A stretch of DNA of 64,000 nucleotides. Origin: Parapedobacter koreensis. GTDB taxonomy: Bacteria > Bacteroidota > Bacteroidia > Sphingobacteriales > Sphingobacteriaceae. Positions 1 through 64,000 of this stretch are shown here, piece by piece. The notes under the pieces were generated by a model, which was not told the DNA's origin, did no database searches, and worked only from the letters and a program-made list of their open reading frames with translations. The stretch's first letter is position 1. Each line of letters starts with the position of its first letter. The position numbers and the translations under genes are program-made. The DNA lies in NCBI RefSeq assembly GCF_900109365.1, contig NZ_FNZR01000006.1, forward strand, positions 62,001 to 126,000, read 5' to 3'.

Positions 1-223
1 ACGCAAATTTGTGGAGCAAATGTAATGAAACCATCATGATTTTGCAAAAGCTCACAGCAATGGATAAATCATGATAGCTTCATTGCCTTTAAAAAACAAC
101 TTATGCTAATGAAAATAATCATTTTTGAGGCAAAGTTTTGTAAGCGTTCATTTGGAAAATCGCAATATCTTCTTGTTACTTCTCCCTTATTCCTTAATTT
201 TACCTTGCCAAAACAGATAGTGT
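1..223. other. AT-rich leader upstream of dnaG
   Basis: No gene is visible here. The stretch is AT-rich and should hold the promoter of the dnaG run, but I see no clean TAnnTTTG box. The 8-bp palindrome ATCATGAT occurs twice, at 33-40 and 68-75, 35 bp apart; its meaning is unknown. Confidence 0.4.
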
Positions 224-2164
224 GTGATTAAGCAAGAGGTTATCGATAAAATAATAGATGCTGCCCGGATTGAAGAGGTAGTGGGCGATTTCGTGGATTT
301 GAAGAAGCGCGGTACGTCACTTATTGGTTTGTGCCCATTCCATAACGAGAAAACCCCGTCCTTCAATGTATCGGTGAGCAAAGGTATTTACAAATGTTTC
401 GGCTGTGGAGCTGGGGGAGACTCCGTAAGGTTCGTCATGGAACACGAGAAGTACTCTTATCCGGAAGCCCTCAAGTACCTCGCGCAGAAATACCACATTG
501 AAGTAGAAGAGTCCGAGCGGACGCCCGAGCAGCTTATCGCACAAAATAAGCGCGAAAGCCTGTTTATTGTGACCAATTGGGCGGGCAAGTTTTTTAAAGA
601 GACCCTGTGGGATACGGAAGAAGGCCGGGCGATAGGCCTCAATTACTTCAAAGAGCGCGGCTATCGGGAAGATATTATCCAGAAGTTTGAACTCGGCTAT
701 TCGCCGGAAGCGTGGACGGCGCTCTATACCAAGGCCAGGGCGGAAGGATATAATGACGAATTTCTGGAGGCCACGGGATTGGTTATCCGCAAAGATGACG
801 GCAGTGTATACGACCGTTTCCGTGGGCGGGTGATGTTTCCTATCCACAACCTCACAGGAAGGATTCTGGGTTTCGGTGGCCGTACCTTGAAGACCGATAA
901 GAAAACCCCCAAATACGTCAACTCTCCCGAAAGTGAGGTCTATCACAAATCGGATGTGTTGTATGGCCTCTATTTCGCAAAAAAGCCGATTCTGGATGCC
1001 GATAATTGTTATTTGGTAGAAGGCTACGCCGATGTGCTATCCATGCACCAAGCCGGTGTGGAGAATGTCGTGGCATCGTCAGGCACCTCGCTCACCAGTG
1101 GCCAAATTCGGCTCATTGCCCGCTATACAAAAAATGTGACCATCCTTTACGATGGCGATGAAGCCGGCATTAAGGCGTCGCTGCGGGGTACCGATATGCT
1201 GCTGGAAGAAGGGCTCAATGTGAAGGTGCTGCTCTTTCCGGATGGCAATGATCCGGATTCCTATGTGCAGCGGTTTGGATCTGCTGCATTCAAAAATTAT
1301 ATCGCTGAGCACCAGCGGGATTTTATCTTTTACAAAACCCAAGTGCTCCTTCGTGACGCCGGCAACGACCCTGTAAAACGCGCGGCAGTCATCCATGACG
1401 TAGTTGATAGCATTGCATTGATTCCTGATGCCATCAAGGCATCGGTATTTGTGCGCGAGTGCAGTACACTGCTTGATATCGAGGAACGTATCCTGATAGC
1501 CGAGCTCAACAAAATCCGCATTAGTCAGGCACGGAAAGCCGACCGTAAACCCGAACCGCTGGCTACACCAGCGGATACTTCGGGGCCTTCTCCCAAGATG
1601 GCACCAATAGGCGAACCAGAAATGGGCGCTTCATCGGATGTATTGCAAGAACGAGAAATCATACGCATCCTACTCCACTATGGAGATAAACTGGCAGCCT
1701 GGGAAGTCGATAGCGACATCCCCATCGCTCCGCTGCTGCTTAGCGGGTTGAGCGATCTTTCTTTTGATGACCCCGTATGCCTGGCCGTCATCAACATCTA
1801 TAAGGATTACATTGCACATAACGAACTTCCTGAAGAACGGGTGTTTGTGGGACATGCCGATCGGCGCATTGCAGACCTGGCTGTAGACCTGCTTGCTACC
1901 AAATATAGCCTTAGCCCCAATTGGAACGATGAAAAGCGCAAGATATATGTTTCGCATGAATCAGAGCGCTTGGAAGACTTGGTATACGGCGCGATTTACC
2001 GCATTAAAAAGCGGAAAGTGGAACAACAGATTTACCGGATCAGGGAAGAGCTGAAAATAGAAACCGACTCCGCCAATATGGAATTGATGTTGGCTAATTA
2101 TCAAAAACTGAAAGATATTTCAAAATTGATAGCGGATAAATTAGGCACGATAGTCATCAAATAA
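224..2164 (+). CDS. dnaG: DNA primase DnaG
   Basis: This is bacterial DNA primase, which makes the RNA primers for chromosome replication at the fork. The 646-residue protein has the expected order: an N-terminal CHC2 zinc ribbon (Cys37, His40, Cys58, Cys61), a primase core, a Toprim domain with Glu266 in EGYADV and the Asp310/Asp312 pair in DGDEAG, and a longer variable C-terminal part that would bind the DnaB helicase. The start is GTG at 224, the first in-frame start before the conserved IKQEVIDKI segment. Its stop is one base before the yraN start, so the two are probably co-transcribed. Length is normal for the family. Confidence 0.97.
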   Translation: MIKQEVIDKIIDAARIEEVVGDFVDLKKRGTSLIGLCPFHNEKTPSFNVSVSKGIYKCFGCGAGGDSVRFVMEHEKYSYPEALKYLAQKYHIEVEESERTPEQLIAQNKRESLFIVTNWAGKFFKETLWDTEEGRAIGLNYFKERGYREDIIQKFELGYSPEAWTALYTKARAEGYNDEFLEATGLVIRKDDGSVYDRFRGRVMFPIHNLTGRILGFGGRTLKTDKKTPKYVNSPESEVYHKSDVLYGLYFAKKPILDADNCYLVEGYADVLSMHQAGVENVVASSGTSLTSGQIRLIARYTKNVTILYDGDEAGIKASLRGTDMLLEEGLNVKVLLFPDGNDPDSYVQRFGSAAFKNYIAEHQRDFIFYKTQVLLRDAGNDPVKRAAVIHDVVDSIALIPDAIKASVFVRECSTLLDIEERILIAELNKIRISQARKADRKPEPLATPADTSGPSPKMAPIGEPEMGASSDVLQEREIIRILLHYGDKLAAWEVDSDIPIAPLLLSGLSDLSFDDPVCLAVINIYKDYIAHNELPEERVFVGHADRRIADLAVDLLATKYSLSPNWNDEKRKIYVSHESERLEDLVYGAIYRIKKRKVEQQIYRIREELKIETDSANMELMLANYQKLKDISKLIADKLGTIVIK

Positions 2165-2165
2165 C

Positions 2166-2531
2166 ATGCTGACCCACCTTCAGAAAGGAAAAAATGGAGA
2201 AGATATGGCCATCCAATTGCTGAAGCGGCGGGGCTATCGCATTCGCTGCCAAAACTGGCGTCATAAAAACCTTGAGGTGGATATTGTCGCCGAGGATGGC
2301 AACATTCTCGTTTTCGTGGAGGTCAAAACCCGTACAAGCCCCGCTTATGGGATGCCTTACGAGTTTGTCGATGTCGCGAAGCAGGCCAAACTCGTACGGG
2401 CAGCCAACCACTATATCGCCACTAATCAATACGGTGGTGAAATCCGGTTTGACGTGGTATCTATCCTGTACTCCGAAGAAAACAAAACGTATGATACACG
2501 GTTGATAAAGGACGCATTTTGGCCGGATTGA
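2166..2531 (+). CDS. yraN: YraN family (UPF0102) nuclease-like protein
   Basis: A small (121 aa) protein of the UPF0102/YraN family, which has a restriction-endonuclease-like fold. The core is visible around residues 36-60, where EVDIVAEDG is followed by FVEVKTR, the spaced acidic residues and Lys of an Exo-III-like PD-(D/E)xK nuclease site. The biological role of the family is not settled; a part in DNA recombination or repair is suspected. It starts one base after dnaG stops, so it is almost certainly in the same transcript. Confidence 0.93.
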   Translation: MLTHLQKGKNGEDMAIQLLKRRGYRIRCQNWRHKNLEVDIVAEDGNILVFVEVKTRTSPAYGMPYEFVDVAKQAKLVRAANHYIATNQYGGEIRFDVVSILYSEENKTYDTRLIKDAFWPD

Positions 2532-2563
2532 ATGGAGATAAAATAATAACTAAGTTTGCAATT

Positions 2564-3622
2564 ATGAACAAATTCATTTACTGCTCCATGGTGCTGTTCG
2601 CTTTTATCGCGTCGTGCAATACGCAGAAGCAAGCATCTAAATTCCGCTTTGCTATACCCGAAGCAGGCACTGTTGTCAAAATCGGGGAATCTGTTTCATT
2701 GAAGCTGGTGTTTCCTACTGAAGTTTCATCTTTTGATTCGGTCGTATATGCTATGGATGGCGAAGTACTGGCACGGAGGACAGACAGTATCCCGGTGACG
2801 CTTGATACGGAGAAAGCCGCGTTTGGTAGCCGCACGCTGAGTGCTAAACTCTACCATGGTGGCGAAGAGCAGGTGGCCTATAGCAATATCGTGGTGGTAC
2901 CCCCTCCTCCTAAGCACTACAGCTTCAAGGTCATCAACGAATATCCCCATGATCCAAAAGCTTACACGCAAGGACTTGAGTTTGATGAAAACAATGCGCT
3001 GTATGAGAGTACCGGATATGAAAGTTCAGGCCAGAATGGCAAATCTTCATTACGGAAGGTCAATTACCAGAATGGCGAAATACTGCAGCGGATCGATTTG
3101 GATGAGCGTTATTTTGGCGAAGGGCTTACCCTTGCCGGAGACAAAATCGTTCAGCTGACCTGGCGCGAAAAGGTGGGCTTCGTGTACAATAAAAATACCT
3201 TTGCCAAAATCGGGGAGTTTTCATACGGGCAAAGCCCGGAGGGCTGGGGACTATGCTATGACGGCAAGCGCTTCATCAAGTCAGATGGAACCAGCCGCCT
3301 CTATTTCCTTAACAAAGACACTTACGCCGAGGAAGGTTTTATTGATGTATATAATGATAAAGGGCCTGTAGATAGTATCAATGAATTGGAGTATATCAAT
3401 GGCAAGGTATATGCCAATGTATATACAAAGGACATTATCGTAATCATCGATCCGCAGACGGGAGGCATTGAAGGCGAAATCAACCTTATCGGTATCTACC
3501 CTGATAAAAAAGATTTTAATAACGAGCTCAATGGTATCGCTTACGATCGGCAGGGTGATCGGCTTTTTATTACCGGCAAGTTGTGGAGCAAGCTGTATCA
3601 TATTGAGTTAGTAGAACGCTAA
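2564..3622 (+). CDS. Glutaminyl-peptide cyclotransferase lipoprotein
   Basis: Predicted glutamine cyclotransferase of the plant/bacterial five-bladed propeller type (PF05096), which converts N-terminal glutamine of peptides to pyroglutamate. The ATG at 2564 is chosen because it opens a lipoprotein signal (hydrophobic run ending FAFIASC), so the protein should be anchored to a membrane after export. Residues about 20-100 form a beta-rich extension; the cyclotransferase domain follows, with the family features YTQGLEF, STGYESSG, GEGLT and a C-terminal ELNGIAYD segment. The frame is open upstream to 2519 inside yraN, but that extension would bury the signal peptide. It lies 32 bp after yraN and 10 bp before trkH. 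Confidence 0.9.
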   Translation: MNKFIYCSMVLFAFIASCNTQKQASKFRFAIPEAGTVVKIGESVSLKLVFPTEVSSFDSVVYAMDGEVLARRTDSIPVTLDTEKAAFGSRTLSAKLYHGGEEQVAYSNIVVVPPPPKHYSFKVINEYPHDPKAYTQGLEFDENNALYESTGYESSGQNGKSSLRKVNYQNGEILQRIDLDERYFGEGLTLAGDKIVQLTWREKVGFVYNKNTFAKIGEFSYGQSPEGWGLCYDGKRFIKSDGTSRLYFLNKDTYAEEGFIDVYNDKGPVDSINELEYINGKVYANVYTKDIIVIIDPQTGGIEGEINLIGIYPDKKDFNNELNGIAYDRQGDRLFITGKLWSKLYHIELVER

Positions 3623-3632
3623 CAATGGCGAC

Positions 3633-5411
3633 ATGCTAAGCAGTGTCAAGTACATTGTCAAATACCGGGAAAAAACGGTAGACCGGGTGATGTTGTATAT
3701 CAGTTTGCTCTGTGCGCTGGCGGTACTTTTCCATTTGGGCTACAATACCGACAAGGCGACCGCCCAACAGTTTGCACGGATCACGACCTGGCTGTTTTAT
3801 GGCTTGGCTGTATTAAGCGCCCTGCGTACAGCGTTATCCATTTGGGTAGCAAAGCGTATAGCGCCAGCACATTATGGCGGGGCTATCCTGCTGTTGTATT
3901 TTGTGGTGGTCGTGTTGGCAAGACAAACCGGGCTAGGCGTGTTGTCGTTTTTGCAACAAGCGGAATGGCTGTATTTTGGGATCTTGATTGTATTTCTCAC
4001 CGAGCTATCCAAGAGCAGCCTCTTTTTTGACAATTTCTACTTCAATCCTACAATTCTCTTCGTCATCAGTTTCTTGGCGCTTATCTTTATCGGTGCACTG
4101 CTGCTCATGCTACCCCGCACCACGCCGGGCCAACCCTTGAATTTTGTTGATGCCTTATTTATGGCCACAAGCGGTGTGTGCATCACCGGGCTTTCGGTCA
4201 TTGATGTCGCCACCAGGCTTACCGGGTTCGGGCAGATGGTGTTGCTGGTACTTATCCAATTGGGTGGATTGGGTATCATGACCTTTACCGGCTTCTTCGG
4301 CTATTTTTTTTCAGGTGGGTTTTCCTATAAAAACCAACTCATGTACAGTGAAATCCTTGGTGACAATAAGGTGGGGTCGGTCATTAATACGTTGTTCAAG
4401 ATCATCTTTATCACACTTTTTTTTGAGGCCGTCGGTGCGGTATTGATTTATTTCAGCGTAGAAGCCAGTGATTTCAGGTCGCATGGGGATCGCCTGTTTT
4501 TTGCCGTATTTCATGCTGTATCTGCATTTTGTAATGCGGGGTTCTCCACGATGGCAGAGGGGATGTACCATCCGATCCTTCGGTTCAATTACAATTTGCA
4601 GCTCATCATCGCCCTGTTGTTTATCATGGGGGGTCTCGGCTTTGCCATTGTATTGAATACTTATACATTTATTAAGCGGTGGTCCATTAATGTCTTTAGG
4701 CGGATTTTTTATGGCCGGTCGTTTGTGTACCGGGCTTGGGTGATCAGTTTCAATTCGCGGTTGATTGCATGGGCCACCGGCATACTGATTGTCTTCGGTA
4801 CGTTGGCCATTTTCCTGTTGGAGTATGACCATACACTTGCCGAGCATGAAGGCATATGGGCGAAATGGGTGTCGGCATTCTTTACCGCTACGTCTTCCCG
4901 AACTGCAGGATTTACGATTTCATCGATGCCGGGTTTTACGTTTCCTACCCTTATGCTTATCATGTTGCTGATGTGGATAGGCGCATCCCCGGGATCTACG
5001 GGCGGCGGTATCAAGACCACTACCTTTGCTATCGCATTCTTGAATATCATCAGCTTGGCGAGGGGGAAGGATGATTTGGAGCTTTTTAAACGGAAGATTT
5101 CAAACGATACGGTCAACAAAGCGTTTGCCATCATCATGTTATCTTTGTTGGCTATGGGAGTTTCCGTTTTTGCACTCACGATTACCGATGGCGACAAGAG
5201 TTTACTGGACATCGCCTTTGAGTGCTTTTCGGCGTATGCAACCTGTGGGCTTAGCCTGGGAATCACACCGCACCTTAGTGATGGCGGCAAAGTGATTATT
5301 ACCTTTACGATGTTTATCGGACGGGTAGGGATGCTGACGTTGCTTGTGGCATTGATCAAGAACACTAAAAATAGAAACATTACCTATCCGCAGGAAAAGG
5401 TCTTGTTTTAG
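3633..5411 (+). CDS. trkH: Potassium uptake channel subunit, TrkH/KtrB family
   Basis: Integral membrane K+ (or Na+/K+) translocating subunit of the Trk/Ktr superfamily. The 592-residue protein has an extra N-terminal hydrophobic region of about 115 residues ahead of the four-fold M1-P-M2 core. The four selectivity loops are recognisable, each with its filter glycine: CITGLS, CNAGFS, RTAGFT and TCGLS. A long cytoplasmic segment with GSTGGGIKTTT, typical of the intramembrane gate loop region, sits before the last repeat. It is followed 17 bp later by its cytosolic regulatory partner trkA, so the two form a complete Trk/Ktr uptake system. Confidence 0.95.
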   Translation: MLSSVKYIVKYREKTVDRVMLYISLLCALAVLFHLGYNTDKATAQQFARITTWLFYGLAVLSALRTALSIWVAKRIAPAHYGGAILLLYFVVVVLARQTGLGVLSFLQQAEWLYFGILIVFLTELSKSSLFFDNFYFNPTILFVISFLALIFIGALLLMLPRTTPGQPLNFVDALFMATSGVCITGLSVIDVATRLTGFGQMVLLVLIQLGGLGIMTFTGFFGYFFSGGFSYKNQLMYSEILGDNKVGSVINTLFKIIFITLFFEAVGAVLIYFSVEASDFRSHGDRLFFAVFHAVSAFCNAGFSTMAEGMYHPILRFNYNLQLIIALLFIMGGLGFAIVLNTYTFIKRWSINVFRRIFYGRSFVYRAWVISFNSRLIAWATGILIVFGTLAIFLLEYDHTLAEHEGIWAKWVSAFFTATSSRTAGFTISSMPGFTFPTLMLIMLLMWIGASPGSTGGGIKTTTFAIAFLNIISLARGKDDLELFKRKISNDTVNKAFAIIMLSLLAMGVSVFALTITDGDKSLLDIAFECFSAYATCGLSLGITPHLSDGGKVIITFTMFIGRVGMLTLLVALIKNTKNRNITYPQEKVLF

Positions 5412-5428
5412 GGAGAAAGCTGCTGATT

Positions 5429-6115
5429 ATGAAATACATTGTTATGGGCCTGGGAAATTTTGGCAAATCATTGGCCATCCGGCTTACCGAATTGGGGCAT
5501 GAGGTCATCGGTGTAGACAACCACATGGCCAAAGTGGAGCAACTCAAGGAAAAAATCACGCACACCGTATGCATGGATAGCACCGATATCGACGCGGTGA
5601 GTGCCTTGCCATTGAAAGATGCCCATGCGGTGATCGTGGCCATTGGCGAAGATGAAGGGGCCTCGCTGTTGACTACGGCATTGCTGAAGCAACTGCCGGT
5701 GAAGCGCATCATTGGCCGGATCGTGTCAGACCTGCAGCGGACGGTGCTGGAGGCGATGGATATTGACGAATACATTATGCCGGAAGAAGAATCGGCCGAT
5801 CGATTGGCTATGCGCCTGGACAACATTGACATCGTAGATTCTTTCAAAGTATCGGATAGATACAGCATTATTGAGACCAAGGTACCTAATAAGTATGTGG
5901 GGATGACCTTGAAAGAGGCCAACCTGACCAACAAATATAAGGTCATCGTACTGACGACCATTAAATCTACCGAGGCACTGAAAAACGGCAAACCCAAGAT
6001 CAATAAAGAGGCGACGGGTATTGCTCATTCAGATACGGTATTGGAGGCAAATGACATCCTGGTACTATTCGGCGAGCTCAAGGATATCAACCGCTTGATC
6101 CAGAAGGGAGATTAG
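5429..6115 (+). CDS. trkA: Trk/Ktr potassium transport regulator, TrkA/KtrA family
   Basis: Cytosolic RCK protein that binds nucleotide and gates the TrkH/KtrB channel encoded just upstream. At 228 residues it is the single-RCK (KtrA-like) form. The N-terminal Rossmann domain opens with GLGNFGKSLA (GxGxxG) and ends its second strand with the acidic VDN; an RCK_C domain follows at about 135-228 (FKVSDRYSIIETKVP onward). The spacing of 17 bp from trkH supports one transcript. It ends only 9 bp from the stop of the convergent DUF4256 gene. Confidence 0.95.
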   Translation: MKYIVMGLGNFGKSLAIRLTELGHEVIGVDNHMAKVEQLKEKITHTVCMDSTDIDAVSALPLKDAHAVIVAIGEDEGASLLTTALLKQLPVKRIIGRIVSDLQRTVLEAMDIDEYIMPEEESADRLAMRLDNIDIVDSFKVSDRYSIIETKVPNKYVGMTLKEANLTNKYKVIVLTTIKSTEALKNGKPKINKEATGIAHSDTVLEANDILVLFGELKDINRLIQKGD

Positions 6116-6124
6116 TGGGCTAGC

Positions 6125-6700
6125 CTAAACCCGCAACACCCCGCGAAACCCCCTGGCGGCGTAGTAAGAGTCTGCCCCATTATGGTACGTGAAAACCTGG
6201 TTGTAGCGGCGGTCACAGAAGATAGCCCCGCCGAGTTTTCTTACATTGGCGGGCGTTTTTATCCAGCTTGATGTCTTTGTGTCGAATTTGCCCAATTGCT
6301 GTAGGGTGCGGTATTGTTCTTCCGTTAGCAATTCGATGCCCATGTCTGCTGCCATATCCATGGCGCTATTGGCCGGTTTATGCATTTTGCGTGCATCCAG
6401 CGCTTCACGGTCATAGCAGATGCTTCTGCGGCCCTTAGGGCTTTCGGCAGCGCAATCAACGAAAAGATACTCCCCGGTCTTTTGGTCATAACCAACGACA
6501 TCCGGTTCGCCCTCCGTTTTTTCCATTTCGCTGAGCGACCATAGTTTTTCAGCGTCTGTCTCCAGCTTTGCTTGTACATCCGCCCATTCAATACCTTGGT
6601 GGCGGGGTTTATTTTTCTCAAAACGCGCTTTCAACACGCCTAATAGCTCTTCGCGGTGTGCGGGCGGCAGTTCCTTTTTATTGTACTTCATATTGTTCAT
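6125..6700 (-). CDS. DUF4256 domain protein
   Basis: A 191-residue soluble protein matching the DUF4256 family along its whole length; the family has no assigned function. Recognisable stretches are an N-terminal helix pair with LKARFEKN, the segment GEPDVVGYD, FVDCAAESPKGRRS, and the C-terminal FCDRRYNQVF followed by a tyrosine-rich end. It is the last gene of a leftward operon, 13 bp after the DoxX-like gene, and so is likely expressed with the ECF sigma factor and YCII protein upstream. No export signal or metal motif is evident. Confidence 0.85.
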   Translation of the reverse strand: MNNMKYNKKELPPAHREELLGVLKARFEKNKPRHQGIEWADVQAKLETDAEKLWSLSEMEKTEGEPDVVGYDQKTGEYLFVDCAAESPKGRRSICYDREALDARKMHKPANSAMDMAADMGIELLTEEQYRTLQQLGKFDTKTSSWIKTPANVRKLGGAIFCDRRYNQVFTYHNGADSYYAARGFRGVLRV

Positions 6701-6713
6701 GTTTACCTCATTG

Positions 6714-7121
6714 CTATTGGATCACTGGGCGGGTTTTCCGGCTTTCCGGTCTGAAATACCACGATGCCACCGTCAGGGCCAGCAACAATGATGGACCGAA
6801 TAGCTCGTTTGCCGGACTGCCCGATACGATATGCGAAAATATCGCTCCAGACATAGCAAGGAAAAAGCCTGCGTAAGCCCATTCTTTCAATAAGGCAAAT
6901 TTAGGGATAAGTACCGCTACAACCCCCAAAATTTTCCACATACCGAGTATGGTCAGCAAGTAAGGTGGATAACCCAAATTTCTCATTACAGCCACCTCTT
7001 CATCCGTTTTTAGGAGCTGTACGATTCCCGTTGAAAGCATTCCCAATGCCAGCCAAACGGTAGCAATCCAATACGTGATTTTTCCTGCTCTGCCCACAGG
7101 TTGGTTTTGTGTTGTCGTCAT
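6714..7121 (-). CDS. DoxX-like small membrane protein
   Basis: A 135-residue inner-membrane protein with about four hydrophobic segments (roughly residues 15-35, 55-75, 80-98 and 105-122), matching the DoxX/DoxX-like family. The conserved loop MRNLGYPPYLL and GMWKILGVV are typical of Bacteroidota DoxX-like proteins. The start overlaps the stop of the sigma factor gene by 4 bp, so translation is probably coupled. Family members are linked to thiosulfate oxidation or to oxidative stress, but no reaction can be assigned here. Confidence 0.82.
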   Translation of the reverse strand: MTTTQNQPVGRAGKITYWIATVWLALGMLSTGIVQLLKTDEEVAVMRNLGYPPYLLTILGMWKILGVVAVLIPKFALLKEWAYAGFFLAMSGAIFSHIVSGSPANELFGPSLLLALTVASWYFRPESRKTRPVIQ

Positions 7122-8353
7122 GTCTGCATTCGTTTTAAAATGATTTTCTTTTCCGTATCGGTTTTTGCAAGGGCTAATGCACGTTGAAAATTTTCGGTTG
7201 CCTTTTTGTTATCCACATCTTTGTAAAGTTCGCCAAGTAAAACAAAGTAAAAATGATTGTTGGCAAGGTTTAGTTTCTTTGCTTCCCGTAATGCCTCTTC
7301 TTTTCCATTTGCTTTGTATAATGCATACGTGCGGTTGAGTGCGACGGCAGGCGAATAATTGACCAGGAGCAATTGATTATAGAGTTGCAGCACTTCTTCC
7401 CATTTTTCGTTGGTATCCGCTTTGGTGCAGTGGCAGTAGGCGATTTTAGCTTCAAGATGGTATGAAGTGATTTCATCCCCCGCTGCCGAACAATGGAGAA
7501 AATACATCCCTTGACGGATGAGGTCGTTGTCCCAATCGCTTTCATCCTGATTTTCATACAGCACAAAATCCGCTTCATCGGTTTGTCGTGCCTTGAACCG
7601 CGATGCATGAAAACACATCAGTGCCATGAGTGCATTTGTTTTAGGCATGTTGGTGTGTTCGTTTTCAATCAGTAAGACACCCAATCGCATGGCCTCATAG
7701 CACAATTCTTTCCGCAAAATTTGATTTTGCGTTTTGGAATAATATCCCTCGTTGAAAAGCAGGTAGATAATGTGCAGTGCATTGTCCAGGCGGTCGCTGA
7801 TTTCGCTGTCAGGCGGAAACTCCATGTTGATTTTTTCCGTCCGCAATCTTTCTTTTGCCCTGAATAGCCTTTTGTTGATGGCTTCTTTATTAGTGAGAAA
7901 TGCCTCGGCGATCTCCTCAATACGGAAACCACACAATATTCGCAATGCCAAGCTTATTTGTGCTTCGCTTGCAATGGCCGCATTGCAGACGGCAAAGAGC
8001 ATTTGCAATTGGCTATCTTTGATGTGCCGCGTTGAAAAAGTTACGTCAGCCATTTCTATTGCAGTTTCCTGTCCGGTTTGCAACTGCGGGATGACCTTGT
8101 CTGTTAAGATTTTATTCCTTCGGAAGTGATGAAGTGTCTTTTGCTTGGCAACGGTATAAAGCCATGCAACGGGATTCGGCGGGATTCCTTTCTGATTCCA
8201 GGATTCAGTAGCCGTCAAAAATGTTTCGCTGACGATGTCTTCCGCCGTTTCTATGTATTGCAGGCCATACCGTTTGCTGATCACGGCAACCATTTTAGCG
8301 AATTCCTCGCGGAACAAGGTGGATATAATTCCGGCTTCGTTGCTCATCATCAA
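7118..8353 (-). CDS. ECF sigma factor with long C-terminal tail (ECF42-like)
   Basis: An RNA polymerase sigma-70 family ECF factor. Residues about 10-75 hold region 2 (ETAEDIVSETFLTATESW, then NPVAWLYTVAKQKTLHHFRR) and about 105-170 region 4 (LRILCGFRIEEIAEAF). Instead of ending near 190 residues it carries some 220 more, with helical TPR-like repeats near the end (NRTYALYKANGKEEALREAKKL is part of one). This layout, together with a DGPF protein gene immediately upstream, fits the ECF42 group, where the tail is thought to replace an anti-sigma factor as the controlling part. The start is ambiguous among three consecutive Met codons. Confidence 0.88.
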   Translation of the reverse strand: MMMSNEAGIISTLFREEFAKMVAVISKRYGLQYIETAEDIVSETFLTATESWNQKGIPPNPVAWLYTVAKQKTLHHFRRNKILTDKVIPQLQTGQETAIEMADVTFSTRHIKDSQLQMLFAVCNAAIASEAQISLALRILCGFRIEEIAEAFLTNKEAINKRLFRAKERLRTEKINMEFPPDSEISDRLDNALHIIYLLFNEGYYSKTQNQILRKELCYEAMRLGVLLIENEHTNMPKTNALMALMCFHASRFKARQTDEADFVLYENQDESDWDNDLIRQGMYFLHCSAAGDEITSYHLEAKIAYCHCTKADTNEKWEEVLQLYNQLLLVNYSPAVALNRTYALYKANGKEEALREAKKLNLANNHFYFVLLGELYKDVDNKKATENFQRALALAKTDTEKKIILKRMQT

Positions 8354-8388
8354 ATGCGAAAACCCACTTGGAAGACCGTGGTTCTCAA

Positions 8389-8736
8389 TTAATGTTGCGC
8401 ATAGACCGGCCTGATTTCGACACTGCCACCTTGATCAATGGCTGGGCAGCCGTGGGCCAGCGTTGTGGCTTCTTCCAGGCTATCGGCCTTGATCCGCAAA
8501 AAGCCCCCCAGCATTTCACGCACTTCTACGAAGGGGCCATCGGTCACCACGCCACGTTGCTTCAGCACTTTGCCCGTGGATTCGAGCCGTGGCCCGGCGT
8601 TTACAACCTTTCCCTGCGCGGCGATATCGCCCACCCAGTCATTCCATTTTTTTCCCAGCTCCTGCATTTTTTCTGGGGTTACCTCACTGTCATCAACTTG
8701 ATAAGGGAGGCGAAAAAGAAACATAAACTCTTTCAT
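8389..8736 (-). CDS. YCII-related (DGPF) family protein
   Basis: A 115-residue YCII-related ferredoxin-like fold protein, first gene of the leftward operon. It contains the hallmark TDGPF followed by VEVREMLGGFLRI (residues about 69-86), the DGPF motif found in proteins co-encoded with ECF41/ECF42 sigma factors. Known relatives of the wider YciI superfamily include dehydrochlorinase-like and uncharacterised proteins, so the reaction is unknown. The gap to the sigma factor is 35 bp. It is likely a target as well as a neighbour of that sigma factor, but no promoter motif confirms it. Confidence 0.88.
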   Translation of the reverse strand: MKEFMFLFRLPYQVDDSEVTPEKMQELGKKWNDWVGDIAAQGKVVNAGPRLESTGKVLKQRGVVTDGPFVEVREMLGGFLRIKADSLEEATTLAHGCPAIDQGGSVEIRPVYAQH

Positions 8737-8852
8737 GGCTTTGATGTTAAGTTATTGAATTACGAATTACATGACTATAAGGATCGAGTCAGCCAACATT
8801 GGACAAGTTCGGAAAAATATTTTTTTTAAGTAGCACTTTCTTCCAGCAATGG

Positions 8853-8879
8853 TTTGAATGCAAAGGTTTATTATATTTG
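8853..8879 (+). promoter_or_regulatory. Promoter-like boxes before the L,D-transpeptidase gene
   Basis: TATATTTG at 8872-8879 matches the Bacteroidota -7 box TAnnTTTG, with TTTG at 8853-8856 upstream. The 15-nt spacing is a little short. The boxes sit 40 bp before the ATG at 8920. Confidence 0.4.
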
Positions 8880-8919
8880 GTGGAATGCACATTAGGATGT
8901 TAAATTATTATTCAACCAT

Positions 8920-9951
8920 ATGAGATTATTTTTATTCTTCATCGTTTTTCTTTCCGTGCCGTTTGTTTTTTCATGCCGGGAAAGAAGTGCCAATCTACAG
9001 GAAGAAGCCGAGAAACGAAAAGCAGATTCATTGGAGCAAGTCCGGAAAGCCGAGGAAGAAGAACGGAAACGCCCGCGTACAGCCGCCGATATCAACCTTG
9101 CCAAAGATCTCACGTTTGACCAGTATACACTGGAGGATGAGTATCCCTACCAGGATACCACGCGTGTATTCCAATGGGATAAAATCAAAGAAAAGTTGGC
9201 ATATATTGATAATTTCCAGCGTGAAAGCAAGCAATATGCGGTATTGCAGAATTACAAAAATAAAAACGGGGAAGCGCCCGTGGTGGCCAATTATGTACGA
9301 AATGCCTATAAACGGGTGTCAGACACGTTGGGCAATGAGCGTTATCAGTCTGCGCCATTGTACCAGGAAGGCAATGATGCCACCCCCATTATCTATGGCC
9401 GGGACGGCTCGTTGGTCGAATTACTGAGCAGTGATACGATTCCGATGGTCAAGGTAAGGGGGCTGTCGTTTGAAGGCACATGGGAAGTTCCGAAAAGGTA
9501 TATAAAGACCATTGGTGATACCGTGGCGTTTAATCATGTCATTGTGGTAGACGTGACCAATCAAAACGTCTGCACCATTGAGCGTTTGGAAGAAACGTCT
9601 TGGCGGATACTGAGCATGAATCCGGCCACGACAGGGATGCATAAGCCCCCATATTCGATGGAGACGCCCATCGGCATTTTTGTGCTCCAGGAAAAGAAAG
9701 CCAAAATGTTGTACCTAAAAGATGGCACGCAAACCATCCAAGGCTACGCACCGCATGCCAACCGTTTTACCAACGGGGGGTATATCCATGGTGTACCTAC
9801 CCAAAGCCCAAATGCCAGCATCATCGAATACAGCGCGACTTTGGGTACCGTCCCGCGGTCACACATGTGTGTGCGCAATGCTTCTTCGCATGCAAAATTC
9901 ATTTACGACTGGGCAAAAACGTTGCAATCTTTGATTATCGTAATTGATTGA
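8920..9951 (+). CDS. L,D-transpeptidase (YkuD) lipoprotein
   Basis: Predicted peptidoglycan L,D-transpeptidase, which cross-links stem peptides or attaches proteins through an active-site cysteine. A lipoprotein signal (hydrophobic run to VFSC, Cys19) is followed by a charged coiled-coil stretch to about residue 55, an insert of unknown fold, and a YkuD domain at about 200-340. His290 in YIHGVP and Cys317 in RSHMCVRN give the catalytic pair; the usual Gly before the Cys is Met here. The invariant Arg after the Cys is present. A second, different L,D-transpeptidase follows 66 bp later. Confidence 0.88.
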   Translation: MRLFLFFIVFLSVPFVFSCRERSANLQEEAEKRKADSLEQVRKAEEEERKRPRTAADINLAKDLTFDQYTLEDEYPYQDTTRVFQWDKIKEKLAYIDNFQRESKQYAVLQNYKNKNGEAPVVANYVRNAYKRVSDTLGNERYQSAPLYQEGNDATPIIYGRDGSLVELLSSDTIPMVKVRGLSFEGTWEVPKRYIKTIGDTVAFNHVIVVDVTNQNVCTIERLEETSWRILSMNPATTGMHKPPYSMETPIGIFVLQEKKAKMLYLKDGTQTIQGYAPHANRFTNGGYIHGVPTQSPNASIIEYSATLGTVPRSHMCVRNASSHAKFIYDWAKTLQSLIIVID

Positions 9952-9964
9952 CATTATTTAACAC

Positions 9965-9993
9965 TTTGATATTCAATATTATTGCTAACTTTG
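9965..9993 (+). promoter_or_regulatory. Promoter before the second L,D-transpeptidase
   Basis: TTTG at 9965-9968 and TAACTTTG at 9986-9993 are separated by 17 bp, a very good match to the Bacteroidota consensus TTTG / TAnnTTTG. Transcription would begin near 10000, just before the ATG at 10018, giving this gene its own promoter. Confidence 0.6.
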
Positions 9994-10017
9994 CGGCCGA
10001 ACGAAAAATGTGTGCCT

Positions 10018-10821
10018 ATGAATAAGTTGCTGTTGGTGATGATATTTGCGGTTTTCGCAGGTTTAGGTTTCCGTCCATTCTATGCCAAAGAAGGGGACGA
10101 CCAATCAGGAAAAACCAAGCAAATTGACTCCATTATCCCGTCCCCCGAACTATCCGAAACCCAAAGCCTTTATGATAGCTTGCAGCTCCAATCTTTGCTT
10201 AATTACGAAGCATTTGAACAGGCTATGATGGGTTATAAGACTATCTCTGTCAAAAATAAAGATATCCTTACGGTGATAGATTTTACGTTGCCTTCTACCG
10301 AAAAAAGGATGTATGTGTTGGATATGAAAAACAAAAAATTGCTGTTTCATACAATAGTCGCCCATGGCCGGAATAGTGGCGAGAAATATGCCACTAAATT
10401 CTCCAATAAACATGGCTCACTGCAAAGCTCATTAGGATTTTACCTGACCGATGCTACCTACCAAGGTGGAAACGGCTATTCCCTTCGATTAGCAGGTTTA
10501 GAACGCGGCATCAACGATCAGGCGATGGCCCGGGCAGTGGTCATTCATGGTGCTGATTATTGCAGCGAAAACGTAATTCGCACTACCGGGAGGCTCGGCC
10601 GAAGCTACGGCTGTCCGGCCTTACCCAGGGAATTAAATAAGCCGATCATTGACACCATCAAGAATGGATCGCTACTCTTCATCTATGCGGGCAGCAAAGC
10701 GTACATGGCCAGTAGCAAGGTGTTTAAAAATGCGGATGGCAAGCCTTCAAAGACAATGCTTGCACAGCGTGAAGAGCCAGCACATTCCGGCCAGACGGCA
10801 ATGGGCCAATCCGTAAATTAA
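10018..10821 (+). CDS. Secreted murein L,D-transpeptidase family protein (YkuD_2 type)
   Basis: A 267-residue protein of the murein L,D-transpeptidase catalytic domain family (PF13645), common in Bacteroidota and distinct from classical YkuD. The ATG at 10018 opens a signal peptide (LLLVMIFAVFAGLGF); the frame runs open to 9982 but that would disrupt it. His177 (VVIHGADY) and Cys199 (RSYGCPAL) are the likely catalytic pair. The protein would act in the periplasm on peptidoglycan. Its 3' end overlaps the convergent sensor kinase gene by 4 bp. The exact reaction (transpeptidase or carboxypeptidase) is not proven for the family. Confidence 0.87.
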   Translation: MNKLLLVMIFAVFAGLGFRPFYAKEGDDQSGKTKQIDSIIPSPELSETQSLYDSLQLQSLLNYEAFEQAMMGYKTISVKNKDILTVIDFTLPSTEKRMYVLDMKNKKLLFHTIVAHGRNSGEKYATKFSNKHGSLQSSLGFYLTDATYQGGNGYSLRLAGLERGINDQAMARAVVIHGADYCSENVIRTTGRLGRSYGCPALPRELNKPIIDTIKNGSLLFIYAGSKAYMASSKVFKNADGKPSKTMLAQREEPAHSGQTAMGQSVN

Positions 10822-12257
10822 ACGGTAGTTTTTTCGGGCAAGATCGGATCCGTTGGATCGTTATAGCTGGCGGTGTCATGAAACGGCAATATAAGGGAAA
10901 AGATGGAACCTTTCCCCAGCTCGCTTTCCAGTTGGATTTCCCCATTTAATCGGAACATAAGCTCCCGGCATAGAAACAGGTCCAGGCCTATTCCTTTTTC
11001 ACTTCCGGTACCATATGCCGATTGGATACTGCCGTTAAAAATGCCTTTCACTTCTTCATCGGTCATACCAACGCCATCATCACGGACGGAAATCGTACAT
11101 CGTTTGCTTACAGGATCCGCTGCCAGCGTGACGGCTATCCTGCCATTTTGGGGAGTAAACTTGAGGGCATTGTTCACCAGGTTCCGGATAATCAATTCCA
11201 GCATGTCAGCATCTGAACGTATTTTGATGTCTTTATTCATGTGCAATTGGATGATTATTCCTTTCTTCTCGGCAATGAATCCCTGCACAGCCAACGCGCG
11301 TTCGATGACAAGGTGAGGCTCCACCCAAGTCAGCAGCGGGCTGATACCTTTGATTTGTCCGGATACCCAGGAGAGCATATTATTGAGCAAATCGGATGTA
11401 TTGTGGGCAGCGATCAACAAATCTTCCTTCAGTTTTTTCTGTTCATCGGCGGGGAGTTCTTCCTTCGCCAGGATTTCGAGGGCACCCGTAATGGCGTTCA
11501 TCGGATTTCGCAGGTCATGGCCCAAGATGGATATCAACTCGATTTTTTCGCGATTGGCTTTCTGCAATAATTTATTCTGGGATCGGATGCGCTCATTTTG
11601 ATCTTCGATTTGCTTTGCACGGATCTGGGCGGCTGTTCGTTCGCGCTCGTATGCTTTGCGGAGGTAGCTCGTCGTCGCAAAAATACAAATGACAATAATG
11701 GGAAACGACGTCATCAAGTCAATAAAGCGGGAGCTCCTGAAGCTGTAGCCAGCAATCAAGGCTGATGGATAGCTGTATTCCATCAACAACAGGCCGGCTG
11801 GTAATAGGAGGTGCAATACCGTCCAGCCCCATTGAAACCGTTGACTGGTGAATACGATTAAGAGTTGGTATGTCAGCAGAAAAAAATACAGCGCCGGTCC
11901 TGTGCTGCCGCCGTTATAAAGGTAGGTAAAGATGACCAGCACATAGCTGTATATTGCATATACGTTTAAGCCTGTACGGTACAAGCCTCGGTAACGCGAT
12001 AAACAGAACATCGTGACGAGCATTACTTCGGTCACCATCAAAACGACCGCGATTTGCCATAGGCCAAGGTAAAAGTCTAGCGGGATCAAAATTGCCAACA
12101 GCACGATCATGTATAGTGATACCACGTTAAAGCCCCGGCTTTCGCGTGGTAATTCGTCCGGTTTTCCCACTAGTTCCCGCCAACGTGCCCTAAGCGACAC
12201 AAAAATCAATTTGGTGCGTTTGCCTTTCAATAGTGATTTTTCAACGTATAAACACAA
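10818..12257 (-). CDS. Membrane sensor histidine kinase (HisKA type)
   Basis: An orphan two-component kinase of 479 residues. The first 200 residues carry about six hydrophobic segments forming a membrane sensor, followed by a coiled coil (about 205-240), a HisKA domain with the phospho-acceptor in ISILGHDLRNPMNAI, and an HATPase_c domain with N box (NLVNNALKF), G1 (VRDDGVGM) and G2 (GIGLDLFLCREL). No receiver domain is fused, and the adjacent response regulator belongs to a different LytS-type pair, so its partner is likely elsewhere. The precise N-terminus is uncertain. Confidence 0.9.
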   Translation of the reverse strand: MCLYVEKSLLKGKRTKLIFVSLRARWRELVGKPDELPRESRGFNVVSLYMIVLLAILIPLDFYLGLWQIAVVLMVTEVMLVTMFCLSRYRGLYRTGLNVYAIYSYVLVIFTYLYNGGSTGPALYFFLLTYQLLIVFTSQRFQWGWTVLHLLLPAGLLLMEYSYPSALIAGYSFRSSRFIDLMTSFPIIVICIFATTSYLRKAYERERTAAQIRAKQIEDQNERIRSQNKLLQKANREKIELISILGHDLRNPMNAITGALEILAKEELPADEQKKLKEDLLIAAHNTSDLLNNMLSWVSGQIKGISPLLTWVEPHLVIERALAVQGFIAEKKGIIIQLHMNKDIKIRSDADMLELIIRNLVNNALKFTPQNGRIAVTLAADPVSKRCTISVRDDGVGMTDEEVKGIFNGSIQSAYGTGSEKGIGLDLFLCRELMFRLNGEIQLESELGKGSIFSLILPFHDTASYNDPTDPILPEKTTV

Positions 12258-12293
12258 TCTATAAACATAGCTGAAAACATTTAGGGCTGCTTG

Positions 12294-13022
12294 TCAACCG
12301 CTGAAGAGGATGGCCATCAATGCTTCCTTCCGTTGGGGCGACACCTCGATTTCCATGCCGTCTGCCAGCTCCAGGGTGCCGCCGTTGCCTTTGCGATACC
12401 GGTTGATGTAATGCAGGTTGACTACCGACGAACGATTGACACGCACGAAAGCGTCGCCAACCAGTACAGCCTCAAACGCTTTCAAAGTCTTGGACACCAT
12501 GATCTTCCGCCCCCCTGCCAGGTAAAATGTGCAGTAGTTGCTCATGGCTTCGATGCGGATGATCTGATTTTTTTCGATGAAGTGTACGCCCTCGGCAGTA
12601 GACAGCGATAGCCGCATGCTGGCAAACGCATGAGCCGGTTTAGGTGCTATCGAAGCTTTTCGAGCTGTTCGTGCTTTAAGGCGGGCAATGGCTTCTTCCA
12701 GCTCTTCATCTCCAATGGGTTTGAGCAAATAGTCCACCGCACTGAGGCGGAGCGCTTCCAACGTATATGAATCATGTGCTGTGGTGAAAATAACCTCGAA
12801 ATCAAACCCTCCCAAGCGCTCCAGAAACTGGAAACCGTTCATGCCCGGCATCTCCACATCCAAGAACAGCACGTCCAGCTGCTGTGCATTAATTTCGCAC
12901 AGTGCTTGCGCTGGGTCACCAAACACAGCCACCACCTGGATGCCGGCGTCGATGTTCTGCAACTTGTGGCGCAGCAAACTGCTGCTGTGTGGTTCGTCAT
13001 CCAAAATCACCGCCTTGAGCAT
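12294..13022 (-). CDS. LytTR-type response regulator
   Basis: A 242-residue response regulator with an N-terminal receiver (phospho-accepting Asp in VLFLDVEMPGMNGF) and a C-terminal LytTR DNA-binding domain (NQIIRIEAMSNYCTFYL ... FVRVNRSSVVNLHYI). The Met at 13022 starts the canonical KAVILDDEPHS strand and is preferred over the upstream Met at 13043. It is divergent from the TPR sensor kinase at 13140, 117 bp away, and the two most likely form a pair. Target genes are unknown; the PorP, GLPGLI and barrel genes beyond the kinase are candidates by position only. Confidence 0.93.
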   Translation of the reverse strand: MLKAVILDDEPHSSSLLRHKLQNIDAGIQVVAVFGDPAQALCEINAQQLDVLFLDVEMPGMNGFQFLERLGGFDFEVIFTTAHDSYTLEALRLSAVDYLLKPIGDEELEEAIARLKARTARKASIAPKPAHAFASMRLSLSTAEGVHFIEKNQIIRIEAMSNYCTFYLAGGRKIMVSKTLKAFEAVLVGDAFVRVNRSSVVNLHYINRYRKGNGGTLELADGMEIEVSPQRKEALMAILFSG

Positions 13023-13139
13023 TTTGTCAATGGGTTCTGTCAAACAAAGATAATTATCGTCCGGTACGATTTATATATTTTTTGTCCTTCTGCGTTTTTT
13101 TCCGTTTTTTTATCTGATTATTTAGCAGGCAAAAGAGGC

Positions 13140-15116
13140 ATGAAACCAATCTACCTGGTATTGGCGGCCATGTTGGGCGTACCAGCACATTCCTTCGCTG
13201 CATTCGCCCAACAACACAAGTACGACTCGTTGCGCGTGCTGCTGGAAGAACATCCGGCTCCAGATGCCCGACGGGCGGCACTATTAAATGAACTTAGTTT
13301 TGCGCTCCATACCACCGATCCTGCCAAGGCCATGGCGTATGCCGAAGAGGCAATCTCTTTTGCAGGCAGCTTGGAGGACAAGCGATTGCTTGCGGGGGCG
13401 TACCTGCGCAAAGGGGTGGCGCTCGTGGTGATGTCCAAGTACGATGATGCGCTGGCATTGCTGGAAAAGGCGCTGGCGCTTGAACGAGTGAATAAGCATG
13501 AAGCGGGTATGGCCGCAGCAATCAGCAACATCGGATTGGTGCATCAGCACCAAAACAATTACCCCCTGGCCCTTAAAAACTATCAGGAAGCGGCGCAACT
13601 GTTTACCGATATCGGCAATCCGAATGCCCCGCTGATCTACAACAACATGGCTTCCATCTATGCCGAGCTCAAAAACTATGAGAAGGCTATCGAATATTTT
13701 GGCAAAGCGCATGAGGAGAGCATGAAGTACCAGCTGAAGCCATTGGAAGTCGTATCCGTGATGAATATTGGTGTCACTTACGTAGACCGCAAGGCGTACC
13801 ACGATGGTGTCCGTTATTTGGATAGCGCCCTGCGGCTAAACGAGGCCATAAACGATCCCACAAATAGCGCCCGGATTTATGGCAACTTGGGAGTGGCATA
13901 CTTTGGCTTAGAAGATTATCACCACGCGGAAGATTATGCACTGCGGGCATGGGCGCTCAATACGCAGCTCGGCAATGAACGCAGCTTGGCGTACAACGCC
14001 AATAACCTGGGCGAAAACTACCTGGCGCTGGGCAACCTGCCGGAAGCCTATCGGTATCTCGCGAGGGGTCTTGCCTTGGGGGCAAAACTGGAAGTACCCG
14101 TGATTCGCCGGGATATCGCCCAAAACCTGAGCGCGTATTTTGAGCAACGACAGGTGTATGACAGTGCACTTTACTACCAGAAGCTGTATACGGCATTGCA
14201 GGACAGCATAGGCGACGCGTCGAACCAAAAGGAGCTCACCCGACTGGAGCTACAGTATGACTTTGACCTCAAAGAACAGGGATACCTGCAACAGCAACAA
14301 GTACACAACTTGCAGATGCGGCAGCTGTGGCTTTACGGTGCCTTGGTGCTGGCATTGCTGGTGGCACTGGGTAGTTACCTGCTGAATCGTGCACGGCTGC
14401 GCACAGTACGGATGAAAAATGAGCTACGTGAGCAAGAACTATCGCAGCAAACGGAGGCTTTACTGCTCCAGCAGCAGCTATCGGAGAGTGAGCTGAAAGC
14501 GATACGTACGCAGATGAACCCACACTTTATCTTCAATGTGCTCAATTCCATTGAATTTTACATTTTGGAAAGCGACGCCCGGACGGCGAGTAAGCTCGTG
14601 CAGCGCTTTGCCAAGTTGACACGGCTGGTGCTGGAAAACTCCACGCATAGCCTGGTGAGCGCAGATCGCGAATGGGAAGCGATACGGCAATACATTGAGT
14701 TGGAGATGGTGCGCTTTGACCAAGCATTTGACTGCCACTTTGAGGTCGATTCGGCATTGGATCTCAGCAAAACCCTGCTGCCGCCGATGCTTATCCAGCC
14801 CCTTGTTGAGAATGCCATCCATCACGGCTTGCGCCATGTGAAAGGGTATAGGGGAGTGCTCAAGGTTTCCATCACCAGGCAGGAGTGCCAGCTGGTGATC
14901 TGTGTGGCTGACAATGGTGTGGGCCTGCACCATAGCCGCACACAGGCGGCGACTATACCCTTTAAGGAAAAGTCCATGGGTATCGCGGGTATCCGCGAAC
15001 GGCTCGAAATTATCGGCCTCACCTATCCGGAATCCGCGCCGACGCTAAGCTATGCAACGCATAGCCATGACGGACAGCTGGGTACTGAAGCCCGCCTGAC
15101 GCTGCCGTTGATGTGA
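13140..15116 (+). CDS. TPR-repeat sensor histidine kinase (LytS-like)
   Basis: A 658-residue kinase of the His_kinase/HATPase_c group (PF06580). A signal peptide (VLAAMLGVPAHSFAAFA) is followed by six or more tetratricopeptide repeats (about 60-370, for example AGAYLRKGVALVVMSKYDDA), one membrane helix near 400, a coiled coil, then the kinase core with His462 in MNPHFIFNVLNS and an ATPase domain (LIQPLVENAIHHGL, VADNGVGL). The TPR part would sit in the periplasm and sense protein or peptide ligands. The frame is open upstream to 12774, but only the ATG at 13140 gives a signal peptide. It pairs with the divergent LytTR regulator. Confidence 0.93.
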   Translation: MKPIYLVLAAMLGVPAHSFAAFAQQHKYDSLRVLLEEHPAPDARRAALLNELSFALHTTDPAKAMAYAEEAISFAGSLEDKRLLAGAYLRKGVALVVMSKYDDALALLEKALALERVNKHEAGMAAAISNIGLVHQHQNNYPLALKNYQEAAQLFTDIGNPNAPLIYNNMASIYAELKNYEKAIEYFGKAHEESMKYQLKPLEVVSVMNIGVTYVDRKAYHDGVRYLDSALRLNEAINDPTNSARIYGNLGVAYFGLEDYHHAEDYALRAWALNTQLGNERSLAYNANNLGENYLALGNLPEAYRYLARGLALGAKLEVPVIRRDIAQNLSAYFEQRQVYDSALYYQKLYTALQDSIGDASNQKELTRLELQYDFDLKEQGYLQQQQVHNLQMRQLWLYGALVLALLVALGSYLLNRARLRTVRMKNELREQELSQQTEALLLQQQLSESELKAIRTQMNPHFIFNVLNSIEFYILESDARTASKLVQRFAKLTRLVLENSTHSLVSADREWEAIRQYIELEMVRFDQAFDCHFEVDSALDLSKTLLPPMLIQPLVENAIHHGLRHVKGYRGVLKVSITRQECQLVICVADNGVGLHHSRTQAATIPFKEKSMGIAGIRERLEIIGLTYPESAPTLSYATHSHDGQLGTEARLTLPLM

Positions 15117-15163
15117 GGCTTGGCGCACCGTAAAAACAATGCGGCGGGTTATTTAATATTCAA

Positions 15164-15171
15164 TAATTTTG
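15164..15171 (+). promoter_or_regulatory. TAnnTTTG box before the PorP/SprF-like gene
   Basis: TAATTTTG matches the Bacteroidota -7 consensus and lies 30 bp before the ATG at 15202. No clear -33 TTTG partner is seen. Confidence 0.4.
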
Positions 15172-15201
15172 ATTATCATTGGCATTGATTATCGAATAAC
15201 T

Positions 15202-16212
15202 ATGTGTTTCCGCTCAACCAACCTAGCCACCCTGCTGCTGTGCATATCGGCAGCGGCGTGGGCACAACAGCGGCCGCAATATACGCAGTATATTTTCAAC
15301 GGTTTGCTGGCCAACCCCGCCGTAGCGGGTATTGAGCGCTATGTAGATGTAAAGTTGGGTGCCCGCAGTCAATGGCAGGGCGTAGAGGGAGCCCCGCAGA
15401 CCGCTTACCTCTCGGCACACATGCCGATTGGCGCAAATCGCATACAGGATGGGGCCACGTCCTTCAGCGAAGGGGGACACAACCCCTACGGCCGCAACTT
15501 CAGCCGCCACTACCGGGCATCGGAACCGCATCATGGTGCGGGCGTTGTTTTGCAGCACGACCGTGCCGGGCAATTCACCCGTACAGATGCATTGCTGGCT
15601 TACGCCTATCACCTGCGTATCGCGGAAACGATAAACCTTGCAGCCGGGGTAAACGCTGGTGTTTCACAGGTGCGGCTGGATATCGCAGGGATAAATACCG
15701 GTGTGCCGGGCGATCCGGCGCTGGCAAACTATGCCGATAGCCGCCTTACACCCGATCTGGGATTCGGCCTGTGGCTTTATAGTGCGCGCTTTTTTGTGGG
15801 GCTCTCCGCCCAGCAATTATTGGGCAATCCACTGGCCTTCTCCAACAATGCGCAGCAAATTGGAGGCTACCAGCAGCTGTTCCTCATGGCGGGTTACAAG
15901 TTGCATGTGAGCAGCGACATGGCTGTGGTACCGTCTGTGCTGCTCAAACGGACGGCTGGGATGCCCATGGTGGGTGATTATAATGTCAAACTGGCCTTCC
16001 GCGACCGCTTGTGGCTCGGTGGTGGCTACCGCAACCACGAATCGTTTTCGGCCATGGCCGGATTCAATATCAGTGCCTTGTTTAACCTGAGCTACTCCTA
16101 TGATTTCAGCACCGGACCGGTGCGCACGCTCGCCCACGGGAGTCATGAAATTGTGCTGGGCATCCTGCTCAACAACCGATTTAAGGTGTATTGTCCACAG
16201 GTGATGTTTTAG
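15202..16212 (+). CDS. PorP/SprF family type IX secretion membrane protein
   Basis: A 336-residue outer-membrane protein of the PorP/SprF family. The ATG at 15202 gives a signal peptide ending AAWAQQ. The family hallmark follows at once: RPQYTQYIFNGLLANPAVAG, then QWQGVEGAPQT and a series of beta strands ending in a hydrophobic C-terminus. SprF-type paralogues usually work with large CHU_C-domain cargo proteins on the cell surface; none is adjacent, though a decayed CHU_C end lies 5 kb downstream. The frame is open from 15169 but upstream residues do not fit a signal. Confidence 0.9.
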   Translation: MCFRSTNLATLLLCISAAAWAQQRPQYTQYIFNGLLANPAVAGIERYVDVKLGARSQWQGVEGAPQTAYLSAHMPIGANRIQDGATSFSEGGHNPYGRNFSRHYRASEPHHGAGVVLQHDRAGQFTRTDALLAYAYHLRIAETINLAAGVNAGVSQVRLDIAGINTGVPGDPALANYADSRLTPDLGFGLWLYSARFFVGLSAQQLLGNPLAFSNNAQQIGGYQQLFLMAGYKLHVSSDMAVVPSVLLKRTAGMPMVGDYNVKLAFRDRLWLGGGYRNHESFSAMAGFNISALFNLSYSYDFSTGPVRTLAHGSHEIVLGILLNNRFKVYCPQVMF

Positions 16213-16348
16213 GTTTCGCATTTACATCAATAGCTTATTATTCCATCATAGACTTCGGTGGCATATGCCCGCCCATAGCCTCATTGTCCAGATCATCGAA
16301 TAATAGCGAAGCGCTGATGAAGGCGAATGGAACCGCTGCAACCTATTG

Positions 16349-16402
16349 TTACGAGATTTTCGTAATTAAATTTGTTTCTTTCGTTAATCTACTATATTTT
16401 CG
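16349..16402 (+). promoter_or_regulatory. Promoter and inverted repeats before the GLPGLI gene
   Basis: TTTG at 16371-16374 and TATATTTT at 16393-16400, 18 bp apart, resemble a Bacteroidota promoter with one mismatch at the -7 box. A perfect inverted repeat TTACGA-N5-TCGTAA lies just upstream at 16349-16365, placed where an activator or operator could bind. Confidence 0.4.
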
Positions 16403-16427
16403 TAGAATTATTAAAAAATCGAATTTT

Positions 16428-17351
16428 ATGAAAGTGAAATGTTTGTCTTTTCTGTTGCTGGCAGGATGTATATTCGTAACAACTTCCAAAGCCCAGCAAA
16501 GCGAACCAGCCTTGGCGCGTGTAATTTATGATTTTACCCATATCAATGATACGTTGCAGCCTGATAAGCCGCATAAGGAAGAAATGGTACTCTACATCGG
16601 TCAACGTACGTCATTGTACGGCACGTATGCCAGCGAGCGTGTAAACCAGCAAGTCAAAGCGCAAATGGAAGATCCGGCCTTTGATGGCAACCTGACCATC
16701 ACGGGAAGTGGCCGCACTACGCAAGAATCGTACTACAGCAATGTGGCGGAACAGCAGTTTAAGCTGCTGAGCCGTGTGGCCGGTGAGCAGTATGTGGTTG
16801 ATGAAGACTATCCGGCCATCGATTGGCAAATCGCCGAGGATACCCGGGAAATCGGAGGCTATATGGCTCAAAAAGCCACTGGCCACTTTAAGGGCCGTGA
16901 TTATACGGCATGGTTTACCACGGATGTGCCGTTCCATGCCGGGCCGTGGAAACTTCAGGGGTTGCCGGGACTGGTGCTGGAAGCAACGGACAGCCGTAGC
17001 GAAGTGGCTTTTGGCTATGCGGGCTTTGAGACGTTGGAAGATGGTGCAGCGATGGTAGCCATAGCTGAAAACGCTATTCCCACTGATAAAAAGGCATTGG
17101 ATAAACTCACCGAAGCATATCGCAAAAATCCACAGGCGGCGATGAATGCCAGGGCACGGACTGAGAGCGGCGGTACGAACGTAGTGGGATATAGTGGCAC
17201 GCCAAGGGCAACGGTGAGTGTGGGGACGGGCGGTGGTGCGGGCGGCGCAGCGGCGCTTGATGCCTCTCGCATCAAGAGTATAAACGTGAAACGGGATGAT
17301 TCGCAGACATCATCCGTAACTAATAATCCCTTGGAGCTGACTGAAAAATAA
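16428..17351 (+). CDS. GLPGLI family protein
   Basis: A 307-residue secreted protein of the Bacteroidota-specific GLPGLI family, named after the motif seen here as WKLQGLPGLVLEA (near residue 180). The ATG at 16428 opens a signal peptide ending TTSKAQQ. The earlier part has the usual ARVIYDFTHI and PFHAGPWK features. The C-terminal 60 residues are glycine/alanine-rich and disordered-looking, with a Gly-rich run near 275. The family has no proven function; it is typically encoded beside a CarboxypepD_reg-like outer-membrane barrel, and exactly such a gene follows 14 bp later. Confidence 0.93.
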   Translation: MKVKCLSFLLLAGCIFVTTSKAQQSEPALARVIYDFTHINDTLQPDKPHKEEMVLYIGQRTSLYGTYASERVNQQVKAQMEDPAFDGNLTITGSGRTTQESYYSNVAEQQFKLLSRVAGEQYVVDEDYPAIDWQIAEDTREIGGYMAQKATGHFKGRDYTAWFTTDVPFHAGPWKLQGLPGLVLEATDSRSEVAFGYAGFETLEDGAAMVAIAENAIPTDKKALDKLTEAYRKNPQAAMNARARTESGGTNVVGYSGTPRATVSVGTGGGAGGAAALDASRIKSINVKRDDSQTSSVTNNPLELTEK

Positions 17352-17365
17352 GCGGCCGCTAAACA

Positions 17366-20038
17366 ATGAAGTGCCTGACTTTTTTGCTGTTGCTGTGCAC
17401 GTGGGGTGCAATGGCCCAGCAGCGTACCATCCAAGGTACCCTGAAAACCAAAGGTGGCAAAGCGGTGCCGCATGCCAGCGTAACCATCCGCAATGTGCAA
17501 GGGCGTATCGTGGCTTTTAAAGCAAGCGATGCTTCGGGCAACTTTGTCCTTGCATTGCCTGCCACCACCGGGGCGGGTAGCTTGCACCTGTTCATCAACC
17601 ACTTGGGCTACGCCAGGGTAGATTTACCGCTGACAACCGGCCGCATGCGCTATGACATCGTCATGGAGGAAAAGGCCATCGACCTCGCTGAAGTGGCGGT
17701 AAAAAGCCGCCCGCGCATTGACGTCCGCAATGATACACTGAGTTACGACGTGGGCTCCTTTGCCAAGGCTGAAGACCGCAGCATCGGCGATGTGTTGCGC
17801 CGCATGCCGGGCATGGAGGTGAGCGAAAGCGGGCAAATCAAATACAACGGGCAGCAAATCTCCAGCTTCTATATCGATGGTGATGACCTGCTCAATGACA
17901 AATACGCCATCGGTACAAAAACCATTCCCCATGCCATGGTGCAGAAACTGGAAGTACTCCAAAACCACCAACCCCTGAAGGTACTTAAAAACAAGACGCT
18001 CAGCGATCGGGTGGCCATCAACCTGGTCATCAAGGACGAAGCCCGCCTGAAACTCACCGGACAGGTGAAGGCAGGCGCGGGCCTGCCCCAGCAGTACGAT
18101 GGTGAAGTGAATACTATCCTTTTCAACAAGAAATATAAGATGCTCAACGTGGCCAAGGGCAATAACGTAGGTGATGATCTGGCGGCAGATTTCGCGGCCT
18201 TCAACTTTGCGGATATGCTCGGCGGAGCAGGCAACTCCCGTCCTACGTCGTTGCTCTCAGCGGGCACGGTGGGCAGCCCGGGGCTTCCCAAGCAACGGTA
18301 TTATTTCAACAATTCCGGGTCGCTCAACGCCAATACGCTCGTGAACCTGAAAAACGGCCTCCAACTCAAAGCTAATATCAACGGCCTGCTGGACAGGAAT
18401 GATATGGCCTATCATAGCCGGACGGAACTTTATCTTGCTGGTGATACCATTCGTTATACGGAGCAGCAAGCCATCGACCGGGATCCGTTTCTGACAGAAA
18501 TAAACCTCTCGGCGATGACCAATAAGGAGGATTATTACTTCAACAATATGCTGAAAATAGGTTATTCAGGCGAGACAGGTATGTCAGCCCTGTTGAGCAA
18601 CGACATGGATATGAGCCAGCAGCTTCGTAGCCGTATCCGTGATTTTTCAAATACCTTGGAATACACTCCTGCATTAAAAAATGGCAACGTCATCAACCTC
18701 TATTGGTACGTCAATCACTATAATCAACCGCAGACCCTCCACATCACCCCGGGTATCAATGAGGAAGTGCTAAACGGTGGCGTGCCGTTTGCCAGCGTCA
18801 GCCAGTCCGGGGAGACACCCACGTGGTTTAACCGTGCTTCCATCGCCTATACACGCACGAGTGGCATCATCCGCCAGCGTTACCGCTTTGGACTGTTGAA
18901 TGAATGGCAAATGCTGCGTTCCGCCCTAAGGCTTACCCAAGCTGACGGCCTTGAAACGGCCTATGGAGGCAGTGCCGACAACAACCTGCACTGGAGCCGT
19001 CACCAAGCTTTCATAGACGGTACTTATGAGTACAAGCGGGGAGCCTGGGAGGCGGCGCTCTTGCTACCGATCGCCGCACAGCTTATTAGCTATCGCGACA
19101 CCATGTTTGCAATGGACGAATCGAAGCACAGGTTATTGTTCAACCCGTCGCTGCGGATGAAGCGTATGATGAATAGGGAAGATTACCTCTCGCTTAATTA
19201 CAGCTACGCTAACCAGATGGGCAATATCAATGGCGTTTTCCGTGGGGCTGTACTGGCCAATTACCGGAGTATCCAGGCCAATGACGCGGCGTTGCAGGAA
19301 CGCGATAGCCACACGGTGGCGTTGCGCTATAATTTCCAACGGGCCATCAGTATGCTTTTTATGAATATGGGAGCCACCTATGCGAAATCGACAGCCAATA
19401 CCATCGCTTCCAGCGTCATGACCGACAACATTGCCCGTACCGTACTCCTGCCTTTTGACAATGATGTGAGTAGTTTCAGCATCAACGGCGGTGTCAGCAA
19501 ATTCATCTTTGCCCTCGGTGCCACGGCCAGCCTCAAGGCTTCGTGGGGTACCAGCCGATTCAATCAATTGCTCAACGGTGAAACCCTGCCCTTCCATAAC
19601 CGCTCTTTTACGCTGAATCCCGGCTTGGAAGCCCGGCTCTTCGGCAAAGTGAGCATCACCTATAATGGCACGGGTACATGGACAACCAGCCGACTCGTGC
19701 AGCAGGAAGCCACGGCTCAAGTAGATGGCCGCCAGATCCGCCAGCTAGACCAATCCGTTGGCCTGACGTATTCGCCTTTTAAAAATACATTTATACGGCT
19801 CAATGGGCGGCATCAATATGCTTCCCAGCAGCAGCTTACAGCTATTCGTTATTTCTTTGCCGATGCCAATACCCGCTACCGATTGGACAAATGGCGGACG
19901 GATGTGGAACTTGATCTCACTAACCTCGCGGATGTGACGGCTTATGAGACCTACTCGGTATCGTCCAATCAGCTGGGATACAGCTATTACCAACTGCGTG
20001 GACGTATGGCAGTATTGAAATGTACATTCAGTCTATAA
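17366..20038 (+). CDS. Large outer-membrane beta-barrel protein with N-terminal CarboxypepD_reg-like domain
   Basis: An 890-residue protein with a signal peptide (FLLLLCTWGAMAQQ), a CarboxypepD_reg-like beta-sandwich (about 20-105, starting IQGTLKTKGGKAVPHASV), a plug-like segment (about 110-230, with DVLRRMPGMEVSESGQIKYNGQ) and a long barrel of alternating strands. It resembles TonB-dependent transporters in layout but I see no TonB box, and the family is annotated only as outer-membrane beta-barrel. It is co-oriented 14 bp after the GLPGLI gene, the usual pairing. The partial gene at the end of the window belongs to the same family. Confidence 0.88.
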   Translation: MKCLTFLLLLCTWGAMAQQRTIQGTLKTKGGKAVPHASVTIRNVQGRIVAFKASDASGNFVLALPATTGAGSLHLFINHLGYARVDLPLTTGRMRYDIVMEEKAIDLAEVAVKSRPRIDVRNDTLSYDVGSFAKAEDRSIGDVLRRMPGMEVSESGQIKYNGQQISSFYIDGDDLLNDKYAIGTKTIPHAMVQKLEVLQNHQPLKVLKNKTLSDRVAINLVIKDEARLKLTGQVKAGAGLPQQYDGEVNTILFNKKYKMLNVAKGNNVGDDLAADFAAFNFADMLGGAGNSRPTSLLSAGTVGSPGLPKQRYYFNNSGSLNANTLVNLKNGLQLKANINGLLDRNDMAYHSRTELYLAGDTIRYTEQQAIDRDPFLTEINLSAMTNKEDYYFNNMLKIGYSGETGMSALLSNDMDMSQQLRSRIRDFSNTLEYTPALKNGNVINLYWYVNHYNQPQTLHITPGINEEVLNGGVPFASVSQSGETPTWFNRASIAYTRTSGIIRQRYRFGLLNEWQMLRSALRLTQADGLETAYGGSADNNLHWSRHQAFIDGTYEYKRGAWEAALLLPIAAQLISYRDTMFAMDESKHRLLFNPSLRMKRMMNREDYLSLNYSYANQMGNINGVFRGAVLANYRSIQANDAALQERDSHTVALRYNFQRAISMLFMNMGATYAKSTANTIASSVMTDNIARTVLLPFDNDVSSFSINGGVSKFIFALGATASLKASWGTSRFNQLLNGETLPFHNRSFTLNPGLEARLFGKVSITYNGTGTWTTSRLVQQEATAQVDGRQIRQLDQSVGLTYSPFKNTFIRLNGRHQYASQQQLTAIRYFFADANTRYRLDKWRTDVELDLTNLADVTAYETYSVSSNQLGYSYYQLRGRMAVLKCTFSL

Positions 20039-20078
20039 TGTACAATGTTTAAAATTATACCGAACGGTTTGATTTTGT

Positions 20079-20086
20079 TACCTTTG
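20079..20086 (+). promoter_or_regulatory. TAnnTTTG box before fabF
   Basis: TACCTTTG matches the -7 consensus exactly and lies 17 bp before the ATG of fabF. A -33 partner at normal spacing is not obvious. Confidence 0.4.
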
Positions 20087-20103
20087 CCGCAAACTACAAT
20101 GCT

Positions 20104-21342
20104 ATGACAAGAGTGGTCATCACCGGAATGGGGGCCGTTACCCCCCTTGGCAACGACGTAAACACGTTTTGGCAAAACATCCTCCGTGGTACAAGCGGCG
20201 CCGGACCGATTACACGCTTTAACGCCGAACGCTTTCGCACACGGATAGCGTGTGAGGTGAAGGATTTTTCGCCGGAAAACTATTTGAACCGGAATGAAAT
20301 CAAACGAAGTGACTTATTCACGCAATATGCGCTTTATGCTGCGTCACAAGCGATGGAAGATTCCGGCTTGGATCTAAGCACTATAGACCCATTTGACATT
20401 GGTGTCATTTGGGGGGTGGGACAGGGTGGTATGGAAACCTTCGAAGAAGAAGTGACCAATTATGTGACGGGTGAATACAATCCGCGCTTCAGCCCGTTTT
20501 TCGTGCCTCGGCTTATCGTCAACTTGGCTTCGGGCATGATATCGATGAAATTCGGTTTACAAGGTATCAATTATACGGCGGTGTCAGCCTGCGCAACTTC
20601 CAATACAGCGCTTATGGATGCATTCAATTATATCCGTATGGGCAAGGCGAAAGTATTCGTTTCCGGTGGTTCGGAAGCACCCATCACGCCAGCTTCCATC
20701 GGTGGGTTTTCGGCGATGAAGGCGATGTCTGTCCGCAATGATGACCCCTCGCATGCCAGCAGGCCATACGATAAAGATCGGGATGGCTTCGTGATGGGCG
20801 AAGGTGCCGGAGCGCTGATCTTGGAAGAATACGAACACGCCAGAAAACGGGGCGCACATATTTATGCGGAGCTCGTGGGCGCAGCGATGACGGCTGATGC
20901 CTACCACATGACCGCTCCGCATCCGGAGGGTATCGGCGCATCAAAGGCCATGCAATTGGCGCTGAAAGAAGCAAAAATAGCGGCTGGTGAGGTGGATTAC
21001 CTCAATCCGCATGCGACCTCTACGCCGATCGGCGACATCAGCGAGTTGAAAGCCGTGGCTGCTGCCCTGCACGATACTGAAAACCTGAGCATCAGCGCCA
21101 CAAAGTCCATGACCGGGCACCTGTTGGGGGCGGCTGGCGCCGTCGAAGCCATTATTGCGATAAAAGCGATTAATGACCAAGTGGTTCCGCCTACCATCAA
21201 CGTCGCCAACCTGGATGATGCCATTCCGCAAGGCATCCATATCGTCACCCAAGAGGCCCTACCCCGGAAGGTCACCGTAGCCATGAGCAACGCTTTTGGG
21301 TTTGGCGGGCATAATGCCTGCGTGATCTTTAAGAAAGCCTGA
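20104..21342 (+). CDS. fabF: 3-oxoacyl-ACP synthase II (KAS II)
   Basis: Beta-ketoacyl-ACP synthase II, which condenses malonyl-ACP with growing acyl-ACP in fatty acid elongation. The 412-residue protein has the complete Cys-His-His triad: Cys163 (VSACATSN), His303 (NPHATSTP) and His339 (MTGHLLGA), plus the C-terminal FGFGGHNA. Length and start (RVVITGMGAVTPLG from residue 3) are standard. It stands alone, without acpP beside it, so it may be a second copy rather than the main fabF of the acpP-fabF operon; the window cannot settle that. Confidence 0.93.
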   Translation: MTRVVITGMGAVTPLGNDVNTFWQNILRGTSGAGPITRFNAERFRTRIACEVKDFSPENYLNRNEIKRSDLFTQYALYAASQAMEDSGLDLSTIDPFDIGVIWGVGQGGMETFEEEVTNYVTGEYNPRFSPFFVPRLIVNLASGMISMKFGLQGINYTAVSACATSNTALMDAFNYIRMGKAKVFVSGGSEAPITPASIGGFSAMKAMSVRNDDPSHASRPYDKDRDGFVMGEGAGALILEEYEHARKRGAHIYAELVGAAMTADAYHMTAPHPEGIGASKAMQLALKEAKIAAGEVDYLNPHATSTPIGDISELKAVAAALHDTENLSISATKSMTGHLLGAAGAVEAIIAIKAINDQVVPPTINVANLDDAIPQGIHIVTQEALPRKVTVAMSNAFGFGGHNACVIFKKA

Positions 21343-21429
21343 TTACGTACAGTTCTTATCCATTAATATTAATATTACGCGCGCGGATATCCTGAACGGC
21401 GACGGTAACCATCGCGATAAATCCACGGG

Positions 21430-21793
21430 CATTGCGCATTCCGAACGTATTCACGCCCGATGGAGATGAGCTCACCATCGTCAACCGCTGGGGCAACGAA
21501 GTATACCGCAATATCAACTACCGGAATGACCGGCGGGCGGCGATCTCAATGAGGGCAGGTATTATTATGAAGTGGTGACCCGCAAAGGGAATGAACAGCG
21601 GCAGTACCGGGGGTAGGTGTTGATTAAACGGTTGCAGCTGAATGCGGAGGATGCGCACCGCCTGAGCTTTGAGATTGGAGCCGGCGTCACACAATACAGT
21701 TTGGACGGCACACTTTTGCCACCCAATAGAATCAGCCGCTTTGTCCCGGATGGACGGAAACAACAGTGTATATTGAGTCCAAAGTTTTTTTAG
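21430..21793 (+). pseudogene. Decayed type IX cargo C-terminus (CHU_C) running into a PorP/SprF-like remnant
   Basis: Frame by frame, the DNA spells the gliding-motility C-terminal sorting domain: [10 protein letters not shown] then [18 protein letters not shown] (21438-21521), a frame change at about 21531-21541, then [25 protein letters not shown], a TAG at 21614 where Trp is expected, and VLIKR (21617-21631), the normal end of such proteins. About twenty residues between DGD and ELTI are missing. The frame then continues without the usual stop into LSFEIGAGVTQYSLDGTLL (from about 21665), which looks like part of a PorP/SprF protein, ending at TAG 21791. No start codon or intact frame exists. 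The CHU_C call is firm, the PorP call tentative. Confidence 0.75.
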
Positions 21794-22030
21794 TATTGAT
21801 TTTTGGCTGTCATTTAGTTTTGTTTTTGGTGTTTTATTGTATTTGTTGTTGTTTTTGGTGGTTTTTTCGATTATATAATTAGGTCGTATCAGTTAAGTTA
21901 CCAAAAAATTAGCACGATACCCATTGTTTTGTATGTAATTAATCCCTAATATTGCATTAGCTATTCAATTTTGGGAAACCTTATTAAGTTTTGGCGGTAT
22001 TTTTTTTGTGGAAGATAATATTTTCAAGCC
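21794..22030. other. AT-rich intergenic stretch with a C-free T/G tract
   Basis: No gene is visible between the decayed remnant and the aminotransferase. Bases 21812-21867 contain no C at all and few A, giving a strongly T/G-skewed strand. The promoter for the aminotransferase should lie here; no exact TAnnTTTG box was found. Confidence 0.4.
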
Positions 22031-23206
22031 ATGACCAAAACAATGACAAACAGAAGAACCTGGATTAAATCCAGCCTATTGGCTGCTGGCGGGTTAGCGC
22101 TGGCACCCTCCCTTTCACTGGGAAAAAACAACGCGGCTACGGCCCCTGCGTCACCGCAGGGCTTGCTGAGAGACATTACCTTACCCTGGGATGAGACGGC
22201 ACCGGCGATGCAGGCCCGCCTTTCTGCCAACGAAAACCCGTATGGGCCATCGGAGTTGGTACGCAAAGCAGTGGCTGACGCGGTGGGGTTCGGCAACCGG
22301 TATGGGCACGAAGATGCGGCTCGCTTGATCGACATGATCGCGGAAAAAGAGGGTGTTACGCGTGACTATATCATGTTGGGGCCGGGATCAACGGACTTGC
22401 TGGAGAAAACCGCAATATCGCTTTTCCTTAAAGGCGGCAACATCGTCTCTGCGGATCCTTCTTACATGTCGATGATGAATACTACCCGTGCTATCGGTGG
22501 TACATGGAAACCAGTGCCGCTCACAGCCGATTATGCGCATGACGTAGATGCCATGGCGGCGGCAGTGGATAGCCAGACCCGGCTGATTTATGTATGCAAC
22601 CCCAACAACCCATTAGGTTCGATCACGCCAGCGGCGGCACTAAAACAGTTTTGCTCAACCGTTTCGACAAAAGTACCTGTGTTCATCGATGAAGCTTACC
22701 TGGAGTTTTTACCCAATCCGCAGGAGAACACCATGGTGGGATTGGTGAAGCAAGGTAAGGACATCATTGTAGCACGTACATTTTCGAAAATACACTCCAT
22801 GGCAGGATTGCGTATCGGCTATATCGTTGCTCAGCCTGAGCGGATCAAAGCCCTGGGCTCGATTGTGCGGGGTACGATGGGCTTGTGTGTCACGTCATTG
22901 AGCGGCGCTATCGCCAGCATGCAAGATAAGGCCTTTCAGGAAAACAGCCGCAAGCTCAATATGGAGTGTCGGGAATACTTGTGCGGCGAACTGAAAAACT
23001 TGGGATATGCTTATATCCCTTCGCTTACCAACTTTGTCATTTTCCCCATCAAGAGCGATGTGCAAGCATTTCAGGGTACACTACGCGAAGGCGGGGTAAG
23101 CATACGTATGTTTGACATTGGCGAGAAACCATGGTGCCGGGTGAGTATGGGTACGATGCCTGAAATGGAATTGTTTACCAGTGTATTGAAAAAGGCCACC
23201 GTATAA
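22031..23206 (+). CDS. Tat-signal-bearing histidinol-phosphate aminotransferase-like PLP enzyme
   Basis: A class I/II fold PLP aminotransferase of 391 residues, closest in look to HisC. Visible features are SANENPYGPS, the substrate/PLP region LGPGSTDLLEKTA, YVCNPNNPLGS, the PLP aspartate in FIDEAYLEF and the Schiff-base Lys in RTFSKIHSMAGLRIGY. Unusually, the first 37 residues form a twin-arginine type signal (NRRTWIKSS then a hydrophobic LLAAGGLALAPSLSLG), suggesting export of a folded, cofactor-loaded enzyme. No histidine genes lie nearby, so a role in histidine synthesis is unlikely. Either Met1 or Met5 may be the start. Confidence 0.88.
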   Translation: MTKTMTNRRTWIKSSLLAAGGLALAPSLSLGKNNAATAPASPQGLLRDITLPWDETAPAMQARLSANENPYGPSELVRKAVADAVGFGNRYGHEDAARLIDMIAEKEGVTRDYIMLGPGSTDLLEKTAISLFLKGGNIVSADPSYMSMMNTTRAIGGTWKPVPLTADYAHDVDAMAAAVDSQTRLIYVCNPNNPLGSITPAAALKQFCSTVSTKVPVFIDEAYLEFLPNPQENTMVGLVKQGKDIIVARTFSKIHSMAGLRIGYIVAQPERIKALGSIVRGTMGLCVTSLSGAIASMQDKAFQENSRKLNMECREYLCGELKNLGYAYIPSLTNFVIFPIKSDVQAFQGTLREGGVSIRMFDIGEKPWCRVSMGTMPEMELFTSVLKKATV

Positions 23207-23351
23207 CTGTGCACATTTCTACGGTAAATCCGGATTACATCGTGTGTTCGGAATCATATTGCATTTATGCGGCTTGTATGGCGGCCCCGTTGGCAACAGG
23301 GTTAAACGTCATGCAAGCTGCATCCAAGCTATCAAGACAGACTATCTACGA

Positions 23352-24503
23352 ATGAATCCGGCTATAGCTAAAACCATATCGCTTTTATTGCTTATCGTGG
23401 TGGGTCTTTCACTACGCAAAGCCCTCCATAAAACCGAACATCATCAGGCACTCAAAATACTTATCTTGAATATCGCATTGCCAGCCATTATTTTTGTGGC
23501 GCTGATGAATACGCAGATGAGCGCCAGCCTCATTTGGTTGCCTTTATTGGCTATTGTCTTTAATTTCGCCCTTCTGGGCATCACTTGGATGGTCTTGCCG
23601 AGGCTGTACGGCATCCGCAGTGATGGCGCCGATATGCGTACCCTTTCATTGCTTATTCCTTCATTAGCACCGGGAATGTCATGTTTTCCCTTCCTGCTTG
23701 AATACGTGGGCAAAGAGGCGGTAGCGTTGGGGAGCATTGCCGATCTGGGTAATAAGGTGTATGTGCTTATCTTTTGTTACCTCTTGGCCATGCACTGGTA
23801 TTTCAAGCAGGCGACCACGCCGAAAGTGCGCGGGCGCCAACGTCTGAAAGCGCTGTTGGTGACCCTGATGCGGGAGCCGGTAAACCTGGCCATTTTTGTG
23901 GCACTCCTTTTATTAGGCGTTGGCTGGCATTTTCAGGATCTCCCGGCATTCATGGGCGATCCCATCACGATGCTGAGTGCGTTGATGACCCCCATCATCC
24001 TGCTGTTTATCGGTATTACGGTTAAGTTTAAATGGGCGCAGTTCCGGGTGATTGTCAGCTTGCTCTTGTTTCGGGCGGGTATTACTTTCCTGTTGAGCGG
24101 GCTGTGTTTGCTATGGGCACCTAATCTATCGGCCACCATGGCGGTGGTAGCGATTGTATTTCCGCAAAGCGCGGTAAGCTTTTGGCCGTTGGCGCATATT
24201 TCCACCATATCGGCCATGGAGCAGCAGCAGGGGACAGCCATTTCGTCACCGACATTCAATCCGCAATTGGCGTTGAATGTACTGGCGCTGTCGCTCCCTT
24301 TTTCAGCAACCATCGTGTTGGCCGTGTTTAGTACGGACGGGTTCTTTATGAAAGTTCCCAATTTATTTGCTACAGGGGGATTGTTGCTGGCCATGGCTAT
24401 CGTACCGGTGCTGTTGCACCGCATGCGTATGGCGAAATGGCGTCCCGAGGCACAGCACGAAGAGGCCTTGGATGCGCACCAGAAAGAACGCGTCGTACTT
24501 TAG
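23352..24503 (+). CDS. AEC family transporter (auxin efflux carrier type)
   Basis: A 383-residue inner-membrane protein with about ten hydrophobic segments in two halves, matching the AEC (PF03547) family of carboxylate or auxin-like effluxers. The start at 23352 gives the normal beginning AIAKTISLLLLIVVGLSLRK; the frame is open back to 23244 but the extra residues are not membrane-like. Mid-protein features include NIALPAIIF near the start and the FPQSAVSFWPL segment in the second half. The substrate is unknown. The end overlaps the convergent rmuC gene by 4 bp. Confidence 0.85.
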   Translation: MNPAIAKTISLLLLIVVGLSLRKALHKTEHHQALKILILNIALPAIIFVALMNTQMSASLIWLPLLAIVFNFALLGITWMVLPRLYGIRSDGADMRTLSLLIPSLAPGMSCFPFLLEYVGKEAVALGSIADLGNKVYVLIFCYLLAMHWYFKQATTPKVRGRQRLKALLVTLMREPVNLAIFVALLLLGVGWHFQDLPAFMGDPITMLSALMTPIILLFIGITVKFKWAQFRVIVSLLLFRAGITFLLSGLCLLWAPNLSATMAVVAIVFPQSAVSFWPLAHISTISAMEQQQGTAISSPTFNPQLALNVLALSLPFSATIVLAVFSTDGFFMKVPNLFATGGLLLAMAIVPVLLHRMRMAKWRPEAQHEEALDAHQKERVVL

Positions 24504-25864
24504 TCGCCTTCGTCCAGCAAATTATTGTCAATCTGTTTGCTGGCCTTCGCGCCCAGTTTCTTGAGGTTTTCTATCTTCTTGATGACGTTGCCGGGGCCTG
24601 TGCCGAGCTTCTTGGTCGCTTCATCATGCGCGCGCACAGCACGGTTTAGTTGTTCGCCTATCCGATCCATGTCTTGCAGGAAGCCCACAAATTTGTCATA
24701 GAGCGCTCCGGCCTCCTTTGCAATTTCCAGCACATTGCGCGTCTGCCGTTCCTGTTTCCACATGCTGGCAATGGTGCGTAGCGTGGCCAGCAAAGTGGAT
24801 GGACTTACGATGACTACCTTGCGGTCCCAAGCGTCGCTAAACAGGTCGGCCTTGTAAGTGATGGACATGCTAAAGGCCGATTCGATGGGCATAAACAAGA
24901 GGACAAAATCCGGAGAGTTGATATGGTAGAGATCGTGGTAATTTTTTGCCGAAAGCCCTTTTACATGGTTTTCAACAGATTGGATGTGCTGCTTGGCGAA
25001 GATATCGCGTTCTTCATCCGTCATCGCATTGACCCAACGCTCATAAGCCAGCAGCGATACCTTGGAATCCACAACCAGGTGTTTCTCGTCAGGCAGATCG
25101 ATGATGGCATCGGGTTGGAGGCGGCGGCCTTCTTCATCGGTGATAGAGGCCTGTAGCCGGTATTCGCTATCTTTCACCAGTCCTGAGCGTTCCAGCACCC
25201 GCTCAAGGATGACCTCTCCCCAGTTGCCCTGCTTTTTGCTATCGCCCCGAAGCGCCCGGGTGAGGCTATTGGCTTCGTCCTTGATGCGCAGGCTTTGTTC
25301 CATCAGCTGTTCTACCACACCCTTGAGGGTATTCCGTTCGGCAGCCTCGGTTTGATATGTTTTTTCGACTTTTTCTTCGAATGTCTTGATTTTTTCTTTG
25401 AGTGGATTGAGGATCTGATCGAGGTTTTTACTGTTTGTTTCGGTAAATTTCTGGGTTTTCTCCTCTAAAATCCGATTAGCAATGACCTGGAATTCCGTGT
25501 TGAACTGTTGCTTGATGGTTTCGATTTCCGCTTTCTGCTCCTGTAATTTTTCCTGCTGGGATTTGTAATAAGCACGCGCGCTTTCCAGCGATCGCTCCGC
25601 TTGGGCCAGTCGCTCGCGTTCCTGTTGCAGTTCGCCAATCAAACGTTGCTGCTCCTCACGGAGCATGGTTGTGATGTGTTCTTTTTCGGAGATCAGGTTT
25701 TGCACCTGCTGTTCCGCACGGGCCAGTTGGAGGGCCAATGCTTCTTTTTCTTTTCGCAGCAGCTCCTGCTCTGGGCTATGGGTGGGGTGTTGCGGTCTTT
25801 TGATAAACAGCAAAACAGCAATAGCCAATATAACGACGGCAATAACAACGAGGTACAATTCCAT
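24500..25864 (-). CDS. rmuC: DNA recombination protein RmuC
   Basis: RmuC-family protein (454 aa), linked genetically to limiting recombination at inverted repeats; biochemical activity is unproven. One N-terminal membrane helix (ELYLVVIAVVILAIAVLLF) is followed by a long coiled coil (about 35-170) and the RmuC domain (about 180-420) with GNWGEVILERVLERSGL, PDAIIDLPDEKHLVVDSKVSL and the LLATLRTIASMWKQE segment. The start at 25864 is preferred over the Met six codons earlier because it leaves the helix at the very N-terminus. It shares a 4-bp overlap with the convergent AEC gene. Confidence 0.93.
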   Translation of the reverse strand: MELYLVVIAVVILAIAVLLFIKRPQHPTHSPEQELLRKEKEALALQLARAEQQVQNLISEKEHITTMLREEQQRLIGELQQERERLAQAERSLESARAYYKSQQEKLQEQKAEIETIKQQFNTEFQVIANRILEEKTQKFTETNSKNLDQILNPLKEKIKTFEEKVEKTYQTEAAERNTLKGVVEQLMEQSLRIKDEANSLTRALRGDSKKQGNWGEVILERVLERSGLVKDSEYRLQASITDEEGRRLQPDAIIDLPDEKHLVVDSKVSLLAYERWVNAMTDEERDIFAKQHIQSVENHVKGLSAKNYHDLYHINSPDFVLLFMPIESAFSMSITYKADLFSDAWDRKVVIVSPSTLLATLRTIASMWKQERQTRNVLEIAKEAGALYDKFVGFLQDMDRIGEQLNRAVRAHDEATKKLGTGPGNVIKKIENLKKLGAKASKQIDNNLLDEGD

Positions 25865-25913
25865 GATGTGCAAAGATAACAAAAACCGATCACTGTCGCC
25901 GTTGCGGTCCTCT

Positions 25914-27095
25914 CTATATCAACTTCTGATGCGTCTTCCACCACAGATCGGGCATTTCGCCTGACACAGCTGTTTGGTAATCTTCATAACGGCAGGGAAC
26001 AAGGTGGTAGCGTTCATTTACCGATTTGGAGCCCGAATAAGGCACTTGCATCCACCAACGATCGGATTTCTTGCTTTTGACGAACACCAGCTCATAGGCG
26101 TCGTTGTGCACGGTAGTCCGGTAGGTAATGTAAGCAGACTTGGGAATGAGCGGGGCATCGTGCTTCCGGTTGTAGAAACCGTCGATAAAATACCAAATCA
26201 TCTGCGCGAGCAACATCCCCGTTTGTTCGCGGTTGTCAAGCGAGGGATTGTACTCATAGAAGCCAATGGAGGTGAGCTTGTCGTTCATTCCTGCGTATCG
26301 GCAGATGCGGCAAGCCTCATCGCCGAACAGGCCATTAGGCGTGGCATGGGCATTACCGGGTGCATCGGAAAACCGGATGGCATTCATATCGAAACTTAGC
26401 ATGTCCGCAGCCCGGATGACGGGCTCCACATGCTCCACGGTATTGGCAATGAGGCCCAGGCGCATGGCCGTGAAGTAAAGCTTGTCATACATGGCAATGG
26501 CTTCTTTGCTTACAAAGTAGGTCTGGTACGCCAGGTTGCTGAGGTTGAAGAGGTAGTCCGGCTGGTGGAGGATGATATGGTTGAGGTATGTCAGCGAATT
26601 GAGGGGAGCATTTTCTGTATTTTCCCGGTCGAGGTCAAACCGCGAATCTACAAGCGCTACTTCAACCTTTTGTTCGAGCTTTTCGTAAGCGAGGTATTGA
26701 GCGTAAGTAATGTCCTGGCCGCCCCCGATGATAATGGGCGTAATGCCCGATGTTATCAATTCCGTGCATACGGCCTTTACTGCGGCATACGTGTCGGTTA
26801 CTGTTTCGCCGGGCCTGATATTGCCCAAATCGGCCAACCGTAGCTTATATTCGCCTTGATTGAGTGTATAGAAATGTTTACGCATGGTATGGGCAGCTTC
26901 GGCGCAACCTAAGTTTCCGACAGCCATCCGATCATCCAGCACACCGAATAGTGCCAAGTCGGGTTTTTCTTCTTCTAAATCAGGAAACTCAAGGTGATGG
27001 AGGTATATAGATGCGCCCATCTGTGAACTGAAAAAGCCGGTCTCCGGAGTGAAATCCCGAGGATCAAGGGAAGAGAAAAAAACGGATAAGGACAT
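25914..27095 (-). CDS. Arginase/formimidoylglutamase-fold protein with degraded metal site
   Basis: A 393-residue ureohydrolase-fold protein annotated in Bacteroidota as formimidoylglutamase family. The fold markers align, but the manganese ligands do not: the GGDH position reads GGGQD (Gln127), DAHxD reads DSRFD (Asp150, Arg152, Asp154) and SFDxD reads SFDMN (Asp236, Asn238). Two or more ligands are therefore lost, so classic arginase or formimidoylglutamase chemistry is doubtful. The well-kept C-terminal part (MIWYFIDGFYNRK) shows it is under selection. No histidine-degradation genes are nearby. It lies 49 bp upstream of rmuC in the same direction. Confidence 0.88.
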   Translation of the reverse strand: MSLSVFFSSLDPRDFTPETGFFSSQMGASIYLHHLEFPDLEEEKPDLALFGVLDDRMAVGNLGCAEAAHTMRKHFYTLNQGEYKLRLADLGNIRPGETVTDTYAAVKAVCTELITSGITPIIIGGGQDITYAQYLAYEKLEQKVEVALVDSRFDLDRENTENAPLNSLTYLNHIILHQPDYLFNLSNLAYQTYFVSKEAIAMYDKLYFTAMRLGLIANTVEHVEPVIRAADMLSFDMNAIRFSDAPGNAHATPNGLFGDEACRICRYAGMNDKLTSIGFYEYNPSLDNREQTGMLLAQMIWYFIDGFYNRKHDAPLIPKSAYITYRTTVHNDAYELVFVKSKKSDRWWMQVPYSGSKSVNERYHLVPCRYEDYQTAVSGEMPDLWWKTHQKLI

Positions 27096-27276
27096 GATTG
27101 TCGCGTGTTGTCTGGCAAATTATTGTTGCAAACTTACACAAAATGCGCATACCGCCAAAGCGCAATCGGCAAAGGGCGCACATGGTGGGGCAGCTAAGAA
27201 TTAATAATTTATTTACGAATGATTTTTTCCATTTATTCCCTTATTTTTGGGGCACATCATCAACTACGCTAAGACG

Positions 27277-28260
27277 GTGATTCTAGTAACAGGCGGTACA
27301 GGTTTTCTTGGTGCTATACTCATTAAGCAATTGGTGGCTACGGGGGCCTATGTCCGTGCCACAAAACGGAAAACGTCCATTATTCCCCCCGAGTTAGCAG
27401 GCTTGCCCGGTGTGCAGTGGGTTGAGGCCGACATCACCGATTTTTTCGGGCTGGAAGATGCATTTGAAGGGGTGACACGAGTGTACCATTGCGCGGGGCT
27501 AATTTCCTATCATGCAGCAGACCGAAAGCGATTGATGGCGGTGAACGTAGCGGGTACAGCCAACGTGGTGACGCTTGCGCTGGAACACCGGATTCGGCTA
27601 TTGCATGTCAGTTCCATCGCTGCGCTCGGCCGCGCCAAAGCCAACGGGGAAATTACCGAAAACGATCTTTGGGAATACGATTCCAGCCAATCCGGCTACG
27701 CGGTGGCCAAATACGAAGCGGAAATGGAAGTGTGGCGGGGTATTGCCGAAGGGTTGGATGCCGTTATCGTCAACCCGGCGCTCATTATCGGCCCGACGGC
27801 AAAAACGGAAGGCAACGGAACGAGCGGTGCTATTTTTGAGCGACTAAACGAGGGACTTCAATTTTACACGGATGGATCCGTAGGGCTTGTCGACGTGGAA
27901 GACGTGGCCAAAGCGATGGTGTTGCTGATGGAAAATACGACCGTGACCGGACAACGTTTCCTGCTGAGTAATGTAAACATGGCGCACAAAGAGCTGTTAG
28001 CGAGATGCAGTGTATATCTTAACAGGCCTGCGCCCACGCTGAAGGCCACGGCCTGGATGCTTAGCTTCGCCTGGCGTGCCGCCGGGATATGGGCGCTGCT
28101 TTCGGGCAGACGACCGCTGCTCACCCGCGAGATGGCCAAATCGGCAACCCAAAAAATGCGGTTTTCAAACCGGAAAATCGTGGATGCAACGGGTATTACC
28201 TTTAAGCCGATAGATGATACACTGCTTGAAATATGCACAAAACTGTTAAAAACAACATAA
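27277..28260 (+). CDS. NAD-dependent epimerase/dehydratase (extended SDR)
   Basis: An extended short-chain dehydrogenase of about 327 residues. The nucleotide-binding TGGTGFLGA opens the protein, VNVAGTANV and HVSSIAALG follow, and the catalytic Tyr/Lys lie in GYAVAKYEAEME. The GTG at 27277 is chosen since homologues begin with the ILVTGGTGF strand; a TTG at 27247 in the same frame would add ten residues. Substrate (nucleotide sugar, flavonoid-like or sterol-like) is not evident. The stop is one base before the start of the phosphatase fusion, indicating one transcript. Confidence 0.88.
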   Translation: MILVTGGTGFLGAILIKQLVATGAYVRATKRKTSIIPPELAGLPGVQWVEADITDFFGLEDAFEGVTRVYHCAGLISYHAADRKRLMAVNVAGTANVVTLALEHRIRLLHVSSIAALGRAKANGEITENDLWEYDSSQSGYAVAKYEAEMEVWRGIAEGLDAVIVNPALIIGPTAKTEGNGTSGAIFERLNEGLQFYTDGSVGLVDVEDVAKAMVLLMENTTVTGQRFLLSNVNMAHKELLARCSVYLNRPAPTLKATAWMLSFAWRAAGIWALLSGRRPLLTREMAKSATQKMRFSNRKIVDATGITFKPIDDTLLEICTKLLKTT

Positions 28261-28261
28261 G

Positions 28262-29554
28262 TTGAATAGTTATTATATTATAGATTTCGATAGCACCTTT
28301 ACGCAGGTGGAGGCGTTGGATGAGCTTGCCCGTATTTCGCTGGCTAATCATCCGGCCAAGGAACTGATTTACGAGGAAATCGAACGTTTGACCAACCTGT
28401 CCATGAATGGCCAGCTCTCCTTCCGGGAAAGCCTTTCAGCACGGGTGAAATTGCTGGAGGCTAATCGCGAGCATTTACAGAAGCTGATCGCTATTCTCAA
28501 AAAGCGGGTATCCCCGTCATTTTCCCGCAATCGTGAGTTTTTCAAGAAGCATAGCGACAGTGCATTGATCGTTTCCGGGGGGTTCAAGGAATTTATTGTG
28601 CCCGTGGTGAGCCCTTATCACATCAAACAGCACAATGTTTATGCAAATACATTCACGTTTGATGAGCAGGGCAACATTACGGGATATGACCAAGGCAACC
28701 CGCTGTCGGAAGAGGGGGGTAAAGTGAAACTACTGCGGCAGTTGAGCTTGTCGGGTAAGATATACGGTATTGGTGACGGTTACTCGGATTTTCAATTGAA
28801 AGAATCGGGTCTTATCGAACGGTTTTTTGCATTTACGGAGAATATCGAACGTAAGAGCGTATCGGAGAAAGCTGATCACGTGACACCCAGTTTTGACGAA
28901 TTCCTATATGTAAATGACCTGCCGCGTGCCATTTCCTATCCGAAAAACCGCATTCTGTGCCTCATTGTGGGCGACGTGCCTGAAATTGCAGCACACATCC
29001 TCAAGCGCGATGGTTTTTCCATACGCGTAAAGGAGACATTTGAGGAAAAGTATGTAAAGGACGTGGGCATGCTCTTGCTGGGTAGGGGGGTAAAATTGGA
29101 TGATAGCCAGCTGCTACAGGCCGATAAGTTAAAGACCATCGGTTACCTGGGCGATAGCAAGTATGTTGTAAACCGTGATATTTGCAACGATAAGGGAATT
29201 GTTCTTTTCGATGATAAAAAGGATAAAAGCCGCAATAGCGAGTTTATCCCCCGGCGTATGGCTGATTTTATCAACAAGGGAGATACGTATATGAGCCGCA
29301 ATTTTCCAAACCTCATCTTGCCCAAGATTGAAAAGGCACACCGCTTGCTCCACATACATCGTAATGTGCCCGGTGTAATGGCCCAAATCAATCGTGTCTT
29401 TGCCGAAAACCAAATTAACATTGTCGCTCAGTTTTTGATGACCAAAGGAGATATCGGCTATGCGGTGACAGATGTGGATGTGCAGTATGACAAGCAACTG
29501 CTCAAGCAGCTAAGGCAGGTAGTCGATACCATAAAATTCAGGGTGCTTTATTAA
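28262..29554 (+). CDS. Phosphoserine phosphatase fused to a truncated PGDH-like region with ACT domain
   Basis: A 430-residue fusion. Residues 1-215 are an HAD-IB phosphatase of the SerB type: Asp8, Asp10 and Thr12 in DFDSTFTQVEA, SGGFKEF as motif II, GGKVKLL with the motif III Lys, and GDGYSD (172-176) as motif IV. Residues about 225-345 look like the substrate-binding half of D-3-phosphoglycerate dehydrogenase without its NAD domain (ADKLKTIGYLGDSKYVVNRD, then GIVLFDD). An ACT domain ends the protein (HRNVPGVMAQINRVFAENQ). It likely dephosphorylates phosphoserine with serine-responsive control. The start is TTG, one base after the epimerase stop. Confidence 0.87.
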   Translation: MNSYYIIDFDSTFTQVEALDELARISLANHPAKELIYEEIERLTNLSMNGQLSFRESLSARVKLLEANREHLQKLIAILKKRVSPSFSRNREFFKKHSDSALIVSGGFKEFIVPVVSPYHIKQHNVYANTFTFDEQGNITGYDQGNPLSEEGGKVKLLRQLSLSGKIYGIGDGYSDFQLKESGLIERFFAFTENIERKSVSEKADHVTPSFDEFLYVNDLPRAISYPKNRILCLIVGDVPEIAAHILKRDGFSIRVKETFEEKYVKDVGMLLLGRGVKLDDSQLLQADKLKTIGYLGDSKYVVNRDICNDKGIVLFDDKKDKSRNSEFIPRRMADFINKGDTYMSRNFPNLILPKIEKAHRLLHIHRNVPGVMAQINRVFAENQINIVAQFLMTKGDIGYAVTDVDVQYDKQLLKQLRQVVDTIKFRVLY

Positions 29555-29890
29555 CGGCCCGCAGAAGAAGCATTAATAGCGCTTATCGCAAAAAAATAGA
29601 GAGGGATTTGGGAGTCCCTCTCTGAGCGATAGAATTGTTTTTTTATGTTACATAAAGACAGCACCACGGACAATTCTGGGAAACCGTGGGTGTTTTTTAG
29701 TGTGCTTTTATACTAGGTATGGATTTTAATCCAGTTAGTTGTGATTTTCGGCTCGAATTTCGTATTTTTAATTGGTAAATTATAAAATTATTGCATATTT
29801 TTTTATTGGTTTTGCAATATATAATTGATTTTGTTGAAAATATACCTGTACAAAGACGTGAACTGACGATTTTTGGTGTTTGTGATACAG
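29555..29890. other. Intergenic region between convergent genes
   Basis: A 336-bp gap between two convergent genes. Apart from the terminator at 29590-29623 I see only AT-rich sequence (about 29700-29880) with no open frame that looks coding. Confidence 0.5.
29590..29623 (-). terminator. Rho-independent terminator for the cyclo-ligase gene
   Basis: A perfect 9-bp stem (AGAGAGGGA at 29598-29606 with TCCCTCTCT at 29615-29623) around an 8-nt loop is followed, read leftward, by A and seven T. It would stop leftward transcripts from 30475. Read rightward, a T run comes only 12 bases later, so it may also act weakly for the fusion gene ending at 29554. Confidence 0.65.
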
Positions 29891-30475
29891 TTAGCCTGCG
29901 AAATTCCATGAGGACAGGGGGGTGATACATTGGTCGAGCCTGATGTCCCAGGCATTGGTATCCTTGATTTCAGGTACCGGCTCAAATAATGACAATCCGA
30001 TTTTGGCCGTGTCCGGGCGGCATACCCTCAAAAAGCGATCATAAAAGCCCTTGCCGTAGCCTACGCGGTGCCCTTGGCGATCAAAAGCAAGCAACGGTAC
30101 AAAAACAGCATTGATTTCATCGGGAGGGATCGCTATACCGTTTTCGGGCTCCGGGATGCCCCAATCATTGGTGTTGAGCTCGGTTTTTTCATCCCACAAA
30201 AAATGTTGCATGCTCAGGGTGGTGCGGTCACTCCTGGACAAAGCTAGTCGGATAGTGGGATACTGCTGCCTTAGCCAGGTCGCAATGGCATAGGTGTCCG
30301 GTTCATGGTTGCCCTTGATGGGAAGGAATAGGTGAACAGTCAAAAACGCGGTGAAGTCCACCTGCTTCACCCGGCTAAGCAACTGCTGGTTCAATCGATG
30401 GAATTCATCGTCGGCAAGAAGCATCCGCTTCTCCCGGTATATTTTGCGCAATTCCTGCTTGGTAGTTGGATGCAT
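29891..30475 (-). CDS. 5-formyltetrahydrofolate cyclo-ligase
   Basis: A 194-residue enzyme that converts 5-formyl-THF to 5,10-methenyl-THF with ATP, salvaging folate. The N-terminal basic helix with LRKIYREKR and the C-terminal nucleotide-binding signature FVPLLAFDRQGHRVGYGKGFYDR are diagnostic of the 5-FTHF cyclo-ligase family. Length is standard. It lies downstream of efp in the same direction, but a terminator between them suggests it has its own promoter. Confidence 0.93.
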   Translation of the reverse strand: MHPTTKQELRKIYREKRMLLADDEFHRLNQQLLSRVKQVDFTAFLTVHLFLPIKGNHEPDTYAIATWLRQQYPTIRLALSRSDRTTLSMQHFLWDEKTELNTNDWGIPEPENGIAIPPDEINAVFVPLLAFDRQGHRVGYGKGFYDRFLRVCRPDTAKIGLSLFEPVPEIKDTNAWDIRLDQCITPLSSWNFAG

Positions 30476-30547
30476 AACCGATTTGACGTTTGCAGCAAAT
30501 GTACGGCAATTGATTAAAGAAGAAACAATAAGAAAGGATATCGTGCC

Positions 30548-30586
30548 AAAAAAAATATCGGCCTTGAAGCGGGGAGCCCCAAGACC
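30548..30586 (-). terminator. Rho-independent terminator downstream of efp
   Basis: Read leftward, a 7-bp stem (30580-30586 with 30560-30566, one G-U pair) encloses an inner GGGG/CCCC pairing and is followed after four bases by eight T (30548-30555 as A on the plus strand). It would end the lpx-efp transcript 36 bp after the efp stop. Confidence 0.6.
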
Positions 30587-30621
30587 GAATAATCAACCTA
30601 AACCTAAAAATTTGAATCCTT

Positions 30622-31182
30622 TTATTTCACCCGTTCGATGTAATCACCTGAACGGGTATCAACTTTCACTTTGTCTCCCTGATTTACAAAGAGCGGTACT
30701 TTTATCTCTACACCAGTCTCCACCACAGCGCTTTTTAATGCGTTGGTAGAAGTATCCCCTTTTACGGCCGGCTCTGTGTAAGTAATCTCCAATTCTACTG
30801 TGCTAGGTGCTTGAGCCATAATGGGTTCTTCGCTTTCCATTGCTATAAGCACCTGCATACCTTCTTTCAAAAAGCGTGCCGAACTGCCAAATAGGTGTTT
30901 CGGAATATTGAATTGTTCGAAGGTATTATTGTCCATTACGACGAATGTATCCCCATCTTCGTATAAGTATTGGTAATCGCTGGTCTCAACACGGGCGATC
31001 TCGACTTCCTCATCCGTGCGGAAGCGGTATTCAACAAGCTTGCCGGTTTTTACATTGCGCATTCTGGCTTGGTAAAACGCCCGGAGGTTGCCGGGAGTCC
31101 GATGGATGTACTCTTCAACAGACACCAACTCACCGTTGAAACGCAAGATGTTGCCGCTTTTTACTTCTGAAGCTTTGGCCAT
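30622..31182 (-). CDS. efp: Translation elongation factor P
   Basis: EF-P relieves ribosome stalling at polyproline. The 186-residue protein has the KOW-like N-terminal domain (residues 1-65) and two OB domains ending in the conserved GDYIERVK. The tip loop that reaches the peptidyl-transferase centre reads HRTPGNLRAF, so the position of the modified Lys/Arg (E. coli Lys34) is Asn32. The E. coli EpmA/EpmB or EarP modification of that residue is therefore not possible here. Such Asn-tip versions appear to be normal in this phylum. It follows the small ABC ATPase by 88 bp. Confidence 0.96.
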   Translation of the reverse strand: MAKASEVKSGNILRFNGELVSVEEYIHRTPGNLRAFYQARMRNVKTGKLVEYRFRTDEEVEIARVETSDYQYLYEDGDTFVVMDNNTFEQFNIPKHLFGSSARFLKEGMQVLIAMESEEPIMAQAPSTVELEITYTEPAVKGDTSTNALKSAVVETGVEIKVPLFVNQGDKVKVDTRSGDYIERVK

Positions 31183-31270
31183 TGATTTAAATTTAATACA
31201 GTTGTGCTTAATGTGGGTACAAAGATACTAAAGTGCCGTTTATTTACAAAAAACCACGTAAAAAGACCCG

Positions 31271-31891
31271 TCAGGCTTTATAATCAGTGATGTGGATGAA
31301 ATGCTCACAAAACCCATATTCCTTTTCTTGATTGGAACAGACCAATAGCAGCCGATCGCCTTTCGTTTCGTCGATGAGATTGATATACCAGTCTATGCCT
31401 TGGTGATCCAAGTTGGTCGTGGGTTCATCCAGCAGTACAACCGGTGTATCCGCATAGCAAGCTAACGCCAATTTGACACGCTGTTTCATCCCCGAAGAAA
31501 AGTACCTGATTTGTTTATTTTTTGCATGTTGTAACCCCAGCCGTTCCATGAATAACTGTTCGTCCAAACCGTATTGGTACTTTTTATGAGTAAAATGAAA
31601 CCGAATTTGTTCTACCAGTGTAAATTCTTCTATCAGTTCCATATAGGGGGCCACCAGTGAAATATGCCGATAAATATGGTCTGGTTCTATTGTATGTCCC
31701 CCGGTAGCATAGCGGATCTGGCCACTGGAAGGAGTAAGGCTGGACGCAATAACTTGAAGCAGCGTGGATTTACCCGATCCATTCGGACCTAAGACAGCAT
31801 ATCGATGCCCCGCCGTGAATTGGTAGTTTAGACGCCGGAATACCCAATCTTGGTTGAATCGCCTGCCGATATCCGCAAGGGTTATTTCCAT
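31271..31891 (-). CDS. Small ABC-type ATPase in the lpx-efp block
   Basis: A stand-alone 206-residue ABC nucleotide-binding subunit. Walker A is at 35-42 (GPNGSGKS) and Walker B at 151-156 (VVLLDEP, then TTNLD). Several switch elements are unusual: the signature reads FSSGMKQR, the Q-loop region (LVAPYMEL) has no Gln, and the H-loop His is replaced by Asn187 (LLLVCSNQEKEY). No membrane subunit is encoded here. It starts 3 bp after lpxA stops, so it is expressed with lipid A genes; whether it drives transport or another process is unknown. Confidence 0.88.
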   Translation of the reverse strand: MEITLADIGRRFNQDWVFRRLNYQFTAGHRYAVLGPNGSGKSTLLQVIASSLTPSSGQIRYATGGHTIEPDHIYRHISLVAPYMELIEEFTLVEQIRFHFTHKKYQYGLDEQLFMERLGLQHAKNKQIRYFSSGMKQRVKLALACYADTPVVLLDEPTTNLDHQGIDWYINLIDETKGDRLLLVCSNQEKEYGFCEHFIHITDYKA

Positions 31892-31894
31892 GGA

Positions 31895-32689
31895 TTATAA
31901 GATGCCTTTGCTTTGGCCAAAACCTTTCATCACGCCCCGGTTGGAATTGCGCACAAAGTCAAGTATTTCGTCGCGTATTTCCGTAGGCTTATATTCTGCC
32001 TCAATGATGTCCAATGCTTTCGTAAGGTTGTTGTTTTTGACAAACAGTACCCGATAGATATCCTGTATCTCGTTGATTTGGTTGGATGAAAATCCCCTTC
32101 TACGCAGGCCAACGGAATTGATGCCTACGTAGGACAGCGGTTCGCGTGCCGCCTTTACAAATGGAGGGACATCTTTGCGGACGAGCGACCCCCCGGCAAT
32201 GAATGCATGGGAGCCAATGTGGCAAAATTGGTGTACAGCTACCATGCCAGCCAAGACCACGTAGTCGCCTACAATGATATGGCCAGCCAGCGTACTACTG
32301 TTAGAAAAAATACAATTGTCTCCCACGATACAATCGTGTGCGATGTGGCTGTAGGCCTGGATGAGGCAGTTCTTGCCAATCACGGTTTTCCATTTATCTT
32401 TTGTGCCGCGGTTTACCGTGACGCACTCCCTGATGGTCGTATTATCCCCGATTTCGACAGTGGTGTCTTCCCCATCGAATTTCAGATCTTGGGGGATGCC
32501 AGAGATAACGGCCCCGGGAAATATCCGGCAATTCTTGCCGATGCGTGCGCCATCCATGATGGTCACATTGGAACCTATCCATGTGCCTTCTTCGATCACC
32601 ACATCTTTGTGGATGGTCACAAAAGGTTCAATCACCACATTGCCGGCAATTTTGGCCTGTGGGTGTATATATGCTAATGGTTGTATCAT
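31895..32689 (-). CDS. lpxA: UDP-N-acetylglucosamine acyltransferase LpxA
   Basis: First committed-step acyltransferase of lipid A synthesis, moving a 3-hydroxyacyl chain from ACP to the 3-OH of UDP-GlcNAc. The 264-residue protein shows the left-handed beta-helix hexapeptide repeats (IHPQAKIAGNVVIEPFV onward), the catalytic His in CLIQAYSHIAHDC, and an alpha-helical C-terminus. Its start overlaps the lpxC-fabZ stop by 4 bp, so translation is probably coupled. Confidence 0.96.
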   Translation of the reverse strand: MIQPLAYIHPQAKIAGNVVIEPFVTIHKDVVIEEGTWIGSNVTIMDGARIGKNCRIFPGAVISGIPQDLKFDGEDTTVEIGDNTTIRECVTVNRGTKDKWKTVIGKNCLIQAYSHIAHDCIVGDNCIFSNSSTLAGHIIVGDYVVLAGMVAVHQFCHIGSHAFIAGGSLVRKDVPPFVKAAREPLSYVGINSVGLRRRGFSSNQINEIQDIYRVLFVKNNNLTKALDIIEAEYKPTEIRDEILDFVRNSNRGVMKGFGQSKGIL

Positions 32690-34104
32690 GACGCTTGGCT
32701 CTCTTTTACTTTTACAATCTGGGCCATCAACTCTGCTTCAACGACAATTTTTTCGCCGACCATCCCGATACCTTTCATTTGGGCGATGCCCCTACGGATC
32801 GGTTCCAACAAGTCGCAGCGAAAGATGATGGTGTCTCCTGGATTTACTTGAGCCTTGAACCGGGCATTTTCTATCTTAAGAAACAACGTGAGGTAATTTT
32901 CTGGATCGGCGACCGTGCTTAATACAAGGATGCCCCCAGTCTGTGCCATGGCCTCAATTTGCAATACGCCGGGGAAAACAGGTGCGCCAGGGAAATGCCC
33001 CATGAATAAATCCTCATTCATGGTGACGTTTTTCAGCCCCACTACGTGAGCCTTGGTGAGTTCCAAGATTTTATCGACCATCAGGAAAGGCTGCCGATGA
33101 GGCAGGATTTTCATGATTTGTACAGTATCGTACAAAGGCGGCATATTTGGATCATATATTTTGATATATTTCCGGCTCTTCTCTTTTTTGATTTGTGCCT
33201 TGATTTTCTTAGCAAAGGAGACATTGGCAGCATGCCCGGGCCGGGCAGCCATGATGTGGCCTTTAATGGGGCGGCCTACCAATGCGAGGTCACCAATCAT
33301 ATCGAGTAATTTATGCCGCGCGGGCTCGTTTTGGTGACGGAGCTCAATATTGTCCAGGATACCTTCTTTTGCGACATCGATGTCCTCCCGGTTAAAAAGC
33401 TTGGCCAGATGCCGCAATTCGTCTTTGCTCACCTCTTTATCGACCACCACGATGGCGTTATTGAGATCGCCGCCTTTGATGAGGTTGTTTTGCAGCAGCA
33501 TTTCCAATTCATGTAGGAAACAGAAGGTTCTCGATGAAGCAATGTCTTTGGAAAACTCATCGATACCGCTAATGGAGGCATGTTGGCTTCCCAATACCGG
33601 TGAGTTGAAATCGATCATGCACGTAAAGCGATAACCATCCAACGGCATAGCTACCATCTCTACTTTTCTGTCTGGTTCGGTGTGGTGTATGTTATGGGGG
33701 ATTTCGTAATAGTCGCGATCAGCACCCTGGTCTATATAGCCTGTTTGTTCGATGGCTTTTACAAATGGAGCCGAACTGCCATCCATGATGGGTACCTCGG
33801 GTCCGTCAATATCAATAAGTACATTGTCAATTTGTAGGCCTACTAAGGCGGCCATCAAATGTTCAATGGTACTCACGCTGGCGCCATTTTGAGAGATGGT
33901 GGTGCCTCGTGAGGTATCTGAAACATTATCAGCATCTACCAAGATAGTTGGTTGGTTTTCCAAGTCGACGCGTCTGAATCTATACCAATGGTGTTCCGGA
34001 GCGGGTTTTAAGGTCATCGTGACGGGTTTGCCGGTATGGAGGCCCACTCCTGAAATGATAATTGTTGATTTGATTGTTCGTTGTTTTACATTCATTGTTG
34101 TCAT
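32686..34104 (-). CDS. lpxC-fabZ: Bifunctional UDP-acyl-GlcNAc deacetylase / 3-hydroxyacyl-ACP dehydratase (LpxC-FabZ)
   Basis: A 472-residue natural fusion typical of Bacteroidota. Residues 1-305 are LpxC, the zinc deacetylase of lipid A synthesis, with His82 in EHLMAAL and the later zinc ligands in RHKLLDMIGDLAL. Residues about 325-470 are FabZ, the dehydratase of fatty acid elongation, with its His in PHRQPFLMVDKI and Glu in VLQIEAMAQTGG. Fusing the two links use of hydroxyacyl-ACP for lipid A and for phospholipid. It lies between lpxD (37 bp upstream) and lpxA (4-bp overlap). Confidence 0.96.
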   Translation of the reverse strand: MTTMNVKQRTIKSTIIISGVGLHTGKPVTMTLKPAPEHHWYRFRRVDLENQPTILVDADNVSDTSRGTTISQNGASVSTIEHLMAALVGLQIDNVLIDIDGPEVPIMDGSSAPFVKAIEQTGYIDQGADRDYYEIPHNIHHTEPDRKVEMVAMPLDGYRFTCMIDFNSPVLGSQHASISGIDEFSKDIASSRTFCFLHELEMLLQNNLIKGGDLNNAIVVVDKEVSKDELRHLAKLFNREDIDVAKEGILDNIELRHQNEPARHKLLDMIGDLALVGRPIKGHIMAARPGHAANVSFAKKIKAQIKKEKSRKYIKIYDPNMPPLYDTVQIMKILPHRQPFLMVDKILELTKAHVVGLKNVTMNEDLFMGHFPGAPVFPGVLQIEAMAQTGGILVLSTVADPENYLTLFLKIENARFKAQVNPGDTIIFRCDLLEPIRRGIAQMKGIGMVGEKIVVEAELMAQIVKVKESQAS

Positions 34105-34141
34105 TGGCTTATCCTGTCAAAAGGAATCTTAAGCACTTGTT

Positions 34142-35188
34142 TTATTTCGATAGTTCTTTTGTTAATAATAGCTGCTCCAATTCTTCAAGCCGGCGTTCCA
34201 ATTCCGGTAGGCGGGAATAGACTACCTGGGAACGCATCTGGGCATTATAAGGAGCAGCGGGGCTACCAGACCACTTTTTGCCCTCCTCGGCAATGGTACG
34301 GTTTACGCCGGATTGAGCCTGTATTTGGCTGCCACTGGCGATGTTGATATGGCCAACGATGCCGACCTGTCCGCCAATGACTGCTTTTTCGCCAACCTTG
34401 GTGCTCCCGGAGATGCCTGATTGAGCGGCAATAACCGTATTTTTCCCAATCTCCACATTATGCGCTATCTGAATCAGGTTGTCCAGCTTGACACCCTTGC
34501 GGATAATGGTAGAACCCATCGTAGCCCGATCGATGACGGTATTGGCGCCAATCTCTACGTCATCTTCAATGACCACATTGCCAATTTGGCTAATTTTATT
34601 GTAGGTGCCGTCTTCCTGGGGGGCAAAGCCAAAGCCATCGCTGCCCACTACCGTGCCCGAATGGATAATGACGCGTGAACCAATGACGCAGTCGAAGTAA
34701 ACGGATACTCCAGCAAATAATGTCGTATTGTCGCCAATTTTGACATTGTCGCCGATGTACACGTGTGGATATATCTTGGCATGATCGCCGATGACTACAT
34801 CCTTATCGATATACGCAAAAGCACCGATGTAGACGTTTTTCCCGATTTTGGCACTGGGATGGATAAATACGGGTTCTTCAATACCTGTTTTGTCCAAGCG
34901 CATCTTATTGTACAGTTCCAACAATAATGAAAATGCAGTATAGGCATTTTTCACCCGGATAAGGGTACTCGCTATGGGTTTATCCAGTTTCAGGTCTTCA
35001 TTGATGATAATCACCGATGCCCGCGTTGTATAGAGGTATTGTTCGTATTTCGGATTGGACAAAAAAGACAGGCTACCCGTGGATGCTTCCTCGATTTTGG
35101 CCAGTTGCTCTACCATCACATCGGGATTTCCTTCAAGGGAACCATTTACGAGCGTAGCTATTTGATGTGCGGAAAATTGCATCTGCAA
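34142..35188 (-). CDS. lpxD: UDP-3-O-acylglucosamine N-acyltransferase LpxD
   Basis: Third enzyme of lipid A synthesis, adding the N-linked hydroxyacyl chain. The 348-residue protein has the N-terminal uridine-binding domain (about 1-100, SLSFLSNPKYEQYL), then hexapeptide repeats (FIHPSAKIGKNVYIGAF onward), the catalytic His in NLIQIAHNVEIG and a C-terminal helix. Substrate specificity for chain length cannot be read here. Order lpxD, lpxC-fabZ, lpxA on one strand, with the HD hydrolase 48 bp upstream. Confidence 0.96.
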   Translation of the reverse strand: MQMQFSAHQIATLVNGSLEGNPDVMVEQLAKIEEASTGSLSFLSNPKYEQYLYTTRASVIIINEDLKLDKPIASTLIRVKNAYTAFSLLLELYNKMRLDKTGIEEPVFIHPSAKIGKNVYIGAFAYIDKDVVIGDHAKIYPHVYIGDNVKIGDNTTLFAGVSVYFDCVIGSRVIIHSGTVVGSDGFGFAPQEDGTYNKISQIGNVVIEDDVEIGANTVIDRATMGSTIIRKGVKLDNLIQIAHNVEIGKNTVIAAQSGISGSTKVGEKAVIGGQVGIVGHINIASGSQIQAQSGVNRTIAEEGKKWSGSPAAPYNAQMRSQVVYSRLPELERRLEELEQLLLTKELSK

Positions 35189-35236
35189 ATGTATAAGTTT
35201 AAACGATATATATTCAAATTTTTACTGGTTATCAGC

Positions 35237-36478
35237 TTATTGATGGTGGATAGTAAGCAATTCCTTTGGAAATGAAACAGCAAATTTTTGAACTTTTTTT
35301 GATAAGGTGCCCAAATTGGACAAATCTGATGCTTCTGCAATATCTTGTATACTTCCGTCTTTCATTAAAATTTTGATTGTACTATTGTTCTGTTCGTAGG
35401 CGCTATTCTCAATGGATTGTACCCATACATAATAGGCCGTATCTGCAGCAGTTATCCCGAAATATTTTACAGCCCGTTCTTCGAGATCGACGATGACGTG
35501 ATCCTGCGGGGCAGTGCTGTATAATTCGGTACGGTATAATGACCGGGCGATGAGCCGTGAACACAGCATGCGCAAGATGTGGTCGTCATGATACGCCCAA
35601 GTCTTTATCGCAGACCAGATGTCTGTGTCATCGAGACGAGAAAAATGAACCAAATGTGTCACATTTTCCGTAAAATTTTCCCGGGTAATCTTGTTGCGCA
35701 AAAAATGTTCCAACGATGGGGAGGCAAAGAGTAAAATGCCCTGCTCATAGAGTTCTTTCGCGCGTTGGAGGATCTTGAGCAACATTTGTTCGGCACCGAG
35801 GACGGTTTTGTGAAGATAAACTTGCCAGTACATCAAACGGCGCGCGATAAGAAACTTCTCTACCGAGTAAATCCCCTTCTGCTCAATGACCAGCTCGTTG
35901 TCAACGACATGCAGCATTTTGATGATGCGATCGAAGCTGATGACCCCTTCGGCTACTCCGGTAAAAAAGCTGTCGCGGCTGAGGTAGTCCATCCGGTCAA
36001 TGTCAAGCTGCCCAGAAACCAACTGGTGGAGGAATTTTTTTGGGTAGCGGTTGTTAAAAATTGCGATAGCCTTATCAAGCTGTCCATTGAAGGTTGTATT
36101 GAGCTCATCCATCATGAGCGCCGAAAGCAGTTCGTGTGAAACGCCCTCGACCAAGGTGTGTTCCAGCGAATGGGAAAACGGACCATGGCCAATGTCATGC
36201 AGTAGAATCGCGGCCAGGACGGCTTCCTCCTCCTCGACGGTGATGGCGATACCTTTTCCGCGAAGTGTTTCAATGGCCAAAGCCATCAGGTGCATCGCTC
36301 CCAGCGCATGCTGGAAACGAGTGTGCAATGCTCCGGGGTAGACCAGGTGGGTCATGCTCACCTGCTTGATATAGCGCAGGCGCTGAAAATAGGGATGCTG
36401 TATCAGGTCAAATATGAAACCAGATGGGATGGAAATGAATCCATAAACGGGATCGTTGATTATCTTCTTTTTATTCAC
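35237..36478 (-). CDS. HD-domain phosphohydrolase (dGTPase-like)
   Basis: A 413-residue HD-superfamily protein. The metal-binding residues are in place: His in HTRFQHALG, the His-Asp pair in LLHDIGHGPFSH, and the distal Asp in LDIDRMDYLSRDSF. It belongs to the YdhJ-like/dNTPase-related group often found in Gram-negative and Gram-positive genomes, with unproven substrate (possibly dNTPs). It is the first gene of the leftward run leading into lpxD, and the 130-bp gap to porX on the other side is a divergent promoter region. Confidence 0.9.
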   Translation of the reverse strand: MNKKKIINDPVYGFISIPSGFIFDLIQHPYFQRLRYIKQVSMTHLVYPGALHTRFQHALGAMHLMALAIETLRGKGIAITVEEEEAVLAAILLHDIGHGPFSHSLEHTLVEGVSHELLSALMMDELNTTFNGQLDKAIAIFNNRYPKKFLHQLVSGQLDIDRMDYLSRDSFFTGVAEGVISFDRIIKMLHVVDNELVIEQKGIYSVEKFLIARRLMYWQVYLHKTVLGAEQMLLKILQRAKELYEQGILLFASPSLEHFLRNKITRENFTENVTHLVHFSRLDDTDIWSAIKTWAYHDDHILRMLCSRLIARSLYRTELYSTAPQDHVIVDLEERAVKYFGITAADTAYYVWVQSIENSAYEQNNSTIKILMKDGSIQDIAEASDLSNLGTLSKKVQKFAVSFPKELLTIHHQ

Positions 36479-36621
36479 TCTCCGTAGGATTTACGGGGCA
36501 AAGATACGTTACGTGCCTGTTAATTTTTGTTAAAAAAGTCAGGTTAGGGCAAACTTTTCGTTATGTTCGCGATTATTTAAAGGATAATACAATCCATCTT
36601 TTATAGTTGAGGAAATACGGA

Positions 36622-38175
36622 ATGCAAGAGACAAATATCCTATGGGCAGATGATGAGATTGATTTGTTGAAGCCCCACATCATGCTGTTGAATGAGAAGG
36701 GATACGGTGTGAAAACGGTAACGAATGGCAACGATGCGGTAGACGCCTTTAAAAAAGGGTTCTATGATTTGGTGTTTTTGGATGAAAATATGCCGGGGCT
36801 TACCGGATTAGAGACCCTTTTCGAATTGAAGAACATCAACCCAGCAATACCCATGGTATTGGTGACGAAGAACGAGGAAGAACACTTGATGGAAGATGCC
36901 ATCGGCTCCAAAATCGATGATTACCTCATTAAGCCCGTCAATCCGAAGCAGATCCTGCTTACCATTAAGAAGCTGACCGAAAACAAACGATTGATCAGCG
37001 AAAAGACGTCCATGGCTTACCAGCAGGATTTCAGAACCCTGGGCATGATCCTCAATGACAATTTGGATTATGAGCAATGGACAGAAGTCTATAAGAAGTT
37101 AATTTATTGGGAACTATCACTTGAAAAGCTGGAAGATGCGGGTATGCACGAGGTGCTTACTTTGCAAAAGGCGGAAGCCAACATGCAGTTTTCCAAGTTT
37201 ATGGAAAAAAATTACCTCCGTTGGGTGAAGGAGCCTGAAAGAGGTCCCATCATGTCACACCAATTGTTTCGCAAAAAGGTTTTTCCAACGTTGCAAGACA
37301 ATAGGCCCACCTTCTTTTTCCTTATCGATAATTTACGGTACGATCAATGGCGGGTGGTCAACGAAGTCATCACCAACTATTTCCGGCTGGAAGAAGAGGA
37401 TAGTTATTACAGCATACTCCCCACCGCTACGCAATATGCACGTAATGCCATATTCAGTGGGTTGATGCCCTTGGAGATGGAAAGGCAACACCCGGGCCTG
37501 TGGCAGAATGATGAAGATGAGGGCGGCAAAAACCTACATGAAGACAAGTTTCTCGCCGACCAGATCAAGCGGCTGTATCGGAAGGAATGCAAGCATTCGT
37601 ATACCAAGGTACTTACCCTCGAACAGGGGCGCGATGTGGCTGAAAACCTGAGCAATTTGATGGGCAATGATCTGAATGTGCTGGTGTATAACTTCGTAGA
37701 TATGCTCTCCCATGCGCGTACGGATATGGCCATGATCCGTGAATTGGCCAACGATGAGGCAGCTTACCGTTCGCTCACGTTATCGTGGTTTGAGCATTCA
37801 CCGCTTTTGGATACGCTGAAGTGGCTTTCGCAAAAAGCGGTGCGCGTCATCATTACGACTGACCATGGGACTATCCGCGTGAAACACGCCAGCAAGGTAA
37901 TCGGCGACCGGAATACGAACACCAATTTGCGGTACAAACAAGGTAAAAACCTCAATTTCATTGCTAAGGATGTATTCCATATCAAGAATCCACACGACGC
38001 GATGCTACCGAAACTCCATGTGAGTTCGAGTTTCATTTTTGCGAAGGAGGATACGTATTTTGTCTATCCGAACAACTACAACCATTTTGTCAACTATTTT
38101 AATGAAACCTTCCAACACGGCGGCATTTCTTTGGAAGAAATAATCATTCCGTTTGCAACGTACACGACTAAGTAG
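36622..38175 (+). CDS. porX: Type IX secretion regulator PorX (receiver-PglZ)
   Basis: PorX is the response regulator of the PorX/PorY system that controls type IX secretion in Bacteroidota. The 517-residue protein has an N-terminal receiver (Asp54 in LVFLDENMPG; acidic pocket Asp10/Asp11) and a C-terminal PglZ alkaline-phosphatase-like domain with TTDHGTIRV and RNTNTNLRYKQG; in characterised PorX this domain hydrolyses phosphodiesters. The ATG at 36622 is chosen since GAGGA lies 8 bp before it; a TTG five codons upstream is also in frame. porY is not in the window. tsaE follows 23 bp later. Confidence 0.95.
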   Translation: MQETNILWADDEIDLLKPHIMLLNEKGYGVKTVTNGNDAVDAFKKGFYDLVFLDENMPGLTGLETLFELKNINPAIPMVLVTKNEEEHLMEDAIGSKIDDYLIKPVNPKQILLTIKKLTENKRLISEKTSMAYQQDFRTLGMILNDNLDYEQWTEVYKKLIYWELSLEKLEDAGMHEVLTLQKAEANMQFSKFMEKNYLRWVKEPERGPIMSHQLFRKKVFPTLQDNRPTFFFLIDNLRYDQWRVVNEVITNYFRLEEEDSYYSILPTATQYARNAIFSGLMPLEMERQHPGLWQNDEDEGGKNLHEDKFLADQIKRLYRKECKHSYTKVLTLEQGRDVAENLSNLMGNDLNVLVYNFVDMLSHARTDMAMIRELANDEAAYRSLTLSWFEHSPLLDTLKWLSQKAVRVIITTDHGTIRVKHASKVIGDRNTNTNLRYKQGKNLNFIAKDVFHIKNPHDAMLPKLHVSSSFIFAKEDTYFVYPNNYNHFVNYFNETFQHGGISLEEIIIPFATYTTK

Positions 38176-38198
38176 TAAAAAAGCGTATTTTTGCATGC

Positions 38199-38618
38199 AT
38201 GGTCGTTGAGGTCGCAAACTTGGCGGATTTGCCCAACGCAGCTGCGCAGGTCGTAGCAGCAGGGGGTGGGCACCGTGTTTTTCTTTTTTATGGCGAAATG
38301 GGTGCAGGCAAGACTACGCTCATTAAAGCCATCTGTGATCAATTGGGCGTCACGGACCAGACGTCCAGTCCTACATTCGCCATTGTAAACGAATATAACA
38401 CGACCGAGGAGCCTATTTACCATTTCGATTTTTACCGTATTAAGGCCGAGCAGGAGGCTTTTGATCTGGGCTATGAAGATTATTTCTATTCGGGCAGCTA
38501 TTGCTTTGTGGAATGGCCGGAAAAGATAGCCGGGTTGTTGCCCGATGATGCCATCGAAGTGACCATCGCCGTCACGGGCAATGACAGTCGGCACATCACC
38601 GTCCAGCCGCGGCAATAG
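38199..38618 (+). CDS. tsaE: tRNA threonylcarbamoyladenosine biosynthesis ATPase TsaE
   Basis: TsaE is the ATPase that activates the TsaB-TsaD complex in making t6A37 in ANN-decoding tRNAs. The 139-residue protein has Walker A GEMGAGKTT (32-40), the switch I-like SSPTFAIVNEY, HFDFYRI and the Trp-Pro motif CFVEWPEKI, all diagnostic. Length is normal. The partner genes tsaB and tsaD are not in this window. It follows porX in the same direction. Confidence 0.96.
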   Translation: MVVEVANLADLPNAAAQVVAAGGGHRVFLFYGEMGAGKTTLIKAICDQLGVTDQTSSPTFAIVNEYNTTEEPIYHFDFYRIKAEQEAFDLGYEDYFYSGSYCFVEWPEKIAGLLPDDAIEVTIAVTGNDSRHITVQPRQ

Positions 38619-38704
38619 GCGATTGCGCCATTCCGCAAAAAAAATCATCCCACCAATGCAACCTTTTTACCCATCTTGTCATCCTTACGATAAACACACG
38701 CAAA

Positions 38705-39262
38705 TTGGAGCAAACGGTTACAATAGATAGTTTGTATGAGGGCTGTAAAGCGGGTAGCCGCCAAGCGCAGCAGAAGCTATACCAAGCGGTAGCATCAAAA
38801 ATGCTGGGTGTGTGTATGCGCTATGCAAGAAGTACATTCGAGGCGGAAGATATGCTGCAAACGGGATTTATGAAGGTCTTTGGCAGTATCGAAAGCTATC
38901 GTGGAGAAGGACCGTTTGAGGGGTGGATACGGCGTATTATCGTAAACACCGCCGTGGAAACGTACCGCAGGAATATGCGTAGCGGCCATCCGGTTGAGAT
39001 CGACGATGTGCACGATGATGTACAGCACACGTTTTCGATGGACATGCTGGAGTGTGAAGATTTATTGCGGATTATCCAAGCACTTCCCGACGGCTACCGC
39101 ATCGTGTTTAACATGTACGCTTTAGAAGGGTATTCGCATAAAGAAATTGCAGCGGCGCTTCACATCAGTGAAGGAGCATCCAAGTCGCAATTGTCCAGGG
39201 CAAGGGCTTGGCTTAAGGAAAGAATCATAAAATTGGAAGGAGGAAGATATGAATCCAGGTAA
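38705..39262 (+). CDS. ECF RNA polymerase sigma factor
   Basis: A 185-residue sigma-70 ECF factor with region 2 (MRYARSTFEAEDMLQTGFMKVF, then FEGWIRRIIVNTAVETYRR) and region 4 (FNMYALEGYSHKEIAAALHISEGASKS). The first Met-equivalent is a TTG at 38705; no strong ribosome binding site supports it, so the true start could differ slightly. Its end overlaps the next gene by 14 bp, which encodes a single-pass membrane protein in the usual position of an anti-sigma factor. A barrel protein follows, giving a compact envelope-response unit. Confidence 0.92.
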   Translation: MEQTVTIDSLYEGCKAGSRQAQQKLYQAVASKMLGVCMRYARSTFEAEDMLQTGFMKVFGSIESYRGEGPFEGWIRRIIVNTAVETYRRNMRSGHPVEIDDVHDDVQHTFSMDMLECEDLLRIIQALPDGYRIVFNMYALEGYSHKEIAAALHISEGASKSQLSRARAWLKERIIKLEGGRYESR

Positions 39263-40064
39263 AAAGAACGAATTTGATCGGCAGTTGCGGGAGAAGTTCA
39301 GCGACTTCAAGCCCGAAGCCGCTGCTGATCTTTGGGATAAGATAGCGGCACAACTGGATGCACAGGAGCATGGTCGCGTGGTGGCTATGGCTACAAAAAA
39401 ACGGCGATCGCCTACTTGGTGGATAAGTGTGGCTGCTGCCTTATTGGCGGTGTGTAGCGTGGTATATTGGTTCAATAGGCCGGTGTCTGTGACCTACCTG
39501 CAACGTCCTTTGGCGGATGCTGCTGTTGCCAAGCCAGCGGCACCGACGGTGGTGGAAGAATCAGCTGCCGAACCGCCCATTGAACGACTGGATATTGCGC
39601 GGCTAAAACGGGTGTTTGCGAGAAAAGATAAAAGATCAGATAGGAATATCGCCGTGCGGCCGCTGGATACCATGACGCAAAATAGCGGACAGCCCGTGCA
39701 AAACCGTGGAGACCAACGGCTGGCTACCCATAAAGTAGCCCCTCCCGAAACACCTACATTAGAAGCGAAGCGGGTTGCGGCAGTAACGCTTCCCGTGGAG
39801 CAACCGGAGGCCGTGGAGGAAGTACTTGCCAGCGTGCCGGACATTCAGCCGTTGGTCGTTTTGGAAGAAGAGGAGGAAACCATGCTTGCATCAGCGGAAG
39901 AAGGGAAACAACACTTTGGTATCAGCAATATCCTCAACTACGTGGTAGGCACCGTGGATCAACGCGAGGAGAAACTCGTGACCTTTTCCAACGATGGCGA
40001 GGGTTCGCTGAAATTAGACTTCAATTTTGGCCTGGCCAAAAACCGGAAGAAAAAAATAAGATAA
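39249..40064 (+). CDS. Single-pass membrane protein, probable anti-sigma factor
   Basis: A 271-residue protein without a recognised enzyme domain. An acidic N-terminal stretch (FDRQLREKFSDFKPEAAADLWDKI, of which residues 8-31 look helical) could bind the sigma factor in the cytoplasm; one membrane helix lies at about 57-75 (WISVAAALLAVCSVVYWF); the rest is a low-complexity Ala/Val/Pro/Glu-rich periplasmic tail ending in a basic NRKKKIR. The 14-bp overlap with the sigma gene implies translational coupling. Anti-sigma function is inferred from position and topology only. Confidence 0.75.
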   Translation: MNPGKKNEFDRQLREKFSDFKPEAAADLWDKIAAQLDAQEHGRVVAMATKKRRSPTWWISVAAALLAVCSVVYWFNRPVSVTYLQRPLADAAVAKPAAPTVVEESAAEPPIERLDIARLKRVFARKDKRSDRNIAVRPLDTMTQNSGQPVQNRGDQRLATHKVAPPETPTLEAKRVAAVTLPVEQPEAVEEVLASVPDIQPLVVLEEEEETMLASAEEGKQHFGISNILNYVVGTVDQREEKLVTFSNDGEGSLKLDFNFGLAKNRKKKIR

Positions 40065-40096
40065 CGTAAAAAAATCAAATCCTAACAAACATAAAT

Positions 40097-41005
40097 ATGA
40101 AATACATAAGCCTTACAATGTTGTTTTGCACCGCCATACTGTCGGTTGCTGCACAGGAGAAAAAACGAGTGGATAGCCTTCGGAATGCCGTCAGAACACC
40201 TATCGATACCGTGATTATGGAAGATGTCGATACGGGGGAAAAGCGCAAGGTGCGCATCATTATACCGGGGAAAGATGAAGGGATGATCACCATTGAAAAG
40301 ACGGACAAGAGCTATGAATATGAGTCCGGGGATAAGCATGAAAAAAAACAGATCAGTGTGGAAAACGATCATCCCAGAAAAGCGTATCCAATCTATGGAA
40401 TTACCTTCTCACGGATAGACCTCGGATTGGTCAAGCTGGTGGACAATGGGAGCTTCACCTTGTCAGATGATAACCGTGATTTCAGGTATCGCCCCGGAAA
40501 AACCGTCAATTTTGGCTTTGACGTTTTGCAGGCTGGCTACCGCTTCAATGATAATTTCCGCTTGTTTCTGTCGGGTGGCTTTGATTGGACATACATCCGG
40601 CTAAGGGAAGATATTGACTTCATGGAGAATACCACGCCCCTGACCTGGGAACATACGGATGTAAGTTTTTCGAAAAATAGGCTCACATCCACCTACCTCC
40701 GCCTACCACTCTCGTTCGAATTCCGTACGAAGCGCTATAGCGGTATCGGACGCCTGAAGTTTGCATTTGGGCCGGAAGGGGGATTTTTGCTCAAGGGTAC
40801 ACAGGTGTTTAAAAGCAGTGAGCTGGGTAAACAGAAGTTTAAGGACGACTACAATTTTACCCAATTTCGCTACGGCGCATTTGCTCGGTTCGGGGTAGGC
40901 GACTTCGGGATCTATGCCAAGTATTATTTCAATGACATCTTTGAAAATAGCCCTAATCAAGCCGGCCTGCGGAACTTCACGTTTGGACTGATGTTTGGAA
41001 TTTAA
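40097..41005 (+). CDS. PorT-like outer-membrane beta-barrel protein
   Basis: A 302-residue secreted protein with a signal peptide (LTMLFCTAILSVAAQ), a charged linker (about 20-95) and a C-terminal half of alternating strands ending in an aromatic strand (NFTFGLMFGI), as in the outer-membrane beta-barrel superfamily (PF13568/PF13505 type). It is the third gene of the ECF sigma unit, 32 bp after the anti-sigma candidate, and ends just before a strong terminator at 41035-41066. The transported or bound partner is unknown. Confidence 0.82.
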   Translation: MKYISLTMLFCTAILSVAAQEKKRVDSLRNAVRTPIDTVIMEDVDTGEKRKVRIIIPGKDEGMITIEKTDKSYEYESGDKHEKKQISVENDHPRKAYPIYGITFSRIDLGLVKLVDNGSFTLSDDNRDFRYRPGKTVNFGFDVLQAGYRFNDNFRLFLSGGFDWTYIRLREDIDFMENTTPLTWEHTDVSFSKNRLTSTYLRLPLSFEFRTKRYSGIGRLKFAFGPEGGFLLKGTQVFKSSELGKQKFKDDYNFTQFRYGAFARFGVGDFGIYAKYYFNDIFENSPNQAGLRNFTFGLMFGI

Positions 41006-41034
41006 GTCGTTATCGATATATTTTGTAGTTTTGT

Positions 41035-41066
41035 GCTGTTCCGATGTTTTCGGAACAGCTTTTTTT
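41035..41066 (+). terminator. Strong terminator ending at the next start codon
   Basis: A perfect 10-bp stem (GCTGTTCCGA 41035-41044 with TCGGAACAGC 41050-41059, loop TGTTT) is followed by seven T (41060-41066). It ends the sigma-barrel unit. The ATG of the ABC ATPase follows on the very next base, 41067, which is unusual. Confidence 0.85.
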
Positions 41067-42128
41067 ATGGCATCAATCTCAATAAATCCCCCCTCCTGCT
41101 CGGTACCTAATGATGTACAGCATGTGGGCCTGCCGCTTATCCATGGCGAAAACCTGAGCCGTTCTTTTCAGGGCAAAGAACCGGTTGTGGCAGTCAGCAG
41201 CTTGTCTTTCGACATCAACGAGGGGGAAGTGACGGCCATCATCGGTGAAAGTGGAAGCGGCAAAAGTACCATGCTCCGGCTTATCTATGGATTGCTGGAA
41301 CCTGACGGCGGTGAAGTGCGTTATCGGGGATGGCGGGTACCAAACCCGAGAGAGAAACTCATTCCCGGTCATGACGCCATGCGTATGGTATCCCAGGGTT
41401 TTGATGATCTCAATACCTACGCCAACGTGTGGGATAATGTGGCCTCGCAACTACCCAACACGGACTTGGAGGCCAAATTCAACAAGACGAATGCCATCTT
41501 GCATCGCTTGCGCATTGCGCACTTGACCAAGCAACGCATTGCAGACCTAAGTGGCGGGGAGAAACAGCGCGTGGCTATCGCGCGGGCATTGGTCAAGGAA
41601 CCGGAAGTGCTCCTAATGGACGAGCCCTTTAACCAGGTAGACGCATCATTCCGGGAAACCCTACAACAGGATATCCTTCATATCGTTGAAGAAACCGGCC
41701 TCACTGTGGTGCTGGTATCACACGATCCGGCAGAGGTGCTCGCTATGGCGGATCAGCTGATCGTGTTGAGAGCGGGCCATTTGGTAGCTGCAAATGCGCC
41801 AGCGCTGCTGTATAGGCAGCCACCGGATAGTTATACGGCACGGTTGCTGGCCAAGAGCAATATCCTCAACCAAGCAGCAGCCTCGGCACTGGGTATTAAG
41901 ACCGCTGCTTCGACAATCATCATTCACCCGGAATGGCTGTCGTTAAGGGAAAGCCCATCTGGAGATTTCCACATCGTGGATATCCAATTCAAAGGATTTT
42001 ACCAAGTGGTTGCTATCCAGCATGCCAGCATAGGATTGCAGGTCATCGTGAGCTCGGCAATAGACCTACGGCAAGGTATGCAGGTTGGTGTGCGTGTCAT
42101 TCGTTTCCACGAAATCGAAGTACAATAG
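41067..42128 (+). CDS. ABC transporter ATPase of the metal/polyamine importer type (orphan)
   Basis: A 353-residue ABC ATPase resembling the FbpC/PotA importer group. Walker A is IIGESGSGKST, signature LSGGEKQRVAIARALV, Walker B VLLMDEPF and H-loop VLVSHDPAE; a C-terminal extension after about residue 255 has the look of a TOBE-like substrate-sensing domain. No permease or binding protein is encoded next to it. The start is unclear: ATG 41067 directly abuts the T-tract of a terminator with no ribosome binding site; the frame is open back to 40995, and a GTG near 41126 is also possible. Confidence 0.85.
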   Translation: MASISINPPSCSVPNDVQHVGLPLIHGENLSRSFQGKEPVVAVSSLSFDINEGEVTAIIGESGSGKSTMLRLIYGLLEPDGGEVRYRGWRVPNPREKLIPGHDAMRMVSQGFDDLNTYANVWDNVASQLPNTDLEAKFNKTNAILHRLRIAHLTKQRIADLSGGEKQRVAIARALVKEPEVLLMDEPFNQVDASFRETLQQDILHIVEETGLTVVLVSHDPAEVLAMADQLIVLRAGHLVAANAPALLYRQPPDSYTARLLAKSNILNQAAASALGIKTAASTIIIHPEWLSLRESPSGDFHIVDIQFKGFYQVVAIQHASIGLQVIVSSAIDLRQGMQVGVRVIRFHEIEVQ

Positions 42129-42185
42129 GGTAATACCTGCTAAGTGTGGGTTAAAATATGGCTTAATGGCTGTCGTTTGATTCGC

Positions 42186-42193
42186 TATATTTG
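42186..42193 (+). promoter_or_regulatory. TAnnTTTG box before the DPP-IV-like gene
   Basis: TATATTTG matches the Bacteroidota -7 consensus exactly, 23 bp before the ATG at 42217. No good -33 element was found at normal distance. Confidence 0.4.
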
Positions 42194-42216
42194 GAACTTA
42201 CAACCTTTTTGAAAAC

Positions 42217-44400
42217 ATGCATAAGTCAATACGGATAGGATATGCCCTATGGGCAACAATCTTACTCAATGCCGCCACCTTGATGGCGCAAACGCCTGCA
42301 CCTTTCAAACCCACACACGATGAAATCATAGCCCGTTATAAACACGCGGCGAAAATGGATAGCCTGACCAAAAACGCAGTGTTCGGGGATCAAGTGGTGC
42401 CGCATTGGAATGACGATGAACAGTCTTTTTGGTATGCGCATATGTTGCCGGATGGGACGAGTGAATACCTACTGGTGGACGTGAAGACAGGGAGGAAACG
42501 TCCGCTTGCCAATGGGGAGGAGATTGCGGCTGCTGCGCAGCAAGAACAATCGCGGCAACTCAGCTCGCGTGCGCGCGGCGGTATCGTAGATTTCCGTGGC
42601 GAACGTATCTCTCCCGATAAGCAATGGGAAGCATATATCGAAGAGGGCAATCTTTTTGCCAAGCAACGGAGCAATGGCGAGGTCATTCAGTTTACTTCAG
42701 ATGGCACCAAAGAAACCCCCTATGGCGCGATGGCTTGGAGCCCGGATAGCAAGTACCTTGCTGGATACTTTATCCATCCCGTACAGGATTCGTTGGTGCA
42801 TTATGTGTTGTCGGCCGTCCCCGAAACCACACGTGGTCAGTTGGTGTCCCGACCTTATAAACAACCGGGCGATCCTTTTACGACTTATGAACTGTTTCTC
42901 TTCCCGCTTGATAAGCGGGCGGCCATCAACGTGGATGCAGAAACTATCGATTTTCCCAATGCGGCGCCGCAACTGCGGTGGCGGGATGGAGATGCCCGAT
43001 ACTTCACGTACGAAAAGTTTGACCGGGGCCATCAGCGGTTTCGGGTGATTGAAGTGGATGCGCAGACGGGGGCTACGCGTAACGTCGTCGACGAACAAAC
43101 GAAGACATTTATTTACCATGACCGCCAGTATACCCATTATCCGACAGGTAGCAACCTACTCATCCGATCATCCGAGAAAGATGGCTGGCGGCACCTCTAC
43201 TTGGTTGATTTGGTCAGTGGCACGGAAAAACCCATCACGACAGGGGAATGGGTAGTGCGAGACGTTGTTGATGTAGACGCTGAGAAAAAACAGATTTGGT
43301 TTACTGCGGGCGGGGTGATCGCGGGAGAAGATCCTTACCATATCCACTATTATCGTATCGGTTTTGACGGGAAGGATCTCACCGCGTTGACACCGGATCA
43401 GGGTAATCACAGTGTGGTATTTTCGCCCGGCAAGTCGTACTATATCGATACCTATTCAACCGTCAACAAGCTTCCGGTGACTAAGCTGTATAGAGGTAGA
43501 GACGGCAAGGAAATAGCGGTGTTGGAAGAAGCCATGCTTAGTGATTCCTATCTGCAAAGCGGCGTCACGCCACCGGAGGTATTCGTAGCCAAGGGGCGCG
43601 ATGGCGTCACGGATATCTGGGGAATAGTAAGCAAGCCGTCTAATTATGATCCAGCCAGGAAATATCCGGTGCTGGAGAATATCTATGCCGGGCCGCACGA
43701 TTCGTTTGTGCCTAAATCTTTTGTGCCCTACAGCGAAATGCAGAGCCTCGCCGAGCTTGGTTTCATCGTGGTGATGATTGACGGCATGGGTACAACCAAC
43801 CGCTCCAAGGCATTCCATGATGTTTGCTGGCAAAACATTGCAGATGCGGGGTTTCCAGATCGTATGTTGTGGATCAAAGCGTTGGCTGAGCAATGCCCTT
43901 TTGTGGATACTACCCGGGTGGGACTATACGGCACATCTGCTGGTGGGCAAAATACCGTTTCGGCCCTGATGTTCCAGCCGCAGTTCTATAAAGCGGGGGT
44001 AGCTGCCTGTGGCTGCTATGACAACCGCGTAGATAAGCAATGGTGGAATGAGCAGTGGATGGGCTACCCCGTAGGCCCGCATTACGAAGCCCAATCAAGT
44101 GCCACCGTGGCCAACGCACGTAAGCTGAGCGGCAATTTGCTGTTGATTGTGGGCGAAGCGGATACCAATGTACCGCCGGAATCCTCTTACCGTGTCGCCG
44201 ATGCGCTGATAAAGGCGGGTAAGACGTTCGATTTTCTCTCTGTGCCCGGCATGGGCCATAGCGATGGTGGGCCTTTCGGACGGATGAAAAAGCGTGATTT
44301 CTTCGTCAAGCATCTGTTGGGCGTAGACCCACCCGACTGGAATGCTGGGGAATTGCCCTACAACCCGGATACCGGCAGGGAGCGCTGGTCATTTCAATAA
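42217..44400 (+). CDS. S9 family dipeptidyl-peptidase IV-like serine peptidase
   Basis: A 727-residue exported prolyl-oligopeptidase family enzyme (S9B, DPP-IV type), which removes dipeptides from peptide N-termini, usually after Pro or Ala. A signal peptide (ATILLNAATLMAQ) precedes a beta-propeller (about 60-480) and an alpha/beta-hydrolase domain. The triad is complete: Ser574 in GTSAGG, Asp649 in GEADTNVPP and His681 in GMGHSDGG. A two-Glu motif of true DPP-IV was not confirmed. The gene's end overlaps the convergent TolC gene by 7 bp. Confidence 0.92.
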   Translation: MHKSIRIGYALWATILLNAATLMAQTPAPFKPTHDEIIARYKHAAKMDSLTKNAVFGDQVVPHWNDDEQSFWYAHMLPDGTSEYLLVDVKTGRKRPLANGEEIAAAAQQEQSRQLSSRARGGIVDFRGERISPDKQWEAYIEEGNLFAKQRSNGEVIQFTSDGTKETPYGAMAWSPDSKYLAGYFIHPVQDSLVHYVLSAVPETTRGQLVSRPYKQPGDPFTTYELFLFPLDKRAAINVDAETIDFPNAAPQLRWRDGDARYFTYEKFDRGHQRFRVIEVDAQTGATRNVVDEQTKTFIYHDRQYTHYPTGSNLLIRSSEKDGWRHLYLVDLVSGTEKPITTGEWVVRDVVDVDAEKKQIWFTAGGVIAGEDPYHIHYYRIGFDGKDLTALTPDQGNHSVVFSPGKSYYIDTYSTVNKLPVTKLYRGRDGKEIAVLEEAMLSDSYLQSGVTPPEVFVAKGRDGVTDIWGIVSKPSNYDPARKYPVLENIYAGPHDSFVPKSFVPYSEMQSLAELGFIVVMIDGMGTTNRSKAFHDVCWQNIADAGFPDRMLWIKALAEQCPFVDTTRVGLYGTSAGGQNTVSALMFQPQFYKAGVAACGCYDNRVDKQWWNEQWMGYPVGPHYEAQSSATVANARKLSGNLLLIVGEADTNVPPESSYRVADALIKAGKTFDFLSVPGMGHSDGGPFGRMKKRDFFVKHLLGVDPPDWNAGELPYNPDTGRERWSFQ

Positions 44401-45722
44401 TCCAGCGCCATCTCTCCGTTGTAATAATCCACAATGCGCTGGCGGAGGTGCCATTGGTAGCGAGCGATAACGAGGCTGGCATTGGCATTGTCCATCTTGT
44501 TTTTAGCAATGAGAAAATCCACGGAATTGATGGCTCCGGCGTTGAAGCGCACTTCGGCCACGCGGAAGGATTCGGTATAATACTGTACCTGCTCCACTAA
44601 GTTCTTGTACCGTTCTTTGGCCGCTTCCAAGTTGAACAGCACCTGATTGGTGGTCTGTTGTAGTTCATTGCGGCGAGTCTGTGCGATGTTTTCGGCCTCC
44701 AGCAAATTGAGCTTGGCCAACGACACGTTGTTGCGTACTTGAAACCGGGATAAAATAGGTATTGACAGCGAGAAACTCAATGATCGGCCCAAGTTGTTCT
44801 GGATTTGATCGTAATAACTGCCCCTGCCATCCTTGGAATAGTTACTCGATAATCCCGCTCCTAACGATAACGTGGGAAAATAAGCCGATCGCATGGCCTT
44901 CAGCCCAAATTCCGCTTGTTTTTGGCGCTGGTCTGCCGCCTTGATGATGCCCAGGCGCTCAGCAGCCGTTTGGTACAGCGCATTGGCGTCTGATGCCTGT
45001 GCCGTGGACAAAGGCAATTCCTGAAGCGACGTCAAAGAAGTAGCCTCATTGTAAGGCAAATTCAATAGCCGAAAAAGTGCAATCATGGAACCGTTGAGCT
45101 CGTTTTTTGCGTCGTTCAACTGGTTGAGTTCGCTGGCGTATTGCCCTTTGAGGTCGTAATAGGTGCCCGGTGCAATATTCCCTTCTTGATGGAGCAACGT
45201 GTTGCGATTGACTTGTTGCCGCGTCACTTCCACCTGGTTTTCGATTTGGAATACAATATCCCGGGCGGTAAGTGCCTGGATGTAGGCGGACGTGACGTCC
45301 AGGGCAGTCTGTTCTTTAGCCAATTGCTCTTCCAATTGCGCGGCACGGTATGCATGGGCCTGCTGGGTAATATTTCTGAACATCCGCAATCCATCAAACA
45401 AGAGCAATGAACTATTAAGGCTTTGATTGCCGGACATGAAGTTTTCCTCGACATATTGGTTGGTCGTGGGATTGATAAACCGACCTTGGCTATAGCTATG
45501 GCCAAGGTTGGCACTTAGCGAAGGAAGGAGGTTGTGCTTCGCCTGCCGCAGGTATATACCTTCAGTCCCGGTGCGGATCTCGCTTTGCTGGACCTCCAGG
45601 TTGTTTTCAAGTGCCAGTTCGATGCAGCGTTCCAGGGTCAGCGTATCCTGTGCAGTGGCAGCTTGATTAGCCATTCCAAGGGTGATTCCCAAACAAATTA
45701 TATAACGTATTCTCTCAAACAT
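44394..45722 (-). CDS. TolC family outer-membrane efflux protein
   Basis: A 442-residue TolC/OEP family protein that would form the outer-membrane channel of a tripartite efflux or type I secretion system. The signal peptide is followed by LTLERCIELALENNLEVQQSEI, the typical opening, and two OEP repeats of long helices with short strands (NLGHSYSQGR; LSLGAGLSSNYS). No RND pump, MFP adaptor or ABC exporter lies beside it, so its partners are elsewhere. It is the only efflux component in this region. Confidence 0.92.
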   Translation of the reverse strand: MFERIRYIICLGITLGMANQAATAQDTLTLERCIELALENNLEVQQSEIRTGTEGIYLRQAKHNLLPSLSANLGHSYSQGRFINPTTNQYVEENFMSGNQSLNSSLLLFDGLRMFRNITQQAHAYRAAQLEEQLAKEQTALDVTSAYIQALTARDIVFQIENQVEVTRQQVNRNTLLHQEGNIAPGTYYDLKGQYASELNQLNDAKNELNGSMIALFRLLNLPYNEATSLTSLQELPLSTAQASDANALYQTAAERLGIIKAADQRQKQAEFGLKAMRSAYFPTLSLGAGLSSNYSKDGRGSYYDQIQNNLGRSLSFSLSIPILSRFQVRNNVSLAKLNLLEAENIAQTRRNELQQTTNQVLFNLEAAKERYKNLVEQVQYYTESFRVAEVRFNAGAINSVDFLIAKNKMDNANASLVIARYQWHLRQRIVDYYNGEMALDY

Positions 45723-45865
45723 TTCGTTGCGCTATTTTTTGGCATAGGATACACATAGTTTGCGCCAAAATTATAACTGTAAGATTATAAACAGATTGGC
45801 GAAGACCTTTTTAGTTGGCCTTGTTCGATATCGTGCAGTGAGTGTTCGGAAACGAACAGTTTGAA

Positions 45866-46549
45866 TTACGATTTAAGTTGTTTAATCGCGGTTATATAGG
45901 AAGAACCTATAGGCAGAATGCTGTCTCCCACGGTCAATTGATGTCGTTCGATTTTCTGTACCTTGTCAATGGCGGCGATAAAAGAGCGGTGTATACGGAT
46001 AAAACGATGGGTAGGCAGCAATTCTTCGCACTCGGTGATGGTCATCCGGCTGAGTACATGGCGATCGCCCAGTACAAAATTGACATAGTTGCCGGTAGCT
46101 TCCAGGTAGTCGATATCCGTGAATGCTATCTTGACCTGGTCATATCCCGTCTTCACGAAGAGGTACTCCGGCTTGATGCCATTCGTGCCCCGCAGTTGCA
46201 GCCATTCCTGCGCCTTGTTGCATGCCTTGAGAAATCGGCTCAGCGAAAATGGTTTGAGCAGATAATCTACTGCATCGAGCTCGAAACCGGCTACGGCATG
46301 TTCGGAATAGGCTGTGGTGAAAACCACCAACGGTTTTTTGCTGAGGCTCCTAAAAAATTCAATGCCCGAAATGTCGGGCATTTTGATGTCCAGAAAGAGG
46401 AGATCAACGGGATGTTGCTGCAGGTAGTCCATTGCCTCAAAGGCATTGGTAAACGTAGCCTGTAACTCCAAGAAAGGCACCTTGGCGGCATGGCTGCTTA
46501 CAACCTCAAGGGCTATGGGTTCGTCGTCTATGGCGATGGCGGTTATCAA
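45866..46549 (-). CDS. LytTR-type response regulator
   Basis: A 227-residue regulator with a receiver (Asp in LLFLDIKMPDISGIEF) and a C-terminal LytTR domain (YLFVKTGYDQVKIAFTDIDYLEATGNY, of which the middle is diagnostic; FIRIHRSFIAAIDKV). It follows the membrane sensor kinase by 42 bp on the same strand and is its clear partner. This is the second LytS/LytR pair of the window. The final residues SSYITAIKQ are normal for the group. Confidence 0.93.
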   Translation of the reverse strand: MITAIAIDDEPIALEVVSSHAAKVPFLELQATFTNAFEAMDYLQQHPVDLLFLDIKMPDISGIEFFRSLSKKPLVVFTTAYSEHAVAGFELDAVDYLLKPFSLSRFLKACNKAQEWLQLRGTNGIKPEYLFVKTGYDQVKIAFTDIDYLEATGNYVNFVLGDRHVLSRMTITECEELLPTHRFIRIHRSFIAAIDKVQKIERHQLTVGDSILPIGSSYITAIKQLKS

Positions 46550-46591
46550 GTTCCGTTCCTTAATATAAATTCGAGGAAATATACAGCCTAA

Positions 46592-48004
46592 TTAGGATAA
46601 TTGGAGGGTTAAATGCACAAAAAATTCTTGCGTGGTCTCGCGTATCACCAGCTCATGCCTGCCGGGATACAGCATGGCCAGTCGTTGTTTCACGTTTTCC
46701 AGTCCAATACCCGAATGACCTCGCTCCGGATCGGAGTCCGATTTCCGGTGGATGCTGTTGTGTACATCGAAAAACAGGTTGCCCTCAGCCTCATAGAGAC
46801 TGATTTTTATCCACGATTTTTCCTGTAGGCTGATGCCGTGTTTGAAGGCGTTTTCAACAAATGGGATGAGCAGCATGGGAGCAATGTAGGTGCTTTCCAA
46901 GGCATCGTTAATGGTATGTTCTACAATAATGCCCGGTGAGGTGGCGGTACGCAGCAATTGGAGATCGATATAGTTGCGGAGATATTCCACTTCGCGGGCG
47001 AGTAAAATCTTGTCCTGGTTGTTTTCATGCAACATGAAGCGCATCAGATCGCCCAGCTTTTGGATGCCGGAAGCGGTACGTTCTGCCTTTTCCTGTAGCG
47101 CCATGCCGTATAGCGTGTTAAGAATGTTGAACAGGAAATGTGGGTTAATTTGGGAGCGAAGGAAACTGAGATCGGCTGAGGTCTGTCCAAGTTCCCTTTT
47201 GAGGCTGAACAATTGCGCTATGCGCGCTTTTTGACGATGATATAGGTAGTAGGAAAGTGGCAGCACGACCAACATGATACAGAACCATTCCAGAAAGAAC
47301 AGCGGCTCATCGGATGAGGTGAAAGCAACGAAGAAAACCCCGAAAGGAATAAACAACGCAAAGGACAATGGCAGGGCCAGCAATAGGTATAAGCCGAAAC
47401 GATACCTGCGTTTCTCACAGGTGGGAATCAGCCAATAGGTGTTCAGTGCGTAGAGGACGTATGTATAAAGTATACCAGAAAACCACAGTCCAGCCAAATC
47501 GCGGTGAATCGTCAGCAACAGGAAAAAGATAAATATACTACCTCCTAAAACCACGACGCTCTCCTGTGCGATCCGTGTAGCGAGCGTTTGCTGCTTGTTC
47601 TGGCCATATCGGATGAGGCGCTTAATGCCCTCGTAGGACAGGATAAGGGAAATGACCAACAGCGTGATTCCCAGCGTTTCTCCGCGGGGGAGGTAGTCCC
47701 AAAAGGTGTGCATACGAATGGTATGGTATTCCCTTACCCAGAAACAGAAGGACAGCCCAAACCACGTCGCGAAGAATAGTGCAAAGGTAAACGAGATACC
47801 TGCTTCCATATACCGTTTCTGGAAAAAGGCCGGCGAAATCCATTGGGTAAAGGTGACGAATGCACCATAAATGATGCTGATATAAGCTGATAGCGCTATC
47901 GCTTGCCGGATGGTTTGATGGGCCGCGTTGTTACTATTGATAAGTATCAGGATGAAGAGATAAATAGCCGTGGCCAAAATGATTTCAATACGATTCAATT
48001 TCAT
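46592..48004 (-). CDS. Membrane sensor histidine kinase (LytS-like)
   Basis: A 470-residue kinase of the His_kinase PF06580 group. Eight or so hydrophobic segments fill the first 250 residues, without a periplasmic domain of size, then a short coiled coil and the core with INPHFLFNILNTLYGM and an ATPase domain (MLLIPFVENAFKHG, HSGIGLENVKQRL). The start at 48004 begins with the first membrane helix; an upstream Met adds seven residues. It is co-transcribed with the LytTR regulator. Confidence 0.92.
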   Translation of the reverse strand: MKLNRIEIILATAIYLFILILINSNNAAHQTIRQAIALSAYISIIYGAFVTFTQWISPAFFQKRYMEAGISFTFALFFATWFGLSFCFWVREYHTIRMHTFWDYLPRGETLGITLLVISLILSYEGIKRLIRYGQNKQQTLATRIAQESVVVLGGSIFIFFLLLTIHRDLAGLWFSGILYTYVLYALNTYWLIPTCEKRRYRFGLYLLLALPLSFALFIPFGVFFVAFTSSDEPLFFLEWFCIMLVVLPLSYYLYHRQKARIAQLFSLKRELGQTSADLSFLRSQINPHFLFNILNTLYGMALQEKAERTASGIQKLGDLMRFMLHENNQDKILLAREVEYLRNYIDLQLLRTATSPGIIVEHTINDALESTYIAPMLLIPFVENAFKHGISLQEKSWIKISLYEAEGNLFFDVHNSIHRKSDSDPERGHSGIGLENVKQRLAMLYPGRHELVIRETTQEFFVHLTLQLS

Positions 48005-48097
48005 TGTTGAATAATTTTCCAGCAAAGAACGCCAATCCAGTATGGCAGGGCAATAAAATGGGATGAAAAAGACTATATAAGTGATGAAACCAGCGGT

Positions 48098-49192
48098 CTA
48101 CAGGGTTTCGTCCTCCCATACCCGGGCCTTGCGCTTTTCAATTGCTTGTTGCACGTGGGTATCGTATAAACTATCGGTAATGGCTATCTCGGCGTCCCGG
48201 TTTTTACCCGAGCGATGAATATCCACGGTTTGCTGATCTCGCAGGGCGATATCGTAAGCATCCCGTACGCTCATCAGTTTTACAAACACCGGTAAGCATT
48301 CAAAGAAGATAAAGAGCAGCATAATAAAGGTGATGGACCAATAGTTGGCCTCGTTCAAGGTGCCGTCAGGATGATATTTCAGGTCGCCCAAAGCGGCATT
48401 GCGATCAGCAAACCCGGCCACGTTTACAGCACTGTCCAACTGGGCACCTGTAAGTAGCCGTTCATCAAGCAGCCCTTCGAATTGTTTACGTTGCTGGATA
48501 AAGGTTTCCTGCAGTTGAATGCGGCTACGGAGCGTATCCAGGTATTGCTCCTGTTTATCAAGCTCGGCCTGGCGTTGTTTGGCGTAGGGTCCATAGCCAA
48601 CGATGCCGGATGTCTCCACGGTCTTTTCGCCGAACGTTTCCATTTTGAGCTTGACCCGATCGGACTTGATCGCGGCTTCGAGGGAATCCCGTTCTGTTTT
48701 TAGCTCGGTTACCCTGCCAAGCTCAATGGCATATTTGCTTTCAAACGCCTTGTTGAGCGTGTCAATGTTGGCCCGCTGCCTATCCAAATACGTCACCCGT
48801 AGCTGTTCGCGTATTTCCTTGTCAAATACCTTGAGTTCCAACGGGCGGGCGATGACAATACCGATGAGCACGGCCAGCAGAATGCGGGGGGTAGCCTGGA
48901 ACAATTGCTTGAGGCCCGATGCGTTTTTGTTGATACTTAGTACGATATAGCGATCCATGTTGAAGATGGCCAAACCCCACAGTAGACCGAATAAAATAGC
49001 GTACAATGGCGCAAAGCTGCCTCCACTAAATACAAAATACAGCGCATATCCACCGGACAGTGCGGCAAACAGTCCGGTAAAAAAAATAGTAGCACCAATG
49101 CCCACATATTTATTGTGTTCGGCAGGGTATTTTGCTAAGGTTGCTTGGTGTGTGCCACTGCACCACCAAAAAAATCGCGTCAGTTTCTCCAT
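48098..49192 (-). CDS. DUF4407 membrane protein
   Basis: A 364-residue protein of the DUF4407 family, with three or four membrane helices: two near residues 30-75 (GATIFFTGLFAALSGGYALYF), one near 100, and one near 290 (SITFIMLLFIFFECLPVFVKL), separated by a long coiled coil (about 130-260). The N-terminal FFWWCSGTH is family-typical. The family is uncharacterised. The start at 49192 is preferred; the frame is open to 49420 but the extra residues are unlike the family. It lies 93 bp upstream of the sensor kinase on the same strand. Confidence 0.87.
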   Translation of the reverse strand: MEKLTRFFWWCSGTHQATLAKYPAEHNKYVGIGATIFFTGLFAALSGGYALYFVFSGGSFAPLYAILFGLLWGLAIFNMDRYIVLSINKNASGLKQLFQATPRILLAVLIGIVIARPLELKVFDKEIREQLRVTYLDRQRANIDTLNKAFESKYAIELGRVTELKTERDSLEAAIKSDRVKLKMETFGEKTVETSGIVGYGPYAKQRQAELDKQEQYLDTLRSRIQLQETFIQQRKQFEGLLDERLLTGAQLDSAVNVAGFADRNAALGDLKYHPDGTLNEANYWSITFIMLLFIFFECLPVFVKLMSVRDAYDIALRDQQTVDIHRSGKNRDAEIAITDSLYDTHVQQAIEKRKARVWEDETL

Positions 49193-49355
49193 CACGTTTG
49201 GATATCCATTTATAAGACGGATTGAAAGCCAAATTGTTACAGGCATTTCCGCCATGACCGCAAAAATAGGAGCTGTGGGATAGATGCCGTACAAACTGGG
49301 ATGAAAGCGATAAAATATGGGACGAAAACGAGTGTGGCCAGTAATAACTGAGCGA

Positions 49356-50087
49356 TTAGCCAGCGTGGAAAATCTCCAGCAGCTTCTTGGATAACGCGCC
49401 AATATCATTCCGATAATCATGGCTTCCCGGCAGCACGGCTACCGGCATCCCTGCCTCGATGAAGGATCGGGTAACTCCGGCATCTTCGTCTTTCCCGAAT
49501 AAAAAATAACAGGGGCAAGTTTTCAGCTTGCGGCATTCCTCCACCACTGGATAGTGCTCGTTTCCCTTGGAATTGTTGAGCAATGTAGCTAAGGTAACTT
49601 CAAAGTCGGCAAAGCGCCCGGGCGAAATGCAGACGGCCATTCCCACCTTCGCCAGCAACTCGCTCGGGAGGCGGCTGAGCATGAAGGGGATCACACTTGC
49701 CCCAAACGAATAGCCGACAACGAAAACCTGTTGGGAGCGCGGATTTTGGAGGCGACCGGCGAGCAACGATGCCATGTCTGCTGCAAGTTGTTGCGGCGTC
49801 TTTGCTTTCCAGAAATAGTTCCGGGCATCCAGCACGAGTACACCGTAGCCCTTACTGCTTATTTCTGCAACGAGGCGTTGGCTGAACGTGTTGTATCCGC
49901 CATCGCCCGACAGGTAAAGGATAAGTGGGAGCGATTCGTTGGCCGCTTTTACCTCCATGACAGGCAGATCCTGTGGAGGTACCTTGGACAACATATCCGG
50001 ACGCGCGCCTGCCGCATTGCAGAGGAATATGCATAAGGCACAAAAGAGGGTGTGGTGTGACCTGCTATTCATCATGTATATGTTCAT
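49356..50087 (-). CDS. VirJ/AcvB-like alpha/beta hydrolase
   Basis: A 243-residue exported hydrolase of the VirJ family (PF06057). A signal peptide (HHTLFCALCIFLCNAAGA) is followed by ILYLSGDGGYNTFSQ, LDARNYFWKAKTPQQ, the nucleophile Ser127 in VGYSFGAS, GKDEDAG and His223 in PGSHDYRN, giving a likely Ser-Asp-His triad. AcvB of Agrobacterium, a relative, hydrolyses lysyl-phosphatidylglycerol and is encoded beside its synthase. Here the gene begins 7 bp after an MprF-like gene, so the same job is inferred. The start may be at Met5 or Met6 instead. Confidence 0.87.
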   Translation of the reverse strand: MNIYMMNSRSHHTLFCALCIFLCNAAGARPDMLSKVPPQDLPVMEVKAANESLPLILYLSGDGGYNTFSQRLVAEISSKGYGVLVLDARNYFWKAKTPQQLAADMASLLAGRLQNPRSQQVFVVGYSFGASVIPFMLSRLPSELLAKVGMAVCISPGRFADFEVTLATLLNNSKGNEHYPVVEECRKLKTCPCYFLFGKDEDAGVTRSFIEAGMPVAVLPGSHDYRNDIGALSKKLLEIFHAG

Positions 50088-50094
50088 GTATATG

Positions 50095-52680
50095 TTATTG
50101 CGTTGGTTTGACCACCTTAGCCAACGTCAAAGGTGCCTGCAATAAATCATAATGGTGATCAAACAGCAGGTACTTGGATTTCCACTCGGGATTGAATTTG
50201 TCTTTGAACTCCCGTAGCCCTTTATAGTGCCGGAAAAGTTGTAGCTTCTCATAGGCAAATTTGACAGTACGCTGCGGCAGATCGGCAGGCCGATCAATGC
50301 CGGAAAACGGAGCCAGCCCCATGTTCAACGTGGCCTGTCCGATTGATCGGCCATATTCGATCAATGCCACAATTAGCGCATCCATGCTTCCACCCGGTGC
50401 ATCGGCCGTTTTCCGGATAAGGTCATAGGTCAGCTCACCAGCGGCATAGTCAGGAATGACGTTCAGGAATGCGACTACCTTTTCATCCGCATTTTCGAGG
50501 GTGATGATCGTCTGCTGTTTCAGCTCGGCCTCATCAAACATTCCTTGCGAAAAGACCAGCTCTTCCCGTTGCATGGATTCCAGCCAACTGTCAGACACAT
50601 GCCTAAGTTTTTGCAACAGGCCGTCTTTGATGGGAGCGTGGTAAATTTGTACGCCATAACCTTTCTTTGCGACGCTGTTGAGCGCATTGCGTAGCGACTT
50701 CCGATCTTTGCCTTCCAGGCGGAACTCTTCGATGCCAACAAGGGCTTCCTGCCCGATGGGCATGGCTTTCCAACCAATGCTGTCATAAAACGGCAGGCGT
50801 TCCTCATCGATACGATAGTAAAACGCACGTAAGCTATTCTCCTTGCAAAATCGATTAAACGCTACCATCAGTTTGGTGCGTTCATCGTCGGTTGCGCAGA
50901 CCGGTTCGTGCAGTACCACGGCGTAGTTATTGGCTACCCGGTAAGCGATCACCCCGTCAATGCCCTCGGCAAAGAAAAACAATTTGTCACGGGCCATCTT
51001 GAAATGGTCGCAGGCCGAATTACCATAGCGGCTGATGTACATCCGGGCGCGCTCCAGTTCCGCTTCGCCATGCCGGGTTTTCCAAATATATGGGCGAATA
51101 AAAGCGTAGAAAAGCAACGACAAGGTGAATATACCGAACAGATTGAGCGAATAGACAAAATACCGGGCAAATTCCGTCTGCGGCTGGAGGTAGTCGGTAT
51201 CCAGCAGTACCAAACATGCCAACGCGTTGACCAGCGACTCGCCCCACGTAAAGTCATCGAGGAAGTGGTGGGTTTTAAGGTAATAAAAGCCGACCGTGCC
51301 ATAGATGGCCACGGCAATGAGGAGCAGGAGAGCAGTACCTATACTGAAATAACGGATGTCCCTGTGCCGCTTAATGTAATATTGCCTATACGTAAATGCA
51401 AGCGTGATAATGGAAAATAGGGCGAGCAAGGCCTCTTCGTAGTCAATGGCCTTGGCCATGTGGCCGAAGAATGACAATACACTCAATCCCATGGCGATGT
51501 ACCATGCATTGCGCAGGCCTTTCAGCAGGAAGGCAGAGCAGATGATGAGCAATACCCCCATCAATAGCACCATGTAGGTGGAGAAATGGATCGCATCGCC
51601 GGGGATAAACTGGCGCAGCAACCGCATGCGTTGGGCCATCACCGGTGTGAGCACGGATGCGATATTAACCACGCCAAGCAGGAAGAGCAGCACCGACGGA
51701 AAAATCCGCAGGAACACATTGCCCCGTTGGAAAATAAAGCTCATTACCCCGATAACCAACGGCAACCAAAATTCGAAAAAGCGGTAAAGAAACGCAGCCG
51801 ATAGCGCTTGTGCGTCATCAAAGCCATAGTGGCGAAGGACCAATACCATGGAAATCTCCACGGCTCCCAACCCCCGCATGAAAGGTGATATGCATAAAAA
51901 CAATGTAGCGATGACGTATCCGGCAACGGCTGCAGTGAGCGATGGTACGAGGCCGAGCGCCAGCATGGCGATGTATAGATGCAGTATGCCGATGGCCTCA
52001 ATGGCCATGGAATATGCCAGCGTACGGTAAAGCCAGCCCAGCGCGAATGCCCCGGAATGGATTTCTTCGATAAGGTGCTCAAGTGATGGCATGTAACGCA
52101 CCAGCAACCGGTAGGCCCACTGTTTGCGGTACAACGATACGCTGAGCCATGCGATCAGACCAACGAACAGGACGAGCAGCATGATGGCTTCCCATTCCCC
52201 ATCGATATGGTGGTCGGTGAGCGCGAGGTAAACGATGACCGGGATCGCGACCAAGATAAGGGATGCAATGCCTACCAGCCCATAGATATAGGAAGCGAAG
52301 TTAATTTTGGTTTTGCTTACCCCTGTCTTTTCGATTTCCTTGGTAAAGAAAATCAACGAGGTAAAGCCCCCGCCCGGCAGGAATACGCTGATGAGGTTGC
52401 GCTTCAGGAAGAGGCTTAAGGCGAGATGGAAGCTCAGGCTTTTGCCCACAGTCTTGAAACTCGCCATGTACATCAGCGCTTGGAAGCCGATATAAGCAGC
52501 CACCAGCAGCAAACCAAGTGCCAACCAGGAATAGGAGCTCTGCACAATGGCGGTCTTTACTTCCGTAAATTCCTGGCCATGCTGCCGTAGGAAATAAATG
52601 CCCAGGATGATGAAGAAAAAGCCCAGGATTTCCTTGACATAATAGTGCTGCGCTTTGAGGTGCGAGACAACATGTTTCAT
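50095..52680 (-). CDS. mprF: MprF-like bifunctional aminoacyl-phosphatidylglycerol synthase/flippase
   Basis: An 861-residue membrane protein of the MprF type, which attaches an amino acid (usually Lys, from its tRNA) to phosphatidylglycerol and flips the product, lowering the surface negative charge. The N-terminal two-thirds carry about 13-14 hydrophobic segments (LPG_synthase_TM region; FLPGGGFTSLIFF is typical), and the C-terminal 300 residues form the DUF2156 GNAT-like transferase (DGVIAYRVANNYAVVLHEPVC, LNMGLAPFSGI). Amino acid specificity cannot be told. The downstream VirJ-like gene 7 bp away is a likely hydrolase of the product. Confidence 0.92.
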   Translation of the reverse strand: MKHVVSHLKAQHYYVKEILGFFFIILGIYFLRQHGQEFTEVKTAIVQSSYSWLALGLLLVAAYIGFQALMYMASFKTVGKSLSFHLALSLFLKRNLISVFLPGGGFTSLIFFTKEIEKTGVSKTKINFASYIYGLVGIASLILVAIPVIVYLALTDHHIDGEWEAIMLLVLFVGLIAWLSVSLYRKQWAYRLLVRYMPSLEHLIEEIHSGAFALGWLYRTLAYSMAIEAIGILHLYIAMLALGLVPSLTAAVAGYVIATLFLCISPFMRGLGAVEISMVLVLRHYGFDDAQALSAAFLYRFFEFWLPLVIGVMSFIFQRGNVFLRIFPSVLLFLLGVVNIASVLTPVMAQRMRLLRQFIPGDAIHFSTYMVLLMGVLLIICSAFLLKGLRNAWYIAMGLSVLSFFGHMAKAIDYEEALLALFSIITLAFTYRQYYIKRHRDIRYFSIGTALLLLIAVAIYGTVGFYYLKTHHFLDDFTWGESLVNALACLVLLDTDYLQPQTEFARYFVYSLNLFGIFTLSLLFYAFIRPYIWKTRHGEAELERARMYISRYGNSACDHFKMARDKLFFFAEGIDGVIAYRVANNYAVVLHEPVCATDDERTKLMVAFNRFCKENSLRAFYYRIDEERLPFYDSIGWKAMPIGQEALVGIEEFRLEGKDRKSLRNALNSVAKKGYGVQIYHAPIKDGLLQKLRHVSDSWLESMQREELVFSQGMFDEAELKQQTIITLENADEKVVAFLNVIPDYAAGELTYDLIRKTADAPGGSMDALIVALIEYGRSIGQATLNMGLAPFSGIDRPADLPQRTVKFAYEKLQLFRHYKGLREFKDKFNPEWKSKYLLFDHHYDLLQAPLTLAKVVKPTQ

Positions 52681-52740
52681 TGACCAAAGAAACTAATTTA
52701 TTCGCCACCGACAAAGTATCTGCAATGTTAATTCGCCCGG

Positions 52741-53502
52741 TTATGCCAACCCCAAATGCACCTTCACGACATGCCCATTGGAACGGCTCGATTTGAAGCG
52801 CGGATTATCCACCGCCTCCATCACGAACGTATACGAGCCGTTGAACCCTTTGCGGATTTCACTGATGCAATCCGTGTTGATGAGTATGCTGCGGTGTATA
52901 CGCAGGAAATTGCCGGACAATAGGTTTTCCAAATCAGCAAGCGTGTAGTCGGTGAGGTGGCGTTTGCCGTCCTTCGTGTGAAGCATGACGTATTTGTCTT
53001 CGGCCTCGGCTGCTACGATATCGGCGGTCTTGATGAGCAGTATCCGATCACCCAGCTTTACGGTGAGGCTCAAGGGCTGTTTTTTTGCAGGTTGCAATCC
53101 GTCCAGCAACCGCTGTAGGTCAAAAAGTCCCGTAGCGGCCGCTTCGGCCTGCGTGATTTTCTGAATGGTTTTCTTCAGTCGCTCAGCTTCCACGGGCTTC
53201 AAGAGGTAGTCAATGGAATTTTCTTCGAAGGCTTTCAGCGCATATTGGTCATAAGCCGTCACAAAGACCACCCGTGGCTGCCGCTTCAATTGCCCGAGTA
53301 ACTCAAACCCATTGAGCACGGGCATTTCGATATCCAGAAACAGCAAATCAGGCTTAAGCGCTTCAATCCGTGCGAGGCCTTCCTCGCCATTGCTGGCCTC
53401 GCCTACCACGTGGATGGCCGGATAAGGCACCAGCAATTGGCGGAGCCGTTGCCGGGCAAGTGGCTCGTCATCGATAATCAGGGCGTTATACGTTGTCGTC
53501 AT
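52741..53502 (-). CDS. LytTR-type response regulator
   Basis: A 253-residue regulator with a receiver (Asp in LLFLDIEMPVLNGFELL) and LytTR DNA-binding domain (DIVAAEAEDKYVMLHT, FLRIHRSILINTDCI). It overlaps the upstream sensor kinase gene by 4 bp, so the two are translated together. It lies 60 bp upstream of mprF on the same strand, making mprF a positional candidate for control. This is the third LytS/LytR pair. Confidence 0.94.
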   Translation of the reverse strand: MTTTYNALIIDDEPLARQRLRQLLVPYPAIHVVGEASNGEEGLARIEALKPDLLFLDIEMPVLNGFELLGQLKRQPRVVFVTAYDQYALKAFEENSIDYLLKPVEAERLKKTIQKITQAEAAATGLFDLQRLLDGLQPAKKQPLSLTVKLGDRILLIKTADIVAAEAEDKYVMLHTKDGKRHLTDYTLADLENLLSGNFLRIHRSILINTDCISEIRKGFNGSYTFVMEAVDNPRFKSSRSNGHVVKVHLGLA

Positions 53503-54566
53503 GCTTCAAGGGGTATGCTGATGGTCAATTGTTTATGCGGTGAATTAAGCAGGCTGACCTGATAGTCTTCACCATAGAGCAGTTGCAATTTGTCATAAGT
53601 GCTTTGCAGGCCATAGCCCGCTTTCAGTTCATCGGGAAAGGGCTGCCCGTTGTCCGATACGACGATGAGCAGTCGTCCACCCTGCCGTTTGAGCTGCACG
53701 TCGAGCAGGCCATTTTCTGTGACATCCTTCAGCCCATGTTTGAGTGCATTCTCCACCAAAGGCTGGATGAGGAATCGCGGCATGCGAACGGCCTCTAACC
53801 CTTCTTCCACTGCCACAGAAAAGCGGATACGTTCCCCGAACCGCACTCGCTCGATGTCGATATACGTATTGACGATATCCAACTCGCTGGCCACCGTGCC
53901 CCAATGTCCTTGTTCCTGATTAATGCTCTGCCGGAATAGGTTAGACAGCTTCACGGTCATCTCTTCGGCTTTAGCCGGATTGGATGGAATGAGGCTGGCG
54001 ATGGAATTGAGCGCGTTATACAGGAAATGCGGGTTGATTTTGGATTGCAGCGCCGCCAGTTCCGCCTCGGTTTTGAGCTTGCCCATCCGCATGATGTCCA
54101 TTTCCTTTTGCTGTAATACCGCCTTTTGGCGTTCCTTCATGCTGAAATAGATGTAGATGATTGTGCAGATTATCAAACAGATAATCGCGTTGAATTGCAG
54201 GTCTGCCAAGTGGAAAAACCGGAAAGGGATGTCAAACAGCCAAGCGGCCAATAAGTAGGTGAGCTCCACGCCCACGACCATGCCCGCTAAGCTCACGCCG
54301 TAGTAGACTAGCAAGAATCCCCAGCCGTAAGTGGCCTTCCGTTTACTGAAAAGACCTATTATGTGAATACTGTTGGCGATGCAGAGGCTAATGATAATGC
54401 CAAACATCAAGCTGATGAGCATGCTTCTGGATGAGGGCCAGCTTCCGCGCACCAGCGCGACACAGGTGGATATGATGAATGAAATCAATATACCCAAGAG
54501 GATGGACGCCAGATTGAGTCCCAGCCAGTAATAACGGCTTTTTGTGAAGTCTGTTGCAGTTTTCAT
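53499..54566 (-). CDS. Membrane sensor histidine kinase (LytS-like)
   Basis: A 355-residue kinase of the PF06580 group with four hydrophobic helices in the first 150 residues, a short coiled coil (FSMKERQKAVLQQKEM), the His box INPHFLYNALNSIASL and the ATPase domain (FLIQPLVENALKHGL, VSDNGQPFP). The Met at 54566 is chosen; the frame is open a further eleven codons. The overlap of 4 bp with the LytTR regulator fixes the pair. Its sensor part is very small, so the signal is likely within the membrane. Confidence 0.93.
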   Translation of the reverse strand: MKTATDFTKSRYYWLGLNLASILLGILISFIISTCVALVRGSWPSSRSMLISLMFGIIISLCIANSIHIIGLFSKRKATYGWGFLLVYYGVSLAGMVVGVELTYLLAAWLFDIPFRFFHLADLQFNAIICLIICTIIYIYFSMKERQKAVLQQKEMDIMRMGKLKTEAELAALQSKINPHFLYNALNSIASLIPSNPAKAEEMTVKLSNLFRQSINQEQGHWGTVASELDIVNTYIDIERVRFGERIRFSVAVEEGLEAVRMPRFLIQPLVENALKHGLKDVTENGLLDVQLKRQGGRLLIVVSDNGQPFPDELKAGYGLQSTYDKLQLLYGEDYQVSLLNSPHKQLTISIPLEA

Positions 54567-54680
54567 AATCTGTTGGTGTTCATATTTTTCATGCAGCAAA
54601 GATGAACACCTTGGATAGTCCGATAAAGGAATCTCCGACGAGCGGTAGGATGAGTCGAATGAATGGTCTACATCATCGAC

Positions 54681-55463
54681 TTAAAGATCGGAATAATCAG
54701 CCGGGTATAAAAAGATTTGCTGATTCCGGGATACGTTATGCTGGTATTCTGGCTTCGCGGATAGTTCTTTCCAATAAGCATCCTTGCTAAACGCTTCCCA
54801 ATGTTCGTCGCGGGCCTGCTTATTTTCAAACGTGGTGAGGTACATCAAATTGGGCATGCGGCTTCCGGCGATCACTTCACCGTAGAAAACGGCGTTGAAC
54901 CCTAAGCGCTTGAACAGTCCGACTTCATCGCCCTTATTGAACATCTCCACCTTATTACGGTAGTACGCCTCTGTAGCGCCTTCATAACTTCTTAGCTCAT
55001 ATACGCGCTCCGACTTGGGCGATGTGAGGTTGGGTGCCTCGAAATGTAGACTTCCCTCGAAAGCGTTTAAGAGGATAGTCTCCATCCGATCATAAGGTGG
55101 GTTGTCATACGGTGCAAGCAGGTAGGCTTTACCAGCTTCCTGATAGGCCTGATCGTGTTGCAATGTGGCATCCAACCCTGCAAATTGCTTGTAAGCCTTG
55201 AATGGGACAAACACATAAATCAGCGATTCATTTGCGGCATCGGCTGTTGCATCAGCAATGGGCTTGAATACACCAACCTTGCTTATCCCCGCCCGATGCA
55301 AAGCAGGAAGGTACGCTTTTTCAAGGAAATCATCTAACTGCGCTACCTGCTGGGCAGTCTTGAGGTGATAAATTTTCAATTGATAGAAATCGCGGTTTGC
55401 TGCTCCGGCAGCATAGGATAAGAAAGCCAACGCGGCAATGATGAGTAGTGTTTTAGTCCTCAT
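54681..55463 (-). CDS. Exported NIPSNAP family protein
   Basis: A 260-residue protein with a signal peptide (LLIIAALAFLSYAAGAA) and two NIPSNAP-type ferredoxin-like modules: YQLKIYHLKTAQQVAQLDDF (residues 27-46) and VYELRSYEGATEAYYRNK (about 136-153). NIPSNAP proteins are small dimeric folds without a settled reaction; exported two-module versions are common in Bacteroidota. It stands alone on the minus strand, between the sensor kinase and the HxlR regulator. Confidence 0.87.
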   Translation of the reverse strand: MRTKTLLIIAALAFLSYAAGAANRDFYQLKIYHLKTAQQVAQLDDFLEKAYLPALHRAGISKVGVFKPIADATADAANESLIYVFVPFKAYKQFAGLDATLQHDQAYQEAGKAYLLAPYDNPPYDRMETILLNAFEGSLHFEAPNLTSPKSERVYELRSYEGATEAYYRNKVEMFNKGDEVGLFKRLGFNAVFYGEVIAGSRMPNLMYLTTFENKQARDEHWEAFSKDAYWKELSAKPEYQHNVSRNQQIFLYPADYSDL

Positions 55464-55532
55464 GTTCGAAATTTAGTAATAACTGATTATACAAAGTAAA
55501 TGTATTAGATTGATATTGCGTAATGCACGTAG

Positions 55533-55919
55533 CTAATCTGGGAAAACCATCTGGCCTTCTGCGAATTTGCAAAGGTGATCCAGGAGCTCACTGAGCTGAT
55601 CGCCCGTGCCGGTAAGTGCATATTCGACCCGTACGGGCACGCTGTCAGCGTCTTCATGGCGCGTGATGAGTCCGTAATGTTCAAGCAGCTTAAGCCGATC
55701 GGCTAGGATATTGTCACTGATATACTTCAAATCTTCTTTTACACTCGAAAACCGCGTATTGCCTTCTTCGATGCTGAATAACACATCGGTGAGCCAACGT
55801 TTGCTTAATAGGTGGATGAGCTCATTCAACGCGCACTTGTCTTCGAGGTAAAGTTGGTTGTAATAATTGGTGGACGTCAATTTTCTCATGATATCGTTGT
55901 TTGTTGGTGTGTCTATCAA
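55533..55919 (-). CDS. HxlR-family transcriptional regulator
   Basis: A 128-residue winged-helix regulator of the HxlR group. The pattern ALNELIHLLSKRWLTDVLFSI, FSSVKEDLKYISDNILADRLKLLEHYGLI and VRVEYALTGTG is diagnostic. The conserved N-terminal Cys (Cys29 region, EDKCALNEL) is present and could sense electrophiles or redox state, as in some HxlR members. It diverges from the aldo/keto reductase 116 bp away, which is therefore the probable target. Met11 is an alternative start. Confidence 0.9.
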   Translation of the reverse strand: MIDTPTNNDIMRKLTSTNYYNQLYLEDKCALNELIHLLSKRWLTDVLFSIEEGNTRFSSVKEDLKYISDNILADRLKLLEHYGLITRHEDADSVPVRVEYALTGTGDQLSELLDHLCKFAEGQMVFPD

Positions 55920-56035
55920 TAACTCATTATTTCAGTAGTTATTGCCATTGCTTGGGCATATGCGTTATTTTGCAGCTGCTGTAAGGCCGTTTCTTACAGG
56001 CTAAGATACAAGTTATAGTTAAAAAATTAATCATT

Positions 56036-57034
56036 ATGCTGTACAGAAAATTAGCTGGAACAGAATTAGACCTGTCTGTGATTACCTTTGGTGCCTGGGC
56101 TGCCGGAGGCTGGATGTGGGGTGGATCCGAGCGAAAGGATGCCGTCGAAGCCATTAAAGCATCGTATGATTTAGGCGTGAATACCATTGATACGGCACCC
56201 ATTTATGGCCAAGGTACCAGCGAAGAAATCGTGGGTGAAGCCATCAAGGATATGGCACGTGATAAGGTATACATCCTTACCAAATACGGGATGCGCTGGG
56301 ATTTGGCCAAAGGTGATTTTGGGTTCCATAGCAAAGACAATTCAGGCAAAGCAATCGACATCTACAAATATGCGGGCAAGGAAAGCATTATTAAGGAATG
56401 TGAAGACAGCCTGCGCCGATTGGGTACCGATTACATTGATCTGTATCAAATCCATTGGCCAGACAGAACCACGACTATTCAGGAATCCATGGAAGCCGTA
56501 GCCCAGCTTATCCAACAAGGTAAAGTGAGGTATGCGGGAGTATGCAACTACAGCGCTGACCAGCTGGCGGAAGCCACTAACTATGTGGATGTGGTCTCCA
56601 ACCAAGTGCCTTATAGCATGGTCAAGCGTGGCATTGAGACCGAAGTTGTTCCTTATTGCCTGGCACATGGAAAATCCATTCTGGCTTACAGCCCCATGGA
56701 ACGCGGATTGCTCACCGGCAAGCTAAAGGCGGACCATGCATTTGGTGAGGGCGACCATCGTGCAGGGCTTTATTTCTTCACCAATGAGAATATTCAACGC
56801 ACAAATGCTTTCTTAGATCGCATCAAACCCATAGCGGATAGCAAAGGTATTTCCCTGGGGCAGCTGGTATTGCTGTGGACGTTGGCGCAGCCCGGCATCA
56901 CGATTGCACTGGTAGGAGCGCGAAATACCGAACAGGCCATCCAAAATGCAAAAACAACAGCAGCCAACCTGAGTGCCGAAGAAGAGGCGATCATCTCGGC
57001 CGAACTACAGCAATTGGAATTGGTAAAGGCGTAA
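56036..57034 (+). CDS. Aldo/keto reductase
   Basis: A 332-residue NADPH-dependent aldo/keto reductase with the whole tetrad: Asp52 and Tyr57 (TIDTAPIYGQG), Lys83 (ILTKYG) and His140 (YQIHWPD). The C-terminal ALVGARNTEQAIQNA segment binds the cofactor's phosphate. The physiological substrate is unknown; relatives reduce aldehydes or sugars. The divergent HxlR gene suggests induction by a reactive carbonyl or redox signal. Confidence 0.92.
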   Translation: MLYRKLAGTELDLSVITFGAWAAGGWMWGGSERKDAVEAIKASYDLGVNTIDTAPIYGQGTSEEIVGEAIKDMARDKVYILTKYGMRWDLAKGDFGFHSKDNSGKAIDIYKYAGKESIIKECEDSLRRLGTDYIDLYQIHWPDRTTTIQESMEAVAQLIQQGKVRYAGVCNYSADQLAEATNYVDVVSNQVPYSMVKRGIETEVVPYCLAHGKSILAYSPMERGLLTGKLKADHAFGEGDHRAGLYFFTNENIQRTNAFLDRIKPIADSKGISLGQLVLLWTLAQPGITIALVGARNTEQAIQNAKTTAANLSAEEEAIISAELQQLELVKA

Positions 57035-57108
57035 CCGCCCCGGTATTGGTTCGTGATTGCTTCGTGACATTGTCGCAATTAAGGCAGGATTGATAAGTAT
57101 GAAACAAA

Positions 57109-57192
57109 GGGTTGATGGGGGGTTAATAAAGGTCTAACCTTTGTCAACCCCCCATTAACCCCTTACTAAACCTCTATCAAACCCTTATCAAT
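57109..57192. repeat. 11-bp-period degenerate tandem array with an inverted arm
   Basis: Read rightward from 57144, five near-copies of an 11-base unit run without gaps: TCAACCCCCCA (57144), TTAACCCCTTA (57155), CTAAACCTCTA (57166), TCAAACCCTTA (57177) and the start of another (57188). To the left, two units of the opposite polarity, TTGATGGGGGG (57112-57122) and TTAATAAAGGT (57123-57133), also 11 bp apart, pair with 57137-57159 to give a hairpin of about 23 bp whose three mismatches are G-U in RNA. It lies between the aldo/keto reductase and the M3 peptidase genes. Confidence 0.75.
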
Positions 57193-57289
57193 AGTGAATA
57201 GGATACGGCAATGGTCATAAGGAATTCCCTCCATGGGGTAGATACCGCCGCTATTTCTCCTTTTATGCTGGGTTTTCAAAAATAGCACG

Positions 57290-57297
57290 TACATTTG
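57290..57297 (+). promoter_or_regulatory. TAnnTTTG box before the M3 peptidase gene
   Basis: TACATTTG matches the -7 consensus and sits 25 bp before the ATG at 57323, downstream of the 11-bp array. Confidence 0.4.
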
Positions 57298-57322
57298 GCC
57301 GCAAAAAACGTATCAAACAACC

Positions 57323-59434
57323 ATGAATAGCAAGCAAATTATACCTTTACTAATGATTTCAACCGCATTCATTGTATCCTGCGAAAACAATAAAACAACT
57401 TCGGAAAATCCGTTTTTAACCGCCTACGACACACCATTCGGCGTTCCGCCGTTTGATAAAATCAACATTGAGCACTTCAAGCCGGCGCTTGAGACCGGAA
57501 TGCAACAGCATGAAGCAGAAATTGCAGCCATCGTTGATAACGCCGAGGCACCTACTTTTGAGAATACCATTCTCACACTGGAAAACGCTGGCGAGTTGCT
57601 TAGCCGGGTAAACACCGTGCTAAGCAACCTGAATTCGGCAAATACCAACGACTCGATTCAAGCCATTGTGAAGGAGATGGCCCCTGTGCTTTCCGCGCAT
57701 CAGGACAACATTCGGTTGAATGAACAGCTTTTTTCACGTGTTAAAACCCTTTGGGACAGTAAGGAAGCCTTGGGTTTGAACCCCGAACAACTCAAATTGT
57801 TGGAAGATAATTATAAAGGTTTTGTGCGCGGCGGTGCAAACCTGCAAGGCGCAGATAAGGACAAACTCCGTAAAATCAATGAAGAGCTTGCCATATTGAG
57901 CGTCGAATTCAACCAAAATTTACTGGCGGAGACCAATGCGTACGAATTGGTCATCGAGCAGGAAAGCAACCTCGCGGGGCTTCCGGAGGGGCTGGTGGCC
58001 GCGGCAGCGGAAACTGCAAAGGAACGGGGCAAAGATGGAAAATGGGTATTTACGCTTTCCAACCCCAGTGTGATGCCATTTTTGCAATACGCGGACAACC
58101 GTGACTTGCGCAAGCAAATCTGGGAAGCCTATAAAAACCGGGGCGACAAGAACAATACACATGACAACAAGGAAATTCTGGTAAACATCGCGAACCTCCG
58201 CTTGCAACGGGCCAATTTATTGGGATATCCTACCCACGCGCATTACGTGCTGGAAGAAGCCATGGCCGAAAATCCGGACAACGTATATCAATTGCTCAAT
58301 GACCTGTGGCGTCCAGCGTTGGCTAAAGCACAAACGGAAGCGGCAGACATCAAGCAGGAAATCGCAGCGACGGGCCAATCCTTTATCCCCGCGCCTTATG
58401 ACTGGCGTTATTATACCGAGAAAATCCGCCAACAACGTTATGCATTGAACGAAGACGAGATCAAACCGTATTTCAGCTTGAAGCAGGTTCGTGAGGGTGC
58501 ATTTAACGTCGCCAACCGCTTATATGGGCTTACATTCCATGCATTGGACGATGTACCGGTATACCATCCCGAGGTGGAAGTTTATGAGGTGTTTGACGCC
58601 GACGGTAGCCATTTGGGCATCCTCTATGCCGATTTCTTCCCCCGCCAATCCAAACGTGTGGGAGCCTGGATGACTTCGTATCGCAAGCAGAAGACCGCGG
58701 ATGGCGAGCGTGTGGCACCTGTCGTTTCCATCGTATGCAACTTTACCAAGCCGGTGGGCGATAAGCCTGCCCTGCTCACGTTTGAAGAGGCCAGCACCTT
58801 GTTCCATGAGTTTGGGCATGCCTTGCACGGCTTATTGTCAAACGTCACCTATGAAAGTCTTTCAGGCACATCGGTATCACGAGATTTCGTGGAGCTCCCT
58901 TCACAAATTATGGAAAACTGGGCGGCGGATCCAGCGGTACTCAAGCTGTACGCACATCATTATGAAACCGGAGAACCTATCCCTGATGAGTTGATTGCCA
59001 AGCTGGAGCGAGCTGGTACGTTTGACCAAGGGTTTGCTACGGTAGAGTATTTGGCAGCATCATTGCTTGATATGGACTACCATACGCTGACCACGGCGAT
59101 CACCGGTGGTGCAACCGCTTTTGAAAGTGCTTCCATGGCGAAGTATGGCCTCATTGACGAAATCATTCCCCGGTACCGGAGTACGTATTTCCAACATATC
59201 TTCAGCGGGGGGTACTCAGCTGGCTATTATAGCTATATTTGGGCCGAAGTGCTGGATTCGGACGCTTTTGCCGCATTCAAAGCGAAAAGCTTGTTTGATA
59301 AGGAGACTGCTGCCTCATTTCGTAAAAACGTACTCGAACGGGGGGGCACGGAAAAACCCGCGGTACTATATCGTGCTTTCCGGGGTACCGATCCCAATCC
59401 AGCGCATTTGATGAAGAAAAGGGGGCTGGATTGA
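57323..59434 (+). CDS. M3 family zinc metallopeptidase lipoprotein (Dcp-like)
   Basis: A 703-residue peptidyl-dipeptidase of family M3, cutting dipeptides from peptide C-termini. A lipoprotein signal (LLMISTAFIVSC) anchors it, so unlike E. coli Dcp it should act in the periplasm or at a membrane. The zinc site is FHEFGHALHG (His495, Glu496, His499) with the third ligand expected downstream in the Glu-containing helix (ELPSQIMENWA). The C-terminal FSGGYSAGYYSYIWAEV is typical. The upstream 11-bp array could be part of its leader. Confidence 0.93.
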   Translation: MNSKQIIPLLMISTAFIVSCENNKTTSENPFLTAYDTPFGVPPFDKINIEHFKPALETGMQQHEAEIAAIVDNAEAPTFENTILTLENAGELLSRVNTVLSNLNSANTNDSIQAIVKEMAPVLSAHQDNIRLNEQLFSRVKTLWDSKEALGLNPEQLKLLEDNYKGFVRGGANLQGADKDKLRKINEELAILSVEFNQNLLAETNAYELVIEQESNLAGLPEGLVAAAAETAKERGKDGKWVFTLSNPSVMPFLQYADNRDLRKQIWEAYKNRGDKNNTHDNKEILVNIANLRLQRANLLGYPTHAHYVLEEAMAENPDNVYQLLNDLWRPALAKAQTEAADIKQEIAATGQSFIPAPYDWRYYTEKIRQQRYALNEDEIKPYFSLKQVREGAFNVANRLYGLTFHALDDVPVYHPEVEVYEVFDADGSHLGILYADFFPRQSKRVGAWMTSYRKQKTADGERVAPVVSIVCNFTKPVGDKPALLTFEEASTLFHEFGHALHGLLSNVTYESLSGTSVSRDFVELPSQIMENWAADPAVLKLYAHHYETGEPIPDELIAKLERAGTFDQGFATVEYLAASLLDMDYHTLTTAITGGATAFESASMAKYGLIDEIIPRYRSTYFQHIFSGGYSAGYYSYIWAEVLDSDAFAAFKAKSLFDKETAASFRKNVLERGGTEKPAVLYRAFRGTDPNPAHLMKKRGLD

Positions 59435-59493
59435 CGGGGCTATGGCCGATAAATTTTATTGAGCCGGAGTTCGTGAATGCCAAGCAATTTAGC

Positions 59494-59501
59494 TATGTTT
59501 G
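59494..59501 (+). promoter_or_regulatory. TAnnTTTG box before the YfhO-like gene
   Basis: TATGTTTG matches the -7 consensus, 30 bp before the ATG at 59532. No distinct -33 element is seen. Confidence 0.35.
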
Positions 59502-59531
59502 GCACTTTGTTATTACAACCATAGCGATTAA

Positions 59532-62003
59532 ATGAAGACCTGGTTCAACAACAATTCGACCCACCTTGTAGTAATTGGCGTTTTTATTGCCATCTGTTTT
59601 CTCTATTTTACACCTGCTTGGCAGGGGAAGGTATTGTATCAGCAAGATGTGTTGCTTGCTCAGGCCGGGCAAAAAGAGATCTTGGATATCAAAGCACGCG
59701 ACGGCGATATGCCGCTATGGACAAACTCCATGTTTGGCGGTATGCCATCGTATCAGGTGCTGATGGAGCTGCCGAGCAACCTGACGACTTATTTATTGAG
59801 AGGCTTCAAAGCGGTGTTTCCGCATCCAGTTGATGTGGTGTTGTTGTATTTGCTTGGAGCTTATCTGTTGTTCAGTGTATTAAAAGTAAAGCCGTGGCTG
59901 GCAGCTATGGGCGCTATTGCGTTTGCTTTTTCTTCCTACAATTTCATCTATATCGAAGCGGGCCATGCCAATAAAACCTATGCCATCGCGTTCATGGCAC
60001 CTATATTAGCTGGCATACTGCTGGTATTCCGTGGCAAGCACCTATGGGGTGCTGTATTGCTGGCGCTTGGTATGGCGCTTGAAATCCGGGTGAACCACAT
60101 TCAAGTGACGTATTACCTGTTTCTTGCGGTGTTGATTTTGGTAGGGATTGAATTGTATTTTGCTATCAGAGAAAAGCGGGTGCTGGAATTCGGTAAAGCC
60201 GTCGGCTACCAGGCTATCGCTGTCATCGTAGCATTGGCGGTAAATGCCTCGTTGCTATGGCCAACGTATGAGTACAGCAAAGAAACATTGCGGGGGAAAG
60301 CCAACCTCAAAACTGAAAATGTCCAGCGGGCGGATAATGGCGTAAGCAGGGAATACGCCTATCAATGGAGCCAAGGGGTGGGCGAAAGCCTGACGTTTTT
60401 GATCCCGAATGCGTATGGTGGCGGCATGTCGACCCAGCTGGATGAAACGTCGAATGTGGCTAAGGTATTGACTAACCATTCCTATTCACCAGAGGCTGCC
60501 GTCAATTTCGCTACGTATTGGGGCGAAAAGGAGTTTACGTCAGGACCTTGGTATTTCGGATCCGGGGTGGTCTTCTTATTTGTGCTGGGGCTTTTCGTTG
60601 TGAAGGGCAGGCTGAAGTGGTGGCTTTTTGCGACCACTGCCTTGGTTTTGCTATTGTCATTTGGTCGGCATTTTCCATTGGTATCCGATTTGTTCTTCAA
60701 CTATTTCCCGATGTATAATAAGTTTCGGGCAGTTGAATCGATTTTGATTATCGCTACGCTATTAATCCCCATCCTGGCTATTTTGACGGTGAATGAAATC
60801 ACCGTTCAGGGGGATAAGATCAAAAAACTGGATAAAAAGCTATTGTATGTGTTGTATGGTGTGGGGGGTATTGTTTTGCTTATTGCGCTGTTGCCCGACG
60901 TGTTCCTTAGCTTTAAGAGTTCCAATCACCAGGCGCTGATTCAACAGTATGCCCAGCAGCTCCGGGACAATACGTTTGCCAATGAGCTCATGGCTGCGCT
61001 GGTAAAAGACCGGGCGGCCTTGGCGAGGGCAGATGCCTTCCGCTCGCTGCTATTTATTATCATCACGTTTGGACTGATATGGTTGCTGGTGAAAAATAAA
61101 CTGAAGGCACAGCCGGTCATCGTGCTGCTGGGACTTGTTACACTGATTGATTTATGGAGCGTGGATAAGCGCTATTTAAATGCCGATCGGTTTGTGGACA
61201 AACTGCAGCTAAACCGCCAGTTTATCCAGGAGCGTGAAGTGGATAGGCTTATCCTGATGGATAAAGACCCGAATTACCGCGTGTTTGACTTGACGACAAA
61301 TCCTTTTGCCGACTCCCGGACTTCGTATTTCCACAAATCCATCGGAGGGTATCACGCGGCGAAGCTCATGCGTTACCAGGAAGTCATTGAAAGGCAGTTT
61401 TCAGGCGCTATCAATGAAGACGTGCTGGATATGCTCAACACCCGCTATATCATCACGCGTGATAATAACCAGAACAGTGAACGTATCCAACGCCGCAATT
61501 CGGCGGCGGGCAACGCGTGGTTTGTGGAGAAAGTCACGCTGGTGAAGGACAACGAGGAAGAGATGCAGGCCATCAATGGGTTTGATCCCCACAGTGAGGC
61601 ATTTGTCCATGAAGAATTTAAACCGCTTTTGGACGAAAAGCGGCTGGGGCGCCCCGTAAATGCCACCATCGAACTTACAGCTTATCGGCCTGATCGACTG
61701 GTATACGAATATTCCACGCCCAATGATGCGTTGGCGGTATTTTCAGAAATATGGTATGACAAAGGCTGGAAGGCTTTCGTAGACGGGAAGGAACTCCCGA
61801 TTTTGCGGGCAAACTACCTTTTGCGCGCATTGCAGCTGCCCGGAGGCAACCACAAGGTGGAGTTTAAATTCGAACCGCAATCCTACCATCTCGGGGAAAC
61901 AATTTCATTGGTTGGCTCCATTATCTTGGTGCTCGGCATAGGGCTGGCCGTTTGGCTGGAAGTAAAAAAGAAAGCGGAGCCGAAGTTGGTTAAAAAAGCT
62001 TAA
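59532..62003 (+). CDS. YfhO-family multi-pass membrane protein
   Basis: An 823-residue protein with about 12-14 membrane helices and a large soluble C-terminal part (about 560-780), matching the YfhO family (PF09586), related in fold to GT-C glycosyltransferases. The DxD-like acidic motif in the first loop region ([17 protein letters not shown]) and [11 protein letters not shown] are family-typical. Members affect teichoic or lipoteichoic acid glycosylation in Firmicutes; no such polymer exists here, so the Bacteroidota substrate is unknown. Its end overlaps rnhB (convergent) by 14 bp. Confidence 0.88.
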
Positions 62004-62586
62004 GCTGCGGATCCGTGACCCGGAATGTGCGGCGGTGATGGGGCGTAAACCCATGCTGCAAGATGGCGTTCCTGTGGTGGATGGTTGGATAGCCCTTATT
62101 TTGATGCCAGCCGTATTGGGGAAATTCTGCCGCGAGGTTTTCCATGTATTCGTCGCGGTATGTCTTGGCAAGTATGGATGCTGCGGCAATGGAGAGGTAC
62201 TTGCCATCGCCCTTTATAATGCAGCAATGTGGGATTTGCTGGTAGGGGATAAACCGGTTGCCATCAACAATGATATACGCTGCCTTCAAAGTCAACATAT
62301 CAAGCGCCCGATGCATCGCTAAATAGGAAGCGTTGTGAATATTAATCCGATCAATTTCTTCTGCAGTCACACTCGCGACAGCAAAAGCCAATGCGTTTGA
62401 TTCGATGATGGGACGCAATTCGTGGCGTTGGGTGGCGGAGAGCTGTTTGGAATCCGTAAGTACCTCATGTGCGAAATCCTGTGAGAAGATTACGGCAGCA
62501 GCAAATACCGGCCCGGCTAAGCAGCCCCGGCCTGCCTCATCACAACCTGCTTCAATAAATGTATCTTGATACCTGGACAGTAGCAT
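61990..62586 (-). CDS. rnhB: Ribonuclease HII
   Basis: RNase HII removes ribonucleotides from RNA-DNA hybrids and misincorporated ribonucleotides. The 198-residue protein opens with the active-site Asp16 and Glu17 in [14 protein letters not shown], then [12 protein letters not shown], a central helix with HRALDML and IIVDGN. The start at 62586 is preferred; the frame is open a further 34 codons but the added residues do not fit the family. Its 3' end overlaps the YfhO-like gene. Confidence 0.95.
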
Positions 62587-62633
62587 TATGCCAAACAGTT
62601 TCGTTAATCCGGGGGCAAACTTAGGTAAAAATA

Positions 62634-62641
62634 TACTTTTG
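62634..62641 (+). promoter_or_regulatory. TAnnTTTG box before the Gly/Tyr-tailed protein gene
   Basis: TACTTTTG matches the -7 consensus and lies 63 bp before the ATG at 62704 (or about 100 bp before the alternative Met at 62740). Confidence 0.35.
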
Positions 62642-62703
62642 TCCGTATAAAAGGGTTTAATGCCCCTGTTGTAATAATTCTTATACAATTAAACTAATCA
62701 ATT

Positions 62704-63516
62704 ATGGCGGTGTCAAAATCACACATTACAGTACAAATGACTAGGAATACTTGTACGCTTTTGTTATTCATGCTTGCTTTGGCAAATCCGATCGCTGCGC
62801 AGCGAAATAAGGGTAATGTCCAACAATCGTTGGATCGGGCTACGGCGATCGTTATTGATGGAAAGCTTGATGAATGGGGGGATACACTAGTCTATGAACA
62901 TGCCACACAAAAGTTTCGTTACCATATCAAAAACGACGACAAAAATCTTTACATCGCCATGCGGGTGGTTGACAAGGATCGGCAGATGCAGATTTTTGCG
63001 CAAGGGCTTGCCTTTATGACCAATACCAAAGGCAAGAAAAGGGAGGGGCCCACGGTATATTTCCCTGTTGCGGATCGATTGGCTTTTCGTTCGATCATGT
63101 CGGCAGATAATGATAATCGTCCTGACGATATGCGAAAAGGCGCACTTGCGGCCATACGTGCTATTTACGTGATGCGATTTGAAGATGTGCTCGATGGGCA
63201 AATTTCGTTGGAAAACACCTATGGGATCCATGCCCAAGCCACGTTGGATACCGCAGATGCGCTGTGTGTCGAGATGGCGGTTCCGCTTGAGCGCTTGCGG
63301 GTGTCTGTCCAGGACGGCGATGAGCTGGCGTTCAATGTAAAGATTAATGGCGTGATGATACCCGGCAGCGGCAGCTCGGCGAGCACTATGAGACGGGGTT
63401 ATGGCTATCCCTATGGTTATGGCTACGGCTATCCTTATGGTTATGGGCAGGCGATGCCGTCAAAGCCAAGAGAAGAACCCGGTGTATGGGTGGTGGCACC
63501 TTTAGCTAAAGAATAA
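62704..63516 (+). CDS. Secreted CBM9/DOMON-like protein with Gly-Tyr repeat tail
   Basis: A 270-residue exported protein of unknown function. A signal peptide (best from Met13 at 62740: CTLLLFMLALANPIAAQ) is followed by AIVIDGKLDEWGD and NLYIAMRVVDKDRQMQ, the layout of a family 9-like carbohydrate-binding or DOMON domain (about 40-215). Residues 232-247 are two exact copies of GYGYPYGY (63397-63444), then GQ and a short tail. The tail could mediate self-association or surface contact. It is followed by a barrel gene 16 bp later, with which it may be co-expressed. Confidence 0.75.
   Translation: MAVSKSHITVQMTRNTCTLLLFMLALANPIAAQRNKGNVQQSLDRATAIVIDGKLDEWGDTLVYEHATQKFRYHIKNDDKNLYIAMRVVDKDRQMQIFAQGLAFMTNTKGKKREGPTVYFPVADRLAFRSIMSADNDNRPDDMRKGALAAIRAIYVMRFEDVLDGQISLENTYGIHAQATLDTADALCVEMAVPLERLRVSVQDGDELAFNVKINGVMIPGSGSSASTMRRGYGYPYGYGYGYPYGYGQAMPSKPREEPGVWVVAPLAKE
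63397..63444 (+). repeat. 24-bp in-frame tandem repeat coding GYGYPYGY
   Basis: Two adjacent 24-base units (63397-63420 and 63421-63444) encode the same eight residues GYGYPYGY, with only synonymous third-base changes. The protein sequence is thus kept while the DNA has drifted, pointing to selection on the peptide. Confidence 0.7.
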
Positions 63517-63532
63517 TTTTTATTTATCAATA

Positions 63533-64000
63533 ATGACAATCATCAATCAATCAGGTATTAGACAAACAATTACAGTAGGTCTTTTGAGCATACTATTTAC
63601 GTCGCTCAGCATTGTGGGGTTTTCCCAAACCAATAAACGGGTACTAGGTACATTAGGTAACCAGAATGGAGAACCCATCGTGGGTGCATCCATCAAGCTG
63701 GTGTCAGACCTTGATTCCGTGCAAACAAGTTCCGGTGTCGGCGGATTGTTTACCTTTAACAATATCAAGGGTGAACGTTTCACGCTCACGGTGACCAGCT
63801 TGGGTTTTGATACATTGCAACGGAGCTTTGCTTTTGAAGGCAAAAATGAATTGAAGACGCCCGTAAGCCTCAACGAATCGAGCCAAATGCTTGCGGAAGT
63901 ATCCGTGACCGGTGTGGCACCCATCACGGTAAAAGAAGATACTTTGGAATACGCCACAAAAGATTTGCGGCTACGGGAAGGCGCGTTGGTAGAGGATGCC
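63533..64000 (+). CDS. Outer-membrane beta-barrel protein, 5' part (runs off the window)
   Basis: The ATG at 63533 opens a frame that stays open to the window end (156 codons). A signal peptide (VGLLSILFTSLSIVGFSQ) is followed by a CarboxypepD_reg-like domain (RVLGTLGNQNGEPIVGASI, then VTSLGFDTLQRSF) and the start of the plug-like region (ITVKEDTLEYATKDLRLREG). This matches the layout of the 890-residue barrel at 17366-20038, including the DTL-Y segment. No GLPGLI gene precedes it; a secreted Gly/Tyr-tailed protein does. Confidence 0.85.
   Translation, partial: MTIINQSGIRQTITVGLLSILFTSLSIVGFSQTNKRVLGTLGNQNGEPIVGASIKLVSDLDSVQTSSGVGGLFTFNNIKGERFTLTVTSLGFDTLQRSFAFEGKNELKTPVSLNESSQMLAEVSVTGVAPITVKEDTLEYATKDLRLREGALVEDA

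Follow-up and report, generated by a model that had tools for sequence, protein, structure and literature searches.

A predicted make-and-break gene pair for an aminoacylated membrane lipid in Parapedobacter koreensis

Enzymes of the MprF family usually transfer amino acids to phosphatidylglycerol (PG). In Proteobacteria and Firmicutes, the reversible charging of lipids in the membrane has effects on both acid tolerance and the sensitivity to cationic peptides. The closest described system is that of Agrobacterium tumefaciens, where the lysyl-PG synthase LpiA and the periplasmic hydrolase AcvB are encoded in one operon. AcvB hydrolyses lysyl-PG (Lys-PG) at the periplasmic face by means of Ser336 and His433, requires Asp271, Asp340 and Asp370 for full activity and is held to the membrane by a hydrophobic loop, Trp378-Leu379 (PMC13197417). 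An alanine mutant of Asp340 loses activity, and Asp370 was proposed as the lysine-selective residue (PMC13197417). VirJ of octopine Ti plasmids is a related, single-domain exported hydrolase of the same Pfam family (PF06057), and P. aeruginosa, an organism that has MprF and produces alanyl-PG (Ala-PG), carries the AcvB-family hydrolase PA0919. The acceptor lipid can vary within the MprF family. The MprF of the Gram-positive S. agalactiae charges glucosyl-diacylglycerol as well as PG, yielding Lys-Glc-DAG and Lys-PG, in accounts whose relevant passages mention no VirJ partner (PMC8893666, PMC11630815).

Here, a window of 64,000 nucleotides from the genome of P. koreensis was analyzed, in which a predicted mprF gene is followed by a virJ/acvB-like gene (Table 1). 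By family and gene order, the pair is an LpiA-AcvB arrangement, with the synthase first and the hydrolase second. In the literature searched, outside of which many journals lie, we found neither a study of an mprF-virJ pair in Bacteroidota nor a measured activity of one. The pairing is common in this phylum, where the same two-gene arrangement occurs in five orders, and apparently unstudied there.

Table 1. Features of the mprF-virJ locus (positions within the window)
Feature	Position	Strand	Description
virJ/acvB-like alpha/beta hydrolase gene	49356..50087	-	243 aa; exported-looking; PF06057
mprF-virJ intergenic gap (mprF stop to virJ start)	50088..50094	-	7 bp, from the sequence
mprF	50095..52680	-	861 aa; predicted bifunctional aminoacyl-lipid synthase/flippase by domain content
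LytTR response regulator gene	52741..53502	-	Pfam Response_reg + LytTR; 60 bp upstream of mprF
His_kinase-family sensor gene	53499..54599	-	Pfam His_kinase; 4-bp overlap with the regulator gene

The mprF and virJ genes and their products

Both domains expected of an MprF protein were detected by Pfam. The C-terminal part (residues 550-839) matched LPG_synthase_C (PF09924; E = 1.6e-61, 208.5 bits versus a cut-off of 27.5), and the N-terminal flippase domain (residues 18-311) matched LPG_synthase_TM (PF03706; E = 2.9e-24, 86.5 bits versus 33.4). The NCBIfam model bifunc_MprF aligned to residues 19-858 with 554.1 bits, below its cut-off of 600; therefore, Pfam family membership is claimed for this protein and the equivalog name (lysyl-PG flippase/synthetase) is not. 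The closest PDB match was the lysyl-PG synthase of B. licheniformis (4v36, E = 3e-48). When a profile of the MprF family was compared with the PDB, 4v36 scored 254.7 bits and the LpiA chain 6lvf 246.6 bits, versus 167.1 bits for the P. aeruginosa alanyl-PG synthase 4v34 and 225.9-228.8 bits for full-length P. aeruginosa chains. With the membrane part alone, a phmmer search of the PDB matched no MprF structure, but the family profile did.

A Glu-Arg ion pair lies between the flippase cavities (Glu280/Arg304 in PMC8131360). In the window protein this pair is Glu275 and Arg300, which align with GxGxxE and LYR in the LpiA chain and were invariant in 23 relatives. The pocket residues Ser696 and Arg756 were likewise invariant among the 23 proteins and, judged by the spacing in the 4v36 alignment, appear to be the equivalents of residues 684 and 742 of PMC11630815. 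The YRxxY motif is highly conserved among MprFs without strictly defining them, and in the structure from R. tropici (PMC8131360) its last residue is in contact with the side chain of the lysine. In the window MprF this stretch reads YRFFE, and the final residue was Glu in every family variant listed.

The second protein matched Pfam VirJ (PF06057; E = 6.5e-33, 114.7 bits versus a cut-off of 22) and, by phmmer, the catalytic domain of AcvB (PDB 9xhn, E = 1.3e-20). We claim PF06057 membership for it, not Lys-PG hydrolase activity. The whole 5.5-Mb genome contains one copy each of MprF and VirJ. The sequence-only reading had placed an MprF-like gene ahead of a VirJ/AcvB-like gene at these coordinates and with this 7-bp spacing, and Pfam, NCBIfam, phmmer and the sequence itself all confirmed it. 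The short gap is consistent with a single transcript; in relatives the two genes are often separated by -3 to +10 bp.

An AlphaFold2 model of VirJ (mean pLDDT 88.8) had an alpha/beta hydrolase fold, preceded by a hydrophobic helix (residues 8-24) that resembles a signal peptide. A Foldseek search of the PDB with this model returned generic alpha/beta hydrolases, and AcvB was not among the best 50 matches listed. In the alignment, Asp62, Ser127 and His223 correspond to Asp271, Ser336 and His433 of AcvB and were invariant (65 of 65 Bacteroidota rows). Asp161 corresponds to Asp370 of AcvB, a position held by Asp in 56 of the 65 rows, whereas Pseudomonas homologues carry Thr or Ser there (PMC13197417). 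The window pair therefore shares with LpiA-AcvB both protein families, the Ser/His dyad and the equivalents of Asp271 and Asp370. It differs in that the hydrolase is a one-domain protein where AcvB has two domains, Ser131 occupies the position of Asp340 (Ser likewise in 16/65 rows), and Leu169-Leu170, which are hydrophobic but lack the Trp and lie in a loop of lower model confidence, replace Trp378-Leu379. The single-domain form is that of the octopine Ti VirJ, which sits among type IV secretion genes, whereas the window virJ lies beside mprF. Around the catalytic His the protein reads GSHDY, where GGHHY is the usual form. In the VirJ tree it is placed on a long branch, with at most about 36-39% identity to any relative.

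Distribution and history of the gene pair

In a phylum-wide sample of 296 genomes, VirJ was found in 8 and MprF in 53. Within the family to which P. koreensis belongs, the counts were 58/301 for VirJ and 74/301 for MprF, the latter leaving out one further match below the cut-off. All 58 VirJ genomes of the family also encoded MprF (Fisher p about 1e-47, uncorrected for shared ancestry), and 56 of them had a virJ gene no more than 3 kb from mprF. A virJ without an mprF somewhere in the same genome was not seen in this family; mprF can stand alone. Among 76 VirJ genes within 3 kb of mprF, 73 were on the 3' side of mprF, 42 of them co-oriented with it and 31 convergent. A collection with record titles was searched with a VirJ alignment, a single-protein query having found nothing, and 65 of its 80 VirJ loci adjoined mprF. 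They came from five Bacteroidota orders and several Proteobacteria, with adjacent pairs in Pedobacter, Flavobacterium, Dyadobacter, Chitinophaga and Bacteroidales as well as in Caballeronia, Paraburkholderia and Novispirillum. The pairing of mprF and virJ is not a matter of chance. For 33 pairs, MprF identity was correlated with the identity of the VirJ partner (r = 0.88; none of 2000 permutations was as high), a correlation to which shared species history contributes.

Other forms of the pair were also seen. In some genomes there is a second mprF-virJ cluster, in which virJ precedes mprF at a distance of a few kb (L063, 5472-11394; L064, 5152-10999). Its VirJ has GHSFSAG around the Ser and Ser at the 370 position, which makes this cluster a candidate for a different head group. 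Several genomes carry two virJ genes in tandem (L061, 6580-7341; L066, 4328-5047; L089, 5340-6113), one of each two starting like a lipoprotein, e.g. with LSSCG; this suggests two compartments or two substrates. At L077 (genome G095, 4368000-4376354) a second mprF-virJ copy is broken, its MprF matches lying in pieces with an internal stop and its VirJ in fragments.

Near relatives of P. koreensis differ in this locus. VirJ was absent from each of the eight further genus members that were examined. One of them, G345, is the nearest relative with mprF in the same slot before a DUF4407 gene, and its mprF is 85% identical. The G345 locus has neither virJ nor the LytTR pair, and tblastn found no virJ remnant between its mprF and the DUF4407 gene. 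In G319, of the same genus, the slot contains the LytTR pair, with neither mprF nor virJ. The window MprF grouped with those of G345, G351 and G311 in the MprF tree, and the window VirJ grouped with that of G311 (apparently bacterium A37T11), as in the MprF tree. Since the genomes of G345 and G351 encode MprF and no VirJ, some species can do without the hydrolase. The simplest account of these distributions would be that mprF and virJ are an old pair and that G345 and G351 have since lost virJ.

Proposed cycle, acceptor lipid and amino acid

Observed here were the identity of the two genes, their adjacency and co-occurrence, their correlated divergence and the conservation of the catalytic residues. 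Together with what is known of LpiA/AcvB and other MprFs, from which the reactions, the membrane topology and a preference for lysine are inferred, these observations make it likely that the products of mprF and virJ make and break an aminoacylated membrane lipid. MprF would take an amino acid, most likely lysine, from an aminoacyl-tRNA and, at the cytoplasmic face, join it by an ester bond to a hydroxyl of a membrane lipid; the membrane domain of the enzyme would then carry the product over to the periplasmic leaflet. There, the exported VirJ would remove the amino acid via Ser127 and His223, so that the amount of cationic lipid could be set and reversed. Such a cycle had been proposed in the sequence-only reading. 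The juxtaposition of a synthase/flippase and an AcvB-type hydrolase held, with the catalytic residues and the pair itself conserved in Bacteroidota; PG as the charged lipid is uncertain. Several points argue against a cycle: Ser131 stands in place of an Asp whose alanine mutant loses activity in AcvB (PMC13197417), the window VirJ has a long branch, some near MprFs (G345, G351) lack a VirJ, and MprF scores under the NCBIfam equivalog cut-off. A VirJ that is broken or repurposed, so that the pair is no longer a working cycle, would fit the long branch, Ser131, GSHDY in place of GGHHY and the absence of VirJ from the other eight genus members examined. We regard this as very unlikely, for the 243-aa frame is open, the dyad and Asp62 are intact, and Ser at the 340 position is common to many intact paired homologues, including that of A37T11.

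The acceptor of the proposed make-and-break pair is left uncertain, because no PgsA was recognisable in several pair-carrying genomes and because a lipid study of a family member and a Flavobacterium does not mention PG. PE and ornithine lipids were described in P. saltans, a member of the family, and in F. johnsoniae, with lysine lipids in P. saltans; PMC4484230 nowhere mentions phosphatidylglycerol. The comparison draws on the lipid lists of these strains, whatever their mprF content. The P. koreensis genome encodes three CDP-alcohol transferases, namely PssA, a protein (L116) that scores weakly as PgsA and as cardiolipin synthase, and one weakly like inositol-phosphate synthases. A Lys-PG cycle of the ordinary kind, identical to that of Agrobacterium, is given an even chance. 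In the literature consulted, every characterised AcvB/VirJ enzyme acts on Lys-PG or is linked to an Ala-PG producer (PMC13197417, PMC13135905), and the scores of L116 make PG possible in P. koreensis. However, L116 is below the PgsA cut-off (47.9 versus 109 bits), and G345, which retained mprF, lacks a close orthologue of it. In a test of 80 genomes, six MprF- and VirJ-positive members of the family (G296, G353, G422, G568, G571 and G582) had a single CDP-alcohol transferase. It was PssA-like in each: five scored above the pssA cut-off, that of G582 fell slightly short of it, and the CDP-alcohol phosphatidyltransferase search recognised no PgsA in these six genomes. These genomes and the lipid list both argue against PG.

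An acceptor other than PG, such as a glycolipid, a phosphoinositide, a sphingolipid or a hydroxylated amino lipid, which MprF would charge and VirJ discharge, has a precedent in the glucosyl-diacylglycerol of S. agalactiae. The genomes with no recognisable PgsA point the same way, as does G446, an MprF- and VirJ-positive genome with a protein above the NCBIfam PIPSynBT1523 cut-off besides a PssA-type enzyme. Yet a phospholipase-D-type synthase could make PG, the genome survey having covered CDP-alcohol transferases, and a PssA-like enzyme could have another specificity. We therefore hold a non-PG acceptor to be possible but doubtful. Equally tentative is the extension to Sphingobacteriaceae-type bacteria in general, in which the pair might cycle a non-PG lipid and provide a reversible cationic lipid in membranes with little or no PG. 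Were the acceptor not PG, a new bacterial lipid could be expected in soil bacteria that are common, and the pair would offer genetic access to it. A second CDP-alcohol transferase was commoner in MprF-positive (35/45) than in MprF-negative (16/32) genomes (p = 0.015), a difference from which no conclusion is drawn, as few of the extra enzymes were classified and none of these few was above the PgsA cut-off.

Lysine is the favoured amino acid, because Asp161 of VirJ matches Asp370, the proposed lysine-selective residue of AcvB. A small residue such as the alanine used in Pseudomonas is improbable. Ser131 in place of Asp340 would render the head-group pocket less acidic, and Ser, Ala, Asn or Gly is found at the 370 position in some Bacteroidota VirJs; the window VirJ, however, retains Asp161, and the MprF profile is nearer to the lysyl synthases than to the alanyl one. 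Moreover, the side chain of lysine is bound in the R. tropici MprF flippase by Tyr307 (PMC8131360); its counterpart is Glu303 in the window MprF and Glu in the relatives inspected, a residue that would suit a basic group.

Neighbouring genes and promoter patterns

A LytTR regulator and sensor pair had been noted just upstream of mprF and does lie there, on the same strand; a link to mprF found no support. As a dedicated mprF regulator the pair was rejected, since the G345 mprF occurs without it and G319, which has no MprF, carries it with a sensor orthologue of 86% identity. Close orthologues of the pair were not found at any other mprF locus examined. The two genes are neighbours and probably not part of the system. 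At the L064 mprF locus a different LytTR pair lies ~2 kb away, closer to a second pair of the window. This second LytTR regulator/His_kinase pair (45866-48025) is located downstream, beside the DUF4407 gene (48098-49192), which it accompanies in 8/9 genus genomes, with mprF present or not. The DUF4407 gene probably starts near 49192, versus 49420 in the mechanical ORF. It was rejected as a third member of the system, since it occurs in all nine genomes of the genus, mprF or not, and has a Bacteroidota-type promoter-like match of its own (49261-49295). A scan for sigma-70 promoters gave sites no more numerous than in shuffled sequences. The Bacteroidota-type pattern TTTG-N17-23-TAnnTTTG was found at 8 sites in the window, that at 49261-49295 among them, versus 2.2 expected, a number that none of 100 shuffles reached.
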